A DNA stretch of 64,000 bases from Trichlorobacter thiogenes (GTDB lineage Bacteria > Desulfobacterota > Desulfuromonadia > Geobacterales > Pseudopelobacteraceae): NCBI RefSeq assembly GCF_900167465.1, contig NZ_FUWR01000009.1, positions 1-64,000 of the forward strand, written 5' to 3'. Of this stretch, positions 1 to 64,000 are shown in pieces. The notes under the pieces were generated by a model. It was not told the origin of the DNA. It made no database searches and saw only the letters and a program-made list of their open reading frames with translations. The first letter of the stretch is position 1, and the number at the start of each line of letters is the position of its first letter. The position numbers were made by a program, and so were the translations under genes.

Positions 1-389
1 TTGACCAAGGTCAGGCCGGCGACAACATCGGCGCCCTGCTTCGTGGTGTAAAGCGTGAAGACATCGAGCGTGGCCAGGTACTTGCCAAGCCCGGTAGCAT
101 CACCCCGCACACCAAGTTCAAGGCAGAAGCCTATATCCTCACCAAAGAAGAAGGTGGTCGTCACACCCCATTCTTTAACGGCTACCGTCCCCAGTTCTAC
201 TTCCGCACCACAGACGTAACCGGTGTTGCAGAACTGCCAGCAGGCACTGAAATGGTAATGCCTGGTGACAACGTAGCTATGACCGTAAACCTGATCACCC
301 CTATCGCAATGGACGAAGGCCTTCGCTTCGCCATCCGTGAAGGTGGTCGTACCGTAGGCGCCGGCGTCGTCAGCGCAATTATCGAGTAA
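1..389 (+). CDS. tuf: Elongation factor Tu, C-terminal fragment
   Basis: This is the 3' end of an EF-Tu gene; the 5' part lies outside the window. Reading starts in the third frame (first full codon at position 3) and gives about 128 residues of domains II and III, including the stretch [20 protein letters not shown] and the ending [11 protein letters not shown], both typical of EF-Tu. EF-Tu delivers aminoacyl-tRNA to the ribosome as a GTP complex. Only 18 bases separate its stop from rpsJ, so tuf is probably co-transcribed with the S10 operon as the last gene of a str operon. The GTPase domain cannot be inspected here. Confidence 0.97.
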
Positions 390-407
390 AGATTAAGCGA
401 GGAAGCG

Positions 408-716
408 ATGCAGAGCCAGAAGATCAGAATTCGCCTCAAGGCATATGACCATAAGTTGCTGGATGTATCCGTCGGTGAGATTGTTGAGACGGCAAAGCGT
501 ACCGGTGCTCGTGTAGCAGGGCCAATTCCACTGCCAACGGTTATCAATAAGTATTGCGTGCTGCGTGGACCTCACGTTGACAAGAAGTCCCGTGACCAGT
601 TTGAGATCAGAACCCATAAGCGTCTGATTGATATTCTTGACCCGACACAGCAGACCGTTGACGCGCTGATGAAATTGGACCTGTCCGCAGGCGTTGATGT
701 TGAAATCAAGCTGTAG
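408..716 (+). CDS. rpsJ: 30S ribosomal protein S10 (NusE)
   Basis: The 102-residue product has the usual S10 length and begins [19 protein letters not shown], a typical S10 N-terminus. S10 sits in the head of the 30S subunit and, as NusE, also joins transcription antitermination complexes with NusB. It opens the S10 operon 18 bases after tuf, so no long S10-type leader for L4 control is available between them. Confidence 0.98.
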
Positions 717-743
717 ACATTATTGCCAGATAGGATGTCTGTT

Positions 744-1379
744 ATGAATAAAGGGATTATCGGAAAAAAGCTGGGCATGACCCAGATCTTCCTAGAAGAT
801 GGTACCCGCGTTCCAGTGACGGTGGTACAGGCAGGCCCTTGTGTGGTACTGCAAAAGAAGACAGCAGAAGTAGATGGCTATTCAGCCGTTCAGGTTGGTT
901 TTGAGGCTGTTAATGCTGCTAAGGCAAATTCAGCTGACCGTGGGCATTGCGTTAAGGCAGGAAAAGGTGTGTTTAGGCACCTGCGTGAGCTCAAGCTTGA
1001 ACAAGAGGCAGAACTGAATATCGGTGATGAACTTACCGTTCAGCAGTTTGAGCCAGGTGACCTGATTGATGTTACTGGTACCAGTATTGGTAAAGGTTTT
1101 CAGGGTGTTATCAAGCGTCATAACTTTAAGGGTGGCCGCGCCTCCCACGGTTCTCGCTTTCACCGTGCGCCTGGTTCCATCGGTTGCTCGGCAACCCCTT
1201 CACGGGTTTTTAAGAATAAGAAAATGCCGGGTCAGATGGGGAATGAGCGCGTTACTGTTCAGCGTCTCCAGGTGGTTCGAGTTGATGCAGATCAGAATCT
1301 TATCTTGATAAAAGGTGCGATTCCAGGTTCCAAGAACAATGTCGTTGTTATTAAAGACAGCGTCAAAGCCACCAAGTAA
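744..1379 (+). CDS. rplC: 50S ribosomal protein L3
   Basis: L3 helps start assembly of the 50S subunit and reaches toward the peptidyl transferase centre. The product from the ATG at 744 is 211 residues, starts [16 protein letters not shown], and contains the conserved stretch [13 protein letters not shown]. Upstream in-frame starts exist (TTG at 723, ATG at 735), but the AGGA at 732-735 is well spaced only for 744, and most L3 proteins start at this point. Confidence 0.97.
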
Positions 1380-1398
1380 TCAGACGGAGTAGTTACGT

Positions 1399-2019
1399 AT
1401 GCCAACAATAGCTCTGTATAATATGAATCGTGAAAAGGTCGGGGAAGTTACTCTTGATGAGCAGATCTTTGCTGCTGAAGTTAAAGAGCCCCTGATTCAT
1501 CAAGCCCTTAAGGTCCAACTGGCCAATCGTCGCGCAGGTACTGTTAAGACTAAGACCCGTGCTGAAGTTTCCGGTGGCGGTAGAAAACCTTTTAAGCAAA
1601 AAGGTACTGGTAATGCACGTCAAGGTTGTTCGCGCGCTCCCCAGTATCCTGGTGGTGGCACCGTTTTCGGTCCTCAGCCTAAAACCTATAACTTGGGTAT
1701 TAACAAGAAAGCCCGTAAAGCAGCACTGCGTTCCTTGCTTTCTATGCAGCTCAAGTGTGAAAAGATTACTGTTCTTGATCAGCTCGAATTTGAAAAAATC
1801 TCAACAAAAGATTTTTCAGGATTTATGAAAAAATTCGATCTTGAGCGGTCTTTGATCATCACCGAGGAACCTTCGACGAACCTTTCACTTTCGTCAAGAA
1901 ATGTTCCCTATGTTAAGTTGCTCAAGGCTGACGGTTTGAATGTGTTTGATGTGCTTAAGTATCAAAACATTGTCATGACCGAGGGTGCTGTGCGACTCGT
2001 GGAAGGAGCGCTGCAGTAA
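1399..2019 (+). CDS. rplD: 50S ribosomal protein L4
   Basis: The product is 206 residues and carries the conserved L4 loop with [18 protein letters not shown] at about residues 55-72, which lines the exit tunnel. L4 binds 23S rRNA early in assembly; in E. coli it also represses its own operon. Its stop overlaps the rplW start by one base (TAATG), suggesting translational coupling. Confidence 0.98.
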
Positions 2020-2303
2020 TGAATATCTATTCAATCATTAAAAAGCCCCACGTTACTGAGAAAACATCACTCGGTACTGAGGCTGCAAACACCATCACGT
2101 TGGTGGTTGACCGAGATTCAAACAAGATTGAGATCAAGAAAGCTGTTGAGTCGCTCTTCAAGGTCAATGTTACTTCGGTACGTACCGTGAATGTGGCTGG
2201 TAAGGTAAAACGCTTCGGTCGTAATTATGGCAAGCGTCAAAACTGGAAAAAGGCCTATATCACGCTGAAGGAAGGCCAGACCGTCGACTTCTTCGAAGTG
2301 TAA
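2019..2303 (+). CDS. rplW: 50S ribosomal protein L23
   Basis: The 94-residue protein starts [17 protein letters not shown], a standard L23 N-terminus. L23 lies at the exit of the nascent-chain tunnel and is the docking site for trigger factor and SRP. It overlaps the end of rplD by one base and precedes rplB by 32 bases, the conserved S10-operon order. Confidence 0.98.
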
Positions 2304-2335
2304 CGGACTAATCATTACTGAATCGGGGTTCAGGT

Positions 2336-3160
2336 ATGGCAATAAAGAGCTACAAGCCCACATCTGCTGGGCGCAGACATCAAACCTGTTCGACGTTTGA
2401 GGAGATAACCTCCACAACGCCGGAGAAGTCCCTGCTGGTCAAGATTAAGAAGACTGGTGGTCGTAACCACTTTGGCCGAGTAACTGCACGCCATCAAGGC
2501 GGTGGTCACAAGCAGAAGTATCGTATGATAGATTTTCGTCGTGACAAGCGCGGTATCCCTGCGAAGGTTGCAACGATTGAATATGACCCTAACCGTAGTG
2601 CTCGAATCGCTCTTCTTCACTATACCGATGGTGAGAAACGCTACATTCTCGCACCGGTTGATCTGAAAGTAGGCGATACCGTGCTGAGCGGCCCGGAAGC
2701 TGATATCAAGCCAGGCAACTGTCTGCCTTTACGCTCGATTCCGCTGGGTACGATCATTCACAATATCGAACTAAAAATTGGTAAAGGGGCTCAGCTTGCC
2801 CGTAGTGCCGGTACTTTTGCCCAGTTGATGTCTAAAGAGGGCAAGTACTCACAGGTTAAGCTGCCTTCCGGTGAAGTTCGTCTGGTTCTTCAAGACTGTT
2901 ATGCAACCATTGGTCAGGTAGGCAACATTGACCATGAAAATGTTAGTCTTGGTAAAGCAGGTCGTTCACGCTGGTTGGGCAAGCGTCCCAAGGTTCGTGG
3001 TGTTGCTATGAACCCGGTTGATCACCCACATGGTGGTGGTGAGGGTAGAACTTCTGGTGGACGTCATCCGGTAACACCGTGGGGTATCCCCACCAAGGGT
3101 TATAAAACTCGTACCAATAAGACGTCTGACCGCTTTATTGTTAAAAAACGCACGAAATAA
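2336..3160 (+). CDS. rplB: 50S ribosomal protein L2
   Basis: The product is 274 residues, the normal L2 length. The C-terminal part contains [20 protein letters not shown], which includes the highly conserved histidine near the peptidyl transferase centre. L2 is needed for subunit association and tRNA binding. The gene lies between rplW and rpsS as in most bacteria. Confidence 0.98.
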
Positions 3161-3182
3161 TCGAATGAGAGGCTAGCTCTAT

Positions 3183-3461
3183 ATGGCACGCTCGATAAAA
3201 AAAGGCCCTTTCATTGATGGGCATCTGATGAAGAAAGTTGAGACCGAAGGTCCTAACTCTAAAAAAATCATCAAGACCTGGTCACGCCGCTCTACTATTA
3301 CTCCAGAATTCATTGGAGTGTCTCTGGCGGTACATAATGGCAAGAAATTCATCCCGGTGTTTGTAACCGAGAACATGGTCGGTCATAAATTAGGTGAATT
3401 TTCACCAACCCGGACCTTCCATGGCCATGCTGCCGATAAAAAGAGCAAGGTCAAGAAGTAA
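3183..3461 (+). CDS. rpsS: 30S ribosomal protein S19
   Basis: The 92-residue protein starts [20 protein letters not shown] and ends in a lysine-rich tail, as S19 does. S19 forms a complex with S13 in the head of the 30S subunit near the A site. The gene is in the standard position between rplB and rplV. Confidence 0.98.
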
Positions 3462-3477
3462 TAAAGGAGTGATCTGA

Positions 3478-3819
3478 ATGGAATCCAGTGCCAAATTAAC
3501 ATTAGCACGCCTGTCTCCGCGTAAGACGCGGACTGTCGCCGATCTGGTTCGGGGCAAGGGTATCCAGCAAGCCCTGAACACCCTGACGTTCTTGCCGAAC
3601 CCGTCAGCACAGATTCTTCTCAAGCTTCTGAAGTCGGCTGTTGCCAATGCCGAGCAGAAGGGTGTGAACGATATAGACAAGCTGTTTGTAAAAACGATCT
3701 TTGTTGATGGCGGTGCAGTTCTTAAGCGTTTTGTTCCACGCGCAATGGGCCGTGCTAGCAAGATCCGCAAGCCGACAAGCCACATTTCAGTGGTTTTGTC
3801 TGACACGAAAACGAGATAG
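3478..3819 (+). CDS. rplV: 50S ribosomal protein L22
   Basis: The 113-residue product matches the L22 family: an N-terminal LSPRKTRTVADLVRGK segment and a C-terminal basic part ending RASKIRKPTSHISVVLSD. The long beta hairpin of L22 lines the peptide exit tunnel. An AAAGGAG Shine-Dalgarno sequence precedes the ATG. Confidence 0.97.
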   Translation: MESSAKLTLARLSPRKTRTVADLVRGKGIQQALNTLTFLPNPSAQILLKLLKSAVANAEQKGVNDIDKLFVKTIFVDGGAVLKRFVPRAMGRASKIRKPTSHISVVLSDTKTR

Positions 3820-3834
3820 GCCGGAGGTGCAGTC

Positions 3835-4467
3835 TTGGGACAGAAAGTAAATCCGATAGGTTTCAGACTTGGCGTCATCAAGACCTGGGACTCAAAGTGG
3901 TACGCTGAGGCTGATTATGCCAAGAATCTCCACGAGGACCTGAAGATACGCAAGTTTTTGAAAAAACGTCTGTATAGTGCAGGTATCTCAAAGATTGAAA
4001 TTGAGCGTGCTGCTAACAAGACTAAGATCAATATTCATGCTGCTCGTCCAGGCTTGATTATTGGTAAGAAGGGCGCTGAAGTCGAGCTGCTGAAAAAAGA
4101 TCTGGCTGCCATTACCTCAAAAGAAGTTTTCATTAATATCAATGAGGTTCGTAAGCCTGAGCTTGATGCTCAACTTGTAGCAGAAAACGTGGCATTACAG
4201 CTTGAGCGCCGGATAGCATTCCGTCGCGCAATGAAGAAGAGTGTAACCTCTTCGCTCAAGTTTGGTGCTAAAGGTATTCGTATCACCTGCTCAGGTCGTC
4301 TGGGTGGTGCTGAAATGTCACGTACCGAGTGGTATCGTGAAGGCAGGGTACCGCTGCACACCTTGCGTGCTGATATCGATTACGGGTTTGCCGAGGCCAT
4401 GACCACCTATGGTATCATTGGGGTAAAGGTCCTGATCTTCAAGGGCGAAGTCCTGCCAGGACAATAA
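3835..4467 (+). CDS. rpsC: 30S ribosomal protein S3
   Basis: The 210-residue product begins [13 protein letters not shown], the conserved S3 start, read from a TTG codon at 3835 with GGAGGTG just upstream. A KH domain is visible at about residues 62-90, with [12 protein letters not shown] carrying the GxxG loop. S3 lines the mRNA entry tunnel and helps unwind mRNA. The TTG start is unusual but fits both the family alignment and the ribosome-binding site. Confidence 0.97.
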
Positions 4468-4485
4468 GTTTCAGGAGCAAGTCAC

Positions 4486-4908
4486 ATGTTAATGCCGAAA
4501 AGGGTTAAGCATAGAAAGCAGATGAAAGGGCGGATGACAGGCGCAGCCTGCCGCCGGATCGAGATCTCATACGGTGAGTTTGCTTTGCAGGCCACTGAAT
4601 GTGGTTGGGTTGACTCACGTCAGATTGAAGCTGCACGTATCGCCATGACCCGTTATATCAAGCGGGGCGGTAAAATCTGGATTCGTATGTTTCCTGATAA
4701 GCCGTTGACAGCAAAGCCTGCTGAAACCCGGATGGGTAAAGGTAAAGGTTCTCCTGATTCATGGGTTTGTGTAGTTAAGCCCGGCATGGTGCTGTATGAG
4801 ATGGAAGGGGTTACTGAAGAAATCGCACGCGAGGCCTTCAGGTTGGCAGCTCATAAGTTGCCTATATCCACCAAGTTCATTACCAGAGGTACCCAAAATG
4901 AAGGCTAA
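4486..4908 (+). CDS. rplP: 50S ribosomal protein L16
   Basis: The 140-residue protein starts [15 protein letters not shown] and contains [17 protein letters not shown], both typical of L16, which organises the A-site region of the 50S subunit. The first ATG (4486) is chosen because the AGGAGC box is about eight bases upstream; a second ATG at 4492 is also possible. The 3' end overlaps rpmC by 11 bases. Confidence 0.97.
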
Positions 4909-5086
4909 TGATATACGTAAAATGGCTGAGGCTGAATTGAAGCAGAAGCGTGAAGAATTAACGCAAGAGCTCTTCAACCTTAAGTTTCAACTGAACACAG
5001 GGCGCCTTGAGAATACTGGAAAGCTTGGCGCGATCCGTAAAGATATCGCACGGATCAATACCATCCTTACAGAAAGCAGGGGTTAG
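4898..5086 (+). CDS. rpmC: 50S ribosomal protein L29
   Basis: From the ATG at 4898, overlapping the end of rplP, the product is 62 residues beginning [17 protein letters not shown] and containing [16 protein letters not shown], the L29 signature region. L29 is a small helical-hairpin protein near the tunnel exit beside L23. The same frame is open further upstream inside rplP, but L29 length and the overlap favour this start. Confidence 0.96.
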
Positions 5087-5093
5087 GACTGTC

Positions 5094-5351
5094 ATGGGTG
5101 AGCTTGGACATAGACGTACTCAGACCGGTGTTGTGGTCAGTGACAAAATGGAAAAGACAGTTGTTGTAAGAGTCGACCGCCTTGTTAAACATCCGCTTTA
5201 TAACAAGTATATCAAGCGGAGTGTAAAGTATAAGGTTCACGATGAGAAGAACAGCTGTAAGGCAGGGGACAAGGTGCAGATCGTTGAGTGCCGTCCATTA
5301 AGCAAAGACAAGCGCTGGGCCCTGCGCCAGATTCTTGAGAGCGCTGCGTAG
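5094..5351 (+). CDS. rpsQ: 30S ribosomal protein S17
   Basis: The product from the ATG at 5094 is 85 residues, starting [19 protein letters not shown], with the OB-fold sequence [19 protein letters not shown] characteristic of S17. S17 is a primary binder of 16S rRNA helix 11. The frame is open upstream into rpmC, but the family start and length place translation here, seven bases after rpmC. Confidence 0.96.
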
Positions 5352-5375
5352 CAGCCCCCCAGAGAGGATACGAGC

Positions 5376-5744
5376 ATGATTCAGATGCAAACTATACTTG
5401 ACGTAGCCGATAACTCTGGTGCAAAGAAACTGTTTTGCATCAAGGTATTAGGCGGGTCTAAGCGTAAATATGCAGGAGTTGGTGACATTGTTGTCTGCTC
5501 AGTGCGTGAAGCGCTACCGAATTCCAAGGTAAAAAAAGGTGATGTGGTCAAAGCGGTAATAGTTCGTACCGCCAAAGAACTTGGCCGCCCTGATGGTTCC
5601 TATATCCGTTTTGATAACAACTCAGGTGTTGTCATAAACAACGCAAAGGAGCCAGTAGGTACCCGTATCTTTGGTCCCGTTGCGCGGGAACTGCGGGCTA
5701 AAAAGTTTATGAAGATCATCTCCCTTGCACCGGAAGTACTTTAA
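5376..5744 (+). CDS. rplN: 50S ribosomal protein L14
   Basis: The 122-residue protein starts [19 protein letters not shown], exactly as L14 does, and has the normal length. L14 forms part of the 30S-50S interface near L19 and is the binding site of the silencing factor RsfS. GAGAGGA precedes the start. Confidence 0.98.
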
Positions 5745-5765
5745 CGCAAAATTGGAGAAACACTG

Positions 5766-6092
5766 ATGCAAACGAAAAAATATCACGTAGCTAAAGGTGA
5801 TACGGTAATGGTTATTGCCGGTAAGGAAAAGGCAAAGACCGGTAAGGTGCTGCAGGTACTCCCTAAAAAGGACGCCGTTATCGTAGAAGGCCTTAATATG
5901 GTGAAGCGTCACGTACGTGCCCGCGGTAATGAGCCTGGTGGCATTACTGAAAAAGAAGCTGCACTACATGTATCCAATGTACAGCTCTACTGTACCAAGT
6001 GTGTGAAACCCGTTCGTACCAAAGTTACGGTACTTGAAAACGGTGATAAACAACGCACCTGTGTCAAGTGTAACAGCTCTCTGGAGAATTAA
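5766..6092 (+). CDS. rplX: 50S ribosomal protein L24 with C-terminal zinc ribbon
   Basis: The 108-residue product has the L24 KOW region ([20 protein letters not shown]) near the N-terminus. Its C-terminal third contains two CxxC pairs, CTKC and CVKC, 22 residues apart, which form a probable zinc ribbon. L24 starts 50S assembly. Zinc-ribbon versions of L24 occur in several phyla; E. coli L24 lacks these cysteines. Confidence 0.97.
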
Positions 6093-6110
6093 TCGGGAGG
6101 AATCCAGGCC

Positions 6111-6650
6111 ATGGCCAGATTAAAAGAAGTATATCAGAACGAAGTAGTGCAAAAACTGCGCACTGAGTTCAATTACAAAAATATTATGGAAGTCCCTAAA
6201 ATTAAGAAGGTTGTTATCAATATGGGACTGGGTGAGGCGATCCAGAATGTTAAAATTCTCGATTCTGCTGCATCTGAGCTAGGCAAGATCACTGGTCAGA
6301 AGGCTGTAATTACCAAGGCGAAAAAATCGATAGCCAGCTTTAAGCTGCGTGAAGGTATGCCGATCGGTTGTATGGTTACTCTACGTCGTGATCGTATGTA
6401 TGAATTTCTTGATCGCCTGATGAACGTTTCACTTGCTCGTGTACGTGACTTTAAAGGTGTTTCAGGTAAGGCTTTTGATGGACAGGGTAATTATACGCTG
6501 GGAATTAAAGAACAGCTGATTTTCCCTGAAATCAATTATGATGAAATCGACAAAATCAAGGGGTTGAATGTTACTATTGTGACTTCAGCTAAAAATGATG
6601 AAGAAGGCAAGGCCCTGCTTAAGCATATGGGCATGCCGTTCAGGAACTAG
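6111..6650 (+). CDS. rplE: 50S ribosomal protein L5
   Basis: The 179-residue protein matches L5 in length and in the segments [30 protein letters not shown] and [17 protein letters not shown]5 binds 5S rRNA and contacts the P-site tRNA. GGGAGGAATCC precedes the ATG. Confidence 0.98.
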
Positions 6651-6662
6651 TGGGAGGTTTCC

Positions 6663-6848
6663 GTGGCAAAAGTCTCGATGATCAACAAGTCGCAGCGCAC
6701 GCCTAAGTTCAAGGTTCGTCAGCATAACCGCTGCCCGGTCTGCGGACGTCCCAAGGCTTATTATCGCAAGTTTCAGATGTGCCGTATCTGCCTGCGTAAA
6801 TATGCTTCCGCCGGACAGATCCCCGGCGTTATCAAGTCCAGCTGGTAA
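6663..6848 (+). CDS. rpsZ: 30S ribosomal protein S14, zinc-binding short form
   Basis: The product is only 61 residues and carries CPVC and CRIC pairs separated by 12 residues, the zinc-binding C+ form of S14 (S14 type Z). It starts at a GTG preceded by GGGAGG. S14 lies in the 30S head. The longer, zinc-free S14 of about 100 residues is the alternative form in many bacteria and is not seen here. Confidence 0.97.
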
Positions 6849-6878
6849 TGCTGCATAACCTCAGAGGAGTGCGTCTCG

Positions 6879-7277
6879 ATGTCAATGACTGATCCTATCG
6901 CCGATATGCTGACCAGAATTCGTAATGCGAATATGGTTAAGCTTCAAAAGGTCGATATCCCTTCTTCAAATGTCAAGGTGAATATCGCCCAGGTGTTGAA
7001 GCAAGAAGGGTACATCAAAAATTATAAGGTTATCGCTGATAATCGTCAGGGAGTCCTGCGGGTCTATCTGAAGTTCATCGACGAAAAAGATCCTGTGATC
7101 AATGAGATCACCCGGATTAGTAAGCCAGGTAGCCGGACCTATGTTGACTCTGAGTCAATTCCTACCATCAAAAATGGTTTAGGCATTGCGATTTTGTCAA
7201 CCTCAAAGGGCATCATGACTGATGTATCAGCCCGCCAGGCCGGTATCGGTGGCGAACTGCTCTGCACCGTCTGGTAA
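6879..7277 (+). CDS. rpsH: 30S ribosomal protein S8
   Basis: The 132-residue product begins [18 protein letters not shown] and ends with [12 protein letters not shown], both S8 hallmarks. S8 binds the central domain of 16S rRNA; in E. coli it also represses the spc operon through the L5 mRNA. AGAGGAG lies upstream of the ATG. Confidence 0.98.
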
Positions 7278-7309
7278 GTAGTCAGTCCCAGTTCTAAAGG
7301 AGTCACACA

Positions 7310-7849
7310 ATGTCACGAATCGGGAAATTGCCGATTGAAGTTCCTAAAGGGGTCGCAGTGACCTTTGCTGATTCAGTCCTGACCATCAAAGGTCCCAAGG
7401 GTGAATTGTGCCGTACGATTATGCCAGAAGTTTCCGTTGCTGTAGAGGACGGTAAAATCTGTGTTACTCGTCCTGATGATGCTATCAAGTCTCGTTCAGC
7501 TCACGGCCTTACCCGGACTTTGGTAAACAACATGGTTGTCGGTGTGACTACCGGTTACCAGACTGATCTCGAAATCAACGGCGTTGGTTATCGTGCAGAA
7601 GTTAAAGGATCTGAATTAGTGCTGAGTCTTGGCTATTCTCATCCGGTTGTTTTTCCACTTCCGACAGGTATCACTGTTGAAGTTGATAAAATGACAAAGC
7701 TTGCTGTAAAAGGCATTGATAAGGAACTGGTTGGTCAAACTGCTGCCAAAATTCGTTCCTTCCGTGGTCCTGAGCCTTATAAAGGCAAAGGTATCAAATA
7801 TGCCACTGAAACCATTCTTCGTAAGGCTGGTAAGACTGGTAAAAAATAG
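7310..7849 (+). CDS. rplF: 50S ribosomal protein L6
   Basis: The 179-residue protein starts [15 protein letters not shown] and ends in the conserved [15 protein letters not shown] region followed by a basic tail. L6 has two homologous domains and sits near the sarcin-ricin loop, where elongation factors bind. AAAGGAG precedes the start. Confidence 0.98.
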
Positions 7850-7878
7850 GAACCTGTAACAGGGTAAGGAGCAGATCC

Positions 7879-8247
7879 GTGGGAAAGACATCACAAAAAA
7901 CTATTACGCGCCTCAAGCGCCAGGTCAGAGTACGTAAAAAAGTAACAGGTACTGCTGAGCGACCACGTTTGAATGTTTTTAGAAGCGCAAATCATATTTA
8001 TGCACAACTGATTGATGATGTGCAGGGTGTGACCTTGGCTGCTGCATCAACCTGCTCCGAAGGTGTTGCTCAGTCTGGTGTTCATACAGGCAATAAGTCT
8101 TCAGCAGCAGCTGTTGGTGCTGCAATCGCAAAGGTTGCCTTGCAAAAAGATATTCGCTCCGTCGTGTTTGACCGCAACGGATTTCTTTATCATGGCCGTA
8201 TACAGGCTCTTGCAGATGCGGCTCGGGAAGCCGGTCTTGATTTCTAA
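7879..8247 (+). CDS. rplR: 50S ribosomal protein L18
   Basis: The 122-residue product has the L18 pattern: a basic N-terminus ([20 protein letters not shown]), then [17 protein letters not shown], and a C-terminal [21 protein letters not shown]18 brings 5S rRNA to the 50S subunit. Translation starts at a GTG (7879) after AAGGAG. Confidence 0.98.
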
Positions 8248-8274
8248 GTTTTCACTCTCCCAGGGAGGTTTGTA

Positions 8275-8763
8275 GTGAGCAGGATTAACGCAAACGATTT
8301 AAACCTGACAGACAGGGTTGTACACATCAGCCGTGTTGCAAAGGTTGTAAAGGGTGGCCGTCGCTTTAGTTTCTCTGCACTAGTCGTTGTTGGTGATGCC
8401 AGTGGGCATGTCGGCTATGGACTTGGCAAAGCAAACGAAGTGCCTGAAGCGATCCGTAAGGGTGTAGAGCAGGCTAAAAAGAACCTGATCAAGGTTCCGG
8501 TTAACCAAAATCAGTCCATTCCGTATGAAATCATTGGACGATTTGGCGCCGGCCGGATTCTTATGAAGCCAGCTTCACCAGGTACAGGAGTTATTGCAGG
8601 TGGCGCTTCACGTGCGATATTTGAAGCTGCCGGGATTAGCAATATTCTTTCTAAGTGCCTCGGGTCAAATAACCCACACAACGTCGTTAAGGCTGCTTTT
8701 GAAGGTCTGCGTCTGCTCAAGACCCCTGAAGAGCTTATAGCACGTCGTGGTCTGGCTGAATAA
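8275..8763 (+). CDS. rpsE: 30S ribosomal protein S5
   Basis: The 162-residue protein shows the S5 N-terminal double-stranded RNA-binding fold ([20 protein letters not shown]) and the C-terminal stretch [14 protein letters not shown]5 affects decoding fidelity and mRNA unwinding. Translation starts at a GTG preceded by GGGAGG. Confidence 0.98.
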
Positions 8764-8799
8764 ACAGACGTAAGACTCCCTGACGAAGGAATTGATACC

Positions 8800-8976
8800 A
8801 TGAGTAACATGCTGGAAATAACCCTGGTTAAAAGTACTATTGGTGCTACGGAGAAGCAGTGTGCGGTTGTACGTGGCCTTGGCCTGCGTCGCCTGCACCA
8901 GACGGTTTCCTTGGTGGATACTCCTGAAACACGCGGGATGGTCAACAAGATAAACCATATGTTGAAGGTTAAGTAA
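8800..8976 (+). CDS. rpmD: 50S ribosomal protein L30
   Basis: A 58-residue reading frame from the ATG at 8800 encodes a typical small L30: [16 protein letters not shown] near the start, [11 protein letters not shown] in the middle and [13 protein letters not shown] at the end. L30 binds 23S and 5S rRNA contact regions. It fills the space between rpsE and rplO, its usual position, and has a GAAGGA ribosome-binding site. Confidence 0.96.
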
Positions 8977-8991
8977 AGGATGGAGACCTCC

Positions 8992-9441
8992 ATGGAACTG
9001 AACAGCCTACGACCCGCAATGGGGTCTACTAAAAATAGAAAACGTATTGGACGTGGTATTGGTTCTGGTCACGGAAAGACAGCAACCAAGGGTCACAAAG
9101 GTCAAAAAGCCCGTTCTGGTGGTAGCATTAAGCCAGGTTTTGAAGGCGGCCAGATGCCACTTCAACGTCGTTTGCCTAAGCGTGGTTTTAGGCCGCTTGA
9201 CCGGAATGAGTATGTGCTTATCAATCTGCAGCAGCTGGATGTTTTTGAAGCTGGTAGCTGTGTTGATCGTGACGCCATGAATGCTAAAGGCTTGCTGAAA
9301 AAATCAAATCTCCCTGTTAAGGTTCTTGCTAATGGTGATATTACCAAGGCCCTGACTGTGAAAGCGGATAAATTTAGTAAGTCAGCTATTGAGAAAATTC
9401 AGGCTGTTGGCGGTAAAATAGAGGACACCAGCGCGTGTTAG
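8992..9441 (+). CDS. rplO: 50S ribosomal protein L15
   Basis: From the ATG at 8992 the product is 149 residues starting [20 protein letters not shown], with the glycine-rich [19 protein letters not shown] segment of L15. An in-frame ATG at 8980 also exists, but GGAG at 8982-8985 is well spaced only for 8992, and the family start agrees. The 3' end overlaps secY by seven bases, so the two are probably coupled. Confidence 0.96.
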
Positions 9442-10748
9442 AGGCTTTTCAGAACATCTTCCGTATTCCTGAATTGAAGAAGCGGGTTTTGTTCACACTG
9501 GGTATGCTGGCAGTGTATCGGGTGGGATGTCATATTCCAACACCTGGTATCGATTCTGTAGCGCTGTCACATTTTTTCAAACAGGCTCAAGGAACTCTCC
9601 TGGGCCTGTTTGATATGTTTTCCGGTGGTGCGCTTGAGCGTATGTCTGTTTTTGCGCTTGGCATCATGCCCTATATCTCTTCTTCCATTATTTTTCAGCT
9701 TTTGACGGTAGTTGTTCCAGCCATTGAAAAGTTGTCAAAGGAGGGTGAGGCCGGACGGAAAAAGATCACCCAGTATACTCGTTACGGCACTGTGCTGCTT
9801 AGTATAGTGCAGGGCTCTGGTATTGCGATCGGACTTGAAAGTATGCGGGGACCTGCTGGTGAGTTGGTAGTGCCGACTCCTGGATGGTCTTTCCGTCTGC
9901 TGACTATTATTACCTTAACTGCTGGCACCGCCTTTATTATGTGGCTTGGTGAGCAGATGACTGAGCGTGGTATCGGTAACGGCATTTCGCTGATTATCTT
10001 TGCAGGCATTGTTGTCAGAATACCCTCAGCTATCGCCAATACTGGTAAATTGATCAATAGTGGTAACTTGTCATTATTTGCTCTTATCTTTGTTTTGGTT
10101 TTAATGGCTGCAGTTATTGCTGCTATTGTTTTTGTTGAGCGTGGACAACGGCGACTACCTATTCACTACGCTAAGAGGGTTACTGGTTTGAAGACATTCA
10201 GTCCTCAAACTTCTCATTTACCCTTAAAAGTAAATATGGCCGGCGTTATTCCTCCTATCTTTGCATCATCGATTATTATGTTTCCGGCAACAGTGGCCAA
10301 TTTTATTAATATTCCTGCTGTTCAACAGTTTGCAAAAATGCTGACGCCAGGTAATTGGTTGTATAATGTATTTTATGTTGCGTTTATTGTTTTCTTTTGC
10401 TATTTCTATACGGCTGTCACGTTTAACCCTGCTGACGTTGCAGAAAATATTAAAAAGCATGGCGGTTATATACCTGGAATTCGTCCGGGAAAGGAAACTT
10501 CTGAGTATATGGATAGTATACTTACCAAGTTGACCTTTGCTGGTGCTATTTATATTTCATTGGTTTGTGTGCTGCCGTCTCTGCTTGTTAGTGGTTTTAG
10601 GCTTAACTTGCCATTTTATTTTGGTGGGACATCGCTTTTGATTGCTGTTGGTGTGGGTATGGATACGGTGGCTCAGATTGAGTCTCATCTGATAACCCGT
10701 AACTATGATGGCTTCTTAAAAGGTGTCAGGATACGAGGCCGGAGGTAG
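9435..10748 (+). CDS. secY: Protein translocase subunit SecY
   Basis: SecY is the channel of the SecYEG translocon in the inner membrane. The 437-residue product begins [21 protein letters not shown] and shows about ten hydrophobic segments, the plug-region sequence [20 protein letters not shown] and the C-terminal cytoplasmic [12 protein letters not shown]. It starts at a GTG inside the end of rplO. Its place in the spc operon before adk is standard. Confidence 0.98.
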
Positions 10749-10749
10749 T

Positions 10750-11394
10750 ATGGATTTGGTTCTGTTCGGTCCTCCGGGGGCTGGTAAAGGTACCCAGGCT
10801 CAGTTCTTGGTGGAGTCTTACAAGATTCCCCAGATCTCTACTGGTGACATGCTGCGTGCGGCTGTGAAGGCTGGTACGCCATTGGGTGTTAAGGCGCAGG
10901 AGATTATGGCTCAGGGTGGCCTTGTCTCTGATGATATTGTGCTCGGTATTGTTGCTGAGCGAATTGTTCAGGATGATTGTTGTGCCGGTTTTGTGCTTGA
11001 TGGTTTTCCCCGTACGATACCACAGGCTGACGCATTGGATCTGATTTTAAAGCAAGCAGGTCGTGCAATCGATCATGTAATATCCCTTGAGGTTGATACG
11101 GAAGAAATCGTAAAGCGATTGTCTGGGCGCAGGTCCTGTCCATCATGTGGTAAGGGTTATCACATTACTTTTGATGCTCCTAAAGAAGAGGGCGTCTGCG
11201 ATATTTGTGGTTCGAGTTTAGTGCAGCGAGCAGATGATCAAGAGGATACGGTACGGAATAGGTTGCTGGTGTATGAGCAACAGACCGCCCCTCTTAAGGA
11301 ATATTATAGATCTAAGCATGTTTTGTGTTCGATCCCTGGTATGGGGGCGATAGCGGAAATTCAGCAACGGATCATCAATGCTTTGGTGAGTTAG
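10750..11394 (+). CDS. adk: Adenylate kinase, zinc-lid type
   Basis: Adenylate kinase converts ATP and AMP to two ADP. The 214-residue product starts [18 protein letters not shown] with the P-loop GPPGAGKGT, and has the AMP-site sequence [10 protein letters not shown] and DGFPRT. The lid domain contains CPSC and CDIC pairs, which usually bind zinc. An open frame extends back to 10723, but GGAGG immediately before the ATG at 10750 sets the start. It lies one base after secY. Confidence 0.97.
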
Positions 11395-11396
11395 TA

Positions 11397-12143
11397 ATGA
11401 TCGTCCTAAAGTCTCTTCGTGAGATTGAGCGGATGCGTGTGCCGTGTCAAATAGTTGCAGAAGTTCTTGCTCTTTTGAAGGAAAAAGCAGTCCCAGGTGT
11501 ATCTACACTTGATCTGGAAGAAATTGCACTCAAGGAAACCAAGAAGCGTAAAGCGATACCTGCGTTTAAAGGTTATGCTGGTTTCCCGTTTGCACTTTGT
11601 TGTTCTCCTAATGATCGTGTGATTCACGGGATGCCGAATTCGATACCTCTTAAAGATGGCGATATATTAAGTGTTGATTTCGGTGTGCTTTATGATGAGT
11701 TTTACGGCGATGCTGCTGTGACTATACCGGTTGCTGCTGTGAGTTCAGAAGCAACAAAGCTTCTTAAGGTTACTGAGGAGTCACTTTACAAGGGAATTGA
11801 TCAAGCTATTTCAGGCGGTCGCTTGTTTGATATTTCTTGTGCTGTTCAGACCCATGTAGAAAATGCTGGGTATTCGGTTGTTCGTGATTTTGTCGGACAT
11901 GGTATTGGCAAAAAACTGCACGAAGAACCACAAGTGCCTAACTATGGTGTAGCTGGACGAGGTGTGCAGCTCAAGCCTGGTATGGTGTTGGCGATTGAGC
12001 CGATGGTAAATATAGGTAGTTTTGCAGTTAAGGTTCTTGATGACGGTTGGACGACGGTAACTGCCGATGGTAGTCTTTCTGCACATTTTGAGCATACTGT
12101 AGCAATAACGTCTAACGGTCCTGATATTCTTACACGCCTCTAA
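11397..12143 (+). CDS. map: Type I methionine aminopeptidase
   Basis: This enzyme removes the initiator methionine from nascent proteins. The 248-residue product has the metal-ligand pattern of the family: the two aspartates in SVDFGVLYDEFYGDAAVT, the histidine in GHGIGKKLHEEP, and glutamates in IEPMVNIG and EHTVAIT. The start at 11397 lies two bases after the adk stop; the frame is open further upstream inside adk but that part is not conserved. The gene's stop codon forms the loop of a perfect hairpin. Confidence 0.96.
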   Translation: MIVLKSLREIERMRVPCQIVAEVLALLKEKAVPGVSTLDLEEIALKETKKRKAIPAFKGYAGFPFALCCSPNDRVIHGMPNSIPLKDGDILSVDFGVLYDEFYGDAAVTIPVAAVSSEATKLLKVTEESLYKGIDQAISGGRLFDISCAVQTHVENAGYSVVRDFVGHGIGKKLHEEPQVPNYGVAGRGVQLKPGMVLAIEPMVNIGSFAVKVLDDGWTTVTADGSLSAHFEHTVAITSNGPDILTRL

Positions 12144-12150
12144 GAGGCGT
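12134..12150 (+). promoter_or_regulatory. Intergenic hairpin at the map stop codon
   Basis: ACGCCTC and GAGGCGT form a perfect 7-bp stem whose three-base loop is the TAA stop codon of map. It has no T-tract, so it does not look like a standard terminator. It occupies the border between map and rpmJ, where many bacteria carry infA. A role in mRNA processing, stability or partial attenuation is possible but inferred. Confidence 0.5.
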
Positions 12151-12170
12151 AGGCAGAAAGGTGAACAGAA

Positions 12171-12284
12171 ATGAAAGTTCGGGCATCTGTCAAAAAGATC
12201 TGCGATAAGTGCAAGATCATTAAGCGCAAAGGTGTTGTGCGCGTTATTTGTGACACACCCAAGCATTCTCAACGTCAAGGGTAA
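12171..12284 (+). CDS. rpmJ: 50S ribosomal protein L36
   Basis: A 37-residue frame starting [20 protein letters not shown] encodes L36. The zinc ligands C11, C14, C27 and H32 are all present, so this is the zinc-binding form. It is preceded by AAAGGTG and followed 20 bases later by rpsM, the usual order. Confidence 0.96.
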
Positions 12285-12303
12285 CAACCAAGGAGGACGA
12301 GCA

Positions 12304-12672
12304 GTGGCACGTATTGCGGGTATTGACCTACCAAAAAACAAGCGGATAGAAATCGCCTTGACCTATATCTACGGTATAGGGCGTACAACCGCCAAGAATA
12401 TTCTTGTTGCTACCAGTATTGACGGTAGCACTCGCACTGATAAGCTCACAGAGGCTGAGGTTGGTAAGCTCCGTGAAGAAATAGACAAGAATGTTAAGGT
12501 TGAAGGTGACCTTCGTCGTGAAGTGTCTATGAATATCAAGCGCTTGATGGACCTCGGTTGTTATCGTGGTCTGCGTCATCGTAAGGGCTTGCCATGTCGT
12601 GGACAACGTACGAAGACCAATGCACGTACACGTAAAGGTCCTGCTCGTACGGTTGCTGGCAAGAAGAAGTAA
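12304..12672 (+). CDS. rpsM: 30S ribosomal protein S13
   Basis: From the GTG at 12304 the product is 122 residues, starting [26 protein letters not shown], with the conserved [20 protein letters not shown] near the C-terminus. S13 contacts the P-site tRNA and forms an intersubunit bridge. The frame is open back into rpmJ, but AAGGAGG just upstream and the family start fix translation at 12304. Confidence 0.97.
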
Positions 12673-12701
12673 TTTAACCACAGAATACGTCTGGAGGTAG
12701 T

Positions 12702-13094
12702 ATGGCAGCCCCAAAAAAGGTCGTCAGAAAAAAGAAAGAAAAAAAGAATATAACCAATGGCGTTGCTCATATCCAAGCAACGTTTAACAATACCATTATA
12801 ACCATCACAGATCCGGTGGGTAATGTTGTTGCCTGGTCTACTGCTGGTGCCAAGGGGTTCAAGGGCTCACGTAAAAGCACCCCGTTTGCTGCACAGGTTG
12901 CGGCTGAGGATTGTGCTCGGAAAGCTCAAGAACATGGTCTTCGTAATATCGAAGTATATGTTAAAGGTCCCGGTTCAGGTCGTGAATCAGCGCTTCGTGC
13001 ATTGCAGGCAACTGGTTTAAACGTTAGTTTTATTCGTGACGTGACACCAATTCCTCATAATGGTTGCCGTCCACCTAAGCGTAGAAGAGTTTAA
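12702..13094 (+). CDS. rpsK: 30S ribosomal protein S11
   Basis: The 130-residue product has a lysine-rich N-terminus, then [19 protein letters not shown] and [18 protein letters not shown], and ends [11 protein letters not shown], all S11 features. S11 forms part of the 30S platform near the E-site mRNA. GGAGGTAGT precedes the ATG. Confidence 0.98.
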
Positions 13095-13141
13095 TATAAC
13101 CGCTATTTAATAAGCACCTGATACTGTAAGAGGAGGCTGTC

Positions 13142-13768
13142 TTGGCTAGATATATCGGACCATCCTGCCGTTTGTGCAGACGAGAAAATATGGAACTGTT
13201 CCTGAAAGGGGACCGTTGTTATACAGATAAATGTGCCCTTAAGCGTCGTAACTACCCTCCGGGCCAGCATGGACAAGGACGTTCTAAAACCTCTGATTAC
13301 GGTGTCCAGTTGCGTGAAAAACAAAAGGTTAAGCGTTTGTATGGTCTGCTGGAAAAGCAGTTCCGTAGCTATTTTGACCGAGCAGACCGTATGAAGGGTG
13401 TTACAGGCGAAAACCTGCTTACCCTGCTTGAGCGTCGTCTTGATAACGTTGTCTATCGTTTGGGTTTTGCTTCTTCACGTTCAGAAGCACGTCAGCTGGT
13501 TCGTCATGGCCACTTTGTACTGAATGGTCGTAAAGCAACTATCCCTTCAATGCAGGTAAAATCTGGCGATCAGATTGAACTGCGTGAGAAGAGCCGTGCT
13601 GTTGTTTCTATTAATGAGGCATTAGATGCTGTTGTTCGTCGTGGCATTCCCCAGTGGCTTGAGCTTGGACGTGATGAATTTAAGGGTTCAGTAAAAATGA
13701 TCCCAGTTCGCGAAGATATCGTTACTCCGATTCAGGAACAGCTGATTGTTGAACTTTACTCCAAGTAG
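13142..13768 (+). CDS. rpsD: 30S ribosomal protein S4, zinc-binding form
   Basis: The 208-residue product has an N-terminal zinc site formed by C9, C12, C26 and C31, followed by the S4 RNA-binding domain ([20 protein letters not shown]). S4 starts 30S assembly and, in E. coli, represses the alpha operon. It begins at a TTG codon preceded by GAGGAGG; the next residues ARYIGPSC fit the family start. Confidence 0.97.
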
Positions 13769-13813
13769 TATTTGTTTAGTTCAGTATTGGTTTACGCAGT
13801 AATCTATCGTTTA

Positions 13814-13828
13814 CCCCTTGAGGGGAGG
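13814..13828 (+). promoter_or_regulatory. Hairpin overlapping the rpoA ribosome-binding site
   Basis: CCCC (13814-13817) pairs with GGGG (13822-13825) across a TTGA loop. The 3' arm is part of the GGGGAGG ribosome-binding site of rpoA, whose ATG is at 13835. Folding would hide part of this site and could lower rpoA translation; S4-type feedback is one speculative use. The stem is short, so confidence is modest. Confidence 0.4.
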
Positions 13829-13834
13829 ATTTGA

Positions 13835-14857
13835 ATGTATAAAAACTGGCGTGATCTGATAAAGCCGAAACAACTTCAGATTGAAAAAGAAACGCTTACA
13901 CCGATGTATGGTAAGTTCGTTGCGGAGCCTTTTGAGCGTGGTTTTGGTACTACACTTGGTAACTCTTTGCGTCGAGTATTGCTTTCTTCTTTGCAAGGTG
14001 CCGCTATTACGTCTGTGCGGATTAAAGGTGTACAGCATGAATTTTCATCGATTCCTGGTGTTACTGAAGACGTAACTGATATCATATTAAACCTTAAGAG
14101 TGTAAGACTGCGCTTTCACGGTACTGATCAGGCAACTATCAGGGTCATTCATAAGGGTGACGGCATTATTAAAGCTGCTGATATCATGGTTCCGCATAAT
14201 GTCGAGATCATGAATCCTGAGATGCATATTGCAACTTGTGGCAAAGATGCTGTGCTTGAGATGGAAATGACGGTAAAAATCGGCAAAGGTTATGTGTCTG
14301 CTGATCGTAATCGTGATGAAAAAGCTCCTGTAGGCACCATTCCTATTGATGCTATTTTCTCTCCAATCATTAAGGTTAATTTTGTTGTTTCAAATGCTCG
14401 TGTTGGTCAGATGACTGACTATGACAAACTGACCTTGGAAGTATGGACTGATGGTAGTGCGAAGCCCGATGATGCCATTGCCTATGCTGCTAAGATTGTA
14501 AAAGAGCAGATGTCAATTTTTATTAACTTTGATGAGGAGTCTGAGCCACTTTATCAGGATGAAGCGGCCGAAGATGATTCCAAGATCAATGAAAACCTGT
14601 ATCGCACTGTTGAAGAGCTTGAGCTTTCGGTTCGTTCAGCTAATTGTCTTAAAAATGCCGGTATCAAGCTGATAGGTGAACTGGTGTCAAAGTCAGAAGC
14701 AGAAATGCTCAAGACACAGAATTTTGGTCGTAAGTCACTCAATGAGATCAAGGACATTTTGAATGAAATGGGATTAACCTTCGGTATGAAGCTGGATTCC
14801 TTTCCTGATCCAGAAGTGATTAAGCGTCTGCGCGGTGAGCAGAAGGATGAAGAATAA
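13835..14857 (+). CDS. rpoA: DNA-directed RNA polymerase subunit alpha
   Basis: The 340-residue product shows the N-terminal dimerisation domain ([22 protein letters not shown] at about 30-50) and a C-terminal domain from about residue 250 with [15 protein letters not shown] and [12 protein letters not shown], which contacts UP elements and activators. Alpha nucleates RNA polymerase assembly. It lies between rpsD and rplQ, the standard alpha-operon order. Confidence 0.98.
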
Positions 14858-14872
14858 CACCTTTACAGGTGT
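14857..14872 (+). promoter_or_regulatory. Intergenic hairpin after rpoA
   Basis: ACACCT and AGGTGT form a 6-bp stem with a TTAC loop, starting at the last base of the rpoA stop codon. Just downstream CTTTC can pair with the GAAAG of the rplQ ribosome-binding region. No T-tract follows, so simple termination is unlikely; differential rplQ expression or mRNA stability is possible. Confidence 0.35.
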
Positions 14873-14907
14873 GGATACTTTCGTAGAATAGTAGAAAGGA
14901 AGAACCG

Positions 14908-15282
14908 ATGCGTCACAATCATTCAGGTAGAAGACTTGGCCGTACTACCAGTCATCGTATTGCCATGTTTAGAAATATGGTAACTTCACTCCTTAACCAT
15001 GAGCGTATAGTTACTACTGATGCCAAGGCTAAAGAGATCCGTTGCGTAGCAGAAAAGATGATTACCCTTGGTAAGCGCGGCGATCTGCATGCACAACGCC
15101 AAGCAGCAGCTTATATTCGTGAGAAGTCTGTGGTGACCAAACTATTCAGCACCATCGCGCCTCGTTATAAGGATCGTGCAGGTGGGTACACCCGTATTAT
15201 TAAGCTTGGCCAACGTTTAGGTGATGCTGCTTCTCTTTCGGTAATTGAGCTGGTTGAAGAGGCTACACCTCAGCAGGCTTAA
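14908..15282 (+). CDS. rplQ: 50S ribosomal protein L17
   Basis: The 124-residue protein starts [20 protein letters not shown] and has [20 protein letters not shown] and [17 protein letters not shown], all L17 features. L17 sits near the tunnel exit. It is the last gene of the alpha operon and is followed within 20 bases by a strong terminator. Confidence 0.98.
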
Positions 15283-15300
15283 TTGCTATCGGTGAAGATA

Positions 15301-15337
15301 CAAGAAAAAGCGGCTCATTTTGAGCCGCTTTTTCTTG
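15301..15337. terminator. Bidirectional rho-independent terminator after rplQ
   Basis: A perfect inverted repeat has 17-base arms (15301-15317 and 15321-15337) and a TTT loop. The GC core is AGCGGCTCA with A-rich and T-rich outer parts, so it can end transcription from the ribosomal operon on the + strand and from the convergent yaaR-like gene on the minus strand. Confidence 0.92.
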
Positions 15338-15353
15338 TTTGAAGCTGGTCCTG

Positions 15354-15806
15354 TTAAGTTAGTAAGTCTACGACTAACCCTTTAATGCCAATCACAGAGG
15401 CTGTAATAGCCATTCTGTCCTTCTGTTCCTTTACAACAAGTTCATATAACTTGTCTGCTTCTTTATCAATCACGGTGATTATTTCATAATAGCGAGGATT
15501 CATTGGCGTACCGCCAACTTTTTCAAGTCGGTACGCTTCACTTGAAACCTGCTTGGCAAGCTTGCTTAACAGCTCTCTGAATTTCTTGAAGTTTTGAATT
15601 GTTGGTTCTTGTTCCAGTGCTTGGCCGACTGCATCAAGGGAAGCTCTTAGCTCTGTTACATCTTGATTGTAATTATTAATTTCATGCTGTTTTGTCTTCA
15701 ATTCTGAAGAAAAAAGAGAAAAGAGGCCAGTCCCGTCCTTTTTAGCAGGAGTTGACTGGGCACCTTTACGCAGGTCCCGTACCCCATTTTTATCAGTAAT
15801 CTTCAT
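15354..15806 (-). CDS. YaaR/DUF327 family protein
   Basis: The 150-residue product matches the YaaR (DUF327) family in length and pattern: a charged N-terminus, LRASLDAVGQALEQEPTIQN, FRELLSKLAKQV, and PRYYEIITVIDKEADKLYEL near the end. It is predicted helical and has no signal peptide or membrane segment. The family occurs in Bacillus and in Geobacter-like bacteria; its function is not established. The gene is convergent with rplQ and divergent from the NtrY-like kinase. Confidence 0.8.
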   Translation of the reverse strand: MKITDKNGVRDLRKGAQSTPAKKDGTGLFSLFSSELKTKQHEINNYNQDVTELRASLDAVGQALEQEPTIQNFKKFRELLSKLAKQVSSEAYRLEKVGGTPMNPRYYEIITVIDKEADKLYELVVKEQKDRMAITASVIGIKGLVVDLLT

Positions 15807-15940
15807 GTGGTCTCCGACGAAAGTAATGCTGAGGAATTATGATAAGTATAGCAGTGTGAATACGGTTTTCAAGCCGGATTCAGTGTGCTACTGTTTTGTC
15901 GCTAAACTAGCTGTATTTGCTGTAGGGGAGGTGGAGCGAC

Positions 15941-18154
15941 GTGCTATCAGTCGAAGAACGTAAAAAGCGGATCAGGGAAGCGCTGGTTATTGTTTTATCA
16001 GTTCTGCTTATCGTACTCTTGACTGGTATTGAAATTCGCTTAACTCAAATCAGCTCCAAGGCGCCTCTCTCAAGTAATGTTGTTATCTTTGGTATGATTA
16101 ATGTCATAGTGCTACTTGTTGTTCTGCTTGTCTACCTTATAAGCCGAAATATTGTAAAACTCCTCGTTGAAAGCCGTTCGAATGTTCTGGCAACCCGACT
16201 TAGAACCAAGTTAGTCATTTCGTTTGTTGGCCTTTCGCTTGTCCCCACCATGCTGCTCTTCTTTGCATCAGCAAGTTTTATCAGTAACAGTGTCCAAAAC
16301 TGGTTCAATGTCCAGGTCGAAACTTCGTTAAGTGAATCCCTTGAAGTCGCTCAAACCTACTATAAGACTTCAGCCAGTAATGCCCTGTTTTACGCACATA
16401 GACTGAGTGCAACCATTAAACGCGATCGCTTGCTGAACGAAGACAGTCTTCCGCGCATGAAGATGCTGATTCGTGAAAAACAGAAAGAATACAACCTTGG
16501 GATCGTTGAGGTGTTCTCTTCGCAACGGGAGGAGCTGATTCGCGCCTCAAACCCGGTGGTGCCTTTAGGTGATTTAACCAGCCCTAATTCAGAGGATATC
16601 AATCAGGCTTTGGCTGGGCGTGAGCTTACCAAGGTAAACTCAGTCGGTAAGGCTGATCTTATTCGCGGTATTGTTCCGATATACTCTACCTATAATGACC
16701 GCGATGTGGTTGGCGTTGTTGTTGTTAATTACTATGTGCCGCATTCGCTGGTTAGTAAAATGCGCGAGATATCTGACTCCTATCAGGAGTTCAGGCGTTT
16801 AAAAATTCTCAAAAGCCCGATCACGACTGGATATCTGCTGGTCCTTTTTCTGATCGCCTCTGTGATTGTGTTTCTTTCGTTCTGGATCGGCATTTATCTG
16901 GCCAACAGCATGACCAAACCGATTCAGGCACTGGTTGATGGGACACGTGCAGTTGCTGATGGAGATCTGGATGTGGTTATTGATGCTGAAGGCCCTGATG
17001 AAATAGGTATGTTGGTTGGGTCATTTAATACCATGATTCAAGATTTGAGAACGCAACGTCAGGTCTTGAGTTCAACAAATGATGAGCTGACGCGCATCAA
17101 TCTGGAGATTGAGTCACGCCGCAGATACATGGAGATTGTCCTCAGAAATGTGGCAGCAGGAGTTATTTCAGTTGATCGCGAGGGTTTGATAACTACCATC
17201 AATACCTCTGCCGAGCGTCTCCTGCATATCAATACCTTGAATGTACTAGGCCGTAATTTCCGTGAGGTGATGCGCGAGGCGCACCTGGAGATTGTACGTG
17301 ATGCCTTGCGTGATATGGCGTTGACCCGTCATGATACCATCAGTCGGCAAATAGCTTTGGAAATGCGTGGTGAACGCCATGTACTTCAGATGAATCTGAG
17401 TATGCTGCGTGATGAACAGGGTGAGTTTTTGGGGTCCGTGTTGGTTCTGGATGACTTGACGCAGATGGTTAAAGGTCAAAGAATGGCAGCCTGGCGTGAA
17501 GTTGCGCGTAGAATTGCCCATGAGATTAAAAACCCGCTTACACCTATCCAGTTGTCAGCTCAGCGTTTGAGAAAGCGTTACCTTGCCCGTTTTTCTGATG
17601 AAGAAGATGGCAAGGTCTTTGACGAGTGTACGTTAATGATCAGTAAGGCCGTTGATGAATTGAAGGTCTTGGTAAACGAATTTTCAAACTTTGCCCGTAT
17701 GCCGGCAGTTCAACCTGCTGAGAACGATTTAAATGAGCTGGTGCGTGAAACACTGACACTCTACGAGCAGGCCCACCGTGAGATTCAGTATCAGTTCCTG
17801 CCAGATCAGAAGCTTCCTTCTGTGAAGATCGACCGTGATCAGATCAAGCGTGTCTTAATCAACCTCCTTGAAAATGCGGTTGCTGCAATGGATAACAAGG
17901 GGACCGTGGTTATTACAACCACCTATGACGCAGAGCTTAAGATGGTCTCATGTAGTGTTGCGGATAATGGTCCTGGTATTTCTGTAGAGGTGAAATCACG
18001 ACTCTTTGAACCTTATTTTTCTACTAAAAAGGGTGGTACCGGGTTAGGGCTTGCTATTGTTACCAGTATCGTATCTGATCATAACGGTTTTGTTCGGGTT
18101 CGAGATAATCTTCCGAATGGTGCCTGTTTTGTTATTGAACTGCCGGTCGCTTAG
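15941..18154 (+). CDS. NtrY-like membrane sensor histidine kinase
   Basis: The 737-residue protein has hydrophobic segments at about residues 14-34, 45-65, 92-112 and 291-315, with an extracytoplasmic stretch between the last two. A HAMP domain follows (about 316-370), then a PAS domain (about 390-500), a HisKA domain with phosphoacceptor H527 in ARRIAHEIKNPLTP, and a HATPase domain with LINLLENAVAAMDN, VADNGPGIS and GTGLGLAI. This order is that of NtrY nitrogen-related kinases. It starts at a GTG after GGGGAGG. The cognate regulator gene follows 20 bases downstream. The signal is unknown. Confidence 0.9.
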   Translation: MLSVEERKKRIREALVIVLSVLLIVLLTGIEIRLTQISSKAPLSSNVVIFGMINVIVLLVVLLVYLISRNIVKLLVESRSNVLATRLRTKLVISFVGLSLVPTMLLFFASASFISNSVQNWFNVQVETSLSESLEVAQTYYKTSASNALFYAHRLSATIKRDRLLNEDSLPRMKMLIREKQKEYNLGIVEVFSSQREELIRASNPVVPLGDLTSPNSEDINQALAGRELTKVNSVGKADLIRGIVPIYSTYNDRDVVGVVVVNYYVPHSLVSKMREISDSYQEFRRLKILKSPITTGYLLVLFLIASVIVFLSFWIGIYLANSMTKPIQALVDGTRAVADGDLDVVIDAEGPDEIGMLVGSFNTMIQDLRTQRQVLSSTNDELTRINLEIESRRRYMEIVLRNVAAGVISVDREGLITTINTSAERLLHINTLNVLGRNFREVMREAHLEIVRDALRDMALTRHDTISRQIALEMRGERHVLQMNLSMLRDEQGEFLGSVLVLDDLTQMVKGQRMAAWREVARRIAHEIKNPLTPIQLSAQRLRKRYLARFSDEEDGKVFDECTLMISKAVDELKVLVNEFSNFARMPAVQPAENDLNELVRETLTLYEQAHREIQYQFLPDQKLPSVKIDRDQIKRVLINLLENAVAAMDNKGTVVITTTYDAELKMVSCSVADNGPGISVEVKSRLFEPYFSTKKGGTGLGLAIVTSIVSDHNGFVRVRDNLPNGACFVIELPVA

Positions 18155-18174
18155 GCCATGATGAGGGGAGATGC

Positions 18175-19557
18175 ATGTCAAAACTGATCCTGCTTGTTGA
18201 TGATGAAGAAAGCATCAGGATTTCGCTTTGCGGGATTCTTGAGGATGAAGGCTATCAGGTGCTGCACGCCGAAAATGGTGCTGATGCACTTGATCTGATA
18301 CGTGAAGAAGTGCCGGATATAGTGCTGCTTGATATCTGGATGCCAGGTATGGACGGTATTCAAACCCTTGATCGGATCAGGAATCTTTTTCCAGACCTGA
18401 CTGTGGTCATGATGTCAGGACATGGAACGATTGAAACGGCGGTTAAGGCAACCAGAATGGGGGCGTTTGATTTTATTGAAAAGCCGTTCTCTCTGGATAA
18501 GGTCTTAATTACCATTGCCAATGCGCTTAACTTCAAGGAGTTGCGTAAAGAGAATGAGGCATTACGGCAGTCTGTTCAAAAAGAACATGAAATGGTCGGT
18601 TCTTCTGCAGGTATAGAGCTTTTACGTGCCCAGGTACAACGGGTTGCGCCTGCATCAACTCCGGTACTTATTCTTGGCGAGGAGGGGGTTGGCAAAGAAC
18701 TGGTTGCCCGCGCCATTCATCATTACAGTACTCGTCGCGATAAGCCATTTGTCTCCATAAATTGTATGGCCGTACCAGAGCAATTGCTGGCAGATGAGCT
18801 GTTTGGGCATGAACGGGGTGCGTACCTTGGGGCGGATAGTCAGAAGCGCGGGCGTCTTGACCTCGCCGATGGTGGCACCCTGTTTCTTGATGAGATCCAG
18901 GAATTGTCTTTGAAGGCGCAGGGTGAACTGCTGCGGATACTTACTGAACAATGCTTTGAGCGTTGTGGTGGTTCGCGCCCGGTTCGGGTTGATGTGCGGG
19001 TTGTGGCTGCATCATCCCGCTCTCTTTCCCAAGTGGTTAAAGATGGGCTGTTTCGTGAAGATCTGTATCAACAGCTTCAGGTGGTGCCGCTTGAGTTATC
19101 TCCCCTGCGTGAACGTCGAGAAGATATTCCCCTGCTGGTCAGACATTTTGTGCGGTTGTTCCATCGTCGCGAGGGGTGGGAACCTAAGACTTTTGATGAT
19201 TCCGCCCTTGCCTGTCTGCAGACCTATGACTGGCCTGGTAATGTCCGTGAGCTAAAAAATATCGTAGAACGGATTTTAATTATGGCAGCAGGCCCAGTAG
19301 TAACCGCAGACGAGCTGCCCGAACTCATGCCGGGCGGTAGCTGCAGGGCGGGGGCAGATGAGCCTGCATCTATGGATGATGAAGAAAGTGGCATTGGTTC
19401 ATTACGCTCTGCACGTGAACGGTTTGAGCGGGATTTTATCATGCAGGTGCTGCAGCAGTCGCTTTGGGATCTGGACAAGGCTGCGACTGTATTGGAAATG
19501 GAGCGGACCGCTTTACAACGTAAACTGCTTCACTATGGGCTGAAGCCACAGGAGTAA
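18175..19557 (+). CDS. NtrX-like response regulator with altered sigma-54 interaction motifs
   Basis: The 460-residue protein has a receiver domain (phosphoacceptor D53, K103), an AAA+ domain with Walker A GEEGVGKE (168-175) and Walker B LFLDEI (236-241), WPGNVREL, and a C-terminal Fis-type helix-turn-helix. Several residues that define sigma-54 activators differ. The GAFTGA loop reads GAYLGA (215-220), the sensor I asparagine region reads SSR (280-282), and the second arginine of FRxDLYYRLN is glutamine (Q300). It is therefore likely a DNA-binding regulator that may not drive sigma-54 open-complex formation normally. The preceding kinase gene is its likely partner. Confidence 0.9.
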   Translation: MSKLILLVDDEESIRISLCGILEDEGYQVLHAENGADALDLIREEVPDIVLLDIWMPGMDGIQTLDRIRNLFPDLTVVMMSGHGTIETAVKATRMGAFDFIEKPFSLDKVLITIANALNFKELRKENEALRQSVQKEHEMVGSSAGIELLRAQVQRVAPASTPVLILGEEGVGKELVARAIHHYSTRRDKPFVSINCMAVPEQLLADELFGHERGAYLGADSQKRGRLDLADGGTLFLDEIQELSLKAQGELLRILTEQCFERCGGSRPVRVDVRVVAASSRSLSQVVKDGLFREDLYQQLQVVPLELSPLRERREDIPLLVRHFVRLFHRREGWEPKTFDDSALACLQTYDWPGNVRELKNIVERILIMAAGPVVTADELPELMPGGSCRAGADEPASMDDEESGIGSLRSARERFERDFIMQVLQQSLWDLDKAATVLEMERTALQRKLLHYGLKPQE

Positions 19558-19576
19558 TACCAGTAAAGGGGGCTCT

Positions 19577-20359
19577 ATGTCACATATTCTGACGTCAGTT
19601 GATAATCGAGTAGCAACCATAACCTTTAACCATCAAGAGACACGCAACAGTCTTAGTTGTCAATTACTGGATGAGATGCTTCAGGCCATTGATCAGTTCT
19701 CCCAAGATGATTCTGTTCGGGCGTTGGTTATTCGTGCTCCCCAAGGAACAAAGGTCTGGTCATCTGGTTTTAACATTCACGAGCTGCCTCTATCAGGCAG
19801 AGATCCTTTATCCTACAATGACCCGCTGGAGTGTCTGCTGCGAGCTGTGGCGAGATTTCATTCCCCGGTGATTGCAATGATTGAAGGATCTGTCTGGGGT
19901 GGTGCCTGTGACCTCTCATTTGTCTGTGATATTGCCATCGGATGTCCCAGCTCCTCGTTTGCCATTACGCCAGCCAAGCTGGGGGTTCCCTATAATATTT
20001 CCGGTATCATGCATTTCTTTAATATTGTGGGGCCTCGGATAGCCAGGGAAATGTTCTATACGGCAGAGCCGATCTCTGCTGAACGGGCAGTGCAAGTGGG
20101 TATATTGAATCATCTGGTAGCCACTGAAGAGCTTGAGTCATTCACCTATGCAATGGCTGGCAGGATCGCTGATAACTCCCCACTGGCTAATCGGGTGATG
20201 AAGGAGCAGTTGCGTCTGTTGGCCGACGCCTACCCCTTGCGTCCTGAGACCTTTGAATATGTACAGGGCTTGCGGCGTATGGCGTATGATAGCAGTGACT
20301 ATGAAGAGGGGAAACGGGCCTTTCTTGAGCGACGTAAACCGGTTTTTACCGGTAAGTAG
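19577..20359 (+). CDS. scpB: Methylmalonyl-CoA decarboxylase, crotonase family
   Basis: The 260-residue crotonase-fold protein resembles E. coli YgfG/ScpB along its whole length. Shared segments as I recall that protein are GFNIHELPLSGRDPLSY (HELP..GRDPLSY), MIEGSVWGGACD (oxyanion-hole region), LGVPYN and VGILNHLV. ScpB converts methylmalonyl-CoA to propionyl-CoA and CO2. It lies 20 bases after the NtrX-like gene and may be co-transcribed, but no other methylmalonyl-CoA gene is nearby, so the functional link is unclear. A general enoyl-CoA hydratase is the alternative. Confidence 0.85.
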   Translation: MSHILTSVDNRVATITFNHQETRNSLSCQLLDEMLQAIDQFSQDDSVRALVIRAPQGTKVWSSGFNIHELPLSGRDPLSYNDPLECLLRAVARFHSPVIAMIEGSVWGGACDLSFVCDIAIGCPSSSFAITPAKLGVPYNISGIMHFFNIVGPRIAREMFYTAEPISAERAVQVGILNHLVATEELESFTYAMAGRIADNSPLANRVMKEQLRLLADAYPLRPETFEYVQGLRRMAYDSSDYEEGKRAFLERRKPVFTGK

Positions 20360-20385
20360 TGTGTCGGGACAGCAATAAGGAATAA

Positions 20386-20415
20386 AAAAGGGGATGCGCG
20401 AGCGCATCCCCTTTT
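20386..20415. terminator. Bidirectional terminator between scpB and gltA
   Basis: AAAAGGGGATGCG and CGCATCCCCTTTT form a perfect 13-bp stem with a four-base loop. A and T runs flank both sides, so it can serve the convergent scpB (+) and gltA (-) genes. Confidence 0.92.
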
Positions 20416-20437
20416 GTTTTACAGCAGCAAGCGGTGA

Positions 20438-21760
20438 TTAGTTACGGCCGCCAGCCTCAGCCCACTTCTCAAGCATTGCAGTGGTAACAGACTTCGGACG
20501 CTCAAGGGCATAGCCCAGACCGCGGTCCCAAGTGATGTTAGCCATGCAGCCCAGTGCGCGGCCTACACCGAACAGAACGGTGTAGAAATCGTACTCGGTC
20601 AGACCGTAGTACATCTGGATAACGCCAGATTGTGCGTCAACGTTTGGCCATGGGTTCTTGGTCTTGCCGTGCTCGGTCAGAACGCCAGGAGCAACTTCGA
20701 AGATCTTGGCGATAACTTTGAACAGCGGGTACTCGTTGAGGCCCGGGGTGTTGAGGCAGAACTCACGCTGTGAAGTGTAACGCGGGTCGGTCTTACGCAG
20801 AACAGCGTGGCCGTAGCCGGGGATAACCTGACCAGCGTTCAGGGTGTCCCACAGAGCAGCTTTGATCAGCTCTTCAGTAGGCTCTACATCCTTGCAGTAC
20901 TTCTCCTGGAACTTCAGAGTCCAGTCCAGAACTTCCTGGTTTGCCAGGCCGTGCAGCGGGCCAGCCAGACCGTTCAGGCCTGCAGAGTATGCATAGTATG
21001 GGTCAGACAGAGCGGAGTGTACCAGGTGAGTGGTGTGTGCAGATACGTTACCGGACTCATGGTCGGAGTGCAGGATGAAGTACATACGTGCAACGTCCTT
21101 GTACTCCTCTTTCTGGCCGATCATATGGGCAAAGTTGGCGCCCATATCCAGCTTAGGATCGATAGCAACCTGCTTGTCACCACGATACTTCAGGTTGTAA
21201 ATGAATGCAGCAATGATCGGAATACGGGCAACGATATCGCTGGCATCTTCATAGACATATTCCCAGGCAGTCATCTTGTTGAACTTGCCGGAGTTGTAGA
21301 AGCCTGCAAACTTGGAGTCTTTCTGCAGGGTTAGCATGGCAACGGACAGCATTACCATTGGATGGCTGTCTTTTGGCAGAGCGCGGATAGCGTCAAATAC
21401 GTACTGGGGAACTTCCTGACGGGTTTTCCACTCGGCTACAACTTCGTCAACCTGAGCTTGAGTTGGTACGTCACCGGTAAGAAGCATGTACCAGAAAGAC
21501 TCAACAGTAGGATAGTTTGAGCCGGGTGCCTTTGGCAGTGCGGCAAAGGTTTCAGGAATGGTCTTGCCACGGAAGCGGATACCTTCCTGGGGATCCAGGT
21601 AGGAAATGTCTGTTACCAGGCTGCGGATGTCGCGGGCGCCGCCGATGCACTGATCGATGGTTACTTCATCAATCTTCACCTTGCCGAATTCTTTTACCAG
21701 ACGGGTGGTGCGGGGGCGATGCTCTTCGATTTTCTGCTTGAGAGTTTCCTTCAGAGCCAT
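20438..21760 (-). CDS. gltA: Citrate synthase, eukaryotic-like type
   Basis: The 440-residue enzyme joins acetyl-CoA and oxaloacetate to citrate at the entry of the TCA cycle. Segments such as HTTHLVHSALSDPYYAYSAG, GLAGPLHGLANQEVL, VIPGYGHAVLRKTDPRY and NVDAQSGVIQMYYGL resemble mitochondrial citrate synthases much more than E. coli GltA. A eukaryotic-like citrate synthase is established for Geobacteraceae, where acetate oxidation depends on it. A strong GGAG site precedes the ATG. The upstream region carries a candidate promoter flanked by two GTATAC-type sites. It is transcribed alone between two terminators or promoters. Confidence 0.96.
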   Translation of the reverse strand: MALKETLKQKIEEHRPRTTRLVKEFGKVKIDEVTIDQCIGGARDIRSLVTDISYLDPQEGIRFRGKTIPETFAALPKAPGSNYPTVESFWYMLLTGDVPTQAQVDEVVAEWKTRQEVPQYVFDAIRALPKDSHPMVMLSVAMLTLQKDSKFAGFYNSGKFNKMTAWEYVYEDASDIVARIPIIAAFIYNLKYRGDKQVAIDPKLDMGANFAHMIGQKEEYKDVARMYFILHSDHESGNVSAHTTHLVHSALSDPYYAYSAGLNGLAGPLHGLANQEVLDWTLKFQEKYCKDVEPTEELIKAALWDTLNAGQVIPGYGHAVLRKTDPRYTSQREFCLNTPGLNEYPLFKVIAKIFEVAPGVLTEHGKTKNPWPNVDAQSGVIQMYYGLTEYDFYTVLFGVGRALGCMANITWDRGLGYALERPKSVTTAMLEKWAEAGGRN

Positions 21761-21829
21761 TGGGTACTTCTCCTTTCGGGATAATGGTGCAACTAGTTAA
21801 TTGCACAATGCAATAAGCGTTTTGAATAT

Positions 21830-21898
21830 ACTGTATACAAAAATTTTGGCTGTTATAGCACCCTGTGGGGGCAAATACAACAGGTTTTTTGTATACTG
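21830..21898 (-). promoter_or_regulatory. Candidate gltA promoter flanked by two GTATAC operator-like sites
   Basis: On the minus strand, TTGTAT (21880-21875) and TATAAC (21857-21852) are 17 bases apart and could be a -35/-10 pair for gltA. One GTATACAAAAA site lies just downstream (21833-21843, within the palindrome TGTATACA at 21832-21839). A second copy in inverted orientation lies just upstream (about 21886-21897). The two sites are about 55 bp apart on either side of the promoter, a layout that suits repression. The protein is unknown; TGTATACA-like cores are common for GntR-family regulators. Confidence 0.5.
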
Positions 21899-21906
21899 AA
21901 ACAACA

Positions 21907-23097
21907 TTATAAAATTACCAGCGCATCATCTGACCTGGTCAGCTGTTTTAGCCCGTCGTTACTGAGATAGAAGGTGTTTTCGATTCCTACGGCACCTTCT
22001 CCGGGGAAGACCACTTTGGGTTCAAAGGCCCAGGCCATACCAACCTCCATGGTCTGGTCCTTAAATCCGCGGGCAATGAACGGGAATTCATCGATTTCTA
22101 TCCCCAATCCATGCCCGATAAAGGAAACCTGTGAGTTTTGTGCCCCCATGAAGCTATCGGCGTAGCCCAGTTCCATGGCCAGCCCATGGCAGCGGTCATA
22201 GATCTCGCCCCAGCTGATACCCGGCACCACAATCTCTTTCATCAGTTCCTGTACCTTCAACATATCTTCAAAACCTTTGGTAAGACGATCCGACAGCGGA
22301 CCGATACTAAAGATACGGGTCTGATCAACCAGATAACCGTCAATGCTGCCGGCAAAGTCCATGATAATCGGCTCGTTGCGGCCGATCGGCTTGTGTCCGG
22401 CTCCTTGGCCAAAACAGGGGGATGCCCCCAGTCCGCCGAAAGGAGTGTCGGTGTAGGCCGGAACCGCGCTGTCAGTGCCTGAGAAGGTATGGCCAAAACA
22501 CATCTCTCCATTAAAGACCCGCATCCTGATCAGTCCCAGATGGCCATGCTTGCGGGCTGTGTACTCCAGCTCTGCAGCCAGCTCATAGTCCGTCATTCCC
22601 TCTTTAATGGCTTCTTTGGCCCGCTGATAGACTTTATGTACCTGATCGGCTGCATCCTGCATCAGATGGATCTCATAATGGCTCTTGATCATCCGCACTT
22701 GGCGGATCAGCGGTGTTGCATCGCTGAAGGTTACGTTGGGCCATACCTTGCGGTAACGCTCCAGAAAGACAACCGGCAATACGTCAAATTCAAGCCCGAT
22801 CTGTTTCGGTTCCGGGTACCCATAGCTGGTAATGATTGCCGGTATGTCTTTAGGCGATGAAAACGGCACAACTTCTTTCAGACCTGATTCCATGCGCGCC
22901 CGTGCCTGATCCCGGCGAACCAGGTAGAGCGGTTGGCCACTGGCAGGGAGATAGAGGCAGCCATTTTGGACAGTACCGGTAAAGTAGTAGAGGTCAGCAT
23001 TCTGTACAATCAGCACCGCATCAAGGCCCGATGCCTGCATCAGGTCTTGTAGTTTTTTACAGCGGAATTCAAGTTCAGTGGCTGGGGTCAGTCGCAT
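21907..23097 (-). CDS. M24-family Xaa-Pro aminopeptidase-like protein
   Basis: The product from the ATG at 23097 is 396 residues: an N-terminal creatinase-like domain (about 1-145), then the M24 pita-bread domain. Metal ligands are visible: two aspartates in MDFAGSIDGYLVDQTR, the histidine in FIGHGLGIEIDE, and glutamates in AFEPK and GIENTFYL. Such enzymes cleave the bond before proline in peptides; some relatives have other substrates. The open frame runs back to 23376, but that part overlaps the divergent methyltransferase gene and has no family similarity, while AAAGGA precedes 23097. Confidence 0.88.
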   Translation of the reverse strand: MRLTPATELEFRCKKLQDLMQASGLDAVLIVQNADLYYFTGTVQNGCLYLPASGQPLYLVRRDQARARMESGLKEVVPFSSPKDIPAIITSYGYPEPKQIGLEFDVLPVVFLERYRKVWPNVTFSDATPLIRQVRMIKSHYEIHLMQDAADQVHKVYQRAKEAIKEGMTDYELAAELEYTARKHGHLGLIRMRVFNGEMCFGHTFSGTDSAVPAYTDTPFGGLGASPCFGQGAGHKPIGRNEPIIMDFAGSIDGYLVDQTRIFSIGPLSDRLTKGFEDMLKVQELMKEIVVPGISWGEIYDRCHGLAMELGYADSFMGAQNSQVSFIGHGLGIEIDEFPFIARGFKDQTMEVGMAWAFEPKVVFPGEGAVGIENTFYLSNDGLKQLTRSDDALVIL

Positions 23098-23161
23098 GGA
23101 TGTATAGTTCCTTTCTTTAGGCACTTGACGACAAGGCCGGAACCGGTTAGGGTGCCGCCCC

Positions 23162-23758
23162 ATGTCAGGACGAATATTCAAATCATTTTCCATCGGCCTC
23201 TTTACCATTATTCCGGCCGGTGATCCAACTCCAAATCCATCTGGTCTGCCGATTGTGTTGGGGAAAAAAGGGGCTTTTGGTTCAGGGGAGCATGAGACCA
23301 CCGCCTCCTGCCTTGAGATTATGCCTACTATTCCCGGTATCCAGGGAAGCCGTGCGCTGGATCTGGGGAGCGGCACCGGTATCCTTGCCCTGGCTGCAGT
23401 CCGTCTTGGGGCTGAGGCGGTGGTTGCGGTTGATCTGGAAGAGGCCGCAGCGGTTTCCTGTCAGGAAAATGTAGCTTTTAACGGGCTTGAAGGCAGGATC
23501 ACCACGGTCTGTGGTGAGCTGGCCAGTATTGAGATACAGCTGTTTGATCTGATACTGGCTAACATCTACGCCGATATTCTGTTGCCGCTGGCGGATCAGC
23601 TGGTGGGGATGACTAATCCCGGTGGCCATCTGCTGCTTTCCGGTATCCCCTTGCAGGATAAGTTTGACATAGTACAACGCTACACCCGGTTAGGATGTAG
23701 CGTTGTTGACAGCAGGATAGGGGAGGAGTTTGCCACCTATCTCTTTCTAAGGCCGTAA
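23162..23758 (+). CDS. PrmA-like methyltransferase lacking the N-terminal domain
   Basis: The 198-residue protein is a Rossmann-fold SAM-dependent methyltransferase. AFGSGEHETT (38-47) matches the AFGTGTHPTT motif of ribosomal protein L11 methyltransferase PrmA, and LDLGSGTGILALAA (66-79) is the SAM-binding motif I. NIY replaces the catalytic-region NIL. PrmA is usually about 290 residues; the N-terminal domain that recognises L11 is absent here, so the substrate is probably different. The gene is divergent from the M24 peptidase (64-base gap) and its stop directly abuts that of the next minus-strand gene. The ATG start has only a weak ribosome-binding site. Confidence 0.75.
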   Translation: MSGRIFKSFSIGLFTIIPAGDPTPNPSGLPIVLGKKGAFGSGEHETTASCLEIMPTIPGIQGSRALDLGSGTGILALAAVRLGAEAVVAVDLEEAAAVSCQENVAFNGLEGRITTVCGELASIEIQLFDLILANIYADILLPLADQLVGMTNPGGHLLLSGIPLQDKFDIVQRYTRLGCSVVDSRIGEEFATYLFLRP

Positions 23759-24871
23759 CTACTTCTTCAATACCAGCGCAATCAAGATCAGTACAATGAT
23801 GCTTGCCACCACGGTCAGGGCTATTTTTGCCACCGACCAGGGGCGTTCGCCCTGCACTTCTCCGGTAGAACCGTTGATCAGGAAACGGTATGATTTGTCG
23901 CCGTACTTGTAGGCACTGATCCAGACCGGTAGCAGAATATGCTTGAAGGTGATCCCCTCAAACTGGGTCCGTACGGTGTTAATTCGCTGGTGGTCACCAC
24001 CGATATCCGCAGCAACCGTCTCCCTGATGGCTCCGTCCATCTCCTTTTTTGCCCGTTCAAAGCCGTCACCCAGATCAACCTGGTAGGCTTCAGCCTGAAA
24101 ACCACTCATATAGGCATCCTGATACGGAACAAGGGATTTCATGTCCCACGGTTCCAGCTCATCAACGATCTCTGGCGGCAGAGATCGTCCCGCCTGGACA
24201 ATAACATCATCAAAGTTCTGCCAGACCGTGCCGCTGGCATGATACCAGCGGGTGTGGCGTACCTGGCGGGTTCGGCTGACCGTGTTACCGTCATCGTCGG
24301 TTTCATTGTAACGTTCGGTCTCGTAGTAATCCTCGCCCCGCTCACCGTCGTACCAGGTGGTGGAGTTCGCATCAAAGGTCCAGTAAGGGATGTACATCCC
24401 TTTGATGCCGCCATCCCGTGCGGCCTGTTCCTTCAGGCCACTGGGGGCAAACCAGAGACCACCCAACCAATCACGGAACAGTTCCATCGCCTTGTTCTTG
24501 GGGATCTTGAACGGCAGGATCGCCCCCGGTTTGATCAGGCGGCTGGCCTTTGCTTTGGCCTGCAGTTGGGTGCCGCAGAACGGGCAATGGCTCATGGAGA
24601 TATTTGGCTGCAGGGTAGAGGTGCCACCGCAGGATTGGCACTTGACCGTCTGCACCTCCTGGGAATCACCCTGTTCTGTTGCTCGAGCAAAGTATTCGTA
24701 AAAATCAAGCTCTTTGATTTCCTCTGCAGACTGAGGAATCTTGTTTTCATGGCCGCAATAGGGACACTTCAGGGTGGCAGCGCCGGGGTGAAACTCCAGC
24801 TTGGCCCCGCAAGATCCGCAAGGGAACTGTTTGGTAGCTGTATTAGGTGTCTGTTGGGTCGGGTCGCTCAT
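23759..24871 (-). CDS. Zinc-ribbon protein with C-terminal membrane anchor (YdjG-like)
   Basis: The 370-residue protein has two zinc ribbons near the N-terminus, CGSC with CPYC and CQSC with CPFC (about residues 18-105). A middle domain follows, rich in aromatic and acidic residues (GMYIPYWTFDANSTTWYDG), and a single hydrophobic segment lies at the very C-terminus (about 346-368) before KK. Similar proteins are often annotated as TFIIB-type zinc-ribbon proteins and occur next to SPFH proteins, as in the ydjFGHI locus of Bacillus. Here the SPFH gene lies upstream on the same strand, separated by a toxin-antitoxin pair. A role at the membrane with the SPFH protein is inferred. Confidence 0.7.
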   Translation of the reverse strand: MSDPTQQTPNTATKQFPCGSCGAKLEFHPGAATLKCPYCGHENKIPQSAEEIKELDFYEYFARATEQGDSQEVQTVKCQSCGGTSTLQPNISMSHCPFCGTQLQAKAKASRLIKPGAILPFKIPKNKAMELFRDWLGGLWFAPSGLKEQAARDGGIKGMYIPYWTFDANSTTWYDGERGEDYYETERYNETDDDGNTVSRTRQVRHTRWYHASGTVWQNFDDVIVQAGRSLPPEIVDELEPWDMKSLVPYQDAYMSGFQAEAYQVDLGDGFERAKKEMDGAIRETVAADIGGDHQRINTVRTQFEGITFKHILLPVWISAYKYGDKSYRFLINGSTGEVQGERPWSVAKIALTVVASIIVLILIALVLKK

Positions 24872-24917
24872 GCGTTGTCTCCTGATTTAGTAATTACTAC
24901 CTGCTTCCAGAGAACGG

Positions 24918-25121
24918 TCAAGCCCCCAGCTCCTTAACCAGCTCCATTTCCTTACGTAGCACTGTATTTATCAAGGTTCCAATATCAGTTTTGCACTTGC
25001 GAGCGCGTTGACTGAAAAAACTTTCAATCGAACCTTCAAGGTACACAGGGAACTGTAGTTCTTCAGGCTTACAGTAAAATTTCCCCTGCTCTGCCTTTGA
25101 AAAATCATATTCTTTTTTCAT
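24918..25121 (-). CDS. brnA: BrnA-like antitoxin
   Basis: The 67-residue protein has an N-terminal part that likely binds the toxin and a C-terminal ribbon-helix-helix-like region (VYLEGSIESFFSQRARKCKT, then IGTLINTVLRKEMEL), typical of BrnA/CopG-type antitoxins. It overlaps the 3' end of the toxin gene by four bases (ATGA), the usual toxin-first order of brnTA. BrnA proteins repress their own operon; no operator was identified. Confidence 0.8.
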   Translation of the reverse strand: MKKEYDFSKAEQGKFYCKPEELQFPVYLEGSIESFFSQRARKCKTDIGTLINTVLRKEMELVKELGA

Positions 25122-25411
25122 CGTGGTCTCCTTGCAAAATAAGTCTCACGCTCGCGCTTTGTTGCTTTTCGTGCTGAAATAATTCTGACAATCAGTTCGT
25201 TGCTAATGTTTCGGATGGTATGGACAACCAGCAAAACAGATGAATCCGGAATCATGCCGATGACGATCCAGCGTTCTTCATCATTTGAATGTTCATCATC
25301 ATAAAGGTTAAGCTGCCATGGATCGGCAAAAACGTGGCCAGCATCTGAAAATGATACCTTATGATTTTGAATGTTTAGTCGTTCTTTTTGTGGATCCCAT
25401 TCAAATTTCAT
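25118..25411 (-). CDS. brnT: BrnT-like toxin (RelE-fold ribonuclease)
   Basis: The 97-residue protein begins MKFEWDPQKERLNIQNHKVS and continues with FSDAGHVFADPW, ERWIVIGMIPDSSVLLVVHT and RIISARKATKRERETY, the full BrnT pattern. BrnT is a RelE-like ribonuclease that stops translation when not bound by BrnA. The pair lies between two minus-strand genes that probably belong together, so it looks inserted. Confidence 0.88.
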   Translation of the reverse strand: MKFEWDPQKERLNIQNHKVSFSDAGHVFADPWQLNLYDDEHSNDEERWIVIGMIPDSSVLLVVHTIRNISNELIVRIISARKATKRERETYFARRPR

Positions 25412-25482
25412 GGTTGGATTTCTCTCGCTTTGTTCCGGTTCTTAGGCCAGAAAATTTGTTATTACCATACCGTCCTCTCCTC

Positions 25483-26637
25483 TTACGCTGGAGGCATGGG
25501 CGGAGGAACCGCACCAAAGACCGGAGCAAGTTCAGCCACGGTACCGGCTGCTGTCCAACTTGCCATCCCCTGCTTCCAGACCAGGGTCTCGCGGGTCAGT
25601 TGACCGCTTAGAACCATCTGCTGCAGGGCTGGCGCCTCAAACGGACCAGACTGCTGACCGTTTATGGCCACAAACAGGTTAAGCTGGGGCAGGGGAGGTG
25701 GTCCCGGCATAGGTGGCGGCTGGGCTGCGCCGCCTGAAAAACCGGGATTAATGCCAGGCTGCTGCACCATATTGGTAAAGGCGCCGCCCATGGCGTTACC
25801 CATCTGACCACCCATACCAAAGCCCATGCCTATCCCCACGCCAGCCGCTGCCAGACCGCCAGGGTTGTTGGCTGCATCATTAATGGAGTTGGCGGTTTCG
25901 TACTGGGTGTACATCTGCATATTGCCGATGGCCCGCATGGCGCCGGCCTTGTCAATTGCCCGTTCCACCTCCTCAGGCAGGCCCACATCCTGTACCTGTA
26001 CCTCGGTCAGGGCGATGCCAAGGCTTTCAAAAGCCGGGGCGATCCGCTCTTTCAGCATCTCACCCATGGTAAAGACCTTGCTCTCAAGGTCGATCACCGG
26101 AATCTGCAGCTCCGGCATCACTTCCTTGATCCGCATCCCGATCTTGCCCTTCAGGTTATCCTGAATCTCGTCGGTGCTGAATTCGCCATCAGTACCTGCA
26201 ATTTCACGGATAAAGACGGCCGGGTCCTTGATTTTGATTGAATAGATACCAAAGGCAGTCACCCGCACTGCGCCGAATTCCGGGTCACGCATGGTGCAGG
26301 GACCGGGGGTACCCCACTTCAGGTTGGTGAACTGGCGGGTGGATACAAAGTAAACCTCAGCCTTGAAGGGGGATTCAAAGCCATACTTCCAGCCTTTGAG
26401 AGTAGCCAGAATCGGCAGGTTCTGAGTGGTCAGATCATAGGTGCCGGGCTTGAAAACATCGGCAATCTGCCCTTCATTGATAAAGACGGCTGCCTGTCCT
26501 TCGCGGACGACCAGCTTGGCACCATTCTTTATCTCGTTGTTATAACGGGGAAAACGCCAGATCAGGGTGTCGTTGGTGTCGTCCAGCCATTGGACAATGT
26601 CAATCAGTTCCGCTTTTAATTTGTCCCATAATGCCAT
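25483..26637 (-). CDS. SPFH-domain protein with C-terminal GYF_2 domain (YdjI-like)
   Basis: The 384-residue protein has an SPFH core at about residues 30-250. A glycine- and methionine-rich linker (about 255-300) and a proline-rich stretch follow. The end is a GYF_2 (DUF4339) domain, with NGQQSGPFEAPALQQMVLSG and LVWKQGMASWTAA at about 318-370. There is no clear membrane segment. SPFH proteins of the YdjI/virion-core type form oligomers at membranes; in Bacillus YdjI works with a PspA protein. Its likely partner here is the zinc-ribbon protein gene at 23759-24871. Confidence 0.82.
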   Translation of the reverse strand: MALWDKLKAELIDIVQWLDDTNDTLIWRFPRYNNEIKNGAKLVVREGQAAVFINEGQIADVFKPGTYDLTTQNLPILATLKGWKYGFESPFKAEVYFVSTRQFTNLKWGTPGPCTMRDPEFGAVRVTAFGIYSIKIKDPAVFIREIAGTDGEFSTDEIQDNLKGKIGMRIKEVMPELQIPVIDLESKVFTMGEMLKERIAPAFESLGIALTEVQVQDVGLPEEVERAIDKAGAMRAIGNMQMYTQYETANSINDAANNPGGLAAAGVGIGMGFGMGGQMGNAMGGAFTNMVQQPGINPGFSGGAAQPPPMPGPPPLPQLNLFVAINGQQSGPFEAPALQQMVLSGQLTRETLVWKQGMASWTAAGTVAELAPVFGAVPPPMPPA

Positions 26638-26758
26638 GTTTAGTGCCTCCTTACGGGGGGTCTTGGATGTACAGCGTAAGCGGATAGTTTAAATGGTTTT
26701 AGGAATGTTGCAAGAGGAGAGATGGTAACATTTTACCTGCAGCATGAAGCTATTATGG

Positions 26759-27724
26759 TTAAAGAGTCTGTAAATCCTTCATAAGACGGATAACAGCCAG
26801 CTCCTTTGCCTTGGCTTCAACATCAACCGTCATCGGTTTGTTACGCCAACAGACAGGAAAATCAGCGGGATTGATATAATCGGCATGGGATTTGGGGGTA
26901 GTACTCCCCCAGCCTGATTTTGGTGATGAAATATGGCAGTACTGTTCTTGTCCGGTTGTTTTCCAGGTGGAGCCTGCCAGTTCTGTCGCCTCTTCAATCG
27001 TCAGATTATCCGGGTTGCAGCGGTGGTGGTGAACATCATAGACAAGTGGAATGGCGTGCTGCTGACAGAATGGTAGCAGATCCTGCGGTGTATAACTGAC
27101 ATCATCGTTTTCAAGGGTCAGACGGCTGCGAACCGATTCTGGCAAACTGTCCAAGACCTCTCCGAATCGTTGCAGTGCTGCCTGCTTATCACCATACACG
27201 CCGCCCGCATGAATGTTAATCAGATCAGCCCCAACCTTTTCTGCCAACCAGCCATGATAGGCCAGTTCCTGTACAGAATTTGCTACAACTGCCGGGTTCG
27301 GCGATGACAGCACCACAAACTGATCAGGATGAAAACTGAGCCGTATCTGCCGGGTTTGAGCAAACAGGCGGCAGGTTTCCAGGGTGGCCAGTATGGCCTC
27401 GCCACCAGGCAACTGATCTATACGGTAACCAACCTCAGGATGGGTCATGCGCGGGAAAAGCGGTGACATGATCCGAAAGGCACCAATCTCCAGCCTGGCG
27501 ACCGTTTCCAGCGCCAGTTGCAGGTTGCTGGCGTTATGCAGGCAGATCTCAGACAGCTTGAGCAACTGCTGATTGCGGGGTAACGCTGATAACGCCTTGG
27601 CGGTGGTGGTGCGGAAGCTAACCGGTTCATTCTTGAACAGGCAGCAGAGGCCAAGACGAAGCAAAGACCGTGTTGATAAGGGATCGGAAGTTGTTGTATC
27701 TGGTTTTAGTGTGTCTGTGGCCAT
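26759..27724 (-). CDS. uvsE: UV damage endonuclease UvsE
   Basis: The 321-residue protein is a TIM-barrel nuclease that cuts 5' of UV photoproducts and some other lesions without light. Diagnostic segments are LGLCC (about 27-31), IRLSFHPDQFVVLSSPNP, DLINIHAGGVYGDK, TLENDD and VYDVHHHRCNPD; the histidines, glutamates and aspartates in them are the metal ligands of the family. It lies 14 bases after the CarH-like regulator gene on the same strand, so the two are probably one transcript. That arrangement links DNA repair to a possible light signal. Confidence 0.94.
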   Translation of the reverse strand: MATDTLKPDTTTSDPLSTRSLLRLGLCCLFKNEPVSFRTTTAKALSALPRNQQLLKLSEICLHNASNLQLALETVARLEIGAFRIMSPLFPRMTHPEVGYRIDQLPGGEAILATLETCRLFAQTRQIRLSFHPDQFVVLSSPNPAVVANSVQELAYHGWLAEKVGADLINIHAGGVYGDKQAALQRFGEVLDSLPESVRSRLTLENDDVSYTPQDLLPFCQQHAIPLVYDVHHHRCNPDNLTIEEATELAGSTWKTTGQEQYCHISSPKSGWGSTTPKSHADYINPADFPVCWRNKPMTVDVEAKAKELAVIRLMKDLQTL

Positions 27725-27738
27725 TGCTTCAGATCTCC

Positions 27739-28623
27739 TTACCGTGCTGCAGATTTCTGTAGAGCTGTAGAAATCTGATCCAGGCTGCTAAAAAGCTGTA
27801 TACCTGTCGGCATGGCTGGTATCCCCTTGATGCCGCCACCGCCTGCCCAGAGGACAGTGGTATCAGGCAGCAGGTTGCGTAGCCGTACCAGCTGGGTGGC
27901 AACGGTACGACGGTTCATGTATTCACTGCAGGATATACCGACAATGCTGCACTCACCTTCAATCGCTCCGCGCACAATCTCTTCAAGTGGTGTCTGCACC
28001 CCCAGTAATAGTACCTCTACACCTTCCAGGGCGAGCATGCAGGTTGCCATCAACAGGCCGAGGCCGTGCTGTTCGCCAGGCAGGGTGGTTAAAAGGGCTC
28101 TGGAGTTTCCCGGTGTCTGCGGCAGACGGCGTAGGGCAGTAAGTAGTACCATGCGCGCCTGTTCCGCATAGTGGTGTTCATCCAATACCCCGATTCTGCC
28201 TGCAAACCATGCCTCTCCAACCGCATGATTCATCGGTGCCAGCACGCCAATCAGGAAATCCCGTAAGCCTTGCTGCTGCAGTAATGCTTCCAGTCGCGCC
28301 AGCAGACCGTAACGTGGTCCCGTTGCCAGTATCTGGAGTAGTTCTTCAACATCGCGCGGTACGGTTTGCGTCTCCCGCTGCTGTTGCGTGATCTGGCTCA
28401 GCTGCTGCAGATCAAGTATGGCCAGCTTGCCAGGCCGCATGCCGCTGTCCATCAGCTGCTTGATCAACCGTAGACGTTCCAGTTGCTCGACGCTGTAGTT
28501 CCGCTCACTGCGCTGATTGCGTTGTGGCGCAGGGAAACCGTAGCGTCGCTCCCATATCCGCAGAGTGTCTCGGCTGATACCGGTTTCACGTTCAAGGTCA
28601 CTGATTGAAAATTGTACAGGCAT
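27739..28623 (-). CDS. CarH-like MerR regulator with B12-binding domain
   Basis: The 294-residue protein has a MerR helix-turn-helix (1-70: FSISDLERETGISRDTLRIW), a helical cap domain with the W-x9-EH motif (W139, E149, H150), and a cobalamin-binding domain with the E-x-H-x-x-G motif (E184, H186, G189). In CarH proteins these bind adenosylcobalamin, and light breaks the Co-C bond so the repressor leaves DNA. The residue after W139 is F140, where Thermus CarH has the histidine (H132) that ligates cobalt in the light state. The gene is followed by uvsE and is divergent from three other genes; the shared upstream region holds three inverted repeats. Confidence 0.87.
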   Translation of the reverse strand: MPVQFSISDLERETGISRDTLRIWERRYGFPAPQRNQRSERNYSVEQLERLRLIKQLMDSGMRPGKLAILDLQQLSQITQQQRETQTVPRDVEELLQILATGPRYGLLARLEALLQQQGLRDFLIGVLAPMNHAVGEAWFAGRIGVLDEHHYAEQARMVLLTALRRLPQTPGNSRALLTTLPGEQHGLGLLMATCMLALEGVEVLLLGVQTPLEEIVRGAIEGECSIVGISCSEYMNRRTVATQLVRLRNLLPDTTVLWAGGGGIKGIPAMPTGIQLFSSLDQISTALQKSAAR

Positions 28624-28625
28624 AA

Positions 28626-28698
28626 TTTGTCCTAGACAAAAATAATTTATAGTGTGAAAATAACACTATGGTTTAATTTTGTCTATGATTAAAGACAA
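28626..28698. promoter_or_regulatory. Three inverted repeats in the divergent region of the CarH-like gene
   Basis: Between the regulator start (28623) and the divergent gene (28740) there are three repeats. TTTGTC-CTA-GACAAA lies at 28626-28640, ATAGTGT-7-ACACTAT at 28649-28669, and TTGTCT-8-AGACAA at 28679-28698. The first and third share the TTGTC half site. They are good candidates for binding sites of the MerR/B12 regulator controlling both directions; the region is AT-rich as expected for promoters. Confidence 0.6.
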
Positions 28699-28739
28699 CA
28701 AACTCTTGCCACTCTGTTTGAACAGAAAGGAACAGCGTA

Positions 28740-29000
28740 ATGTCTATGACTGACTATATTGATGAACGCTATGACGATACCTTTGAGTCGGTGTATACTA
28801 TGCTTTCTGAACTTGCCCGGTGTGACCGGGCTTCGGCACTCCGGCATATCAGTCAGACACTGAAGAGCCTGTATGTACGCCAGGGCAATGATTGGACCGG
28901 TCGAGGCGCCATCGGCAATGCCGGGCTTGATGCGTCGGTGGCAGCTCATGAAGCGGTATTGCTGGAGTTATCCAGCGGAAAAAGGGGAGAACAATCATGA
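28740..29000 (+). CDS. Small protein of unknown function
   Basis: I do not recognise this 86-residue protein. It is acidic near the N-terminus (DYIDERYDDTFESVYTML), probably largely helical, has no signal peptide or membrane segment, and contains a glycine-rich turn (WTGRGAIGNAG). GAAAGGAACAG precedes the ATG. Its end overlaps the phasin-like gene by four bases (ATGA), so the two are probably translated together, and the gene is the first in the operon divergent from the CarH-like regulator. Confidence 0.7.
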   Translation: MSMTDYIDERYDDTFESVYTMLSELARCDRASALRHISQTLKSLYVRQGNDWTGRGAIGNAGLDASVAAHEAVLLELSSGKRGEQS

Positions 29001-29290
29001 AAGAAAAACTGGAGCAACTGTTTTACTTCGGGTTGGGCACAGCGCTGATGGCCAAGGAGAAAATCGACCAGGCCGGTGAGTCTGCCAAGGGGATGAAAGA
29101 AGAAAATGAGCGCAAGGCCCGTGAGTTCTTTGACCAGGCCGTAGCAAAAGGCAGTGAGGAGCGGGGCCAGCTGAAAGAGAGCGTCAGAGAGTTGCTGAAA
29201 GAGGTCATGGATGAACTGGGCCTGGCCACCAAGGCAGACCTGGATGCCCTGAGGGAGGAACTGGCCAAGCAGCGTCAGGGACAGCCGTAA
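28997..29290 (+). CDS. Phasin-like helical protein
   Basis: The 97-residue protein starts with a short hydrophobic stretch (LEQLFYFGLGTALMAKEKID) and is then almost entirely charged helix (KEENERKAREFFDQAV, LLKEVMDELGLATKADLDAL). This resembles the small phasin-family proteins associated with polyhydroxyalkanoate granules or with membrane quinone kinases. The UbiB-like gene follows four bases later. No PHA synthase gene is in the window, so a PHA role is not supported by context. Confidence 0.7.
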   Translation: MKEKLEQLFYFGLGTALMAKEKIDQAGESAKGMKEENERKAREFFDQAVAKGSEERGQLKESVRELLKEVMDELGLATKADLDALREELAKQRQGQP

Positions 29291-29294
29291 ACCG

Positions 29295-30866
29295 GTGCCC
29301 CCTTTGACCCTCCTTATCAGGCTGTACCATCCACAGCGGGTCTACCGGGTCTTCCGGGTGCTGCTGACGGTGTTTCTGCTGATCAGAAAACGTCCCAGCT
29401 GGCTGGGTATCAGGCCGCTGACACCGCCACAACTGGTTGCATCCATTGAGCAGCTGGGAGCCAGCTTCATCAAGCTGGCCCAGGTGCTGGCCACCCGGGC
29501 TGATTTCTTTGACAGCAGCTATCTGGAACCGTTGCGTCACCTGCATGATCGTCTGCCACCCATGCCTGCTGCTGATTTTCAGCAGGTCTTTGACCGTGCC
29601 TTTGGGGATGGTGCCTGCTTCAGCAGTTTTGAAGCAGAGCCGCTGGCCTGCGCCTCCATTGGTCAGGTGCATCGGGCAACTCTGCTGGATGGCAGAAAGG
29701 CAGCGGTCAAGCTGCGGCGCAACCGGATTGAACGGGTGGTGCGGGAGGATATCCGTCTGCTTGGCTGGTTTCTGGCCCTGCTGCATCCCCTGTTTGCTGA
29801 ATACACCCGCAACTCCATAGAGGCGGTGCTGATCGCCTTTCGCCGCACCATCTTGCAGGAAGTGGATATGCAGGCAGAACTGTCCAATCTGGAACGGTTC
29901 CGACAGGCCTATCCTGATTCCGGCGTCCGTATGCCGGTTCCGTATCCGCAGTACTGCAGCCATGATGCCCTGGTGATGAGCTTTGAAGAAGGGGTCCGTT
30001 TTGATGATCAGGAACGTCTGGCCGGTCTGGATGTTTCGTTTGCCGCCCTGATGGAAAAACTGGTGCTGTTTTACACGGAACAGATGCTGGTCAAGGGGTT
30101 CTTTCATGCCGATCCCCACCCCGGCAACCTGCTGGTGACCGAAGGGGGCGAACTGGTATTGCTGGATTTCGGCATGGTCAGCCGGATTCCCAATGCCATC
30201 CGCCTGGCCATGATCAACACCGTTAAAGCAGCCTACGAGCGGGATTTTGAACTGTTGGTGCAGGCCACCCGCAAGCTGGGGATTATCACCGACAGCGCGC
30301 CCCAGGATGAACTGACCGGTCTGGCCGAGGAGATCTTTCGGATCTTTGACAATGACCAACTGAGTGCCGGTAGCATGCAGGAACTGGCCTTCGGGGTTAT
30401 GGATGCGCTCAAGGAGTACCCGTTCAAGCTGCCCCAGGAGATCGTCTATGTCATGCGTGCCAGCTCGATTATTGAGGGGCTGGGCACCAGCTATATCGAG
30501 AACTACAACGGGGTTAAGGATGTGCTGCCGGTCTTGAAGGCCAACCTGACCCGCGCACTGGGGGAACGTGACAGCATCTGGGGAGTGGTGACCCATGAAC
30601 TGGCGCAACTGCCGCTGACTCTAGTCAAGGCCCGTCACCTGGTGGATACCCTGCAGCAGGGGGATCTGACCGTACATCTGGCTGAAGAAGATCGTCGCGC
30701 ACTGCTACGCCCGGCTCAATTGTGGCTGCAGCAGATGACCTGGATCGGCCTGCTGGTGGCGCTGGCCTTCTACCTGCGGGGATTCGTGCATCCGCTGGCT
30801 GGCTGGTTGTCCCTGGGCTGCTTCGGGCTGGCCTTTGTCAGGCTTGTGTGGTGGAAAAAGGTGTAA
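29295..30866 (+). CDS. ABC1/UbiB-family atypical kinase
   Basis: The 523-residue protein has the ABC1 layout. An N-terminal helix with the KxGQ motif in variant form KLAQ (K60, Q63) comes first, then the A-rich loop CASIGQVHRA, the catalytic FHADPHPGNLL and the metal-binding LLDFGMVSRI. Two hydrophobic segments close the C-terminus (about 485-520). Such proteins support ubiquinone or other isoprenoid lipid metabolism at the membrane. The KxGQ glycine is alanine here, and the usual following S and P of the STRPD stretch are alanines, so the regulatory loop is altered. Translation starts at GTG. The gene is third in the operon divergent from the CarH-like regulator. Confidence 0.86.
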   Translation: MPPLTLLIRLYHPQRVYRVFRVLLTVFLLIRKRPSWLGIRPLTPPQLVASIEQLGASFIKLAQVLATRADFFDSSYLEPLRHLHDRLPPMPAADFQQVFDRAFGDGACFSSFEAEPLACASIGQVHRATLLDGRKAAVKLRRNRIERVVREDIRLLGWFLALLHPLFAEYTRNSIEAVLIAFRRTILQEVDMQAELSNLERFRQAYPDSGVRMPVPYPQYCSHDALVMSFEEGVRFDDQERLAGLDVSFAALMEKLVLFYTEQMLVKGFFHADPHPGNLLVTEGGELVLLDFGMVSRIPNAIRLAMINTVKAAYERDFELLVQATRKLGIITDSAPQDELTGLAEEIFRIFDNDQLSAGSMQELAFGVMDALKEYPFKLPQEIVYVMRASSIIEGLGTSYIENYNGVKDVLPVLKANLTRALGERDSIWGVVTHELAQLPLTLVKARHLVDTLQQGDLTVHLAEEDRRALLRPAQLWLQQMTWIGLLVALAFYLRGFVHPLAGWLSLGCFGLAFVRLVWWKKV

Positions 30867-31069
30867 TTCTGATAACGGTAATCACGACAAGTGCGTTACC
30901 GCCGGAAAAGGCGGTGAGCCGTTGTATAACGTAATAGATTACAAAGGACTACGACTAGCTAAAGTGTAACAGCAAACCCAACCACCCCCAACCCCTCCTT
31001 TGGTAAGGAGGGGAGGAAACATAAAAGTTCCCCTCCTGTTTCAGGAGGGGCTAGGGGTGGTAACTTCCC
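30867..31069. repeat. Intergenic palindromic repeat element (core 30982-31060)
   Basis: After ubiB there is a small hairpin without a T-tract (ACCGCC 30898-30903, GGCGGT 30910-30915). A nested palindrome then spans 30982-31060: outer arms CCACCCC and GGGGTGG, and inside them two CCCCTCCT...AGGAGGGG hairpins. The whole can fold into one long stem or into two hairpins. It separates ubiB from the convergent secreted-protein gene and could end transcription from either side, but its style is that of a dispersed intergenic repeat. Confidence 0.65.
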
Positions 31070-32074
31070 CTACGGCCCCACCACTACCTTATCCACAACC
31101 AGCGTACCGCTGCTGATGGTCAGGCTGCCGTTAATGGTACTGTAACCGGTCTGGCTGCTGAAAGTGCTGTCACTGTAGCCACCCTTCAGGGTCAGGGTCA
31201 GGGTATGGCTGTTCTGCAGGATAACGTTTTCTGCAAAACCAATAGCCGTGGCCCGGATGGTTGCATCCTGAACCGGTGCTGCCAGGGCGCTGTTAATGCT
31301 GTAATAGGCGGTGCTGTCACCATCAATCTTTACCGTGGCCGCGCCTGGGCTGAATGTGGCAGTTACCGCCTTGTTTGCGCTCATGGTGATGCTGCCGGGA
31401 TTGCTGATACTGACGTAATCACCGCTCCAACTGCTGAAGGTTGAGTTGGAACCGGTGGCGGTCAGGGTAACGGTATCGCTTAGGTTAAAGGTAACCGGCT
31501 GACAGACGCCGGGGGTGTTGCAGGTGTAGTTGGTGCCGCTGTCGTTATGGCTGGTAACTGAGCCGTTGCCGGAGATGGTGACGGTGAGGGTTGGCATAAT
31601 AACGCGGACGCCGTAGCTGTCGGCATTGGTTGCCGTGCCCTTGAGATGAAGCCACCCCAGCGCTTCGCTCCAGCCAAAGCCGTCAAGGGCGCCGGTTGTG
31701 CTATTGATTGTAACCCCACCGCCGCTGGGAGCAAAATTGATCCAACCGCTGGTTTCAGACCAAGCAAAACCGGATAGCGCATCGCCGATCCGGTTTACCC
31801 CCCAGTCGGCATTGCTTGTGTTGGCGTAGATAAAGCTGCCGCCGTCGGTGTGGCTCCCCAGCTTGATCCAGCCGATGCTTTCGCTCCAAGCAAAGCCTTC
31901 CAGGTGATCGACATAGAGTGTCACTCCACCGCTGCTAGGGGCAAAGTTGATCCATCCGCTGGTTTCGGACCATGCGTATTTTTCGGTGGAGCTGATGTTG
32001 CTGGCCAGGGCCGCAGTGACAAAGGAGAGGAGTGCTAGGCCAGCAATGATGCCGCTTGAAAAGATATGTCTCAT
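31070..32074 (-). CDS. Secreted protein with four WSE-GW repeats and shared C-terminal module
   Basis: The 334-residue protein has a signal peptide (about 1-24, ending ALASN). Four repeats follow with the core FAWSETSGWINFAPS (at about 34, 64, 103 and 133), then a bacterial-repeat domain with paired cysteines (YTCNTPGVCQPVTFNLSDTV) and SSWSGDYVSISNPGSI. The C-terminal 90 residues (from VKIDGDSTAYYS to VVDKVVVGP) are nearly the same as in three other proteins of this region. A TL dipeptide insertion (TLTLTLKGG against TLTLKGG) distinguishes this copy. The function is unknown; surface or extracellular location is inferred from the signal peptide and beta-rich composition. Confidence 0.85.
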   Translation of the reverse strand: MRHIFSSGIIAGLALLSFVTAALASNISSTEKYAWSETSGWINFAPSSGGVTLYVDHLEGFAWSESIGWIKLGSHTDGGSFIYANTSNADWGVNRIGDALSGFAWSETSGWINFAPSGGGVTINSTTGALDGFGWSEALGWLHLKGTATNADSYGVRVIMPTLTVTISGNGSVTSHNDSGTNYTCNTPGVCQPVTFNLSDTVTLTATGSNSTFSSWSGDYVSISNPGSITMSANKAVTATFSPGAATVKIDGDSTAYYSINSALAAPVQDATIRATAIGFAENVILQNSHTLTLTLKGGYSDSTFSSQTGYSTINGSLTISSGTLVVDKVVVGP

Positions 32075-32120
32075 GAGGGGGCTGCCTCTCTGTTAATGGA
32101 TATCCAAAGAGTCGGATGAT

Positions 32121-33365
32121 CTACTGTCTGTCACGTACAGGCCAGACGTAATTACTGTAGGTCTTAACGTAGGCATTTATGACGCCACTGCTTATGGCGA
32201 CGTTCCAAGAACCGCTGCTAGAGCTGGAGCTGGACGACCAGTATTGACTGGACTGGACGGACGTAAACGGACTGGCCGGCGGCCAGACGGGACCCAGACT
32301 AAGTAGCTCATTGACGTTCGGCAGACGCCATTGGCCGGTGGATGAGCCGTCAGTCAGGCCGCAGAGGCCACTGGACAGATTATTGCTCCAGGTCAAAGCA
32401 TTTGCCCACGTAAGTTTTCCACTACTATTACTGATGCCGCCAACGGTCTCAGTGCAGCTGGCGTTTTTCAGCCAGATCAATCCGCTATAGTTATCCGTGA
32501 CCGTGCCGTTGCTGTTATCTGTAAAACGCGAACTGTTGGATGGCACCCACGAAGGGACGGCGTAATTGCCAGTATTACCGGTTTTCGGCAGTATCACCGG
32601 AAGGCAGCCGTTCTGATACGCACCATCATCACCGGTTGCATAGCTGGTGCTCTGGCCAGTGGACGACACTTCCCTGCATTTACCGCTGATACCGAAAACA
32701 GAGGTACCGCTTCTGATGTTACCTGCAACCAGGTTGGCGTCCCCGGCCACTGTTCCGGAACCGTTGTGATAACCGGCGGCAATGGCTTGGCTTGTAGTGC
32801 CGGGGGTGATGCTGACTGCGCCGTTATTGGGCATGGTGCCGGTCAGGCCTGTCGAAACGGCAGTTGAAAAGGTGGCTCCGGAAAGCACGCTTTCGACAGT
32901 GGCCGTACCGGTTGCCTGGATGACCGAGGCAGTGGCTGTTTTACCTCCGAAATAATACCCGTCCGGTATCGTGAAAGTCAGCAGTCCGTTACCACCGGTA
33001 ACATTACCTTGCACCGGAATCGCACCCGTGTTTACCCCCCAGGTCCCGTCAGTTCTAAGCCCCCAAAACGTCTTGCCGGACAAGACATCACTTGCTGTAG
33101 CACCGTTGGTGTTGTCCGGCGCCGGGAGCTTTGCCTGAATCTCAGCTAGTGTCCTGCTGCTACCCACAGTAGGCCCTGCGGTCGGCTCGGTAAACTGGCT
33201 CGTATTGGGTGCCGGGATGGCTGCGCCGGTATCCAGCAGGTTGTAGATCTGGTTGATAGTCGGCATGTTGCTGCCAGCACTGCCGGGGGCGTCTAAATTT
33301 CCAGCAAAGCCTGATAACGGAAAGCTGGCCAGCAAAAGCGTGATAAGGCGGGTTGCGTATTTCAT
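32121..33365 (-). CDS. Secreted DUF1566 protein with phage-tail-like repeats
   Basis: From the ATG at 33365 (GAGGAC upstream) the product is 414 residues. It has a signal peptide (MKYATRLITLLLASFPLSGFAG) and a low-complexity N-terminal region. Segments such as GTMPNNGAVSITPGTTSQA and GYHNGSGTVAGDANLVAGNI resemble repeats found in phage tail and fibre proteins. At the C-terminus a DUF1566 (Lcl C-terminal) domain carries FTDNSNGTVTDNYSGLIWLK, WRLPNVNELLSL, YWSSSSSSSSGSW and VWPVRDRQ. DUF1566 domains are C-type-lectin-like and common in secreted proteins. Unlike its neighbours it lacks the shared C-terminal module. An ATG at 33389 in the same frame is less likely. Confidence 0.85.
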   Translation of the reverse strand: MKYATRLITLLLASFPLSGFAGNLDAPGSAGSNMPTINQIYNLLDTGAAIPAPNTSQFTEPTAGPTVGSSRTLAEIQAKLPAPDNTNGATASDVLSGKTFWGLRTDGTWGVNTGAIPVQGNVTGGNGLLTFTIPDGYYFGGKTATASVIQATGTATVESVLSGATFSTAVSTGLTGTMPNNGAVSITPGTTSQAIAAGYHNGSGTVAGDANLVAGNIRSGTSVFGISGKCREVSSTGQSTSYATGDDGAYQNGCLPVILPKTGNTGNYAVPSWVPSNSSRFTDNSNGTVTDNYSGLIWLKNASCTETVGGISNSSGKLTWANALTWSNNLSSGLCGLTDGSSTGQWRLPNVNELLSLGPVWPPASPFTSVQSSQYWSSSSSSSSGSWNVAISSGVINAYVKTYSNYVWPVRDRQ

Positions 33366-33454
33366 GTTTTTGTCCTCTGTTTGGTGCAATGTACGTTTTG
33401 TTTTCTATTTCCACCTTGAGTGTAAAGGTGGCCTTGGACGGTGCGAAACGTCCT

Positions 33455-34215
33455 CTACGGCCCCACCATTACCTTATCCACAACCAGCGTTCCGCTGCTG
33501 ATGGTCAGGCTGCCGTTAATGGTACTGTAACCGGTCTGGTCGGTGAAGGTGGCGTCACTGTAGCCACCTTTCAGAGTTACGGTGACGCTGCTTTGCAGGG
33601 TCACGTCTTCCGTGAAATTGGTAGCCGTGGCCCGGACGACCGCATCCTGCACCGGCGCGGCCAGCGCCGTATTAATGCTGTAGTACGGGGTGTTGTCACC
33701 ATCAATCTTTACCGTTGCAGCGCCTGGGCTGAATGTGGCAGTTACCGCCTTGTCTGCATTCATGGTGATGCTGCCGGGATTGCTGATGCTGACGTAATCC
33801 CCGCTCCAACTGCTGAAGCTGGAGTTTGAACCGGTGGCGGTCAGGGTAACGGTATCGCCACTGCCAAACGGCACAGCGCTACAGGTTGCGGTATTACAGG
33901 CATAGCCAAGTCCGCTGCCATTTGAACTGTTCACCGTACCGTTGCCGCTGATAGCAAGGGTCAGCCAGTAACCGTTAATATTCAGGGCACCGCTGATAAA
34001 AGAAATGTCATAGCCCAACTGGTCTGAAAACAGGCCGTCCGGTGTAATGGTGTAACTGCCAATTGCCGTAGCCCCCTGGGAGCTACCGGCATAGGTCAAA
34101 CTGCCTGCCACCCTGGTTGCATTATACCCGGCCGGTGCAAACAGCACCCCGTTGCCGCCGCTGTAGGGGGTAGCGTCATAGTTCTTGGCTACATTATTGG
34201 CCGTCACACTCATGG
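33455..34215 (-). repeat. Shared 3' cassette, copy B (MBG, bacterial repeat and C-terminal module)
   Basis: This stretch is highly similar at the DNA level to 36147-36910 and 41345-42105. It encodes the MBG-like domain, the bacterial-repeat domain and the final module. The last part (about 33455-33860) is also shared with 31070-31470. Similar DNA over matching codons and the same terminal CCGTAG context show recent duplication or gene conversion. Inner limits are approximate. Confidence 0.8.
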
Positions 34216-35791
34216 GGGTCAAAAAGCTGCGCAAGAGCGGCGTGGTCTGGCTGTCGTAGATACGCCAGGCCGCGGAGGAACCGCCCGTTGTGCTGATGTC
34301 CCAGCCGGCGAAGGTGGCCGCCTGCGTCAGTTCGGCGGAAGTCTTGCCGGTGCCGCCGTCGCTGGTCGCCTGGCCGGAAACCTGAGTGTCCCAGTAGCTG
34401 TTGGTGACGGTGGCATAGACGTTGAACTGATAGCCGACCAGGCCGCCGACATGGCTCTGGCCAACCACCGCACCAGCAGCGTAGCTGTTGGTAACCGAGG
34501 TGCCGGGGCTCAGGTAACCCACCAGCCCGCCCACGTTCGCATTCGTAGCAGAGACATTCCCGACCGTTCCTGTGGCGTAGCTGTCGGCAATCGAGGCGCC
34601 GTCGTATCCCGTCATGCCGACCAGCCCGCCCACCCCCTCCGCATAGCTGGGGTTGACCGATCCTGAGGCATAGCTGCCGGCAATGGCGCCGTTGTTCACC
34701 CCGACCAGCCCGCCGAAGCCTTGGCCCAGCGCCATGTTGAACTGGCCCACCACATCAAAGCTCGCCGAACTGTTGTAAATGGCGCCCTCGTTTTCACCCA
34801 CCAGGCCGCCGACGGAATTTGTACTGTGGATATCCGCCCCGTAGACATCGTAGGGGACGACATGACTGTTGAGGATGGTGCCGGCGTTGGCGCCCACCAG
34901 GCCGCCGACGAACTGGCCCGTTCCCCTGATCGACGCCCCATCCATCATGGCTACGACATTGCGAATGATGCCGCCGGTATCGTTGGCGCCCGCCAGGGAA
35001 CCGACGAAGTTCACGCCAAAGACATTGGAGTACATCCCATCCATACTGATCTGCACGTTCTCCAGGGTGCCGGTGTTGAAGCCGAACAGTCCCTGGAAAT
35101 CGGCGGCATTGACGACGTAAGGATTCCAGACCACGTGGCCCAGGCCGGTGAACGCGCCGGTGAACGGCGTGTATTGATCGGCACCCAGCGGCGTCCATAA
35201 TAAGCTGCCCAAATTGACATCGCCGCCGAGGGCGTAATGCCCGGCCAGGTTGCCGCTGATCGCCGTCAGTTGCGCCGGGGTCTGGATGACGATGTAGTCT
35301 TGGCCATTGATGGTGAGGAAGCCGGCGCCGGAGCGGTCGGGGAAATCCAGCCGCCCGGCGAAGCTCCGGCTGCCGGTGCCGTCGTGCCCCGGATTGAAAA
35401 CGAAATTTACCGCGCCGCCGGGGGTGAGCGTCAGGCTGGAACTGCCGGAGGCGGTCATGACGGCATTGACGTTGATGTCGTTGGTGGCGGTCAGAGTCAG
35501 TTTGTTGGCAGACCAGCTGATGTCGGTTGCCACGGTTATGCTGCTGCCCGCAGTGATGACCACCCCGCTGTTTGCCAGACGGTCTGTGATGTCACTTACT
35601 GCCACGCTGGAAACACCGCTGGCGCCCGGTGTCCAGACATCCGGTGAGGCGCCTGACCAGCTACCGTTGCTGGAGGCTGCCGTGCCGATGGTGACGGTGG
35701 CGGAATCAGCCCATGCCGGTTGCAGCGGTGCCAGCAGGCAGATGAACAGTACCAACAGCAGGATCGGTTTAAGGTGCGGTATGTTTTTCAT
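33455..35791 (-). CDS. GLUG-repeat secreted adhesin-like protein (7 repeats)
   Basis: The 778-residue product has a signal peptide (MKNIPHLKPILLLVLFICLL...AWA) and an N-terminal beta module starting DSATVTIGTAASSNGSWSGA. Seven GLUG-type repeats follow (cores such as VGGLVGANAGTILN and VGGLVGENEGAIYN), then a WRIYDSQTTPLLRSF cap, an MBG-like domain (KNYDATPYSGGNG...), a bacterial-repeat domain and the shared C-terminal module ending VVDKVMVGP. Such proteins are usually extracellular beta-helical adhesins. The start at 35791 is chosen because AAGGA lies just upstream and a signal peptide follows directly. No autotransporter barrel or sortase signal is seen. Confidence 0.86.
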   Translation of the reverse strand: MKNIPHLKPILLLVLFICLLAPLQPAWADSATVTIGTAASSNGSWSGASPDVWTPGASGVSSVAVSDITDRLANSGVVITAGSSITVATDISWSANKLTLTATNDINVNAVMTASGSSSLTLTPGGAVNFVFNPGHDGTGSRSFAGRLDFPDRSGAGFLTINGQDYIVIQTPAQLTAISGNLAGHYALGGDVNLGSLLWTPLGADQYTPFTGAFTGLGHVVWNPYVVNAADFQGLFGFNTGTLENVQISMDGMYSNVFGVNFVGSLAGANDTGGIIRNVVAMMDGASIRGTGQFVGGLVGANAGTILNSHVVPYDVYGADIHSTNSVGGLVGENEGAIYNSSASFDVVGQFNMALGQGFGGLVGVNNGAIAGSYASGSVNPSYAEGVGGLVGMTGYDGASIADSYATGTVGNVSATNANVGGLVGYLSPGTSVTNSYAAGAVVGQSHVGGLVGYQFNVYATVTNSYWDTQVSGQATSDGGTGKTSAELTQAATFAGWDISTTGGSSAAWRIYDSQTTPLLRSFLTPMSVTANNVAKNYDATPYSGGNGVLFAPAGYNATRVAGSLTYAGSSQGATAIGSYTITPDGLFSDQLGYDISFISGALNINGYWLTLAISGNGTVNSSNGSGLGYACNTATCSAVPFGSGDTVTLTATGSNSSFSSWSGDYVSISNPGSITMNADKAVTATFSPGAATVKIDGDNTPYYSINTALAAPVQDAVVRATATNFTEDVTLQSSVTVTLKGGYSDATFTDQTGYSTINGSLTISSGTLVVDKVMVGP

Positions 35792-36146
35792 GGTACGTTC
35801 CTTCATTTTTGAAAATGGCAGTTCACGAAACACAGAGCACCGGAGCAACAGAGAAATCAACCTGGAAAAGCAGTGAGCCGCCACAGAACGCAAAGATCAC
35901 AAAGAACTGCACGTAGCTGGATAGTGTGACCGTTAAACCTAAAAAAGCAGTTGTCCACGAAGTTCACGAAGAAACACCAAGAAAAACAGATTGTTTAGGC
36001 CAAGGCAGCAACAACCTTTTGGGTGAATCATGTGTTTGCTGTAACCTGTTGAATCTTCGTGAAACTTCGTGTCCTTCGTGGAGATGAACTGCCTTTCAGT
36101 TTTTTCTCTGCGGCCCTTGCGTTCTTTTGCGGCCAATTATTCTCCC
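35792..36146. repeat. Intergenic region with duplicated flank and palindromic repeat (35947-36092)
   Basis: No gene is seen here. Positions 35789-35940 match 44147-44299, the region upstream of the 934-residue paralogue, so the flank was duplicated with the gene. Positions 35947-36092 form an inverted repeat whose arms (35947-35971 and 36055-36092) are built from CACGAAG units: TCCACGAAGTTCACGAAG and its reverse complement with small differences. Positions 36091-36146 match 41288-41344 almost exactly, downstream of the 934-residue gene. The region carries the leader of the 778-residue gene on the minus strand. Confidence 0.7.
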
Positions 36147-36910
36147 CTACGGCCCCACCACTACCTTATCCACAACCAGTGTTCCGCTGCTGATGGTCAG
36201 GCTGCCATTAATGGTACTGTAACCGGTCTGGCTGCTGAAATTACTGTCACTGTAGCCGCCCTTCAGGGTCAGGGTATGGCTGTTCTGCATGGTTACATTT
36301 TCCGTAAAACCGGTAGCCGTGGCCTTGATGGTTGCATCCTGTGTTGGTGCTGCCAGGGCGCTGTTGATGCTGTAGTACGGGGTGTTGTCACCATCAATCT
36401 TTACCGTTGCAGCGCCTGCGCTGAATGTGGCAGTCACCGCCTTGTTTGCGCTCATGGTGATGCTGCCGGGATTGCTGATGCTGACGTAATCCCCGCTCCA
36501 ACTGCTGAAGCTGGAGTTGGAGCCGGTGGCGGTCAGGGTAACGGTGTCGCCACTGCCAAACGGCACAGCGCTACAGGTTGCGGTATTACAGGCATAGCCA
36601 AGTCCGCTGCCGTTTGAACTGTTCACCGTACCGCTGCCGCTGATACCAAGGGTCAGCCAGTAGCCGTTAATGTTCAGGACACCGCTGATAAAAGAAATGT
36701 CATAGCCCAACTGGTCTGAAAACAGGCCGTCCGGCGTAATGGTGTAACTGCCAATTGCCGTAGCCCCCTGGGAGCTACCGGCATAGGTCAAACTGCCTGC
36801 CACCCTGTCTGCATTATACCCTGCTGGCGCAAACAACACCCCATTGCCGCCGCTATAGGCAGTAGCGTCATAGTTTTTGGCTGCATTGTTGGCTGTTACG
36901 CTCATGGGGG
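36147..36910 (-). repeat. Shared 3' cassette, copy C
   Basis: This matches 33455-34215 and 41345-42105 with only scattered differences and encodes the MBG-like, bacterial-repeat and terminal modules. It also continues past the stop codon: the 3' flank 36091-36146 matches the flank of copy D, so copies C and D share a longer duplication. Inner limit is approximate. Confidence 0.8.
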
Positions 36911-39900
36911 TCAGGAAGGAGCGCAGCAGCGGATAGGTTTTATCTTCATAGATGCGCCAGATTGCAGGAGAACCGCCTGTCGCGCTGATACTCCAGCCAG
37001 CGTCGCTGAAACTGCTGGCGGTCATCATCTGGGCGGTGGTGAGGCCGGTGCTGTTGGTCAGGGTGATGTCACCGTAGTTATTGCCAATGGCGTAGGACTG
37101 GCCGGTGGTTGTTGTGTTCCAGAAGCTGTTGCTGATGGTCGTGCCGAGCCAGGTCTTCCCCACCAGACCGCCAGAATAAGTGGCGCTTACCGCGCCAACG
37201 GCGTAGCTGTTGCTGATGCTGCCCAAGTCGTCAAACCCCACCAGACCGCCGGCGACGCCGCTGCTATAGTGGGCAGAAACAGTGCCAGTGGCGTAGCTGT
37301 TGTCGATTTTCCCGTAAATATACAGATCTTTACCGGTGTTAGAGTCGTAGTAGCCGGCTTGCCCAAGCGCCATCAGACCGCCCACATAGCGGTATCCACT
37401 GACATTGCCGGTGGCGTAGCTGTTGATAATGGCCAAATTGTCTACCCAGCCAACCAGACCGCCGGCATCGCCGTTGCCATAATATTCGCAACCAGGACAG
37501 TGGGAAGCAGTGGCAGTAACATTGCCGGTGGCATAGCTGTTGCTGACAATATGTCTTTGACTTATCGAGTCATCGAGATACATCCAATAGGTTCCCCCGA
37601 GCAAACCGCCCACGCCGCTCCCGCCGGTAACATTGCCGGTGGCGTAACTATTGGTGATGTTAGTGTTATCTCCGTAGAGTTGACCGACCAGTCCGCCCAC
37701 ATAGGTGGACGAGGCGCTGGCGCTATCGACCGTGATGCTGGATTTGACATTGCCGATGGCATGACTGTCGCTGATGCTGATATCGGTTCCCTTAAACATG
37801 CCGACCAGCCCGCCAATGTATTGCTTGTAGCCAATTACATCTCCGGTGACGTAGCTGTTGCTTACATTGCCAGTGCTATACCCGATCAGCCCCCCCACGT
37901 AATCGGCGCTACCGGCCGTGACCTTGCCGGTGGCGTAGAGGTTATTGACATTGGCGGTGGTATAGCCGATCAGGCCGCCCACGTAGGTACTGCCGGTGGA
38001 GGTGACATCACCGATGTGGTAGCTGTTGGTAACGGCGCCGGTGATGGAGCCTACCAGCCCGCCGGAATAGCTGCCGCCGGGCACGGCTCCTTCAGCGTGG
38101 CTGTTGCTGATGCTGCCGGTGAGGTAGCCTGCCAGCCCGCCGGTATAGTTGCTGCCGCCGCCGCCGCTGAGGGTGCCAATGTAGTAGCTGTCGCTGATGC
38201 TCAGGCCATCGCCCTTACCCACCAGACCGCCGGTATAACCGCCGCCGCTGCTGATGGTGGCGGTGCTGTAGCTGTTGCTGATGCTGCCGGTGCCGGTGCC
38301 GGACTGCCACCCGACTAACCCGCCGACGCTCCCCAATCGACCGGTAATGGCGCCGGTGCTGTAGCTGTTGCTGATGCTTACTGTGGCGCTGTTTAAAGAG
38401 CTGTGGCCGATCAGTCCGCCGATAGCTTGGGCGCCAAGGAGGTTGCCGCTGAAGTGGCTGTCGCTGATGCTGCTGATATTGTACCCTTCGCCCACCAGCC
38501 CGCCGATGGAATTTCCACCGTCGTTAGTATGGGTATGGAAGAGTTGAATGTTGCCTTCCACAGGGCTGTTGCTGATGGCGCCATTATCCATGCGGCCGGC
38601 CAACCCGCCAAGATAGCTTGTCCCCACATCGGTGCCCGAGGTTGTAAAGCTGTTCATGGTGATGGTGGTGTGGCTGTCGCTGATGTTGCCCACCTGATAG
38701 CCTGCCAGGCCGCCGAAGTAGTTGACGCTCATATTGGTGTAGCTGTCGGCACTCAGGGTGATATCGGCGTAGCTGTTGCTGATGGCGCCGGTGCTGTAGC
38801 CTGCCAGCCCGCCGAAGTAGTAGTAGTTAAAGCCACCGCTGGCCGCCAAGCTGCCGGTGAAGTGGCTATTGTCAATGCTGCCGCCGTTGTTGTAGCCCAG
38901 CAGGCCGCCGATATACCAGCTGTTGTTGACGCCGCTGCCGGTGACGGTGCCGCTGGCATAGACGTTGGAGAGCGGGGCGTAGCTGTAGGCGGCCAAGCCG
39001 CCGGTGTAATAGTTGCCTCCGGTGACGTTGAGGTTGGTCAGCCCCAGGTTGCTGAAGCTGGGACCGCTGCCAACATAGCCGAACAGGCCGACAAAATTCT
39101 GGTTGTTGCGGTTGATGGTCAGGCCGTCGATGACGTGGTTCTGGCCGTAGAAATTGCCGGTGAAGGCCACGGTGTTGGCGGGGTCGGGGGCACCGGAACC
39201 GTTGAGACTGCTGGTGCCGATCGGCTTGAAGCCCTTACCGCTGTTCCAGGTGGCGGTGCCGGAGGCACTGATATCATTGGCCAGTTGGTAGCTCTTGGTT
39301 AGCATGTCGGCGGAGGATCCGATCCCCTGCAGGCCGTAGATGTCGGTAATCTGGTAGGGATTGTTGCTGCTGCCGTCACCGCCTGATGCCCGGATAAAGC
39401 TGCCACCGGAGATGCGGAAGTCGCTGACGCTGAAGTCGGGCAGGCTACCGATCTGGCTCCAGCTGCCGGATTGCAGATCAAAAATAGCGCTGCCGCTGCC
39501 GTTGATGGCGGCGGTGGCGTTGATGGTGCCGCTGGTGTTGATGGCCAGAGTGCCGCTGGTCCAGGTGATCGGGCTGCTGATAATGATATCACCTGCCCCA
39601 CTGCCAGGGGTGCTGATGGTGCGGTTGCTATAGCTGATGTCATAGCCCTGCTGGCTGGAGTAGAGACTGCTTATGTTGACACTGGCGGTATAGGAACCGG
39701 CGTTGCTACTGGAAATGGTCAGGGGGCTGGCGCTGCCCAGCAGCTTAGCTGCATCGTAGCTGGTGGCAGTTACGTCGGCAATGTTGGTCATGGCCGTACC
39801 GCTGCCGTCAAAGGCCGGGGTTACGCTGAGCGTGGGCATGAAGGAACGTAAGAGCGGGTAGGTATAGCCGTTGTAGATACGCCAGACCGAGGTGGAGCCG

Positions 39901-41213
39901 CCGGTACTGCTGATCTCTGTTCCCCAGGCACTGAAGCTGCTGGCATTCTGCATCTGGGCACTGGTCAGGCCGGTGACGCCGGTGGGGGTGGCTGAACCGC
40001 CTGCCCCGTAGGCTTGTCCTGTGGTGGTGCTATTCCAGAAGTCATTGCTGTAGGTACCACTGGCATTGTTTCCCACCAGTCCGCCAACATTGGTTACACC
40101 GGTTACACTGCCAGTGGCATAGGCGTTGCTGATGCTGCCACTGTTATACCCAACCAGGCCGCCGGTGTCGCTTGTGGTGCCGGTTACACTCCCCAGTGCA
40201 TAGGCGTAATTGATACTGCCGGAATTCTTGCCCACCAGGCCACCGGTGTAGTCGTTTGTGCCGCTGGCGCTGCCGGTGGCGTAGGCATTGCTGATGCTGC
40301 CACCCTCGTTAAACCCCACCAGACCACCAACGCCGTATACCCCGGTTATATTGGCAGTGGCGTAGGCGTTGCTGATGCTGCCGGTGTTATAGCCTGCCAG
40401 GCCGCCGACTCTGTTTTTGCCGGTTATGCTGCCTCCCACAACCCCTACGTTGCTGATACTGCCGGTGTTGGAGCCAAATAAACTGAGGTTGGTAGCGCCA
40501 CTACGGTTGATGTACAGGTTGCTGATGGTGTGGCCGAGGCCGTTGAAGCTGCCGCTGAAGCTGGTGCTATCGTTGCCGATGGGAGCAAAGCCGTAATAGC
40601 CGCCGCTGCCGTTGCTGTTCCAGGTAGTGGTGTCACTGGCATCAATGTCTGCCCCCAGTACGTAGTTGCCGGAGAGGGCACCGCTTATCCCCTGCAGATC
40701 AGTGCCGGTGGTGCTGCCCGCGCTGCCCAGGCTGGTGATGACGGTCCAGGAGGTTTCAGCGTTGCTGCCCTGTTTGGTGAAGAAGTTGGGACCGGCGGAG
40801 AGGCTGACCTTGGCGCCGTTGTTCAGGCTGTAGCTGCTGCCGTAGTAGAGCTTGAGCGCACCGCTGGTAGCGCTGATGGCGGCAGTGATGCTGATATCGG
40901 TTCCGGCATTAAGGGTCAGAGTATTGCTACTGCTCCAGCTGATGGGGGTTGCCACGGTTATGCTGCTGCCTGAACCGATGATTACCCCGCTGTTTGCCAG
41001 ACGGTCTGCGATCTCGCTGACTGCCACGGTGGAAACACCGCTGGCGCCAGGTGTCCAGACATCCGGTGTGGCACCTGACCAGCTACCGTTGCTGGATGCC
41101 GCCGTGCCGATGGTGACGGTGGCGGAATCAGCCCATGCCGCTTGCAGCGGTGCCAGTAGGCAGATAGACAGTAACAACAGGAAGATGGGGTTAAGCTGAA
41201 GTTTGATTTTCAT
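36147..41213 (-). CDS. Giant GLUG-repeat secreted adhesin-like protein (25 repeats)
   Basis: The 1688-residue product has a signal peptide (MKIKLQLNPIFLLLLSICLL...AWA), then the DSATVTIGTAASSNGS module. A first block of five GLUG repeats follows, with a WRIYNGYTYPLLRSF cap. After a second beta region with the entry motif DGSSNNPYQITDIYGLQG comes a longer GLUG block; I count 25 repeats in total. Near the C-terminus lie the WRIYEDKTYPLLRSF cap, an MBG-like domain, a bacterial-repeat domain and the shared module ending VVDKVVVGP. Composition is low in charge and rich in G, S, T and N, as in beta-helical adhesins. The start at 41213 follows AAAGGGA. No outer-membrane anchor is seen, so the export route is open. 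Confidence 0.87.
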   Translation of the reverse strand: MKIKLQLNPIFLLLLSICLLAPLQAAWADSATVTIGTAASSNGSWSGATPDVWTPGASGVSTVAVSEIADRLANSGVIIGSGSSITVATPISWSSSNTLTLNAGTDISITAAISATSGALKLYYGSSYSLNNGAKVSLSAGPNFFTKQGSNAETSWTVITSLGSAGSTTGTDLQGISGALSGNYVLGADIDASDTTTWNSNGSGGYYGFAPIGNDSTSFSGSFNGLGHTISNLYINRSGATNLSLFGSNTGSISNVGVVGGSITGKNRVGGLAGYNTGSISNAYATANITGVYGVGGLVGFNEGGSISNAYATGSASGTNDYTGGLVGKNSGSINYAYALGSVTGTTSDTGGLVGYNSGSISNAYATGSVTGVTNVGGLVGNNASGTYSNDFWNSTTTGQAYGAGGSATPTGVTGLTSAQMQNASSFSAWGTEISSTGGSTSVWRIYNGYTYPLLRSFMPTLSVTPAFDGSGTAMTNIADVTATSYDAAKLLGSASPLTISSSNAGSYTASVNISSLYSSQQGYDISYSNRTISTPGSGAGDIIISSPITWTSGTLAINTSGTINATAAINGSGSAIFDLQSGSWSQIGSLPDFSVSDFRISGGSFIRASGGDGSSNNPYQITDIYGLQGIGSSADMLTKSYQLANDISASGTATWNSGKGFKPIGTSSLNGSGAPDPANTVAFTGNFYGQNHVIDGLTINRNNQNFVGLFGYVGSGPSFSNLGLTNLNVTGGNYYTGGLAAYSYAPLSNVYASGTVTGSGVNNSWYIGGLLGYNNGGSIDNSHFTGSLAASGGFNYYYFGGLAGYSTGAISNSYADITLSADSYTNMSVNYFGGLAGYQVGNISDSHTTITMNSFTTSGTDVGTSYLGGLAGRMDNGAISNSPVEGNIQLFHTHTNDGGNSIGGLVGEGYNISSISDSHFSGNLLGAQAIGGLIGHSSLNSATVSISNSYSTGAITGRLGSVGGLVGWQSGTGTGSISNSYSTATISSGGGYTGGLVGKGDGLSISDSYYIGTLSGGGGSNYTGGLAGYLTGSISNSHAEGAVPGGSYSGGLVGSITGAVTNSYHIGDVTSTGSTYVGGLIGYTTANVNNLYATGKVTAGSADYVGGLIGYSTGNVSNSYVTGDVIGYKQYIGGLVGMFKGTDISISDSHAIGNVKSSITVDSASASSTYVGGLVGQLYGDNTNITNSYATGNVTGGSGVGGLLGGTYWMYLDDSISQRHIVSNSYATGNVTATASHCPGCEYYGNGDAGGLVGWVDNLAIINSYATGNVSGYRYVGGLMALGQAGYYDSNTGKDLYIYGKIDNSYATGTVSAHYSSGVAGGLVGFDDLGSISNSYAVGAVSATYSGGLVGKTWLGTTISNSFWNTTTTGQSYAIGNNYGDITLTNSTGLTTAQMMTASSFSDAGWSISATGGSPAIWRIYEDKTYPLLRSFLTPMSVTANNAAKNYDATAYSGGNGVLFAPAGYNADRVAGSLTYAGSSQGATAIGSYTITPDGLFSDQLGYDISFISGVLNINGYWLTLGISGSGTVNSSNGSGLGYACNTATCSAVPFGSGDTVTLTATGSNSSFSSWSGDYVSISNPGSITMSANKAVTATFSAGAATVKIDGDNTPYYSINSALAAPTQDATIKATATGFTENVTMQNSHTLTLKGGYSDSNFSSQTGYSTINGSLTISSGTLVVDKVVVGP

Positions 41214-41344
41214 TGTGCGTTCCCTTTGTTCAAAAAGCGGCAGTTGCTCTTGCTCACACAAAGCTTTCGCGACTTGTGCGTGAAACAGCCTTTCAGGTTT
41301 TTTCTCTGCGGCCCTTGCGTTCTTTTGCGGCCAATTATTCTCCC

Positions 41345-42105
41345 CTACGGCCCCACCACCACCTTATCCACAACCAGTGTGCCGCTGCTGATGGTCAGGC
41401 TGCCGTTAATGGTGCTGTAACCGGTCTGGCTGCTGAAATTGCTGTCACTGTAGCCCCCTTTCAGGGTCAGGGTATGGCTGTTCTGTAGGATAACGTTCTC
41501 TGCAAAACCAATAGCCGTGGCCTTGATGATTGCATCCTGTGTTGGTGCTGCCAGGGCGCTGTTGATGCTGTAATACGAGGTACTATCACCATCAATCTTT
41601 ACCGTTGCAGCGCCTGCGCTGAATGTGGCGGTAATCGCCTTGCTTGCATTCATGGTGATGCTACCGGGATTGCTGATGCTGACGTAATCCCCGCTCCAAC
41701 TGCTGAAGCTTGAGTTTGAACCGGTGGCGGTCAGGGTAACGGTATCATTACTGCCAAACGGCACAGCGCTACAGGTTGCGGTATTACAGGCATAGCCAAG
41801 TCCGCTGCCGTTTGAACTGTTCACCGAACCGCTACCGCTGATGCCAAGGGTCAGCCAGTAGCCGTTAATGTTCAGGGCGCCGCTGATAAAAGAGATGTCA
41901 TAGCCCAACTGGTCTGAAAACAGGCCGTCCGGTGTAATGGTGTAACTGCCAATTGCCGTAGCCCCCTGGGAGCTACCTGAATAGGACAGGGTACCCGCCA
42001 CCCTGTCTGCATTATACCCGGCTGGCGCATACTGCACGCCATTACCGCCATTGTAGGCAGTACCGTCATAGTTTTTGGCTGCATTGTTGGCTGTTACGCT
42101 CATTG
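41345..42105 (-). repeat. Shared 3' cassette, copy D
   Basis: This is the third full copy of the MBG, bacterial-repeat and terminal-module cassette. Positions just downstream of the stop (41288-41344) match 36091-36146. Differences from the other copies are mostly single substitutions such as TSYYS for TPYYS. Inner limit is approximate. Confidence 0.8.
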
Positions 42106-44149
42106 CGGTCAGGAAAGAGCGCAGCAATGGGTAGGTTTTGCCTTCGTAGATACGCCAAATTGCAGGAGAACCGCCTGTCGCGCTGATACTCCAGCCCGCG
42201 TCGCTGAAACTGCTGGCGGTTTTCAGTTCGCTGGTGGTTTTGCCGACGACGTTGGTGAGCGTGCCCGCGTTGCCGCCCACAGCGCTGTCCTGGCCGGGGG
42301 GGTCGCTGTTGAAGAAACTGTTGCTGATGCTGGAATCGGCGGTGTTGATGCCGGCCAGACCACCGACGCTGGTGTAGCTGTTGCCGGTCACCTTACCGAT
42401 AGCGTAGCTGTTGCTGATCGTGGCCGAATTCTCGTTGGCGCCGACCAGACCGCCCACGAAGGTGTTGCTGCTCACGCTGCCGGTGGCGTAACTGTTGCTG
42501 ATGCTGCCGTGGGTGTTTTCGCCCACCAGACCGCCCGCGACGTCGAGGGTGGCCGTCACCGTGCCGGTGGCGTAGCTGGTGTTGATGCTCCCATGGTTCC
42601 ACCCCACCAGACCGCCTGCGAACTCGTCGCCGCTCACGCTGCCGATGGCGTAGCTGGCACTGATGCTGCCGCTGTTGTTGTACCCCACCAGCCCACCGAG
42701 CATGTTACTGCCGCTGCCGCCGGTCACGCTGCCGGTGGCATAGCTGACGCTGATGCTGCCGCCGTCGTTGTGCCCCACCAGTCCGCCCACTCCCTCCGTT
42801 CCGGTCACGTTGCCGGTGGCATAGGCGTTGCTGATCACCGTATTGGCGTCGCTCGTGCCGATCAGCCCGCCCACGGAGTTGACGCCAGAGACCGTGCCGG
42901 TGGCATAGACATCAATGATCCGCCCCGCATCGCTGGCTGTGCCGATGACATTGTGGCCTACCAGTCCACCCACGTACTTGTTACCCGTGACATTGCCGCT
43001 GGCGTGGCTGCTGTTGATCGATCCGGCGTTCTCACCGACCAGGCCGCCCACCTCGTCGTAGGTGCCGGTCACGGTCACGCTGGCCGAGGCATTGCTGAGG
43101 ACGCCCCAGTTGACGCCCACCAGGCCGCCCACATCGCTGAGGCCGCTGACGCTGCCGCTGGCCGTGACATTGCTGATCATGCCGCCGTCGCCATTTCCAC
43201 CTGTCAGCAGGCCAACTTGATCTACGGTGCCAATGACGTTGCCTTGCACCGAAACATTGCTGATGATGCCGCCCTCCATGTTGCACCCCACCAGCGCCCC
43301 CACGCACACGTCGCCGCCGGTGACGGCGGCATTGGTTAGAACCAGATTGCTGATGGTGCCGTAGTTAATGCCGAAGAAACCGACCAGTATCTCGCTGTCC
43401 CGGTTGATAGTAAGGCCGTTAATGGTGTGGCTCTGGCCGCCAAGGCTGCCGGTGAACGTGTGGCTGCTGTCACCGATCGGCTTGAACCCCTTACCGCTGT
43501 TCCAGGTGGCGGTGCCGGATGCACTGATGTCGTTGGCCAGTTGGTAGCTGTTCACCAGCATGCCACTGGAACCGATCCCCTGCAGGCCGTAGATGTCGGT
43601 AATCTGGTAGGGGTTGCTGCTGCTGCCGTCGCCGCCAAGGGCGCGGATAAAGCTGCCGCCGCTGATGCGGAAGTCGCTGGCGCTGAAGCCGGGCAGGCTG
43701 CCGATCTGGCTCCAGCTGCCGCTGGAAAGGGTAAAAATATTGACGCTGATCTGATCTGTGGCACTGATGGTGGTACCGGCAGCAAGGGTAAGCGCACCGC
43801 TGGAGCTGCTGATGGCGGCAGTGATGGCGATGTCGGTTCCGGCGTTAAGGGTCAGGGAATTGCTGCTGCTCCAGCTGATGGGGGTTGCCACGGTTATGCT
43901 GCTGCCTGAACCGATGATTACCCCGCTGTTTGCCAGACGGTCTGTGATCTCGCTTACTGCCACGGTGGAAACACCGCTGGCGCCTGGTGTCCAGACATCT
44001 GGTGTGGCGCCAGACCAGCTACCGTTGCTGGAGGCTGCCGTGCTGATGGTGACGGTGGCGGAATCAGCCCATGCAGGCTGAAGAGGTGCCAGCAGGCAGA
44101 TAACCAGCAACAACAGCAGGATCGGTTTTAGGTGCGGTATTTTTTTCAT
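41345..44149 (-). CDS. GLUG-repeat secreted adhesin-like protein (12 repeats)
   Basis: The 934-residue protein has a signal peptide (MKKIPHLKPILLLLLVICLL...AWA) almost identical to that of the 778-residue paralogue, and the DSATVTIS module. The entry motif DGSSSNPYQITDIYGLQG leads into 12 GLUG-type repeats (for example VGGLVGVNWGVLSN, VGGLVGHNDGGSISV). The WRIYEGKTYPLLRSF cap, an MBG-like domain, a bacterial-repeat domain and the terminal module ending VVDKVVVGP complete it. AAAGGAACGTACC precedes the ATG. It is the most upstream of the four paralogues and lies next to the two-component genes, separated from them by a terminator. Confidence 0.87.
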   Translation of the reverse strand: MKKIPHLKPILLLLLVICLLAPLQPAWADSATVTISTAASSNGSWSGATPDVWTPGASGVSTVAVSEITDRLANSGVIIGSGSSITVATPISWSSSNSLTLNAGTDIAITAAISSSSGALTLAAGTTISATDQISVNIFTLSSGSWSQIGSLPGFSASDFRISGGSFIRALGGDGSSSNPYQITDIYGLQGIGSSGMLVNSYQLANDISASGTATWNSGKGFKPIGDSSHTFTGSLGGQSHTINGLTINRDSEILVGFFGINYGTISNLVLTNAAVTGGDVCVGALVGCNMEGGIISNVSVQGNVIGTVDQVGLLTGGNGDGGMISNVTASGSVSGLSDVGGLVGVNWGVLSNASASVTVTGTYDEVGGLVGENAGSINSSHASGNVTGNKYVGGLVGHNVIGTASDAGRIIDVYATGTVSGVNSVGGLIGTSDANTVISNAYATGNVTGTEGVGGLVGHNDGGSISVSYATGSVTGGSGSNMLGGLVGYNNSGSISASYAIGSVSGDEFAGGLVGWNHGSINTSYATGTVTATLDVAGGLVGENTHGSISNSYATGSVSSNTFVGGLVGANENSATISNSYAIGKVTGNSYTSVGGLAGINTADSSISNSFFNSDPPGQDSAVGGNAGTLTNVVGKTTSELKTASSFSDAGWSISATGGSPAIWRIYEGKTYPLLRSFLTAMSVTANNAAKNYDGTAYNGGNGVQYAPAGYNADRVAGTLSYSGSSQGATAIGSYTITPDGLFSDQLGYDISFISGALNINGYWLTLGISGSGSVNSSNGSGLGYACNTATCSAVPFGSNDTVTLTATGSNSSFSSWSGDYVSISNPGSITMNASKAITATFSAGAATVKIDGDSTSYYSINSALAAPTQDAIIKATAIGFAENVILQNSHTLTLKGGYSDSNFSSQTGYSTINGSLTISSGTLVVDKVVVGP

Positions 44150-44514
44150 GGTACGTTCCTTTATTTTGAAAATGGCAGTTCACGAAACACAGAGCAACGG
44201 AGCAATAGAGAAATAAACCTGGAAAAGCAGTGAGCCGTCACAGAACACAAAGATCACAAAGAACTGCAGATGGCTGGTACAGCGTAACAGCTGAAACCTA
44301 GCCACCCTCAGTCCTCCTGTATCAAAGGGTTTGGCGTTAAACGGGTTTTTATCCTTCGCGTCCCCGAGAATCCGCGTGAAACAGCTTTTGTCTGGTTAAA
44401 TTGTGGCATCATACAGGATTTTATTTAAAAAAAATGTCGTGGAAAACCACGACAGAGGCGTGGAAAAGCTGGTGGGAATTTAGTGCGTGAGGTGTGGAGA
44501 GTGGGGAGTTGAAA
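44150..44514. repeat. Intergenic region with duplicated flank upstream of the 934-residue gene
   Basis: No gene is seen. Positions 44147-44299 match 35789-35940, including an element with CACGAAACACAGAG and CACAAAGAACTGCA units. Around 44330-44385 a half-arm of the CGCGTGAAAC-type intergenic repeat appears (compare 57851-57878). The minus-strand promoter of the adhesin gene should lie here but I could not assign -35/-10 boxes. The end near 44427-44454 holds a terminator for the response regulator operon. Confidence 0.6.
44427..44454 (-). terminator. Rho-independent terminator after the response regulator gene
   Basis: On the minus strand TGTCGTGG and CCACGACA form a perfect 8-bp stem with a TTTT loop (44454-44435), followed by a run of eight T. 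It lies about 60 bases after the stop of the response regulator and separates the two-component operon from the adhesin genes. Confidence 0.9.
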
Positions 44515-45159
44515 TTACTTTCCCTTTGTAAACCGGATCGCCATGAGCCGCAGCTCTTTAGTCCGTGACAGCTTCAGCTTGTCCAGAATCCGGGCGTAGT
44601 AGGTTTCTACGGTGCTGACGGAGATGGCGAAGTGCTGCGCCAGATCAGAGGTTGAGTAACCTTCCCCCATCTTGCAGAACAGCTTCTGTTCCCGCTCCGA
44701 CAACCGTGCCATAACCGGACGACTGCCTTCAGGCTCAGTTCCCTGCCGGAGCGCCTCGGTGGCAACAGGGCTCAGGTAACATTCCCCGGCCAGAACAGAG
44801 CTGATCGTCTTCAGCAGGGTTGCCGCCATTTCCCGCTTGGTGACATAGCCATTGGCTCCGGCTGCCAGAGCCGCCTCAATCCGTTCCCGGTCGTCATGCA
44901 TTGAGTACACAAGCACTTTAACACCGTTTTCACGCAGATTAGTGATCAGGTCGATGCCGTTCTCCGCACCCAGTGACAGATCCACCAGCACCACATCGGC
45001 AGCCGCAGAAGTGAGTCGGGATAAGGCATCTGCACGGCAATCAGCTTCACCGCAGACCAGCAGCCCTTTACTGCCTAACAGCAGCGACAGTCCTTCCCGC
45101 ACTGCCGGGTGATCATCCACCAGAAAGACCCGTACCCCCTGAACTGTTGTGTCAGGCAT
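44515..45159 (-). CDS. NarL/LuxR-family response regulator
   Basis: From the ATG at 45159 the product is 214 residues. A receiver domain (VFLVDDHPAVREGL at 11-24, phosphoacceptor D60 in VVLVDLSLG) is followed by a LuxR-type helix-turn-helix at about 150-205 (LSEREQKLFCKMGEGYSTSD, AQHFAISVSTVETYYARILD). The start overlaps the end of the kinase gene by eight bases, so both are coupled; GAGAGG precedes it. It probably controls genes in response to the 7TMR-DISM kinase; the neighbouring adhesin genes are plausible but unproven targets. Confidence 0.93.
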   Translation of the reverse strand: MPDTTVQGVRVFLVDDHPAVREGLSLLLGSKGLLVCGEADCRADALSRLTSAAADVVLVDLSLGAENGIDLITNLRENGVKVLVYSMHDDRERIEAALAAGANGYVTKREMAATLLKTISSVLAGECYLSPVATEALRQGTEPEGSRPVMARLSEREQKLFCKMGEGYSTSDLAQHFAISVSTVETYYARILDKLKLSRTKELRLMAIRFTKGK

Positions 45160-47143
45160 CTGTTGCCTCTCTATCCCAAACAACGGCGCAGGGGGCGGTG
45201 CAGACAACGGACGTTCCTCTACCGGTCAGGTCAGTTATCTCAAAGCGTGCGTTGATCTGGGTTGCGCGGTATTCCATCATACCGATTCCAAGGCCGCCGC
45301 CGGTCCCCTTTGTCGTGGTGATGCCGCAGCCATTATCGCTCACTTCAAGCTGGATTCCCGTATCCGGTGTGCAGTGCAACGCAATAGTGATCAGGGTGGC
45401 TCCAGAGTGTTTGACCGCATTTGTCAGCGCCTCACGGGCGATCTGCTGAATATGCAGCATGCTGACCGCAGAGCAGGCCGGGCAGTTCTGCTTCATCTCC
45501 AGCTGGATCGGGATGGCACTCTGGCTGGAGGCCTGCCGGACCAGCTGTTCCAGATCAATGACCCCTTCTCCGCCATCCCGGTCTGAGGTCCAGAGTCGAC
45601 GCGAAAGGGCGTAGGCATGATCAACAGAATCCTGCAGCAAGGTGCCGAGCGGCCGGGCTTCCGGCTCTAACCCCGCTTCGGTTAGCCGGTCTTCCAGGGC
45701 GGCAAAGCGGAGTCGGGCTCCGGTCAGCTGCTGACAGAGCCCATCGTGCAGTTCGTGGCTGATCCGACGGCGTTCCTCCCGGCTGACCTGCTGAATCTCC
45801 TGCTCCAGCCGCTCATGTTTTTCCATCTGTTCCTGTAATGCCCCATGGGCGGCGGTCCGTTCAGATATCTGTAACTGCAGATCAGCCACCAGATCACCTA
45901 TTTTACTACTGAGCAGCTTGAAGCGTTCTCCCTGGGCAAAGGCGATCAGTATGCCGTCCAGCAGCGGGGTAATCAGCAATGCGGTTTCATAGAAGGGTGA
46001 GTAGGGTATCAGATTGAAGTTCAGCAGCATGAGCAGCAGTACCGCTATCTCATGCAGTATCCGTGCTGCCAGCAGATATTTGGCAGGGGGATAGCCGTTG
46101 CGGACCGCTTCAGCTGAGGCAGCCAGCAGGAACAGTACGATCAGCATGGCGTCAAGCATCAGTGCGGTTTTAAAAGGAGCCGCAGGAACGAAAAAGATCA
46201 ATGGCGGCAGGATAAGGTTTGCCCAGATCCAGATACGGAGCAGGCGGTCCATAACCGGCGCATTCTTGGGGGTTATTAGGAATTCTCTGATAAAAAAGGT
46301 GGCGCCCAGTAGCGGTAAAAAGCAGATCAGCGTGGCCAGATAGTCGTGTGTGCGGGGATGGCTGGGGAAAACCTGACTAAAGAGATAACCGGCAATGGTC
46401 AGATGGTAAGCGGCGGTTGCCAGGATATAGAAGGCATAGTAGACAAAACTCTTCTCCCTGATGAACAGGTACAGCGACATGCTGATAACCGCAATGGTCA
46501 GTGCAAAGCCGGTAAATCCTGCGTAGATCGAGTTCTGTACGCTCTCTCTCAGGTTCATCGCGTCGCCGGTACAGACCGTCAGGGGAAACTGGCTGCGGCC
46601 GCTGATCTGGGCCCGCAGGTACCAGGTGGCCGATCCCTCGCGGGGGTGGAGGGAGAACAGGATGCTGCGTTTCTGGATGGTGCGGCTGGCCATGGGGCGC
46701 ATGTCGCCGGAATGCTGTGTTAGGACAGTGCCGTCGGGGTGCACAAGGTACAGGTCGGCGTAATCCATAAGCGGCTGATCAAGCAGTAAGAGCCATTTAT
46801 CTTGACTGCGTGTGCCAAAGTCAATGTTGAAGCGGAACCAGTAGACGGCCGTGCTGATGCCGAAATTGGGACTGTCGGCAGGCACCGGTTTGAAGCGGCT
46901 GGCATAGGCGGGAGAACTGATATCGCTAATGGTAAGGCGGTGATCAGGGTCAGCCACCATCTCCAGCGTTGTTCTGCCCAGCGGGTAGCTGTCGCTAGTG
47001 CCGATAAGAAGGGGATCGGCGGCAAGGGACGGGGTGGTGAAGAGCAGCAGTGAGAGGATGGAGCCCGTGATACAGGCGGCAACCGTCTGATAGATGCCGA
47101 TTTGGCAGAGTATGCGGAGATGTGCGCTTACACCGAAGATCAT
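45152..47143 (-). CDS. 7TMR-DISM sensor histidine kinase, NarX/DegS type
   Basis: The 663-residue protein has a signal-anchor region (about 18-45), an extracytoplasmic 7TMR-DISMED2 domain (about 46-190, with GISTAVYWFRFNIDF and WYLRAQISGRSQFPLTV), and seven hydrophobic segments at about 200-390. A coiled-coil follows, then a HisKA_3 domain with RRRISHELHDGLCQQLTG and a HATPase domain with REALTNAVKHSGA and VSDNGCGI. Such kinases pair with NarL-type regulators, here the overlapping downstream gene. DISMED2 domains often resemble carbohydrate-binding folds, so an extracellular ligand is likely. Confidence 0.93.
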   Translation of the reverse strand: MIFGVSAHLRILCQIGIYQTVAACITGSILSLLLFTTPSLAADPLLIGTSDSYPLGRTTLEMVADPDHRLTISDISSPAYASRFKPVPADSPNFGISTAVYWFRFNIDFGTRSQDKWLLLLDQPLMDYADLYLVHPDGTVLTQHSGDMRPMASRTIQKRSILFSLHPREGSATWYLRAQISGRSQFPLTVCTGDAMNLRESVQNSIYAGFTGFALTIAVISMSLYLFIREKSFVYYAFYILATAAYHLTIAGYLFSQVFPSHPRTHDYLATLICFLPLLGATFFIREFLITPKNAPVMDRLLRIWIWANLILPPLIFFVPAAPFKTALMLDAMLIVLFLLAASAEAVRNGYPPAKYLLAARILHEIAVLLLMLLNFNLIPYSPFYETALLITPLLDGILIAFAQGERFKLLSSKIGDLVADLQLQISERTAAHGALQEQMEKHERLEQEIQQVSREERRRISHELHDGLCQQLTGARLRFAALEDRLTEAGLEPEARPLGTLLQDSVDHAYALSRRLWTSDRDGGEGVIDLEQLVRQASSQSAIPIQLEMKQNCPACSAVSMLHIQQIAREALTNAVKHSGATLITIALHCTPDTGIQLEVSDNGCGITTTKGTGGGLGIGMMEYRATQINARFEITDLTGRGTSVVCTAPCAVVWDREATDA

Positions 47144-47230
47144 CGGTCATCGTCCCTGGCTTGAGTTCTGGTAACGGGATGCCATCATACTGATCTCTGG
47201 CTTCGATGCAATGGGGTTTTGTAAAATATG

Positions 47231-47266
47231 GCAACGGCCCGTCAGGGGTGACTGGCGGGCCGTTGC
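47231..47266 (-). terminator. Hairpin terminator candidate downstream of the orphan secreted gene
   Basis: GCAACGGCCCG and CGGGCCGTTGC form a perfect 11-bp stem around a 14-base loop. On the minus strand it is followed by CATATTTTAC, a short T-run, so it can end transcription coming from 48707 before the kinase gene starts. The loop is longer than usual. Confidence 0.7.
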
Positions 47267-47284
47267 TGTTTCCAACTGTATGAG

Positions 47285-47398
47285 ACCGTTGTTCACCCGA
47301 TCCATAATCAATTTTCCCGCCTTGTTGGTCAATGTTCCGCTGATGGTGCTGTAGCCACCCTTCAGAGACAGAGTGCGTTCATGGCTTTGCAGCAAACA
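47285..47398 (-). pseudogene. Broken remnant of the shared C-terminal module
   Basis: In a frame different from the neighbouring gene, this minus-strand stretch reads LLQSHERTLSLKGGYSTISG and continues TLTNKAGKLIMDRVNNG. It lines up with the end of the shared module (LQNSHTLTLKGGYS...STINGSLTISSGTLVVDKVVVGP), but an inner part of about ten residues is deleted and no start codon or upstream domain is present. The 3' end of the orphan secreted gene overlaps it by about 20 bases. It shows that a fifth copy of the module once existed here. Confidence 0.7.
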
Positions 47399-48707
47399 GA
47401 TCGAGATAGGATCTGCTCTCAGCTTCAAGCAGGGCATAACTTTTCTTGATCTGGTCCAGTGCTTCGGCGTCGTTGCGTCGGCAGCCGTCTGACTGACAAT
47501 CAGGATTGACAAACTTTCCATTCTCCGTTGTCCAGGTTTTTTCATTGAAAAGAGTAGTGGTATGCCGTCCGTCGATGAAATCCAGATACCAGGAGGTGGG
47601 TGAAATACTACCAGCCCGGTTTGCAATTTCATGAAAACTCAGTTTATCGCACAGTCCGTCTGCGCAATATTCAGCGGGGAAATAGCGGATCTCCCCTTTA
47701 TAGCGCACCAGTCTGCCATCCAGAAAATACCAAGTCTCTGTTTTAACCGGAATTATGCCTGAGATAACTCGATCATTGCCACCAAGGGATTCCAGTGTCA
47801 GCGTCGAGAATGATCCCCTTTTCCGGTGCTCGAGACGGGTGCCAAGTTTTGGCGGGCCACCACCGGTATCTGGCCTGAACAGGCCGTGCCAGCGAGGTGT
47901 GTTTTGGGGCATGACGATGTTGCGAACCGAATAATCACTGCCTGCCATGAGTGATGGGACCTTGTCGGGTAGGAGCGAACTTTTGAGGCTGTCCGGGATT
48001 TTTCCCAATGCGTCTTCCATATCTTTGGCATTTGATGGGCTGAGAGCCTGTTCCTCGCCGCTTTGTTTGTTCTTTAAGCTGGCGCGAACGGTAATGGCGC
48101 CTCCTTGGTCGTAATCACCCGGTAAGGGGATGATTCCGGTCTTAAGTTTAAATCCCTTGGTTTTGCTTAAGAAAAGATCAAATCTGAGTTTTTCGTCGGT
48201 CAGTGGGCCGAAGTTCTGTAGCTTTTTGAGACGGGAGAACGGCTTCGTCGATGAAAACAGTTCAAAATTGCTAATTGTGTACAAGGGATCTGCTTGTTCA
48301 GGGATGTCGCAATGGAGTGTTGTTATGCCATCTTTGGTGCTCGCTGTCAGTGGTAGTTCGATATGTTTTTTAACTATTTTGACATCTTTTTTTATGCCTG
48401 GATCAAGTGTTGGCCCGACACCGATCAGGCTACCAAATATTTGGAAACGCCGTGTGGTTTTTTTGGTTTTTCCCTCGACCAAGCGGGTTGGCTGATAATG
48501 TACGATGATTGTGCTGTCGCGCCAGGTGTCTGGCCAGATATTGGCTTGCTCGGCCCGGCTTAGGTAGGGGTGAAATGCATCACCAATTTCAATATCCAGC
48601 GATAAACCGGCACGGCCCGTGTCGTTTGCCACGGTGGGTGCCGGAAAGACGGATGAAATTGTCATGAACAGGAATGTCATAAGGACGCGAAACCGTCTGT
48701 CAGTCAT
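47379..48707 (-). CDS. Orphan secreted protein
   Basis: I do not recognise this 442-residue protein. It has an N-terminal signal peptide (MTDRRFRVLMTFLFMTISSVFPAPTVA, no more than about 28 residues). The mature part mixes basic and beta-rich stretches (DSTIIVHYQPTRLVEGKTKK, GLFRPDTGGGPPKLGTRLEH, YFLDGRLVRYKGEIRYFPAE), and four cysteines near the C-terminus (YCADGLCDK and PDCQSDGCRRN) could form two disulfides. Its stop lies in a remnant of the shared C-terminal module, so the present C-terminus may be the result of a frameshift or recombination. It lies upstream of the kinase gene on the same strand. Confidence 0.7.
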   Translation of the reverse strand: MTDRRFRVLMTFLFMTISSVFPAPTVANDTGRAGLSLDIEIGDAFHPYLSRAEQANIWPDTWRDSTIIVHYQPTRLVEGKTKKTTRRFQIFGSLIGVGPTLDPGIKKDVKIVKKHIELPLTASTKDGITTLHCDIPEQADPLYTISNFELFSSTKPFSRLKKLQNFGPLTDEKLRFDLFLSKTKGFKLKTGIIPLPGDYDQGGAITVRASLKNKQSGEEQALSPSNAKDMEDALGKIPDSLKSSLLPDKVPSLMAGSDYSVRNIVMPQNTPRWHGLFRPDTGGGPPKLGTRLEHRKRGSFSTLTLESLGGNDRVISGIIPVKTETWYFLDGRLVRYKGEIRYFPAEYCADGLCDKLSFHEIANRAGSISPTSWYLDFIDGRHTTTLFNEKTWTTENGKFVNPDCQSDGCRRNDAEALDQIKKSYALLEAESRSYLDLFAAKP

Positions 48708-48843
48708 GGCTTTGAGGCTCTCGGCTGGTCGTCGTCTTTACAAACATTCTGGCTTGTACTATGCCTCTTCATACTACATTCTCCTTTGCAACGGGGGCGT
48801 TTATCCGTCTGGCCTGAGCTAAGCATTCAACAAGGTACGTTGT

Positions 48844-48875
48844 AAAAAACCGGCGAGGAGTATTCCCCACCGGTT
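48844..48875 (-). terminator. Terminator after the acyl-CoA ligase gene
   Basis: On the minus strand AACCGG and CCGGTT pair around a GC-rich imperfect inner stem, followed directly by TTTTTTAC. It lies 30 bases after the ligase stop and separates it from the orphan secreted gene. Confidence 0.8.
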
Positions 48876-48906
48876 ATCTTGTGCTGCCATTGTCTGATTA
48901 TGCTAC

Positions 48907-50556
48907 CTATTCCGACTCTTCCAGATGCAGTTCCTTGATCGCCATCTCCCGCAGTTTAAACTTCTGGATCTTGCCGGAGGCGGTCATCGGGTAGCCCTCC
49001 ACAAACTTGACATACTTGGGTACCTTGTAGTTAGCAATCTTGCCCCGGCAGAACTCCCTGACCTCTTCTTCGGTCATCTCCATCCCTTTTTTCAGGATCA
49101 CCGCCGCCATGACCTGCTCACCGTATTTCTTGTCCGGTACGCCGTAGATCTGGACATCGGAGATCTTGGGGTGGGTGTAGAGGAACTCCTCAATCTCTTT
49201 GGGGTAGATGTTCTCGCCGCCCCGGATGATCATCTGCTTGATCCGGCCGGTGATCTTGCAGTAGCCGTTTTCATCCATGATCGCCAGGTCGCCGGTGTGG
49301 AGCCAACCGTCGGCATCAATCACCTTGGCGGTCTCTTCCGGCATCTTGTAGTAGCCTTTCATGACCATGTAGCCACGGGCGCAGAGCTCGCCCTGCTTGC
49401 CGGGCGGCAGGGTGGTGCCGGTCTCGATATCGACAATCTTGACCTCGGCACCGGGCAGGGCACGTCCGACAGTGGAGACCCGCAGTTCAATCGCATCGTC
49501 AGTACGGCTCTGGGTGATGCCGGGGGATGATTCGGTCTGGCCGTAGACGCTGGTAATTTCAGTCATGTACATGTCTTTAACTACCCGTTTCATCACCTCA
49601 ATCGGGCAGACTGATCCGGCCATGATGCCGGTGCGCAGGCTGGAGAGGTTGAACTTCTTGAACTCCGGGTGCTCCAGTTCGGCAATGAACATGGTGGGGA
49701 CGCCATGCACTGCCGTACATTTTTCCGCTTCAATGGTCTGCAGCACCTTGAGTGGATCAAAGATCTCTACCGGCACCATGGCTGAACCGTGGGTAACACA
49801 GACCATGGTGGCCAGTACGCAGCCAAAGCAATGGAAAAACGGTACCGGGATACAGAGCCGGTCCTGGTCGGTGAATTTCATACACTCGCCGATCTGGAAG
49901 CCGTTGTTGGTCAGGTTGTGGTGGGTCAGCATCACCCCTTTGGGGAAGCCGGTGGTGCCGGAGGTGTACTGCATGTTGATGGTGTCATGGCAGTCCAGGG
50001 TGGCCTCAACCGCAGCTAGTTCCTCATCAGTGACATCTTTGCCCAGCTCAATGATGGCATTGAAGTTCAGCATCCCGGCCGGGGTCTCGTCACCGATAAA
50101 GATGATGTTTTTCAGGAACGGCAGTTTCTCGTGTTTCAGCTGGCCCGGCTCAGAAGCATGGATGGATGGCACCACATCGGCCAGGGTCTTGACATAGTCG
50201 GTGTCCTTAAATGACTTGACCATGAACAGGGTGGTGGAGTCAGACTGGTTCAGGACATACTCAAGTTCCGATGACTTGTAGGCAGTGTTGACGGTTACCA
50301 GCACGGCACCGATCTTGGGGGTGGCAAACTGCAGAATTGCCCATTCCGGCACATTGTAGGCCCAGATGGAGACATGGTCCCCCTTCTTGATGCCCAGTTT
50401 CAGCAGGCCTTTGGCCACCTGGCGGCAGATCTCGTTAAACTGTTTGTAGGAATAACGCAGCCCTCGTTCCGGATAGACCAGGGCATCATTGTCAGGGAAA
50501 CGTGCTGCAATCTCATCCAGCATGGCGCCGATCGGCTTGGTTATGGCTTGGGACAT
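48907..50556 (-). CDS. Acyl-CoA synthetase (AMP-forming)
   Basis: The 549-residue protein belongs to the AMP-binding acyl-CoA ligase family. It has the P-loop [19 protein letters not shown], the adenine-site [28 protein letters not shown], the hinge [21 protein letters not shown] and the catalytic lysine in [13 protein letters not shown]. Length and motifs suit medium- or long-chain fatty acid activation, but substrate chain length cannot be read from sequence. It is downstream of nhaA on the same strand with a 130-base gap and has its own terminator. Confidence 0.9.
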
Positions 50557-50686
50557 GATACTACCTCTTGTTTTTTTGTATGATTGAACTTTGATTTGGC
50601 CTGGTCAATAAATTTGTTTTGTAACTCGTTGAATTTTGAAGGTTTGCTCAATAGCATAGCAATGGCTGGGCGTCAAGCCCCGGCGG

Positions 50687-51862
50687 TCAGGTCTGATCTG
50701 TTGAGCTGTCCAGACGCAGTACCAGGTAGCCTGCTACGCCGGATAGCAACGATCCCAGTACAATGGCCAGTTTGTCAGCGTACTGGTAGATGGCATCGTC
50801 AGTAAAGGCCAGCGAGTCGATGAAGAGGCTCATGGTAAATCCGATGCCGGTCATCAGGCAGACACCATAAAACTGACGCCAGCTGCTGGCTGCCGGCAGG
50901 CGTGCCAAACCGGTCTTGATGGCCAGCCAACTAAATCCGAAGACCCCGACCTGCTTGCCAATGAACAGTCCCAGCATGATCCCCATCGGCACCGGGGTGG
51001 ACAACTGGTTTAAAGACAGCCCACGCAGGTCAATCCCTGCATTTACAAAGGCAAACAGCGGCAGGATCATGAACGAGACCCAGGGGTGCAGATCATGCTC
51101 AAGGCTGGCAGCAAGCGGGATCTTTAAATGATGTTCTCCTTTTGTTTCCAAAGGGATCATAAAGGCCAGGGCCACACCGGCCAGGGTGGCGTGAACCCCT
51201 GATTTCAGTACGCTGACCCACAGTACTACCCCCAAAAGGATATAGGCTGCCCTGCGTTCAACGCCAAAGCGGTTCAGGGCAAACAGGGCCAGCAGGGTGA
51301 TTGAGGCGACGGCAATGGAAATCAGCGACAGGTCAGAGGTATAGAAGAGGGCGATGATGATGATTGCCCCCAGGTCATCGATGATTGCCAGGGCCAGCAG
51401 GAAGATCTTCAGGGAGGCTGGCACGCGGCTGCCCAACAACGACAGAATACCCAGGGCAAAGGCGATGTCCGTGGCCGTGGGTATGGCCCAGCCATGCATG
51501 GATACTGGTTCGCGGTGGGTAAAGCCGATGTAGATCAAGGCTGGCACCAGCATGCCGCCAATGGCTGCAATCACCGGCAGGGTCGCCTGGTTCCAGGATG
51601 ACAGGTTGCCCCGGATCAGTTCCCGCTTCACCTCAAGCCCCACCAGCAGAAAGAAGACCGCCATCAGGCCGTCATTGATCCAAAGCAGCAGAGGCTTGGC
51701 AATCTTCAAGGCCCCAAACTGGATGGCTACCGGTGTGTGCAAAAAACTGTTGTAGAGTTCGGCAAGCGGAGAGTTTTTAAGCAGCAGAGCCGCGATGGTT
51801 ACCAGCATCAACAGGATGCCGGTGGATGATTCCTTTTCGTAAAATTCTTTGAGTCGTTGCAC
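50687..51862 (-). CDS. nhaA: Na+/H+ antiporter NhaA
   Basis: NhaA exports sodium in exchange for protons at the inner membrane. From the GTG at 51862 the product is 391 residues (E. coli NhaA: 388) and has about 12 hydrophobic segments. The ion-binding aspartate pair is in LALAIIDDLGAIIIIALFY, and WINDGLMAVFFLLVGLEVKR and HGWAIPTATDIAFALG are also family signatures. The open frame starts at 51925, but GGGGGAAAC just before 51862 and the family length favour the later start. The gene is divergent from the RND operon. Confidence 0.94.
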   Translation of the reverse strand: MQRLKEFYEKESSTGILLMLVTIAALLLKNSPLAELYNSFLHTPVAIQFGALKIAKPLLLWINDGLMAVFFLLVGLEVKRELIRGNLSSWNQATLPVIAAIGGMLVPALIYIGFTHREPVSMHGWAIPTATDIAFALGILSLLGSRVPASLKIFLLALAIIDDLGAIIIIALFYTSDLSLISIAVASITLLALFALNRFGVERRAAYILLGVVLWVSVLKSGVHATLAGVALAFMIPLETKGEHHLKIPLAASLEHDLHPWVSFMILPLFAFVNAGIDLRGLSLNQLSTPVPMGIMLGLFIGKQVGVFGFSWLAIKTGLARLPAASSWRQFYGVCLMTGIGFTMSLFIDSLAFTDDAIYQYADKLAIVLGSLLSGVAGYLVLRLDSSTDQT

Positions 51863-51988
51863 GTTTCCCCCGCCAGAATTGATACTGAATGTGGGCAGTA
51901 TATGTTCAGTGACTCGCCTTGACAATGCCTTGATCTATGGTACCTCAGACTGAAGTGAAATTAATTGCATAGCTGCGTGAGGTTACCG
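51863..51988. promoter_or_regulatory. Divergent control region between nhaA and the RND operon
   Basis: The region contains ACTGAA (51884-51889) and its inverse TTCAGT (51905-51910), plus a third ACTGAA at 51949-51954, which could be regulator half sites. TTGACA at 51919-51924 may be a -35 box for the RND operon, but no good -10 follows at 16-18 bases. No TetR- or MarR-type regulator gene is adjacent. Confidence 0.3.
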
Positions 51989-53194
51989 ATGGAACTGCCT
52001 TGTCTGATCTACCCTAACCGCCTGAATCGTCATCGTTTATTTCTTTACGCTGCTCTGGCCGTCTGCCTGCTTGCCCCCCTGGGGGGATGTGGCAAAAAAA
52101 CAGATCAGAAGGCCCAGCTGCCGGTGACCGATGTGGTTGCTGTGACGGTTCAGCCCAAAACAGTGCCCGCAATCTTTCCTTTTGTGGCTCAGATTCAGAG
52201 TTCTCACCAAGTTGATGTGATGGCCAGGGTGAACGGCTTTCTTGAAAAGATCAGCTATCAGGAAGGCGAGCCGGTCAAACAGGGACAGGTGCTGTTTGTG
52301 CTTGATAAGAAGCCGTTTGTGGCAGCGGTGAATGCGGCCAGGGCAGCGGTTGATATCCGTAAATCCCAGTTGTTTACCGCAAAGGCCAGTCTTGACCGGA
52401 TCAAGCCGCTGGCTGATCAGAATGCCGCCAGCAAGAGCGATCTGGATAACGCCATCGGTAACTACAAGACTGCCGAGGCTGGCCTGCAGCAGGATCAGGC
52501 CAACCTGGACAAGGCGCTGCTGGATTTAAGCTACACCAGCATCGCCTCGCCGGTCAGTGGTGTGGCTGGGCAGGCGTTGATGCGGGAGGGAAGCTACATC
52601 GCAGCTGGGAGTAGCTCTGCCAAATTAACCTACGTTGCCAAGTTGGACCCGGCCTGGGTGGATTTCAGTGTCTCCCAGAACGAGCAGGCCAAGATGCGTC
52701 AGTCAGTTGAAAAAGGAGAAATTGCTCGACCAAAGGATAACCGCTTTACCGTTGATATCGAGCTGTCCGATGGCAGGCGCTATCCCCAGGCAGGTGTGGT
52801 CAATTTTGCTGATCCTTCCTTTAATAAAGATACCGGCACTTATCTGGTGCGGGCCGAGATCCCCAATCCCAAAGCCGTGTTACGGCCCGGCATGTTTGTC
52901 AAGGCCTACCTGAAAGGGGCAACCCGCCCCAATGCTCTGGTGGTGCCGCAGCGGGCTGTTCAGCAGACCAGCAACGGCCATGTGGTCTTTGTAGCCAATG
53001 ATAAGGGGCTGGCAGAGGCCAGGCCGGTGGTGGTGGGTGAGTGGCTTGATAATGATTGGATCATCACCCAGGGACTGAAGGCGGGTGATAAGGTGATTGT
53101 GGATGGCTTCATGAAGCTGGCCCCCGGTGCACCGGTCAAGCTGGTGACCCCTGAAGAGATGAAGACGTCAGCTCAGTCGGCTACAGCCAAGTAA
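51989..53194 (+). CDS. RND efflux periplasmic adaptor lipoprotein
   Basis: From the ATG at 51989 (GAGG upstream) the product is 401 residues with a hydrophobic leader ending in the lipobox LAPLGGC, so it is probably a lipoprotein. The membrane-fusion-protein domains follow: lipoyl part (VNGFLEKISYQEGEPVKQGQ), alpha hairpin (about 110-190), beta barrel and membrane-proximal domain. It connects the inner-membrane pump to the outer-membrane channel, both encoded directly downstream. The closest family layout is AcrA/MexA. Confidence 0.92.
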   Translation: MELPCLIYPNRLNRHRLFLYAALAVCLLAPLGGCGKKTDQKAQLPVTDVVAVTVQPKTVPAIFPFVAQIQSSHQVDVMARVNGFLEKISYQEGEPVKQGQVLFVLDKKPFVAAVNAARAAVDIRKSQLFTAKASLDRIKPLADQNAASKSDLDNAIGNYKTAEAGLQQDQANLDKALLDLSYTSIASPVSGVAGQALMREGSYIAAGSSSAKLTYVAKLDPAWVDFSVSQNEQAKMRQSVEKGEIARPKDNRFTVDIELSDGRRYPQAGVVNFADPSFNKDTGTYLVRAEIPNPKAVLRPGMFVKAYLKGATRPNALVVPQRAVQQTSNGHVVFVANDKGLAEARPVVVGEWLDNDWIITQGLKAGDKVIVDGFMKLAPGAPVKLVTPEEMKTSAQSATAK

Positions 53195-53203
53195 GGGGGG
53201 GTC

Positions 53204-56200
53204 ATGGGAAGCTTTTTTATTGATCGCCCTGTCTTTGCGGCGGTGATTGCCATCATTATCACCCTGGGGGGACTGGTTGCCCTCAAGGTAACCCCGATTG
53301 CCCAATACCCCAATATTGCCCCTCCCACGGTGCAGGTCTCAGCCTTTTATCCCGGTGCCACTGCAGAGGTAATCGCCAATACGGTTGCTGCGCCGATCGA
53401 ACAGCAGGTCAACGGCGTGGATGGCATGACCTATATGTCTTCCACCAGTGCTTCTTCGGGCAACATGAGCCTGACCGTTACCTTTGAACCGGGCACCGAC
53501 CCGGATATGGCCCAGGTTAACGTGCAGAACCGGGTCAGCCAGGCATCTGCGCTGTTGCCTGATGTGGTCAGCCAGCAGGGGGTGTCGGTCCAGAAACGCT
53601 CCCAATCCTTTATGATGGTGATCAGCGTCTATTCCCCCGATGATCGCTATGATCCGGTCTATCTGGGCAATTATGCCAACCTGTATATCCTGGATGCCAT
53701 CAAGCGGATTCCCGGCGCCAACCTTTCTTCCATGTTTCCTCTGCCTGATGTGGCGATGCGGATCTGGCTTAAGCCAGATCGCCTGGCCCAGCTGGGACTG
53801 ACCGCCCAGGATATTGCCACTGCTATCCAGCAGCAGAACAAGGCCTTTGGTGTCGGTTCCATCGGCCAGTCGCCGTCACCCAAGGGCACTCAGCAGACCT
53901 TTGTGGTTACCACCAAGGGGATGCTGTCTGACCCGGCTGAGTTTGAGAATATCATTATCCGCGCTGCTTCTTCAGGCACTGCGCTGGTACGGCTGAAGGA
54001 TGTTGCCCGTGCAGAACTGGGGGGCAAGGATTATTCGGTCACCACCAAGGTCAATGGCAGGAAATCAGTGGCGATTGTGGTCTACCAGCAGCCCGGCGCC
54101 AATGCCATTGAGACCTCTAAGCAGATCAACAACCTGCTGGCAGGCTTGAAAAAGAGCTTTCCCCAGGGGATGGATTACAAGGTGGTGCTGGATACCAGCG
54201 AGTTTACCGCTGCTTCCATTGAAAAGGTGGTGCATACCTTCTTTGAGGCGGTGGTGCTGGTGGTGCTGGTGGTGTTTCTGTTTCTGCAGAGTTTCCGGGC
54301 CACCTTTATCCCGATCCTGGCGGTGCCGATCGCCATTATCGGTACCTACATGGGGATACTGGCCCTGGGATTCTCCACCAATATGCTGACCCTGTTTGGC
54401 ATGATCCTGGCCATCGGTCTGGTGGTGGATGATGCGATTATTGTGGTGGAAAACGTTGAACATAATATGGCCAGTTATGGCATGACCCCGATGGATGCGG
54501 CCAAAAAGGCGATGTCAGAACTGACCGGAGCTCTGATCGCCATCGTGTTGGTGCTGGGGTCGGTCTTTCTGCCGGTGGCCTTTCTGGGTGGCATGACCGG
54601 TACGCTGTATAAGCAGTTTGCCGTTACCATCGCCATCTCCATGGTGCTGTCCGGCGTGGTGGCCTTAACCCTTTCACCAGCCCTGGCAGCCCGGATTCTG
54701 AAACCGGGGCATGGCGAGAAAAAGGGCTTCTTCAAGTGGTTTGAGGGACGCTTTAACCGCCTGACCGAGCTGTATACCAACGGTGTGCGCTGGCTGATCA
54801 ATCACCGCAGTATCGGCCTGGGTCTGTTCTGTGGCGTACTGGTTGCAGTGGTGTTGTTGTTTAAGCTGGTGCCGGGCAGCTTTGTGCCGGAAGAGGATCA
54901 GGGCTACCTGTTTGTGGGTGCCATTATGCCTGATGCAAGCAGCCTTGAACGGACTACCGCGGTCTGTGACCGGGCGGTACAGCTGGCCCAGAGCAATAAG
55001 GCCATGGGAGATATCACCCAGATTAACGGCTACAGTCTGCTTGACGGTAGTGTCAAGGATAACGCCGGTCTGCTGTTTGCCACCCTTAAACCCTATGGTG
55101 AACGGGAGGGGAAGGGGACTGATGCCTTTAGCGTGCAAAAGGATATTGGCCGCAAGCTGCAGGGTGTCAAAGAGGGGGTGGTCTTTCCGATCAACCCGCC
55201 TTCCATTCCCGGTCTGGGCAGTACCGGCGGTTTTGAGTTCTATATCCAGAGTAAAGGGGGTGGTTCTCCCCAGGAACTGGAAAAAATTACCAAGCAGTTC
55301 ATCGCCGAGACCCGCAAGCGTAAAGAACTGTCCGGGGTTTCCAGTACCTTTTCCGCCAGCCAACAGCAACTCTATCTGGATGTGAATCGTGCCCAGGCTG
55401 AACTGCTGGGGGTGCCGGTCTCCACGGTCTTTGAGACCCTGCAATCCTATTTTGGCTCATCCTATGTGGGGCAGTTTCTGCAGTATGGCCGGATCTGGCA
55501 GGTCATCCAGCAGTCTGAACCTGATTACCGTGACAAGCCCAATGACCTGACCCAGATCTATGTCCGTTCAACCGGTGGCAATATGATCCCGCTTTCTGCC
55601 ATGGCAACTATTAACTATGTGGCCGGCCCCAGTCTGCTGCCCCGATTTAACGGCTTTCCAGCCTCCAAGTTGAACGGCAGCCAGGCCTCTGGTTACAGTT
55701 CCGGCCAAGCCATTAGCGCCATGGAAGAGGTGGCTAAAAAGGTGCTGCCGGAAGGCTATGGCTATTCCTGGTCAGGGCAGGCCTTTGAAGAGAAAAAGTC
55801 CGGCAATACCTCAACCATGGCCTTTGCCTTTGGTCTGATCATGGTCTTCCTGATTCTGGCTGCCCAGTATGAAAAATGGTCCCTGCCGGTGGGGGTGGTG
55901 CTGTCGGTCCCCTTTGCCCTGTGTGGTGCGCTGCTGTTTACCTGGGTGCGTGGTCTGGAAAACGATGTCTACTTTCAGGTTGGACTGGTCACCCTGGTGG
56001 GACTGTCTGCCAAAAACGCCATCCTGATCATAGAATTTGCGTCTGATAACCTGAAAAAGGGGATGGAACCGGCAGAAGCGGCAATTGAGGCTGCCCGGCT
56101 GCGTCTGCGTCCGATTGTGATGACCTCCCTGGCCTTTATTCTGGGCTGCGTGCCGATGGCAACCGCTTCCGGCGCCGGTGCCAACAGCCTGCGTGCCATA

Positions 56201-56353
56201 GGTACCGGTGTGATCGGCGGTATGCTGGCTTCTACTCTTGTGGCTTCCTTCTTTGTGCCGCTCTTCTTTGTGCTGCTGGAGTCTGCCAGCGGCATTTTCA
56301 GTCGTTCAAAGGGTGTCAAGCCCCTGCCGAAAGGGGATTCTGGCCATGCGTAA
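53204..56353 (+). CDS. RND multidrug efflux pump, HAE1 family (AcrB-like)
   Basis: The 1049-residue protein begins MGSFFIDRPVFAAVIAIIIT and has the twelve-helix RND plan with two large periplasmic loops. The proton-relay aspartate pair is in GLVVDDAIIVVENVEH, and GYSWSGQAFEEKKSG and QVGLVTLVGLSAKNAILIIE are HAE1 signatures. Such pumps export drugs, dyes, detergents or solvents using proton motive force. It lies nine bases after the adaptor gene and overlaps the outer-membrane gene by eight bases, making a complete tripartite operon. Confidence 0.95.
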   Translation: MGSFFIDRPVFAAVIAIIITLGGLVALKVTPIAQYPNIAPPTVQVSAFYPGATAEVIANTVAAPIEQQVNGVDGMTYMSSTSASSGNMSLTVTFEPGTDPDMAQVNVQNRVSQASALLPDVVSQQGVSVQKRSQSFMMVISVYSPDDRYDPVYLGNYANLYILDAIKRIPGANLSSMFPLPDVAMRIWLKPDRLAQLGLTAQDIATAIQQQNKAFGVGSIGQSPSPKGTQQTFVVTTKGMLSDPAEFENIIIRAASSGTALVRLKDVARAELGGKDYSVTTKVNGRKSVAIVVYQQPGANAIETSKQINNLLAGLKKSFPQGMDYKVVLDTSEFTAASIEKVVHTFFEAVVLVVLVVFLFLQSFRATFIPILAVPIAIIGTYMGILALGFSTNMLTLFGMILAIGLVVDDAIIVVENVEHNMASYGMTPMDAAKKAMSELTGALIAIVLVLGSVFLPVAFLGGMTGTLYKQFAVTIAISMVLSGVVALTLSPALAARILKPGHGEKKGFFKWFEGRFNRLTELYTNGVRWLINHRSIGLGLFCGVLVAVVLLFKLVPGSFVPEEDQGYLFVGAIMPDASSLERTTAVCDRAVQLAQSNKAMGDITQINGYSLLDGSVKDNAGLLFATLKPYGEREGKGTDAFSVQKDIGRKLQGVKEGVVFPINPPSIPGLGSTGGFEFYIQSKGGGSPQELEKITKQFIAETRKRKELSGVSSTFSASQQQLYLDVNRAQAELLGVPVSTVFETLQSYFGSSYVGQFLQYGRIWQVIQQSEPDYRDKPNDLTQIYVRSTGGNMIPLSAMATINYVAGPSLLPRFNGFPASKLNGSQASGYSSGQAISAMEEVAKKVLPEGYGYSWSGQAFEEKKSGNTSTMAFAFGLIMVFLILAAQYEKWSLPVGVVLSVPFALCGALLFTWVRGLENDVYFQVGLVTLVGLSAKNAILIIEFASDNLKKGMEPAEAAIEAARLRLRPIVMTSLAFILGCVPMATASGAGANSLRAIGTGVIGGMLASTLVASFFVPLFFVLLESASGIFSRSKGVKPLPKGDSGHA

Positions 56354-57728
56354 TCTGTTTGCTCTGATCCTGCTGCTACTGACCGGCTGTACGGTTGGTC
56401 CTGATTATGTCCGCCCTGATATTAAGGCACCTGATCAATGGAATGTTGAATACAAGGCCGCTGCTGATCTGGCCAATACCCAGTGGTGGAAGCTGTTTGG
56501 CGACACGGTGCTGGATGATCTGATTGAGACCGCTGTGCGGGGCAACCTGGACCTGAAGAGCGCCACGGCCAAGGTTGATCAGTATCTTGGGGTGTTGGAC
56601 ACCACCCGCTCCCAGTACTTCCCGCAGATATCAGCCGGATTTGAGCCGGGAGCATCCCATAGTGGCAGCAGAACCAGCCAGAGTTATCAGGCCACGGTGA
56701 ACGCCACCTGGGAGCTGGATCTGTGGGGCAAGATCAGGCGCTCCAGCGAGGCGGCCCAGGCCCAGATTGTGGGCAGTGAGGCAGGTCGCCGTGCGGTGAT
56801 CATGACCGTGGTATCCAATGTGGCCAGCGGCTATATCACCCTGCGGGGGATGGACCGCCAGCTGGAAATAGCCAGGGATACGGAGAAGGCCTATGCAGAA
56901 AGTCTGAAGTTGTTCCAGCTGCGCTTTAAGCATGGCACGGTCTCAGGGCTTGAGCTTTCCCAGGCTGAATCAAACTACGAGTCTGCCCGTCAGGCCATAC
57001 CCAGCTATGAATCGCTGGTGCGTCAGCAGGAGAACCTGATCTCGCTGTTGCTGGGGCGTGCGCCAGGGCCGATTCCACGGGGCAAGACCATTGATGAACT
57101 GGTCCCGCCCGGTATTCCGGCCGGCCTGCCGTCGCTGCTGCTGGAACGGCGTCCTGACATCATTCAGGCTGAGCAGAACCTGATTGCTGCCAATGCTGAG
57201 ATTGGTGTTGCCAAGGCGGCCTACTTTCCCAAGATTTCCCTGACTGGTGCCCTGGGGGTATCCAGTGGCGACATCAGCAAGCTGTTTGTGCCGGGTGCCG
57301 GCATCTGGTCTGCGGGAGCCCAGCTGGCCCAACCGCTCTTTAATTTTGGTCAGACCGCCGGACAGGTCAAACAGGCGGAGTCTCAGCAACAGCAGGCCAT
57401 GTATCAGTATCAACAGACGATCCTGACCGCCTTCCGTGAGGTTGAGGATGCCCTGATCAAGACCACCAAGGGCAGGGAACAGCTGGATGCCCAGAAACGG
57501 CAGGTCGCTTCACTTGCAGAGTATGATCGTCTGGCCCGGCTGCAGTTTGAGGCAGGCACCTCAAACTATCTGCAGGTGCTGGATGCCGACCGGTCGCTGT
57601 TTACCGGCAAACTGGACAAGACCAAGACCCACTATGATCTGCTGGTGTCGTTGATCTCAGTCTATAAGGCCATGGGGGGCGGCTGGGTGCAAGAGGCGGA
57701 TAAACTGCAGGAGCCGCAGAAGAAGTGA
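56346..57728 (+). CDS. RND outer-membrane channel lipoprotein, NodT family
   Basis: From the ATG at 56346 the product is 460 residues with a leader ending in lipobox LLTGC. Typical TolC/NodT segments follow: VGPDYVRPDIKAPDQW, WWKLFGDTVLDDLIETAV, two repeated helical-barrel halves, and ERRPDIIQAEQNLIAANAEI. It forms the outer-membrane duct for the pump encoded immediately upstream. The frame is open upstream inside the pump gene, but the lipobox start is clearly right. Confidence 0.94.
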   Translation: MRNLFALILLLLTGCTVGPDYVRPDIKAPDQWNVEYKAAADLANTQWWKLFGDTVLDDLIETAVRGNLDLKSATAKVDQYLGVLDTTRSQYFPQISAGFEPGASHSGSRTSQSYQATVNATWELDLWGKIRRSSEAAQAQIVGSEAGRRAVIMTVVSNVASGYITLRGMDRQLEIARDTEKAYAESLKLFQLRFKHGTVSGLELSQAESNYESARQAIPSYESLVRQQENLISLLLGRAPGPIPRGKTIDELVPPGIPAGLPSLLLERRPDIIQAEQNLIAANAEIGVAKAAYFPKISLTGALGVSSGDISKLFVPGAGIWSAGAQLAQPLFNFGQTAGQVKQAESQQQQAMYQYQQTILTAFREVEDALIKTTKGREQLDAQKRQVASLAEYDRLARLQFEAGTSNYLQVLDADRSLFTGKLDKTKTHYDLLVSLISVYKAMGGGWVQEADKLQEPQKK

Positions 57729-57743
57729 ATCTGAACGGGCTTT

Positions 57744-57878
57744 TTCACGCGGAGCCGCGGAGCTCGCGGAGGAAACCGGATGGTTTTAGGTAAATAGGTA
57801 GTAATTCATGCTGGTTGGGGCAAGAGTATCAGTAGCCGGTTGAATGTAAACTTCGCGTCTCCGTGTCTCCGCGTGAAA
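57744..57878. repeat. Intergenic palindromic repeat with CGCGGAG units
   Basis: Left arm TTTCACGCGGAG... (from 57744) and right arm ...CTCCGCGTGAAA (to 57878) are inverted copies of about 28 bases built from CGGAG units, about 80 bases apart. The design matches the CACGAAG-type palindrome at 35947-36092 and the half arm near 44365-44385. It separates the RND operon from the convergent DUF294 gene. Confidence 0.7.
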
Positions 57879-57893
57879 CTGTTTTAGGGAAAT

Positions 57894-59351
57894 CTATATC
57901 CGTAGCAGGTCCAGCTGAAAGGTGTCCTTGAGTATCTGTAGCATCAGATTGACCGATTTTAGTGCCGTGCGCAGCTGGTCCTGTTCCCGGTTGCTCAGTA
58001 GCGTTGGGTCACAATAGTTGTCAGGAGTTTTTCCGGCCGCAACGGCATCAAGCTGAACCATCAGCCGCAGCCGCACCAACAGGCTGAACGCCTCTTCGAT
58101 ACTGTTCAGGTCGTCTTCCGAAATCTGACTGTCCTGTCGTAACCAGCCCAGTTTGTCCCAGGTTGTGCCTCCCATGGTGTGGTGCAGCAGGGCCAAGAGG
58201 CTTACTCCCTGGGTCAGGGCAAAAATTCCCGCCTTTTTTAGATCAAAACTGCCTTTGTGTTCACCTTTCTGCTCCGGTTTAAACCTTCCAAACAGCCCCA
58301 GCGGCGGGCTGAACTGCACAATGTTATGGGCCATGTAAGAGAAGAACAGAGTGTGATTGTGGCTGGTGGCAATGATATGTTCCCGCAGTTTCTTTTCCAG
58401 TGACAGGTTGCCGTGGATAACCCGCAGATCCTGAAACATGCCGAACTTGACCATGTTTTTCAGCGTTGGGGTGCCGATCCAGCGGGCAATGATCCTCTGC
58501 CAGGTGGAGATACTGTGGCACCATTGGCGATTACTGGCCATGATGCCGCCAGGACAGCGGGGCACGCCGATAAACTCCAGGCGATCAACCACCCGACCCG
58601 CAAACTGTTTGATCTGCTTCAGTTCATCAGTCGATACAGAATCACTGTAGACAATGGCGTTGTCCTGGTCGGTCCGCAGGGTCTGTTCCCCGCGGCCTTC
58701 ACTGCCCATGACCAGAAAGGCTGCTGATCGTGGCAGCCGGACACCTTCAAGGCGATCCAGCAGGGTGATGACCTGGAGGCTCATCAGGTCGTTAAAGTGT
58801 GATATCAGCGAGATCAGACTCTGGGTGTCGGCGCCAGCCTTGACCACAAACTGCAATAATTCGGTTATCCGTGCCCCGGTTTCCTGCAGCTGCTCAAAGC
58901 TGTCAGCCGCTTCAATTTCTTGAGACAAATACAGCGGACACCTGCTTTGAATCCTTAACAGGTCACTGTTGGTGATGACACCCGCAAGACTGCCATCATC
59001 ATTGACCACCACCAGACGGTGGATGTTATAGCGGGCCATCTTGAAGATTGCCTTGAAGAGATAGTCGTGCCGTCTGATGGTGATCAGTTCGGTTTGCATC
59101 AGGTCCTGCACGGTAAGTGACGCAAGGCCGCCATAGTTTGTGGCAACACAGTTTCTCAGGTCCCGCAGCGAAACAATTCCCACCGGGCGTTCGTTCTCAA
59201 CCACCACAATTCCCGATATGTTGTGTTGTTGCATCAGGCCGGCCATTTCGATCAGTCCGGTCTGTGGCGGGCAGGTGATCGGCGTTCGGCTGCAGAGTAG
59301 ATCCACCTCAATAAAATAGAAGGTATCCTGATTGATCAGATTGTCAGCCAT
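57894..59351 (-). CDS. CBS-domain protein with DUF294 nucleotidyltransferase domain
   Basis: From the ATG at 59351 (GGAGACC upstream) the product is 485 residues. Two CBS domains (about 10-135) probably sense adenine nucleotides. A DUF294-type nucleotidyltransferase domain with MGSEGRGEQTLRTDQDNAIVYSD, including the G-S and D-x-D metal signature, follows at about 220-320, then a C-terminal helical DUF294_C domain. The architecture resembles GlnD-type regulators of transport or signalling. It is divergent from an IclR regulator and next to acetate symporter genes, so a link to acetate metabolism is likely but not shown. Confidence 0.86.
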   Translation of the reverse strand: MADNLINQDTFYFIEVDLLCSRTPITCPPQTGLIEMAGLMQQHNISGIVVVENERPVGIVSLRDLRNCVATNYGGLASLTVQDLMQTELITIRRHDYLFKAIFKMARYNIHRLVVVNDDGSLAGVITNSDLLRIQSRCPLYLSQEIEAADSFEQLQETGARITELLQFVVKAGADTQSLISLISHFNDLMSLQVITLLDRLEGVRLPRSAAFLVMGSEGRGEQTLRTDQDNAIVYSDSVSTDELKQIKQFAGRVVDRLEFIGVPRCPGGIMASNRQWCHSISTWQRIIARWIGTPTLKNMVKFGMFQDLRVIHGNLSLEKKLREHIIATSHNHTLFFSYMAHNIVQFSPPLGLFGRFKPEQKGEHKGSFDLKKAGIFALTQGVSLLALLHHTMGGTTWDKLGWLRQDSQISEDDLNSIEEAFSLLVRLRLMVQLDAVAAGKTPDNYCDPTLLSNREQDQLRTALKSVNLMLQILKDTFQLDLLRI

Positions 59352-59676
59352 AGCGGTCTCCTGCTGCATAAACACCGGTTTGTAGTGTGGTGTTGCGTTT
59401 TGCGCGCATTCCTGAAACATGAGTGTAACGGCTGTTTACCACAAAATTTAAACGGCATTATATTTTTTTTGAATACAATTGAGTAAAACGGGGCTAAGGT
59501 CCGTTTTGGTGTGGCTATGTATTTTTGTAACTATCAAATATTATTATCGTAAATTGTGTTATATTTTTTTTGTAAAAATACTGTTGACAATTATAGAACA
59601 TAATATTAAATGACTGCAAAACTATGCTGTCCGTTAAAGTTAAAACAAAATTTTATTTGAGTGATTTGGAGATAGC
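59352..59676. promoter_or_regulatory. AT-rich divergent region with IclR operator candidate (59485-59507)
   Basis: This region separates the DUF294 gene (minus) from the iclR gene (plus). AAAACGG (59485-59491) and CCGTTTT (59501-59507) form a perfect inverted repeat with a nine-base spacer, the best operator candidate. TTGACA at 59584-59589 could be a -35 box for the iclR operon, but only weak -10 matches follow. No gene is seen. Confidence 0.45.
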
Positions 59677-60453
59677 ATGGACAGGGACAACGGATCATAT
59701 TCAGTACAGGTGGTGATTAAGGCGATAGACCTGCTTGAAGCCCTTGCATCTGATGATCGGGCCACAACGGTGCCTCAGTTGGCCAAGGTGCTGAAGATGC
59801 ACCGCAAGAAGGTGATCTCCCTGTTGGATACCCTGGAGGACAAGGGGTTGGTGGTGCGGGATGAGCAGTTGGGAACCTACAGCCTGGGGCTGCACTCTTA
59901 CAGTATGGCCCAGCGCATCCTGAAAAATGCCAACCTGATCAGGATCGTGCATCCGGTGATGGAATCTCTGGCTCGCAAGCATGAAGCAGCAGTTGGATTC
60001 ACTGTGCTGGACCGTGATGAGGTGTTCTTTCTGGATGTGGTGGATTCTTTTCAACAGGTTAAGTCTGCCGAGATGGTTGGTCGGCGTTTTCCGTTTTTTA
60101 CCAATGCAGCCGGCAAGGTGATCAAGTCACTCAGTTCCCTGGATCTGTTGGAGCGGATTAACGGCAGACGCAGAAAGAACCCGGCGGTACCCAACCCGGA
60201 GCTGTTGCAGCAGGAGCTTGATGAAATTCGTAAAAGAGGTGTTGCCATTGATGTTGGTGGATTTGGCGAAGGTGTCTGCGCCGTTGCAGTAGCAATTCGT
60301 GATTACGGCGGCAAGGTGGTTGGTGCGTTGACCATGCTGGTGCCTGCCATCCGAATGGTGCATGAACGACTTGAGCAAGAGGTGATTCCTTCGATGCTGG
60401 AGGGAGCCGAGCTGCTTTCCATGAAATTCGGGTATGTCAAGATGCCCGCCTGA
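59677..60453 (+). CDS. IclR-family transcriptional regulator
   Basis: The 258-residue protein has an N-terminal winged helix-turn-helix (about 8-65: VVIKAIDLLEALASDDRATT then VPQLAKVLKMHRKKVISLLD) and a C-terminal IclR effector domain (about 80-250: NLIRIVHPVMESLARKHEAA, FTNAAGKVIKSL, IDVGGFGEGVCAVAVAI). GGAGATAGC precedes the ATG. It is divergent from the CBS/DUF294 gene and upstream of the DUF485-symporter pair, so it is the likely local regulator of acetate uptake; its ligand is unknown. Confidence 0.92.
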   Translation: MDRDNGSYSVQVVIKAIDLLEALASDDRATTVPQLAKVLKMHRKKVISLLDTLEDKGLVVRDEQLGTYSLGLHSYSMAQRILKNANLIRIVHPVMESLARKHEAAVGFTVLDRDEVFFLDVVDSFQQVKSAEMVGRRFPFFTNAAGKVIKSLSSLDLLERINGRRRKNPAVPNPELLQQELDEIRKRGVAIDVGGFGEGVCAVAVAIRDYGGKVVGALTMLVPAIRMVHERLEQEVIPSMLEGAELLSMKFGYVKMPA

Positions 60454-60555
60454 TGGTGCAATAATAAACTGGATTCGAAAGGGGGAATGCTGGAAACGTT
60501 GGTTTGGTAAGTGGTCTGTTCATCTAAGATCTTTTAGAGAAAGGAGTAACAATTC

Positions 60556-60864
60556 ATGGCGGAACAAACGTACAACTGGTCAGCGATAGCTAAAAATCCC
60601 AAGTTTATCGAACTGCACCACAAGAAAACAGCCTTCCTTTTCGGTTGGTGGATCTTCTCATCCATCTACTACTTCCTGCTTCCTATCGGAGCAGCCTATG
60701 CACCGGGTCTGTTCAAGATTCAGATCCTGGGCAGGATCAATTTTGGTTACCTGTTTGCGTTGTCGCAGTTTTTTGTGTCCTGGGGCCTGGCAATGTATTA
60801 TGCCCATGTTGCCAACAAAGACTTTGACCGTTTGACCAAAGAACTGGTCAACGAATTACATTAG
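60556..60864 (+). CDS. DUF485 membrane protein, copy 1
   Basis: The 102-residue protein has two hydrophobic segments (about 27-47 and 60-82: FLFGWWIFSSIYYFLLPIGA and LFALSQFFVSWGLAMYYAHV). It matches DUF485/YjcH proteins, which are encoded upstream of acetate symporter genes, as in E. coli acs-yjcH-actP. AAAGGAG precedes the ATG. The second copy at 63374 differs at only two residues, and their first 171 or so bases are identical. Confidence 0.93.
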   Translation: MAEQTYNWSAIAKNPKFIELHHKKTAFLFGWWIFSSIYYFLLPIGAAYAPGLFKIQILGRINFGYLFALSQFFVSWGLAMYYAHVANKDFDRLTKELVNELH

Positions 60865-60875
60865 GAGGTGAATCC

Positions 60876-62885
60876 ATGAAGAGACTGTTAGTTGCTATCG
60901 GTTGCGTACTCTCCCTGAGCTTCGCCGCCTATGCCGAGCCTGCCAAGGCACCGGCTGCCCCTGATGCCAAGCCTGCGGTTGCTGCACCGGCTGCAGCTCC
61001 GGCTGCTACTCCTGCAGTTGCCGCTCCGGCCCCTGCCGATGCTGCCAAGCCTGCTGCTGCTCCTGCACCAGCCCCTGCAAAAGATGCCAAGGCTGGTCTG
61101 AAGGCCAACCCTAAGGTTACCATTCCGATCTTCCTGATCATTATCGGCGTCACCATGGGTGTTGTTGTCTGGTCAGCCAAGCAGACCAAGTCAGCTGCTG
61201 ACTTCTATACTGCCGGTGGTGGTATCACCGGTACTCAGAACGGTTGGGCCATTGCCGGTGACTATATGTCGGCTGCCTCGTTCCTGGGTATTTCCGGTAT
61301 GATCTCCCTCTATGGTTATGATGGTTTCATGTACTCGGTTGGCTGGCTGGTTGCGTACATCACCGTGCTGCTGATCGTTGCTGAGCCTTGCCGTAACGCC
61401 GGTAAGTACACCCTTGGGGATATTCTCTCCTTCCGTACTTCACCCAAGCCGGTTCGCGCCGTTGCTGCCATCTCCACCGTAGCTGTTTCTACCTTCTATC
61501 TGACCGCTCAGATGGTTGGTGCCGGTAAATTGATGCAGTTGCTGATTGGCGTACCGTACAAGACCGCCATCATCGGCGTTGGTATCCTGATGGTTGGCTA
61601 CGTTGTGTTCGGTGGCATGACCGCCACCACCTGGGTTCAGATCATCAAGGCAGGCCTGCTGATGACCGGTGCTGGTATCCTGTCCATCATGGTTTCCATC
61701 AAGTCTGGCTTTAACCCGTTCCAGTTCTTTAATGATATCGCCACCAGCCAGAACATTATTGACCATGTCAAGTTGCTGCCGATCTACCTGAAAGAGACTG
61801 CAGCAGGCACGGCCACGGCTGATGCCGGACAGCGCTTCCTTGAGCCTGGTCTGTTCCTGACCAACCCACTTGACCAGATCTCTCTGGGTATGGCGCTGGT
61901 TCTGGGTACTGCCGGTATGCCTCACATCCTGATGCGTTTCTTCACGGTGCCGACTGCACAGGCTGCCCGTAAATCAGTTATCGTGGCTATGTTCATCATC
62001 GGTTCTTTCTACATCCTGACCACCCTGCTGGGCTTTGGCGCTGCTATCCACGTCACCCCACAAGGTATTAAAGCTGTTGACGCAGGCGGCAACATGGCTG
62101 CCATGATGTTGGCAAAACAGCTGGGTTCAGAGTTCTCACCGTTTATTGGTGACCTGTTGCTGGCCTTCCTCTGCGCCGTTGCCTTCGCAACCATCCTGGC
62201 TGTTGTGTCCGGTCTGGTTCTGGCTGCATCTGCTGCTATCGCCCACGACATCTACGTTAACGTGATCAAAGACGGCCACGCTGACCAAAAAGAGCAGGTT
62301 TTTGCTGCACGTGCCACCTCCTTTATCGTAGGTGCCTGCGGTATCATAATCGGTATTGCTGCAGAGAAGCAGAACGTTGCCCACCTGGTGGCACTGGCCT
62401 TCGCCGTTGCTTCCTCCGGTAACCTGCCGGTTGTGGTTATGTCCCTGTTCTGGAAAAAGTTCAACACCGCTGGCGTTATTGCTGGTCTGGTGGTTGGTAC
62501 CATCGCCTCCATCGGTCTGGTTATGATTTCACCCAACATGACCTATCCTGATGTTGTCGCCAACAACGCCCAGAAGGCCTACACCAAACTTGAGAAGGAT
62601 ATTGCAGACGGCAAGATCAAGCCTGAGGCAATGGAGAAGACCCTCAAGACTATCGAGGCCAAGAAGGCTGAAGAAGTCAAGAACCGTGGTGGCAAGTCCA
62701 TGCTGGGCCTGTCCAAGCCGCTCTTTGCACTGAAGAACCCTGGTATCGTATCCATCCCGCTGGGCTTCATCGCCGCCATTCTGGCAACACTGGCCTTCCC
62801 AAGCAAGAAGGCAGAGGAGATGTGGGACGAAGTGTATGTTCGTCAGAACACCGGCCTGGGTATGGCCAAGGCTGTCGATCACTAA
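60876..62885 (+). CDS. actP: Acetate/cation symporter, SSS family (ActP-like), copy 1
   Basis: The 669-residue protein has a signal peptide (MKRLLVAIGCVLSLSFAAYA), then an unusual region of about 55 residues made almost only of A, P and K. The sodium:solute symporter core follows with about 13 transmembrane segments. Signatures include FYTAGGGITGTQNGWAIAGD, GYVVFGGMTATTWVQIIKAG and LAFAVASSGNLPVVVMSLFW. A charged loop (about 558-610) precedes the last helices. It imports acetate with a cation. It lies 11 bases after the DUF485 gene and ends before a strong terminator. E. coli ActP is about 549 residues; the extra length is the N-terminal region and the loop. Confidence 0.9.
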   Translation: MKRLLVAIGCVLSLSFAAYAEPAKAPAAPDAKPAVAAPAAAPAATPAVAAPAPADAAKPAAAPAPAPAKDAKAGLKANPKVTIPIFLIIIGVTMGVVVWSAKQTKSAADFYTAGGGITGTQNGWAIAGDYMSAASFLGISGMISLYGYDGFMYSVGWLVAYITVLLIVAEPCRNAGKYTLGDILSFRTSPKPVRAVAAISTVAVSTFYLTAQMVGAGKLMQLLIGVPYKTAIIGVGILMVGYVVFGGMTATTWVQIIKAGLLMTGAGILSIMVSIKSGFNPFQFFNDIATSQNIIDHVKLLPIYLKETAAGTATADAGQRFLEPGLFLTNPLDQISLGMALVLGTAGMPHILMRFFTVPTAQAARKSVIVAMFIIGSFYILTTLLGFGAAIHVTPQGIKAVDAGGNMAAMMLAKQLGSEFSPFIGDLLLAFLCAVAFATILAVVSGLVLAASAAIAHDIYVNVIKDGHADQKEQVFAARATSFIVGACGIIIGIAAEKQNVAHLVALAFAVASSGNLPVVVMSLFWKKFNTAGVIAGLVVGTIASIGLVMISPNMTYPDVVANNAQKAYTKLEKDIADGKIKPEAMEKTLKTIEAKKAEEVKNRGGKSMLGLSKPLFALKNPGIVSIPLGFIAAILATLAFPSKKAEEMWDEVYVRQNTGLGMAKAVDH

Positions 62886-62920
62886 AACCACGCTGTACCA
62901 TACGTTATGCAATGCAATCA

Positions 62921-62948
62921 GGGAGGCTTCGGCCTCCCTTTTTTTTGT
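62921..62948 (+). terminator. Terminator after the first actP
   Basis: GGGAGGC and GCCTCCC form a 7-bp stem with a TTCG loop, a very stable tetraloop, followed by eight T. It lies 36 bases after the actP stop and is a classic rho-independent terminator. Confidence 0.95.
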
Positions 62949-63373
62949 TTAAATTTAAGCTGGTGCTGTATCGGTTTTGGGCTTTGTGAGGGTGGAAGGC
63001 CTTAATAAGATTACGGCTTTTTAAAACATGGGTATAAATAATAATTTTTGCTAAAATAAAAAAATAATTTAAAATGCAAATACAGTAACAACTATTTAAT
63101 ATTATTTATGTTTATTTTTTGAGTGCTGTTTCTGGTAAATTAATATTGACTATTTTAAAACATCGTACTAATTATATAAAAACAAACGATGATTCTGTTG
63201 TTTCATTTTACTTTAACTGTTCTGAGATCGAATGTAATGCGCTGTTATTTTTATGTTATGTCGGATATTTCGATTTTCATACAACTACTTGGCTATATGA
63301 AAGGAGGAGTTTAGAAGTCTCTAGTTAGTTTGTAGTTTCCAATTCCCACACTTTTGGAAAGGAGTAACACATC
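62949..63373 (+). promoter_or_regulatory. AT-rich region upstream of the second DUF485-actP pair
   Basis: This stretch of about 425 bases is very AT-rich and holds no convincing gene; an open frame of 69 codons (63119-63328) lacks a ribosome-binding site and family features. TTGACT (63146-63151) and TAATTA (63169-63174), 17 bases apart, form a weak candidate promoter. A long leader would then run to the AAAGGAG site at 63358-63364. It shows the second pair is transcribed separately from the first. Confidence 0.4.
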
Positions 63374-63682
63374 ATGGCGGAACAAACGTACAACTGGTCA
63401 GCGATAGCTAAAAATCCCAAGTTTATCGAACTGCACCACAAGAAAACAGCCTTCCTTTTCGGTTGGTGGATCTTCTCATCCATCTACTACTTCCTGCTTC
63501 CTATCGGAGCAGCCTATGCACCGGGTCTGTTCAAGATTCAGATTCTGGGGCGGATCAATTTTGGTTACATCTTCGCGCTGTCGCAGTTTTTTGTGTCCTG
63601 GGGTCTGGCAATGTATTATGCCCATGTTGCCAACAAGGACTTTGACCGTTTGACCAGAGAACTGGTCAACGAACTTCATTAG
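63374..63682 (+). CDS. DUF485 membrane protein, copy 2
   Basis: The 102-residue product differs from copy 1 only in GYIFALS (for GYLFALS) and LTRELVNELH (for LTKELVNELH). The first 170 or so bases of both genes are identical, including silent sites, and later parts differ at synonymous sites, a pattern expected from gene conversion or a recent duplication that has begun to diverge. The Shine-Dalgarno region AAAGGAGTAACA is also shared. Confidence 0.93.
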   Translation: MAEQTYNWSAIAKNPKFIELHHKKTAFLFGWWIFSSIYYFLLPIGAAYAPGLFKIQILGRINFGYIFALSQFFVSWGLAMYYAHVANKDFDRLTRELVNELH

Positions 63683-63693
63683 GAGGTGAATCC

Positions 63694-64000
63694 ATGAAGA
63701 GATTGTTAGTTGCTATCGGTTGTGTACTCTCCCTGAGTTTCGCCGCCTATGCCGAGCCTGTCAAAGCCCCGGCCGCCCCTGAAGCCAAGCCTGCGGTTGC
63801 TGCACCGGCTGTAGCCCCTGCTGCTGCTCCGGCCGCTACTGTTACACCGGCTGCAGATGCTGCCAAGGTTGCTGCTCCTGCTCCGGCAAAGCCGGCGGAA
63901 GAAAAAAAGGTAACCCTCAAGGCTAACCCTAAGGTTACCATTCCGATCTTCCTGGCTATTATCGGCGCAACCATGGCGGTTGTTGTCTGGTCAGCCAAGC
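63694..64000 (+). CDS. actP: Acetate/cation symporter, ActP-like, copy 2 (truncated by window end)
   Basis: Only the first 102 codons are inside the window. They encode the same signal peptide (MKRLLVAIGCVLSLSFAAYA), an A/P/K-rich stretch different in detail from copy 1 (for example PAEEKKVTLKANPK), and the start of the first core transmembrane segment (VTIPIFLAIIGATMAVVVWS). The gene continues beyond position 64000. It follows its own DUF485 gene by 11 bases, as copy 1 does. Confidence 0.88.
   Translation, partial: MKRLLVAIGCVLSLSFAAYAEPVKAPAAPEAKPAVAAPAVAPAAAPAATVTPAADAAKVAAPAPAKPAEEKKVTLKANPKVTIPIFLAIIGATMAVVVWSAK

Follow-up and report, generated by a model that had tools for sequence, protein, structure and literature searches.

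What is the tail that four exported proteins share in Trichlorobacter thiogenes, and what might it be for? The four genes lie in a window (the whole stretch of DNA that we analyzed) of 64,000 nucleotides on contig C26, in a genome of 3.57 Mb and 42 contigs. An earlier note on this DNA claimed that a WSE-GW repeat protein and three GLUG proteins end in the same module of about 90 residues, that the DNA is nearly identical up to the stop codon, and that the module is a signal used by exported proteins and spread by recombination. Alignments verified that the same module lies at the C-terminus of all four exported proteins (4/4 minus-strand ORFs; Table 1). This tail module is a real, widespread C-terminal domain family, and we found it described nowhere.

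Table 1. Tail-bearing genes of the window, their tail modules and the domains that precede them
Feature	Coordinates	Strand	Evidence or remark
WSE-GW repeat protein, 334 aa, exported, tail-bearing	31070..32074	(-)	ORF list
GLUG protein, exported, tail-bearing, 778-812 aa by start choice	33455..35893	(-)	ORF, PF07581
GLUG protein, exported, tail-bearing, 1688-1704 aa by start	36147..41261	(-)	PF07581, 16 stretches
GLUG protein, exported, tail-bearing, 934 aa	41345..44149	(-)	PF07581, 12 stretches
Tail module of the 334-aa protein, end VVDKVVVGP and stop	31073..31342	(-)	99% to query; stop directly after
Tail module of the GLUG protein at 33455-35893, end VVDKVMVGP and stop	33458..33721	(-)	Alignment, genome search
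Tail module of the GLUG protein at 36147-41261	36150..36413	(-)	Alignment, genome search
Tail module of the GLUG protein at 41345-44149	41348..41611	(-)	Alignment, genome search
Divergent InlB-B-like domain before the tail of the 334-aa protein	31325..31591	(-)	Model residues 14-102 = beta domain
InlB-B-like domain before the tail, limits approximate	33722..33970	(-)	Alignment, mosaicism
InlB-B-like domain before the tail, limits approximate	36414..36662	(-)	Alignment, mosaicism
InlB-B-like domain before the tail, limits approximate	41612..41860	(-)	Alignment, mosaicism
Decayed tail remnant, ERTLSLKGGYSTISGTLTNKAGKLIMDRVN	47294..47380	(-)	Profile match, 18 bits

The lengths of 778 and 1688 amino acids reflect later ATG starts; the ORF tool gives 812 and 1704. 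The copy in the 334-aa protein is 76-82% identical to the other three over ~185 columns and 78-94% identical over the last ~80. The shared end is real, but what is shared exceeds 90 residues, as it takes in the preceding InlB-B-like domain. The three GLUG genes also have a further upstream stretch and their N-termini in common, including the N-terminal DNA. Near-identity of the DNA up to the stop was borne out: GTGGGGCCGTAG and a nearby GGA are kept around the stop codon in all four genes, and for the copies in the genes at 36147 and 41345 the likeness runs some tens of bases past the stop.

To see how the copies have diverged, we followed DNA identity along the codon-aligned tails of the window. 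Between the 334-aa protein and the others, identity is 41-61% until about column 60; it then rises to 92-93% in columns 60-80 and is 88-98% in columns 80-100. The sharp change falls inside the InlB-like domain, as a mosaic breakpoint. The copies of the 812- and 1704-aa proteins share 92-98% of their bases to about column 120, 73-74% over the next 40 codons, and 85-94% after that. Such sharp changes are what recombination or gene conversion leaves behind, which agrees with the proposed exchange of the module.

The module is not limited to the four proteins. Searching the genome with one sequence gave 33 matches at E <= 1, and a profile search gave 33 copies at E <= 0.001, which form only 14 clusters. 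For 28 of the 30 copies that were read on the correct strand, no more than 2 residues separate the end of the match from the stop; in the remaining two, the distance is within 20. In the order Geobacterales, 48 of 112 genomes (all at least 90% complete) contain the module, with 1-65 copies each. At the family level, it is found in 23 of 76 genomes, up to a maximum of 65 copies in one, and copy number is nearly bimodal (0-3 or 8-65 per genome). A phylum-wide sample gave matches in 25 of 394 genomes. Hundreds of copies exist across the relatives, in addition to the roughly 33 in this genome. Across families with unrelated ectodomains, the tails are still about 30-45% identical.

The position of the module is mainly C-terminal, as the earlier note expected. 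Among 141 distinct copies with an in-frame stop (from all fetched loci, a set that favors high-scoring matches and perhaps C-terminal ones too), 124 end at most one residue from the stop (115 at zero and 9 at one), and just 4 have 60 or more residues after the end of the profile. The terminal heptapeptide is [VI]-[DE]-x-[LIV]-[VI]-[IV]-[KRQ]-COOH. The last residue is K, R, or Q in 102 of the 124 copies, as compared to 28% of other ORFs (p ~ 4e-36, which overstates the evidence because copies within one genome are related). The four window copies are unlike the usual form in that they end in GP. Three copies have one added coil, and their new end is again a similar strand (VVVK, VTVLP, or VTITQ).

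Within the order, at least two copies lie inside the protein rather than at its end. One protein (L166 gene 8) has a signal peptide, an InlB-like domain, the tail, and then 638 more residues; judging by eye, we take this last part to be CotH-like. The other (L173 gene 7) is also a clear exported protein. In more distant families, 17-30 or about 200-295 further residues come after the module. The weakest of the distant matches (L150-L154) fall on the initial coils of longer beta-helix-like proteins, a hint at the origin of the module.

The proteins that carry the module support its description as a portable unit of exported proteins. Each of the 75 non-redundant full-length carriers has a single copy. 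By a simple rule (a home-made predictor), 62 of the 75 have a signal peptide. Of the 13 others, 3 are cut by contig edges, 9 have a signal peptide that is visible on inspection, once earlier or alternative starts are considered, and 1 has none. A signal peptide regularly accompanies the module, as had been proposed. Both outcomes that the earlier note named as counting against it, a profile that matches nothing beyond the four proteins and hits that are just as often internal or without a signal peptide, failed to appear.

The ectodomains that precede the tail include NHL and other beta-propellers, TIG, fn3, Lcl_C, laminin-G, GLUG, RHS, and RCC1 repeats; the carriers are enzymes and beta-propellers as well as fibre-like repeat proteins. 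A divergent InlB B-repeat (PF18998) precedes the tail in 27 of 52 carriers at E <= 1e-4. The window proteins themselves give no match to PF18998, yet they align with carriers that do match it. NCBIfam models on the ectodomains include choice-of-anchor D, J, Q, and Z, M6 proteases, a PEP-CTERM NHL protein, a T9SS-dependent M6-like protein, and a myxosortase-dependent M36 peptidase. The same ectodomains appear to wear different sorting tags in different lineages, and judging from these matches, the module takes the place of the tag here. One carrier is encoded inside a cluster of porin and multihaem-cytochrome genes in three genera.

AlphaFold2 predicts that the module is a compact domain: a short helix is followed by beta strands that reach the C-terminus (mean pLDDT of 92 and pTM of 0.83, from 79 sequences). 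For the InlB-like domain and the tail together, both parts have a pLDDT of 92 and the pTM is 0.69, as expected for a flexible link. Foldseek found no significant match for the predicted module in PDB or BFVD. Membership in a named family was dropped, as no Pfam or NCBIfam model covers the module above its cut-off, and the claim that it has no named family holds. There is weak profile likeness to pectinesterase N-terminal caps and to NosD/beta-helix models. The tail has a cap pattern (YxTLxxAYxAA..GxxI....F.EdLtln...tLkGG) and coil repeats like those of pectate-lyase-like right-handed beta-helices, but it stops after a few coils and has no Pfam match over the cut-off. The module may be a short beta-helix stub. 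Our literature search found no report of such a tail in Geobacter.

How does the tail compare to known C-terminal tags? In Bacteroidota, the C-terminal domains (CTDs) of the type IX secretion system (T9SS) are folded domains of ~80 residues at the ends of many exported proteins with signal peptides and unrelated ectodomains. The tail is also folded, has ~80 residues, and is found on many exported proteins with unrelated ectodomains; it differs in its predicted form, a helix plus a beta coil, and in that its host belongs to another phylum. We set aside the identification of the tail as a T9SS CTD, because no T9SS CTD model was among the NCBIfam matches listed for 79 tails. A search for SprA_N gave no match in this genome and none in the control genomes either, so it leaves a T9SS standing.

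The tail also shares features with the MYXO-CTERM, GlyGly-CTERM, and PEP-CTERM tags, namely dozens of carriers per genome and ectodomain families in common. MYXO-CTERM and GlyGly-CTERM proteins reach the surface via type II secretion (PMC11980579), a precedent for tagged proteins on this route. But these tags, including PEP-CTERM, consist of a short motif, a transmembrane helix, and basic residues, and MYXO-CTERM and GlyGly-CTERM are transmembrane and cleaved, while the tail is a folded domain without such a helix. A transmembrane-like stretch (hydropathy of at least 1.6 in a 19-residue window) is found in just 1 of 122 tails. These three tags were ruled out from the lack of a transmembrane helix with a basic cluster and from the NCBIfam scan. 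Cysteine is present in 36 of 144 copies of the tail and is invariant at no position. The GCX_COOH 3-coathanger stack domain (NF045639) is, by its name, a small C-terminal stack, and in the NCBIfam scan one tail matched it weakly. In this genome it had only two sub-threshold matches, one of which lies inside a tail (14 bits, versus a cut-off of 26), and we rejected it, as its best score was 15.5 bits versus 26. We found no processing enzyme for the tail.

A possible link to type II secretion comes from the same contig. Eight tail genes lie between 67 and 112 kb of C26, inside a 45-kb operon region of the Pul/Oxp type, which encodes GspF, GspE, a lipoprotein secretin, pseudopilins, PilM/N/O- and GspC-like proteins, and also a second secretin. 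Having 8 of 33 tails in 45 kb is unlikely by chance, but this figure is inflated by tandem duplication. In four Trichlorobacter genomes (this one, G061, G073, and G069), tail genes are scattered among the genes of the type II operon; in the other genera that we looked at, the operon is without tail genes. In another genome (G128), a tail gene ~13 kb from the type II operon was counted as chance, since other genes intervene; by eye, we take these to be of the trigger-factor, clp, and lon types.

We know of no described substrate tag for the Pul/Oxp system. The Pul system is needed for secretion of OmpB (genome paper, PMC3543383), and Mehta 2006, to the extent that it is cited in PMC3543383, concerns an atypical type II system. 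From its gene content, the operon on C26 is probably the same Pul system; compared to the atypical Pul/Oxp system of Geobacter, it additionally holds tail genes and a second secretin.

The earlier note proposed to look for a conserved membrane gene that co-occurs with the module. The Pul/Oxp secretin partly fits: it is present in almost every tail-bearing genome, including all 13 genomes of the family with 8 or more tails, but it is also present in most of the tail-free ones. Across the order, 102 of 112 genomes have this secretin. Nine of those without it have zero tails, and the tenth is G046, where there are two tails and the sole secretin is broken, at the edge of a contig. The association between secretin and tails has a Fisher p of 0.005, or 0.026 if G046 is counted against it, and is confounded by relatedness and by small genomes. 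In the family search, which also covered incomplete genomes, a 78% complete genome (G018) had three tails and no strong match to the secretin. Because the secretin is nearly universal in the order, it cannot explain the tail-free genomes, and since many genomes with a secretin have few or no tails, it is no dedicated partner. We therefore rejected it as the gene that discriminates tail-bearing genomes. The gene families beside tails that recur across genera are only cytochromes, collar-like proteins, and regulators. The link between tails and type II secretion is suggestive only.

Given these observations, we give about even chances to our preferred explanation: the module would be an autonomous folded sorting domain of ~78 residues in Geobacterales, with the Pul/Oxp type II system as its likeliest carrier. 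The domain would consist of a short cap helix and then beta coils whose end coincides with the C-terminus of the protein. The N-terminal signal peptide would direct a carrier to Sec for export, and the carrier would fold in the periplasm. The folded tail would then be recognized, with its free last edge strand closed by a basic or amide residue (K/R/Q), and the Pul/Oxp system would carry the protein across the outer membrane, or the protein would be retained on the surface. We infer that a sorting machine recognizes the tail, which machine this is, and where the carriers end up. The more specific proposal that the tail is the substrate-recognition domain of the Pul/Oxp system, and thus a transplantable type II signal, is distinctly unlikely on our estimate.

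The chief rival is that the tail is a structural cap or a surface-binding stub, that is, a truncated beta-helix (the N-cap and the first coils) that needs no sorting machine. It would stabilize the end of extended secreted proteins, or bind a ligand. The weak profile likeness to pectinesterase caps and NosD-type models, the outside matches (L150-L154) to the first coils of larger beta-helix-like proteins, the internal copies, and the three copies with an added coil all fit this explanation. But if the tail only capped or bound, one would expect proteins with several copies, internal positions, and ends that drift. What is seen is a single copy in each protein, placed exactly at the C-terminus and with its last residue conserved, and the carriers include enzymes and beta-propellers and not just fibre-like proteins. 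We consider a cap or stub somewhat unlikely, if still the strongest competitor to a sorting domain.

A sorting domain might also be read by another machine, such as an outer-membrane exporter or an anchoring enzyme, in the manner of the T9SS CTDs, in which case the linkage to type II genes would be incidental. The nearly bimodal copy number would suit a dedicated machine, the secretin fails to separate tail-rich from tail-free genomes, and the ectodomains have relatives that NCBIfam labels T9SS-dependent or myxosortase-dependent. However, the neighbors that recur across genera hold only cytochromes, collar-like proteins, and regulators, and we rate another route as very unlikely. Finally, the tail could be a by-product of recombination in a homogenized family of tandem paralogs, with no special role of its own. 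The mosaic window copies, and the N-termini that the three GLUG genes have in common, are what such a family would show. The order-wide distribution largely refutes this: the tail is conserved in families whose ectodomains are unrelated, and it almost always closes the protein. We give a by-product hardly any credence.

With a profile of the module, a domain beyond the reach of Pfam and NCBIfam can be named. How type II systems recognize their substrates is a long-standing open question, and to our knowledge the class is generally held to lack a transplantable secretion signal. If the tail is read by the type II system, it would be a defined, transplantable signal for that system. And if the tail is a sorting domain, many surface or secreted proteins would become nameable at once, in a group that is known for extracellular electron transfer.

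In the tail-rich Trichlorobacter genomes, the atypical type II secretion operon (Pul/Oxp) carries an extra, divergent secretin copy. Several other kinds of genes accompany tail genes. In three genomes, an NHL-repeat protein that bears the tail has a porin-like protein on one side and multihaem c-type cytochromes on the other, an arrangement that resembles an electron-conduit cluster. In three genera, tail genes are adjoined by collar-like triplets (similar to microcystin-dependent proteins, as assigned by eye), and the triplet proteins have signal peptides in two of these genera.

Features in the window and in further genomic loci (L)
Feature	Location	Strand	Context
Second, divergent secretin	L159:5949-8306; L195:4288-6675; L192:6537-8909		in type II operon
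Collar-like triplets	L041:9730-11584; L169:470-2062; L175:13838-15743		adjoin tail genes
Gene cluster around a tail-bearing NHL-repeat protein that has an InlB-like domain	L167:4886-16113; L178:863-15294; L180:2425-14303		porin/cytochrome cluster
Decayed tail remnant	window 47294-47380	-	within short ORF, upstream of histidine kinase gene
Sensor histidine kinase and LuxR-type response regulator	window 44515-47143	-	adjoins tail genes
Pair of the same kind	L045 genes 4-6; L175 genes 7-9		adjoins tail genes
Lcl_C (DUF1566) protein	window 32121-33389	-	flanked by two tail genes
Near-identical 102-aa proteins	window 60556-60864 and 63374-63682	+	each precedes long transporter-like gene

The window's Lcl_C protein has no tail of its own; Lcl_C domains do occur in tail proteins at other loci. 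The two 102-aa proteins are a recent tandem duplication. The kinase/regulator pair adjoins tail genes at two sites in the source genome and also in another genome (G059), and the tail genes may be its targets.
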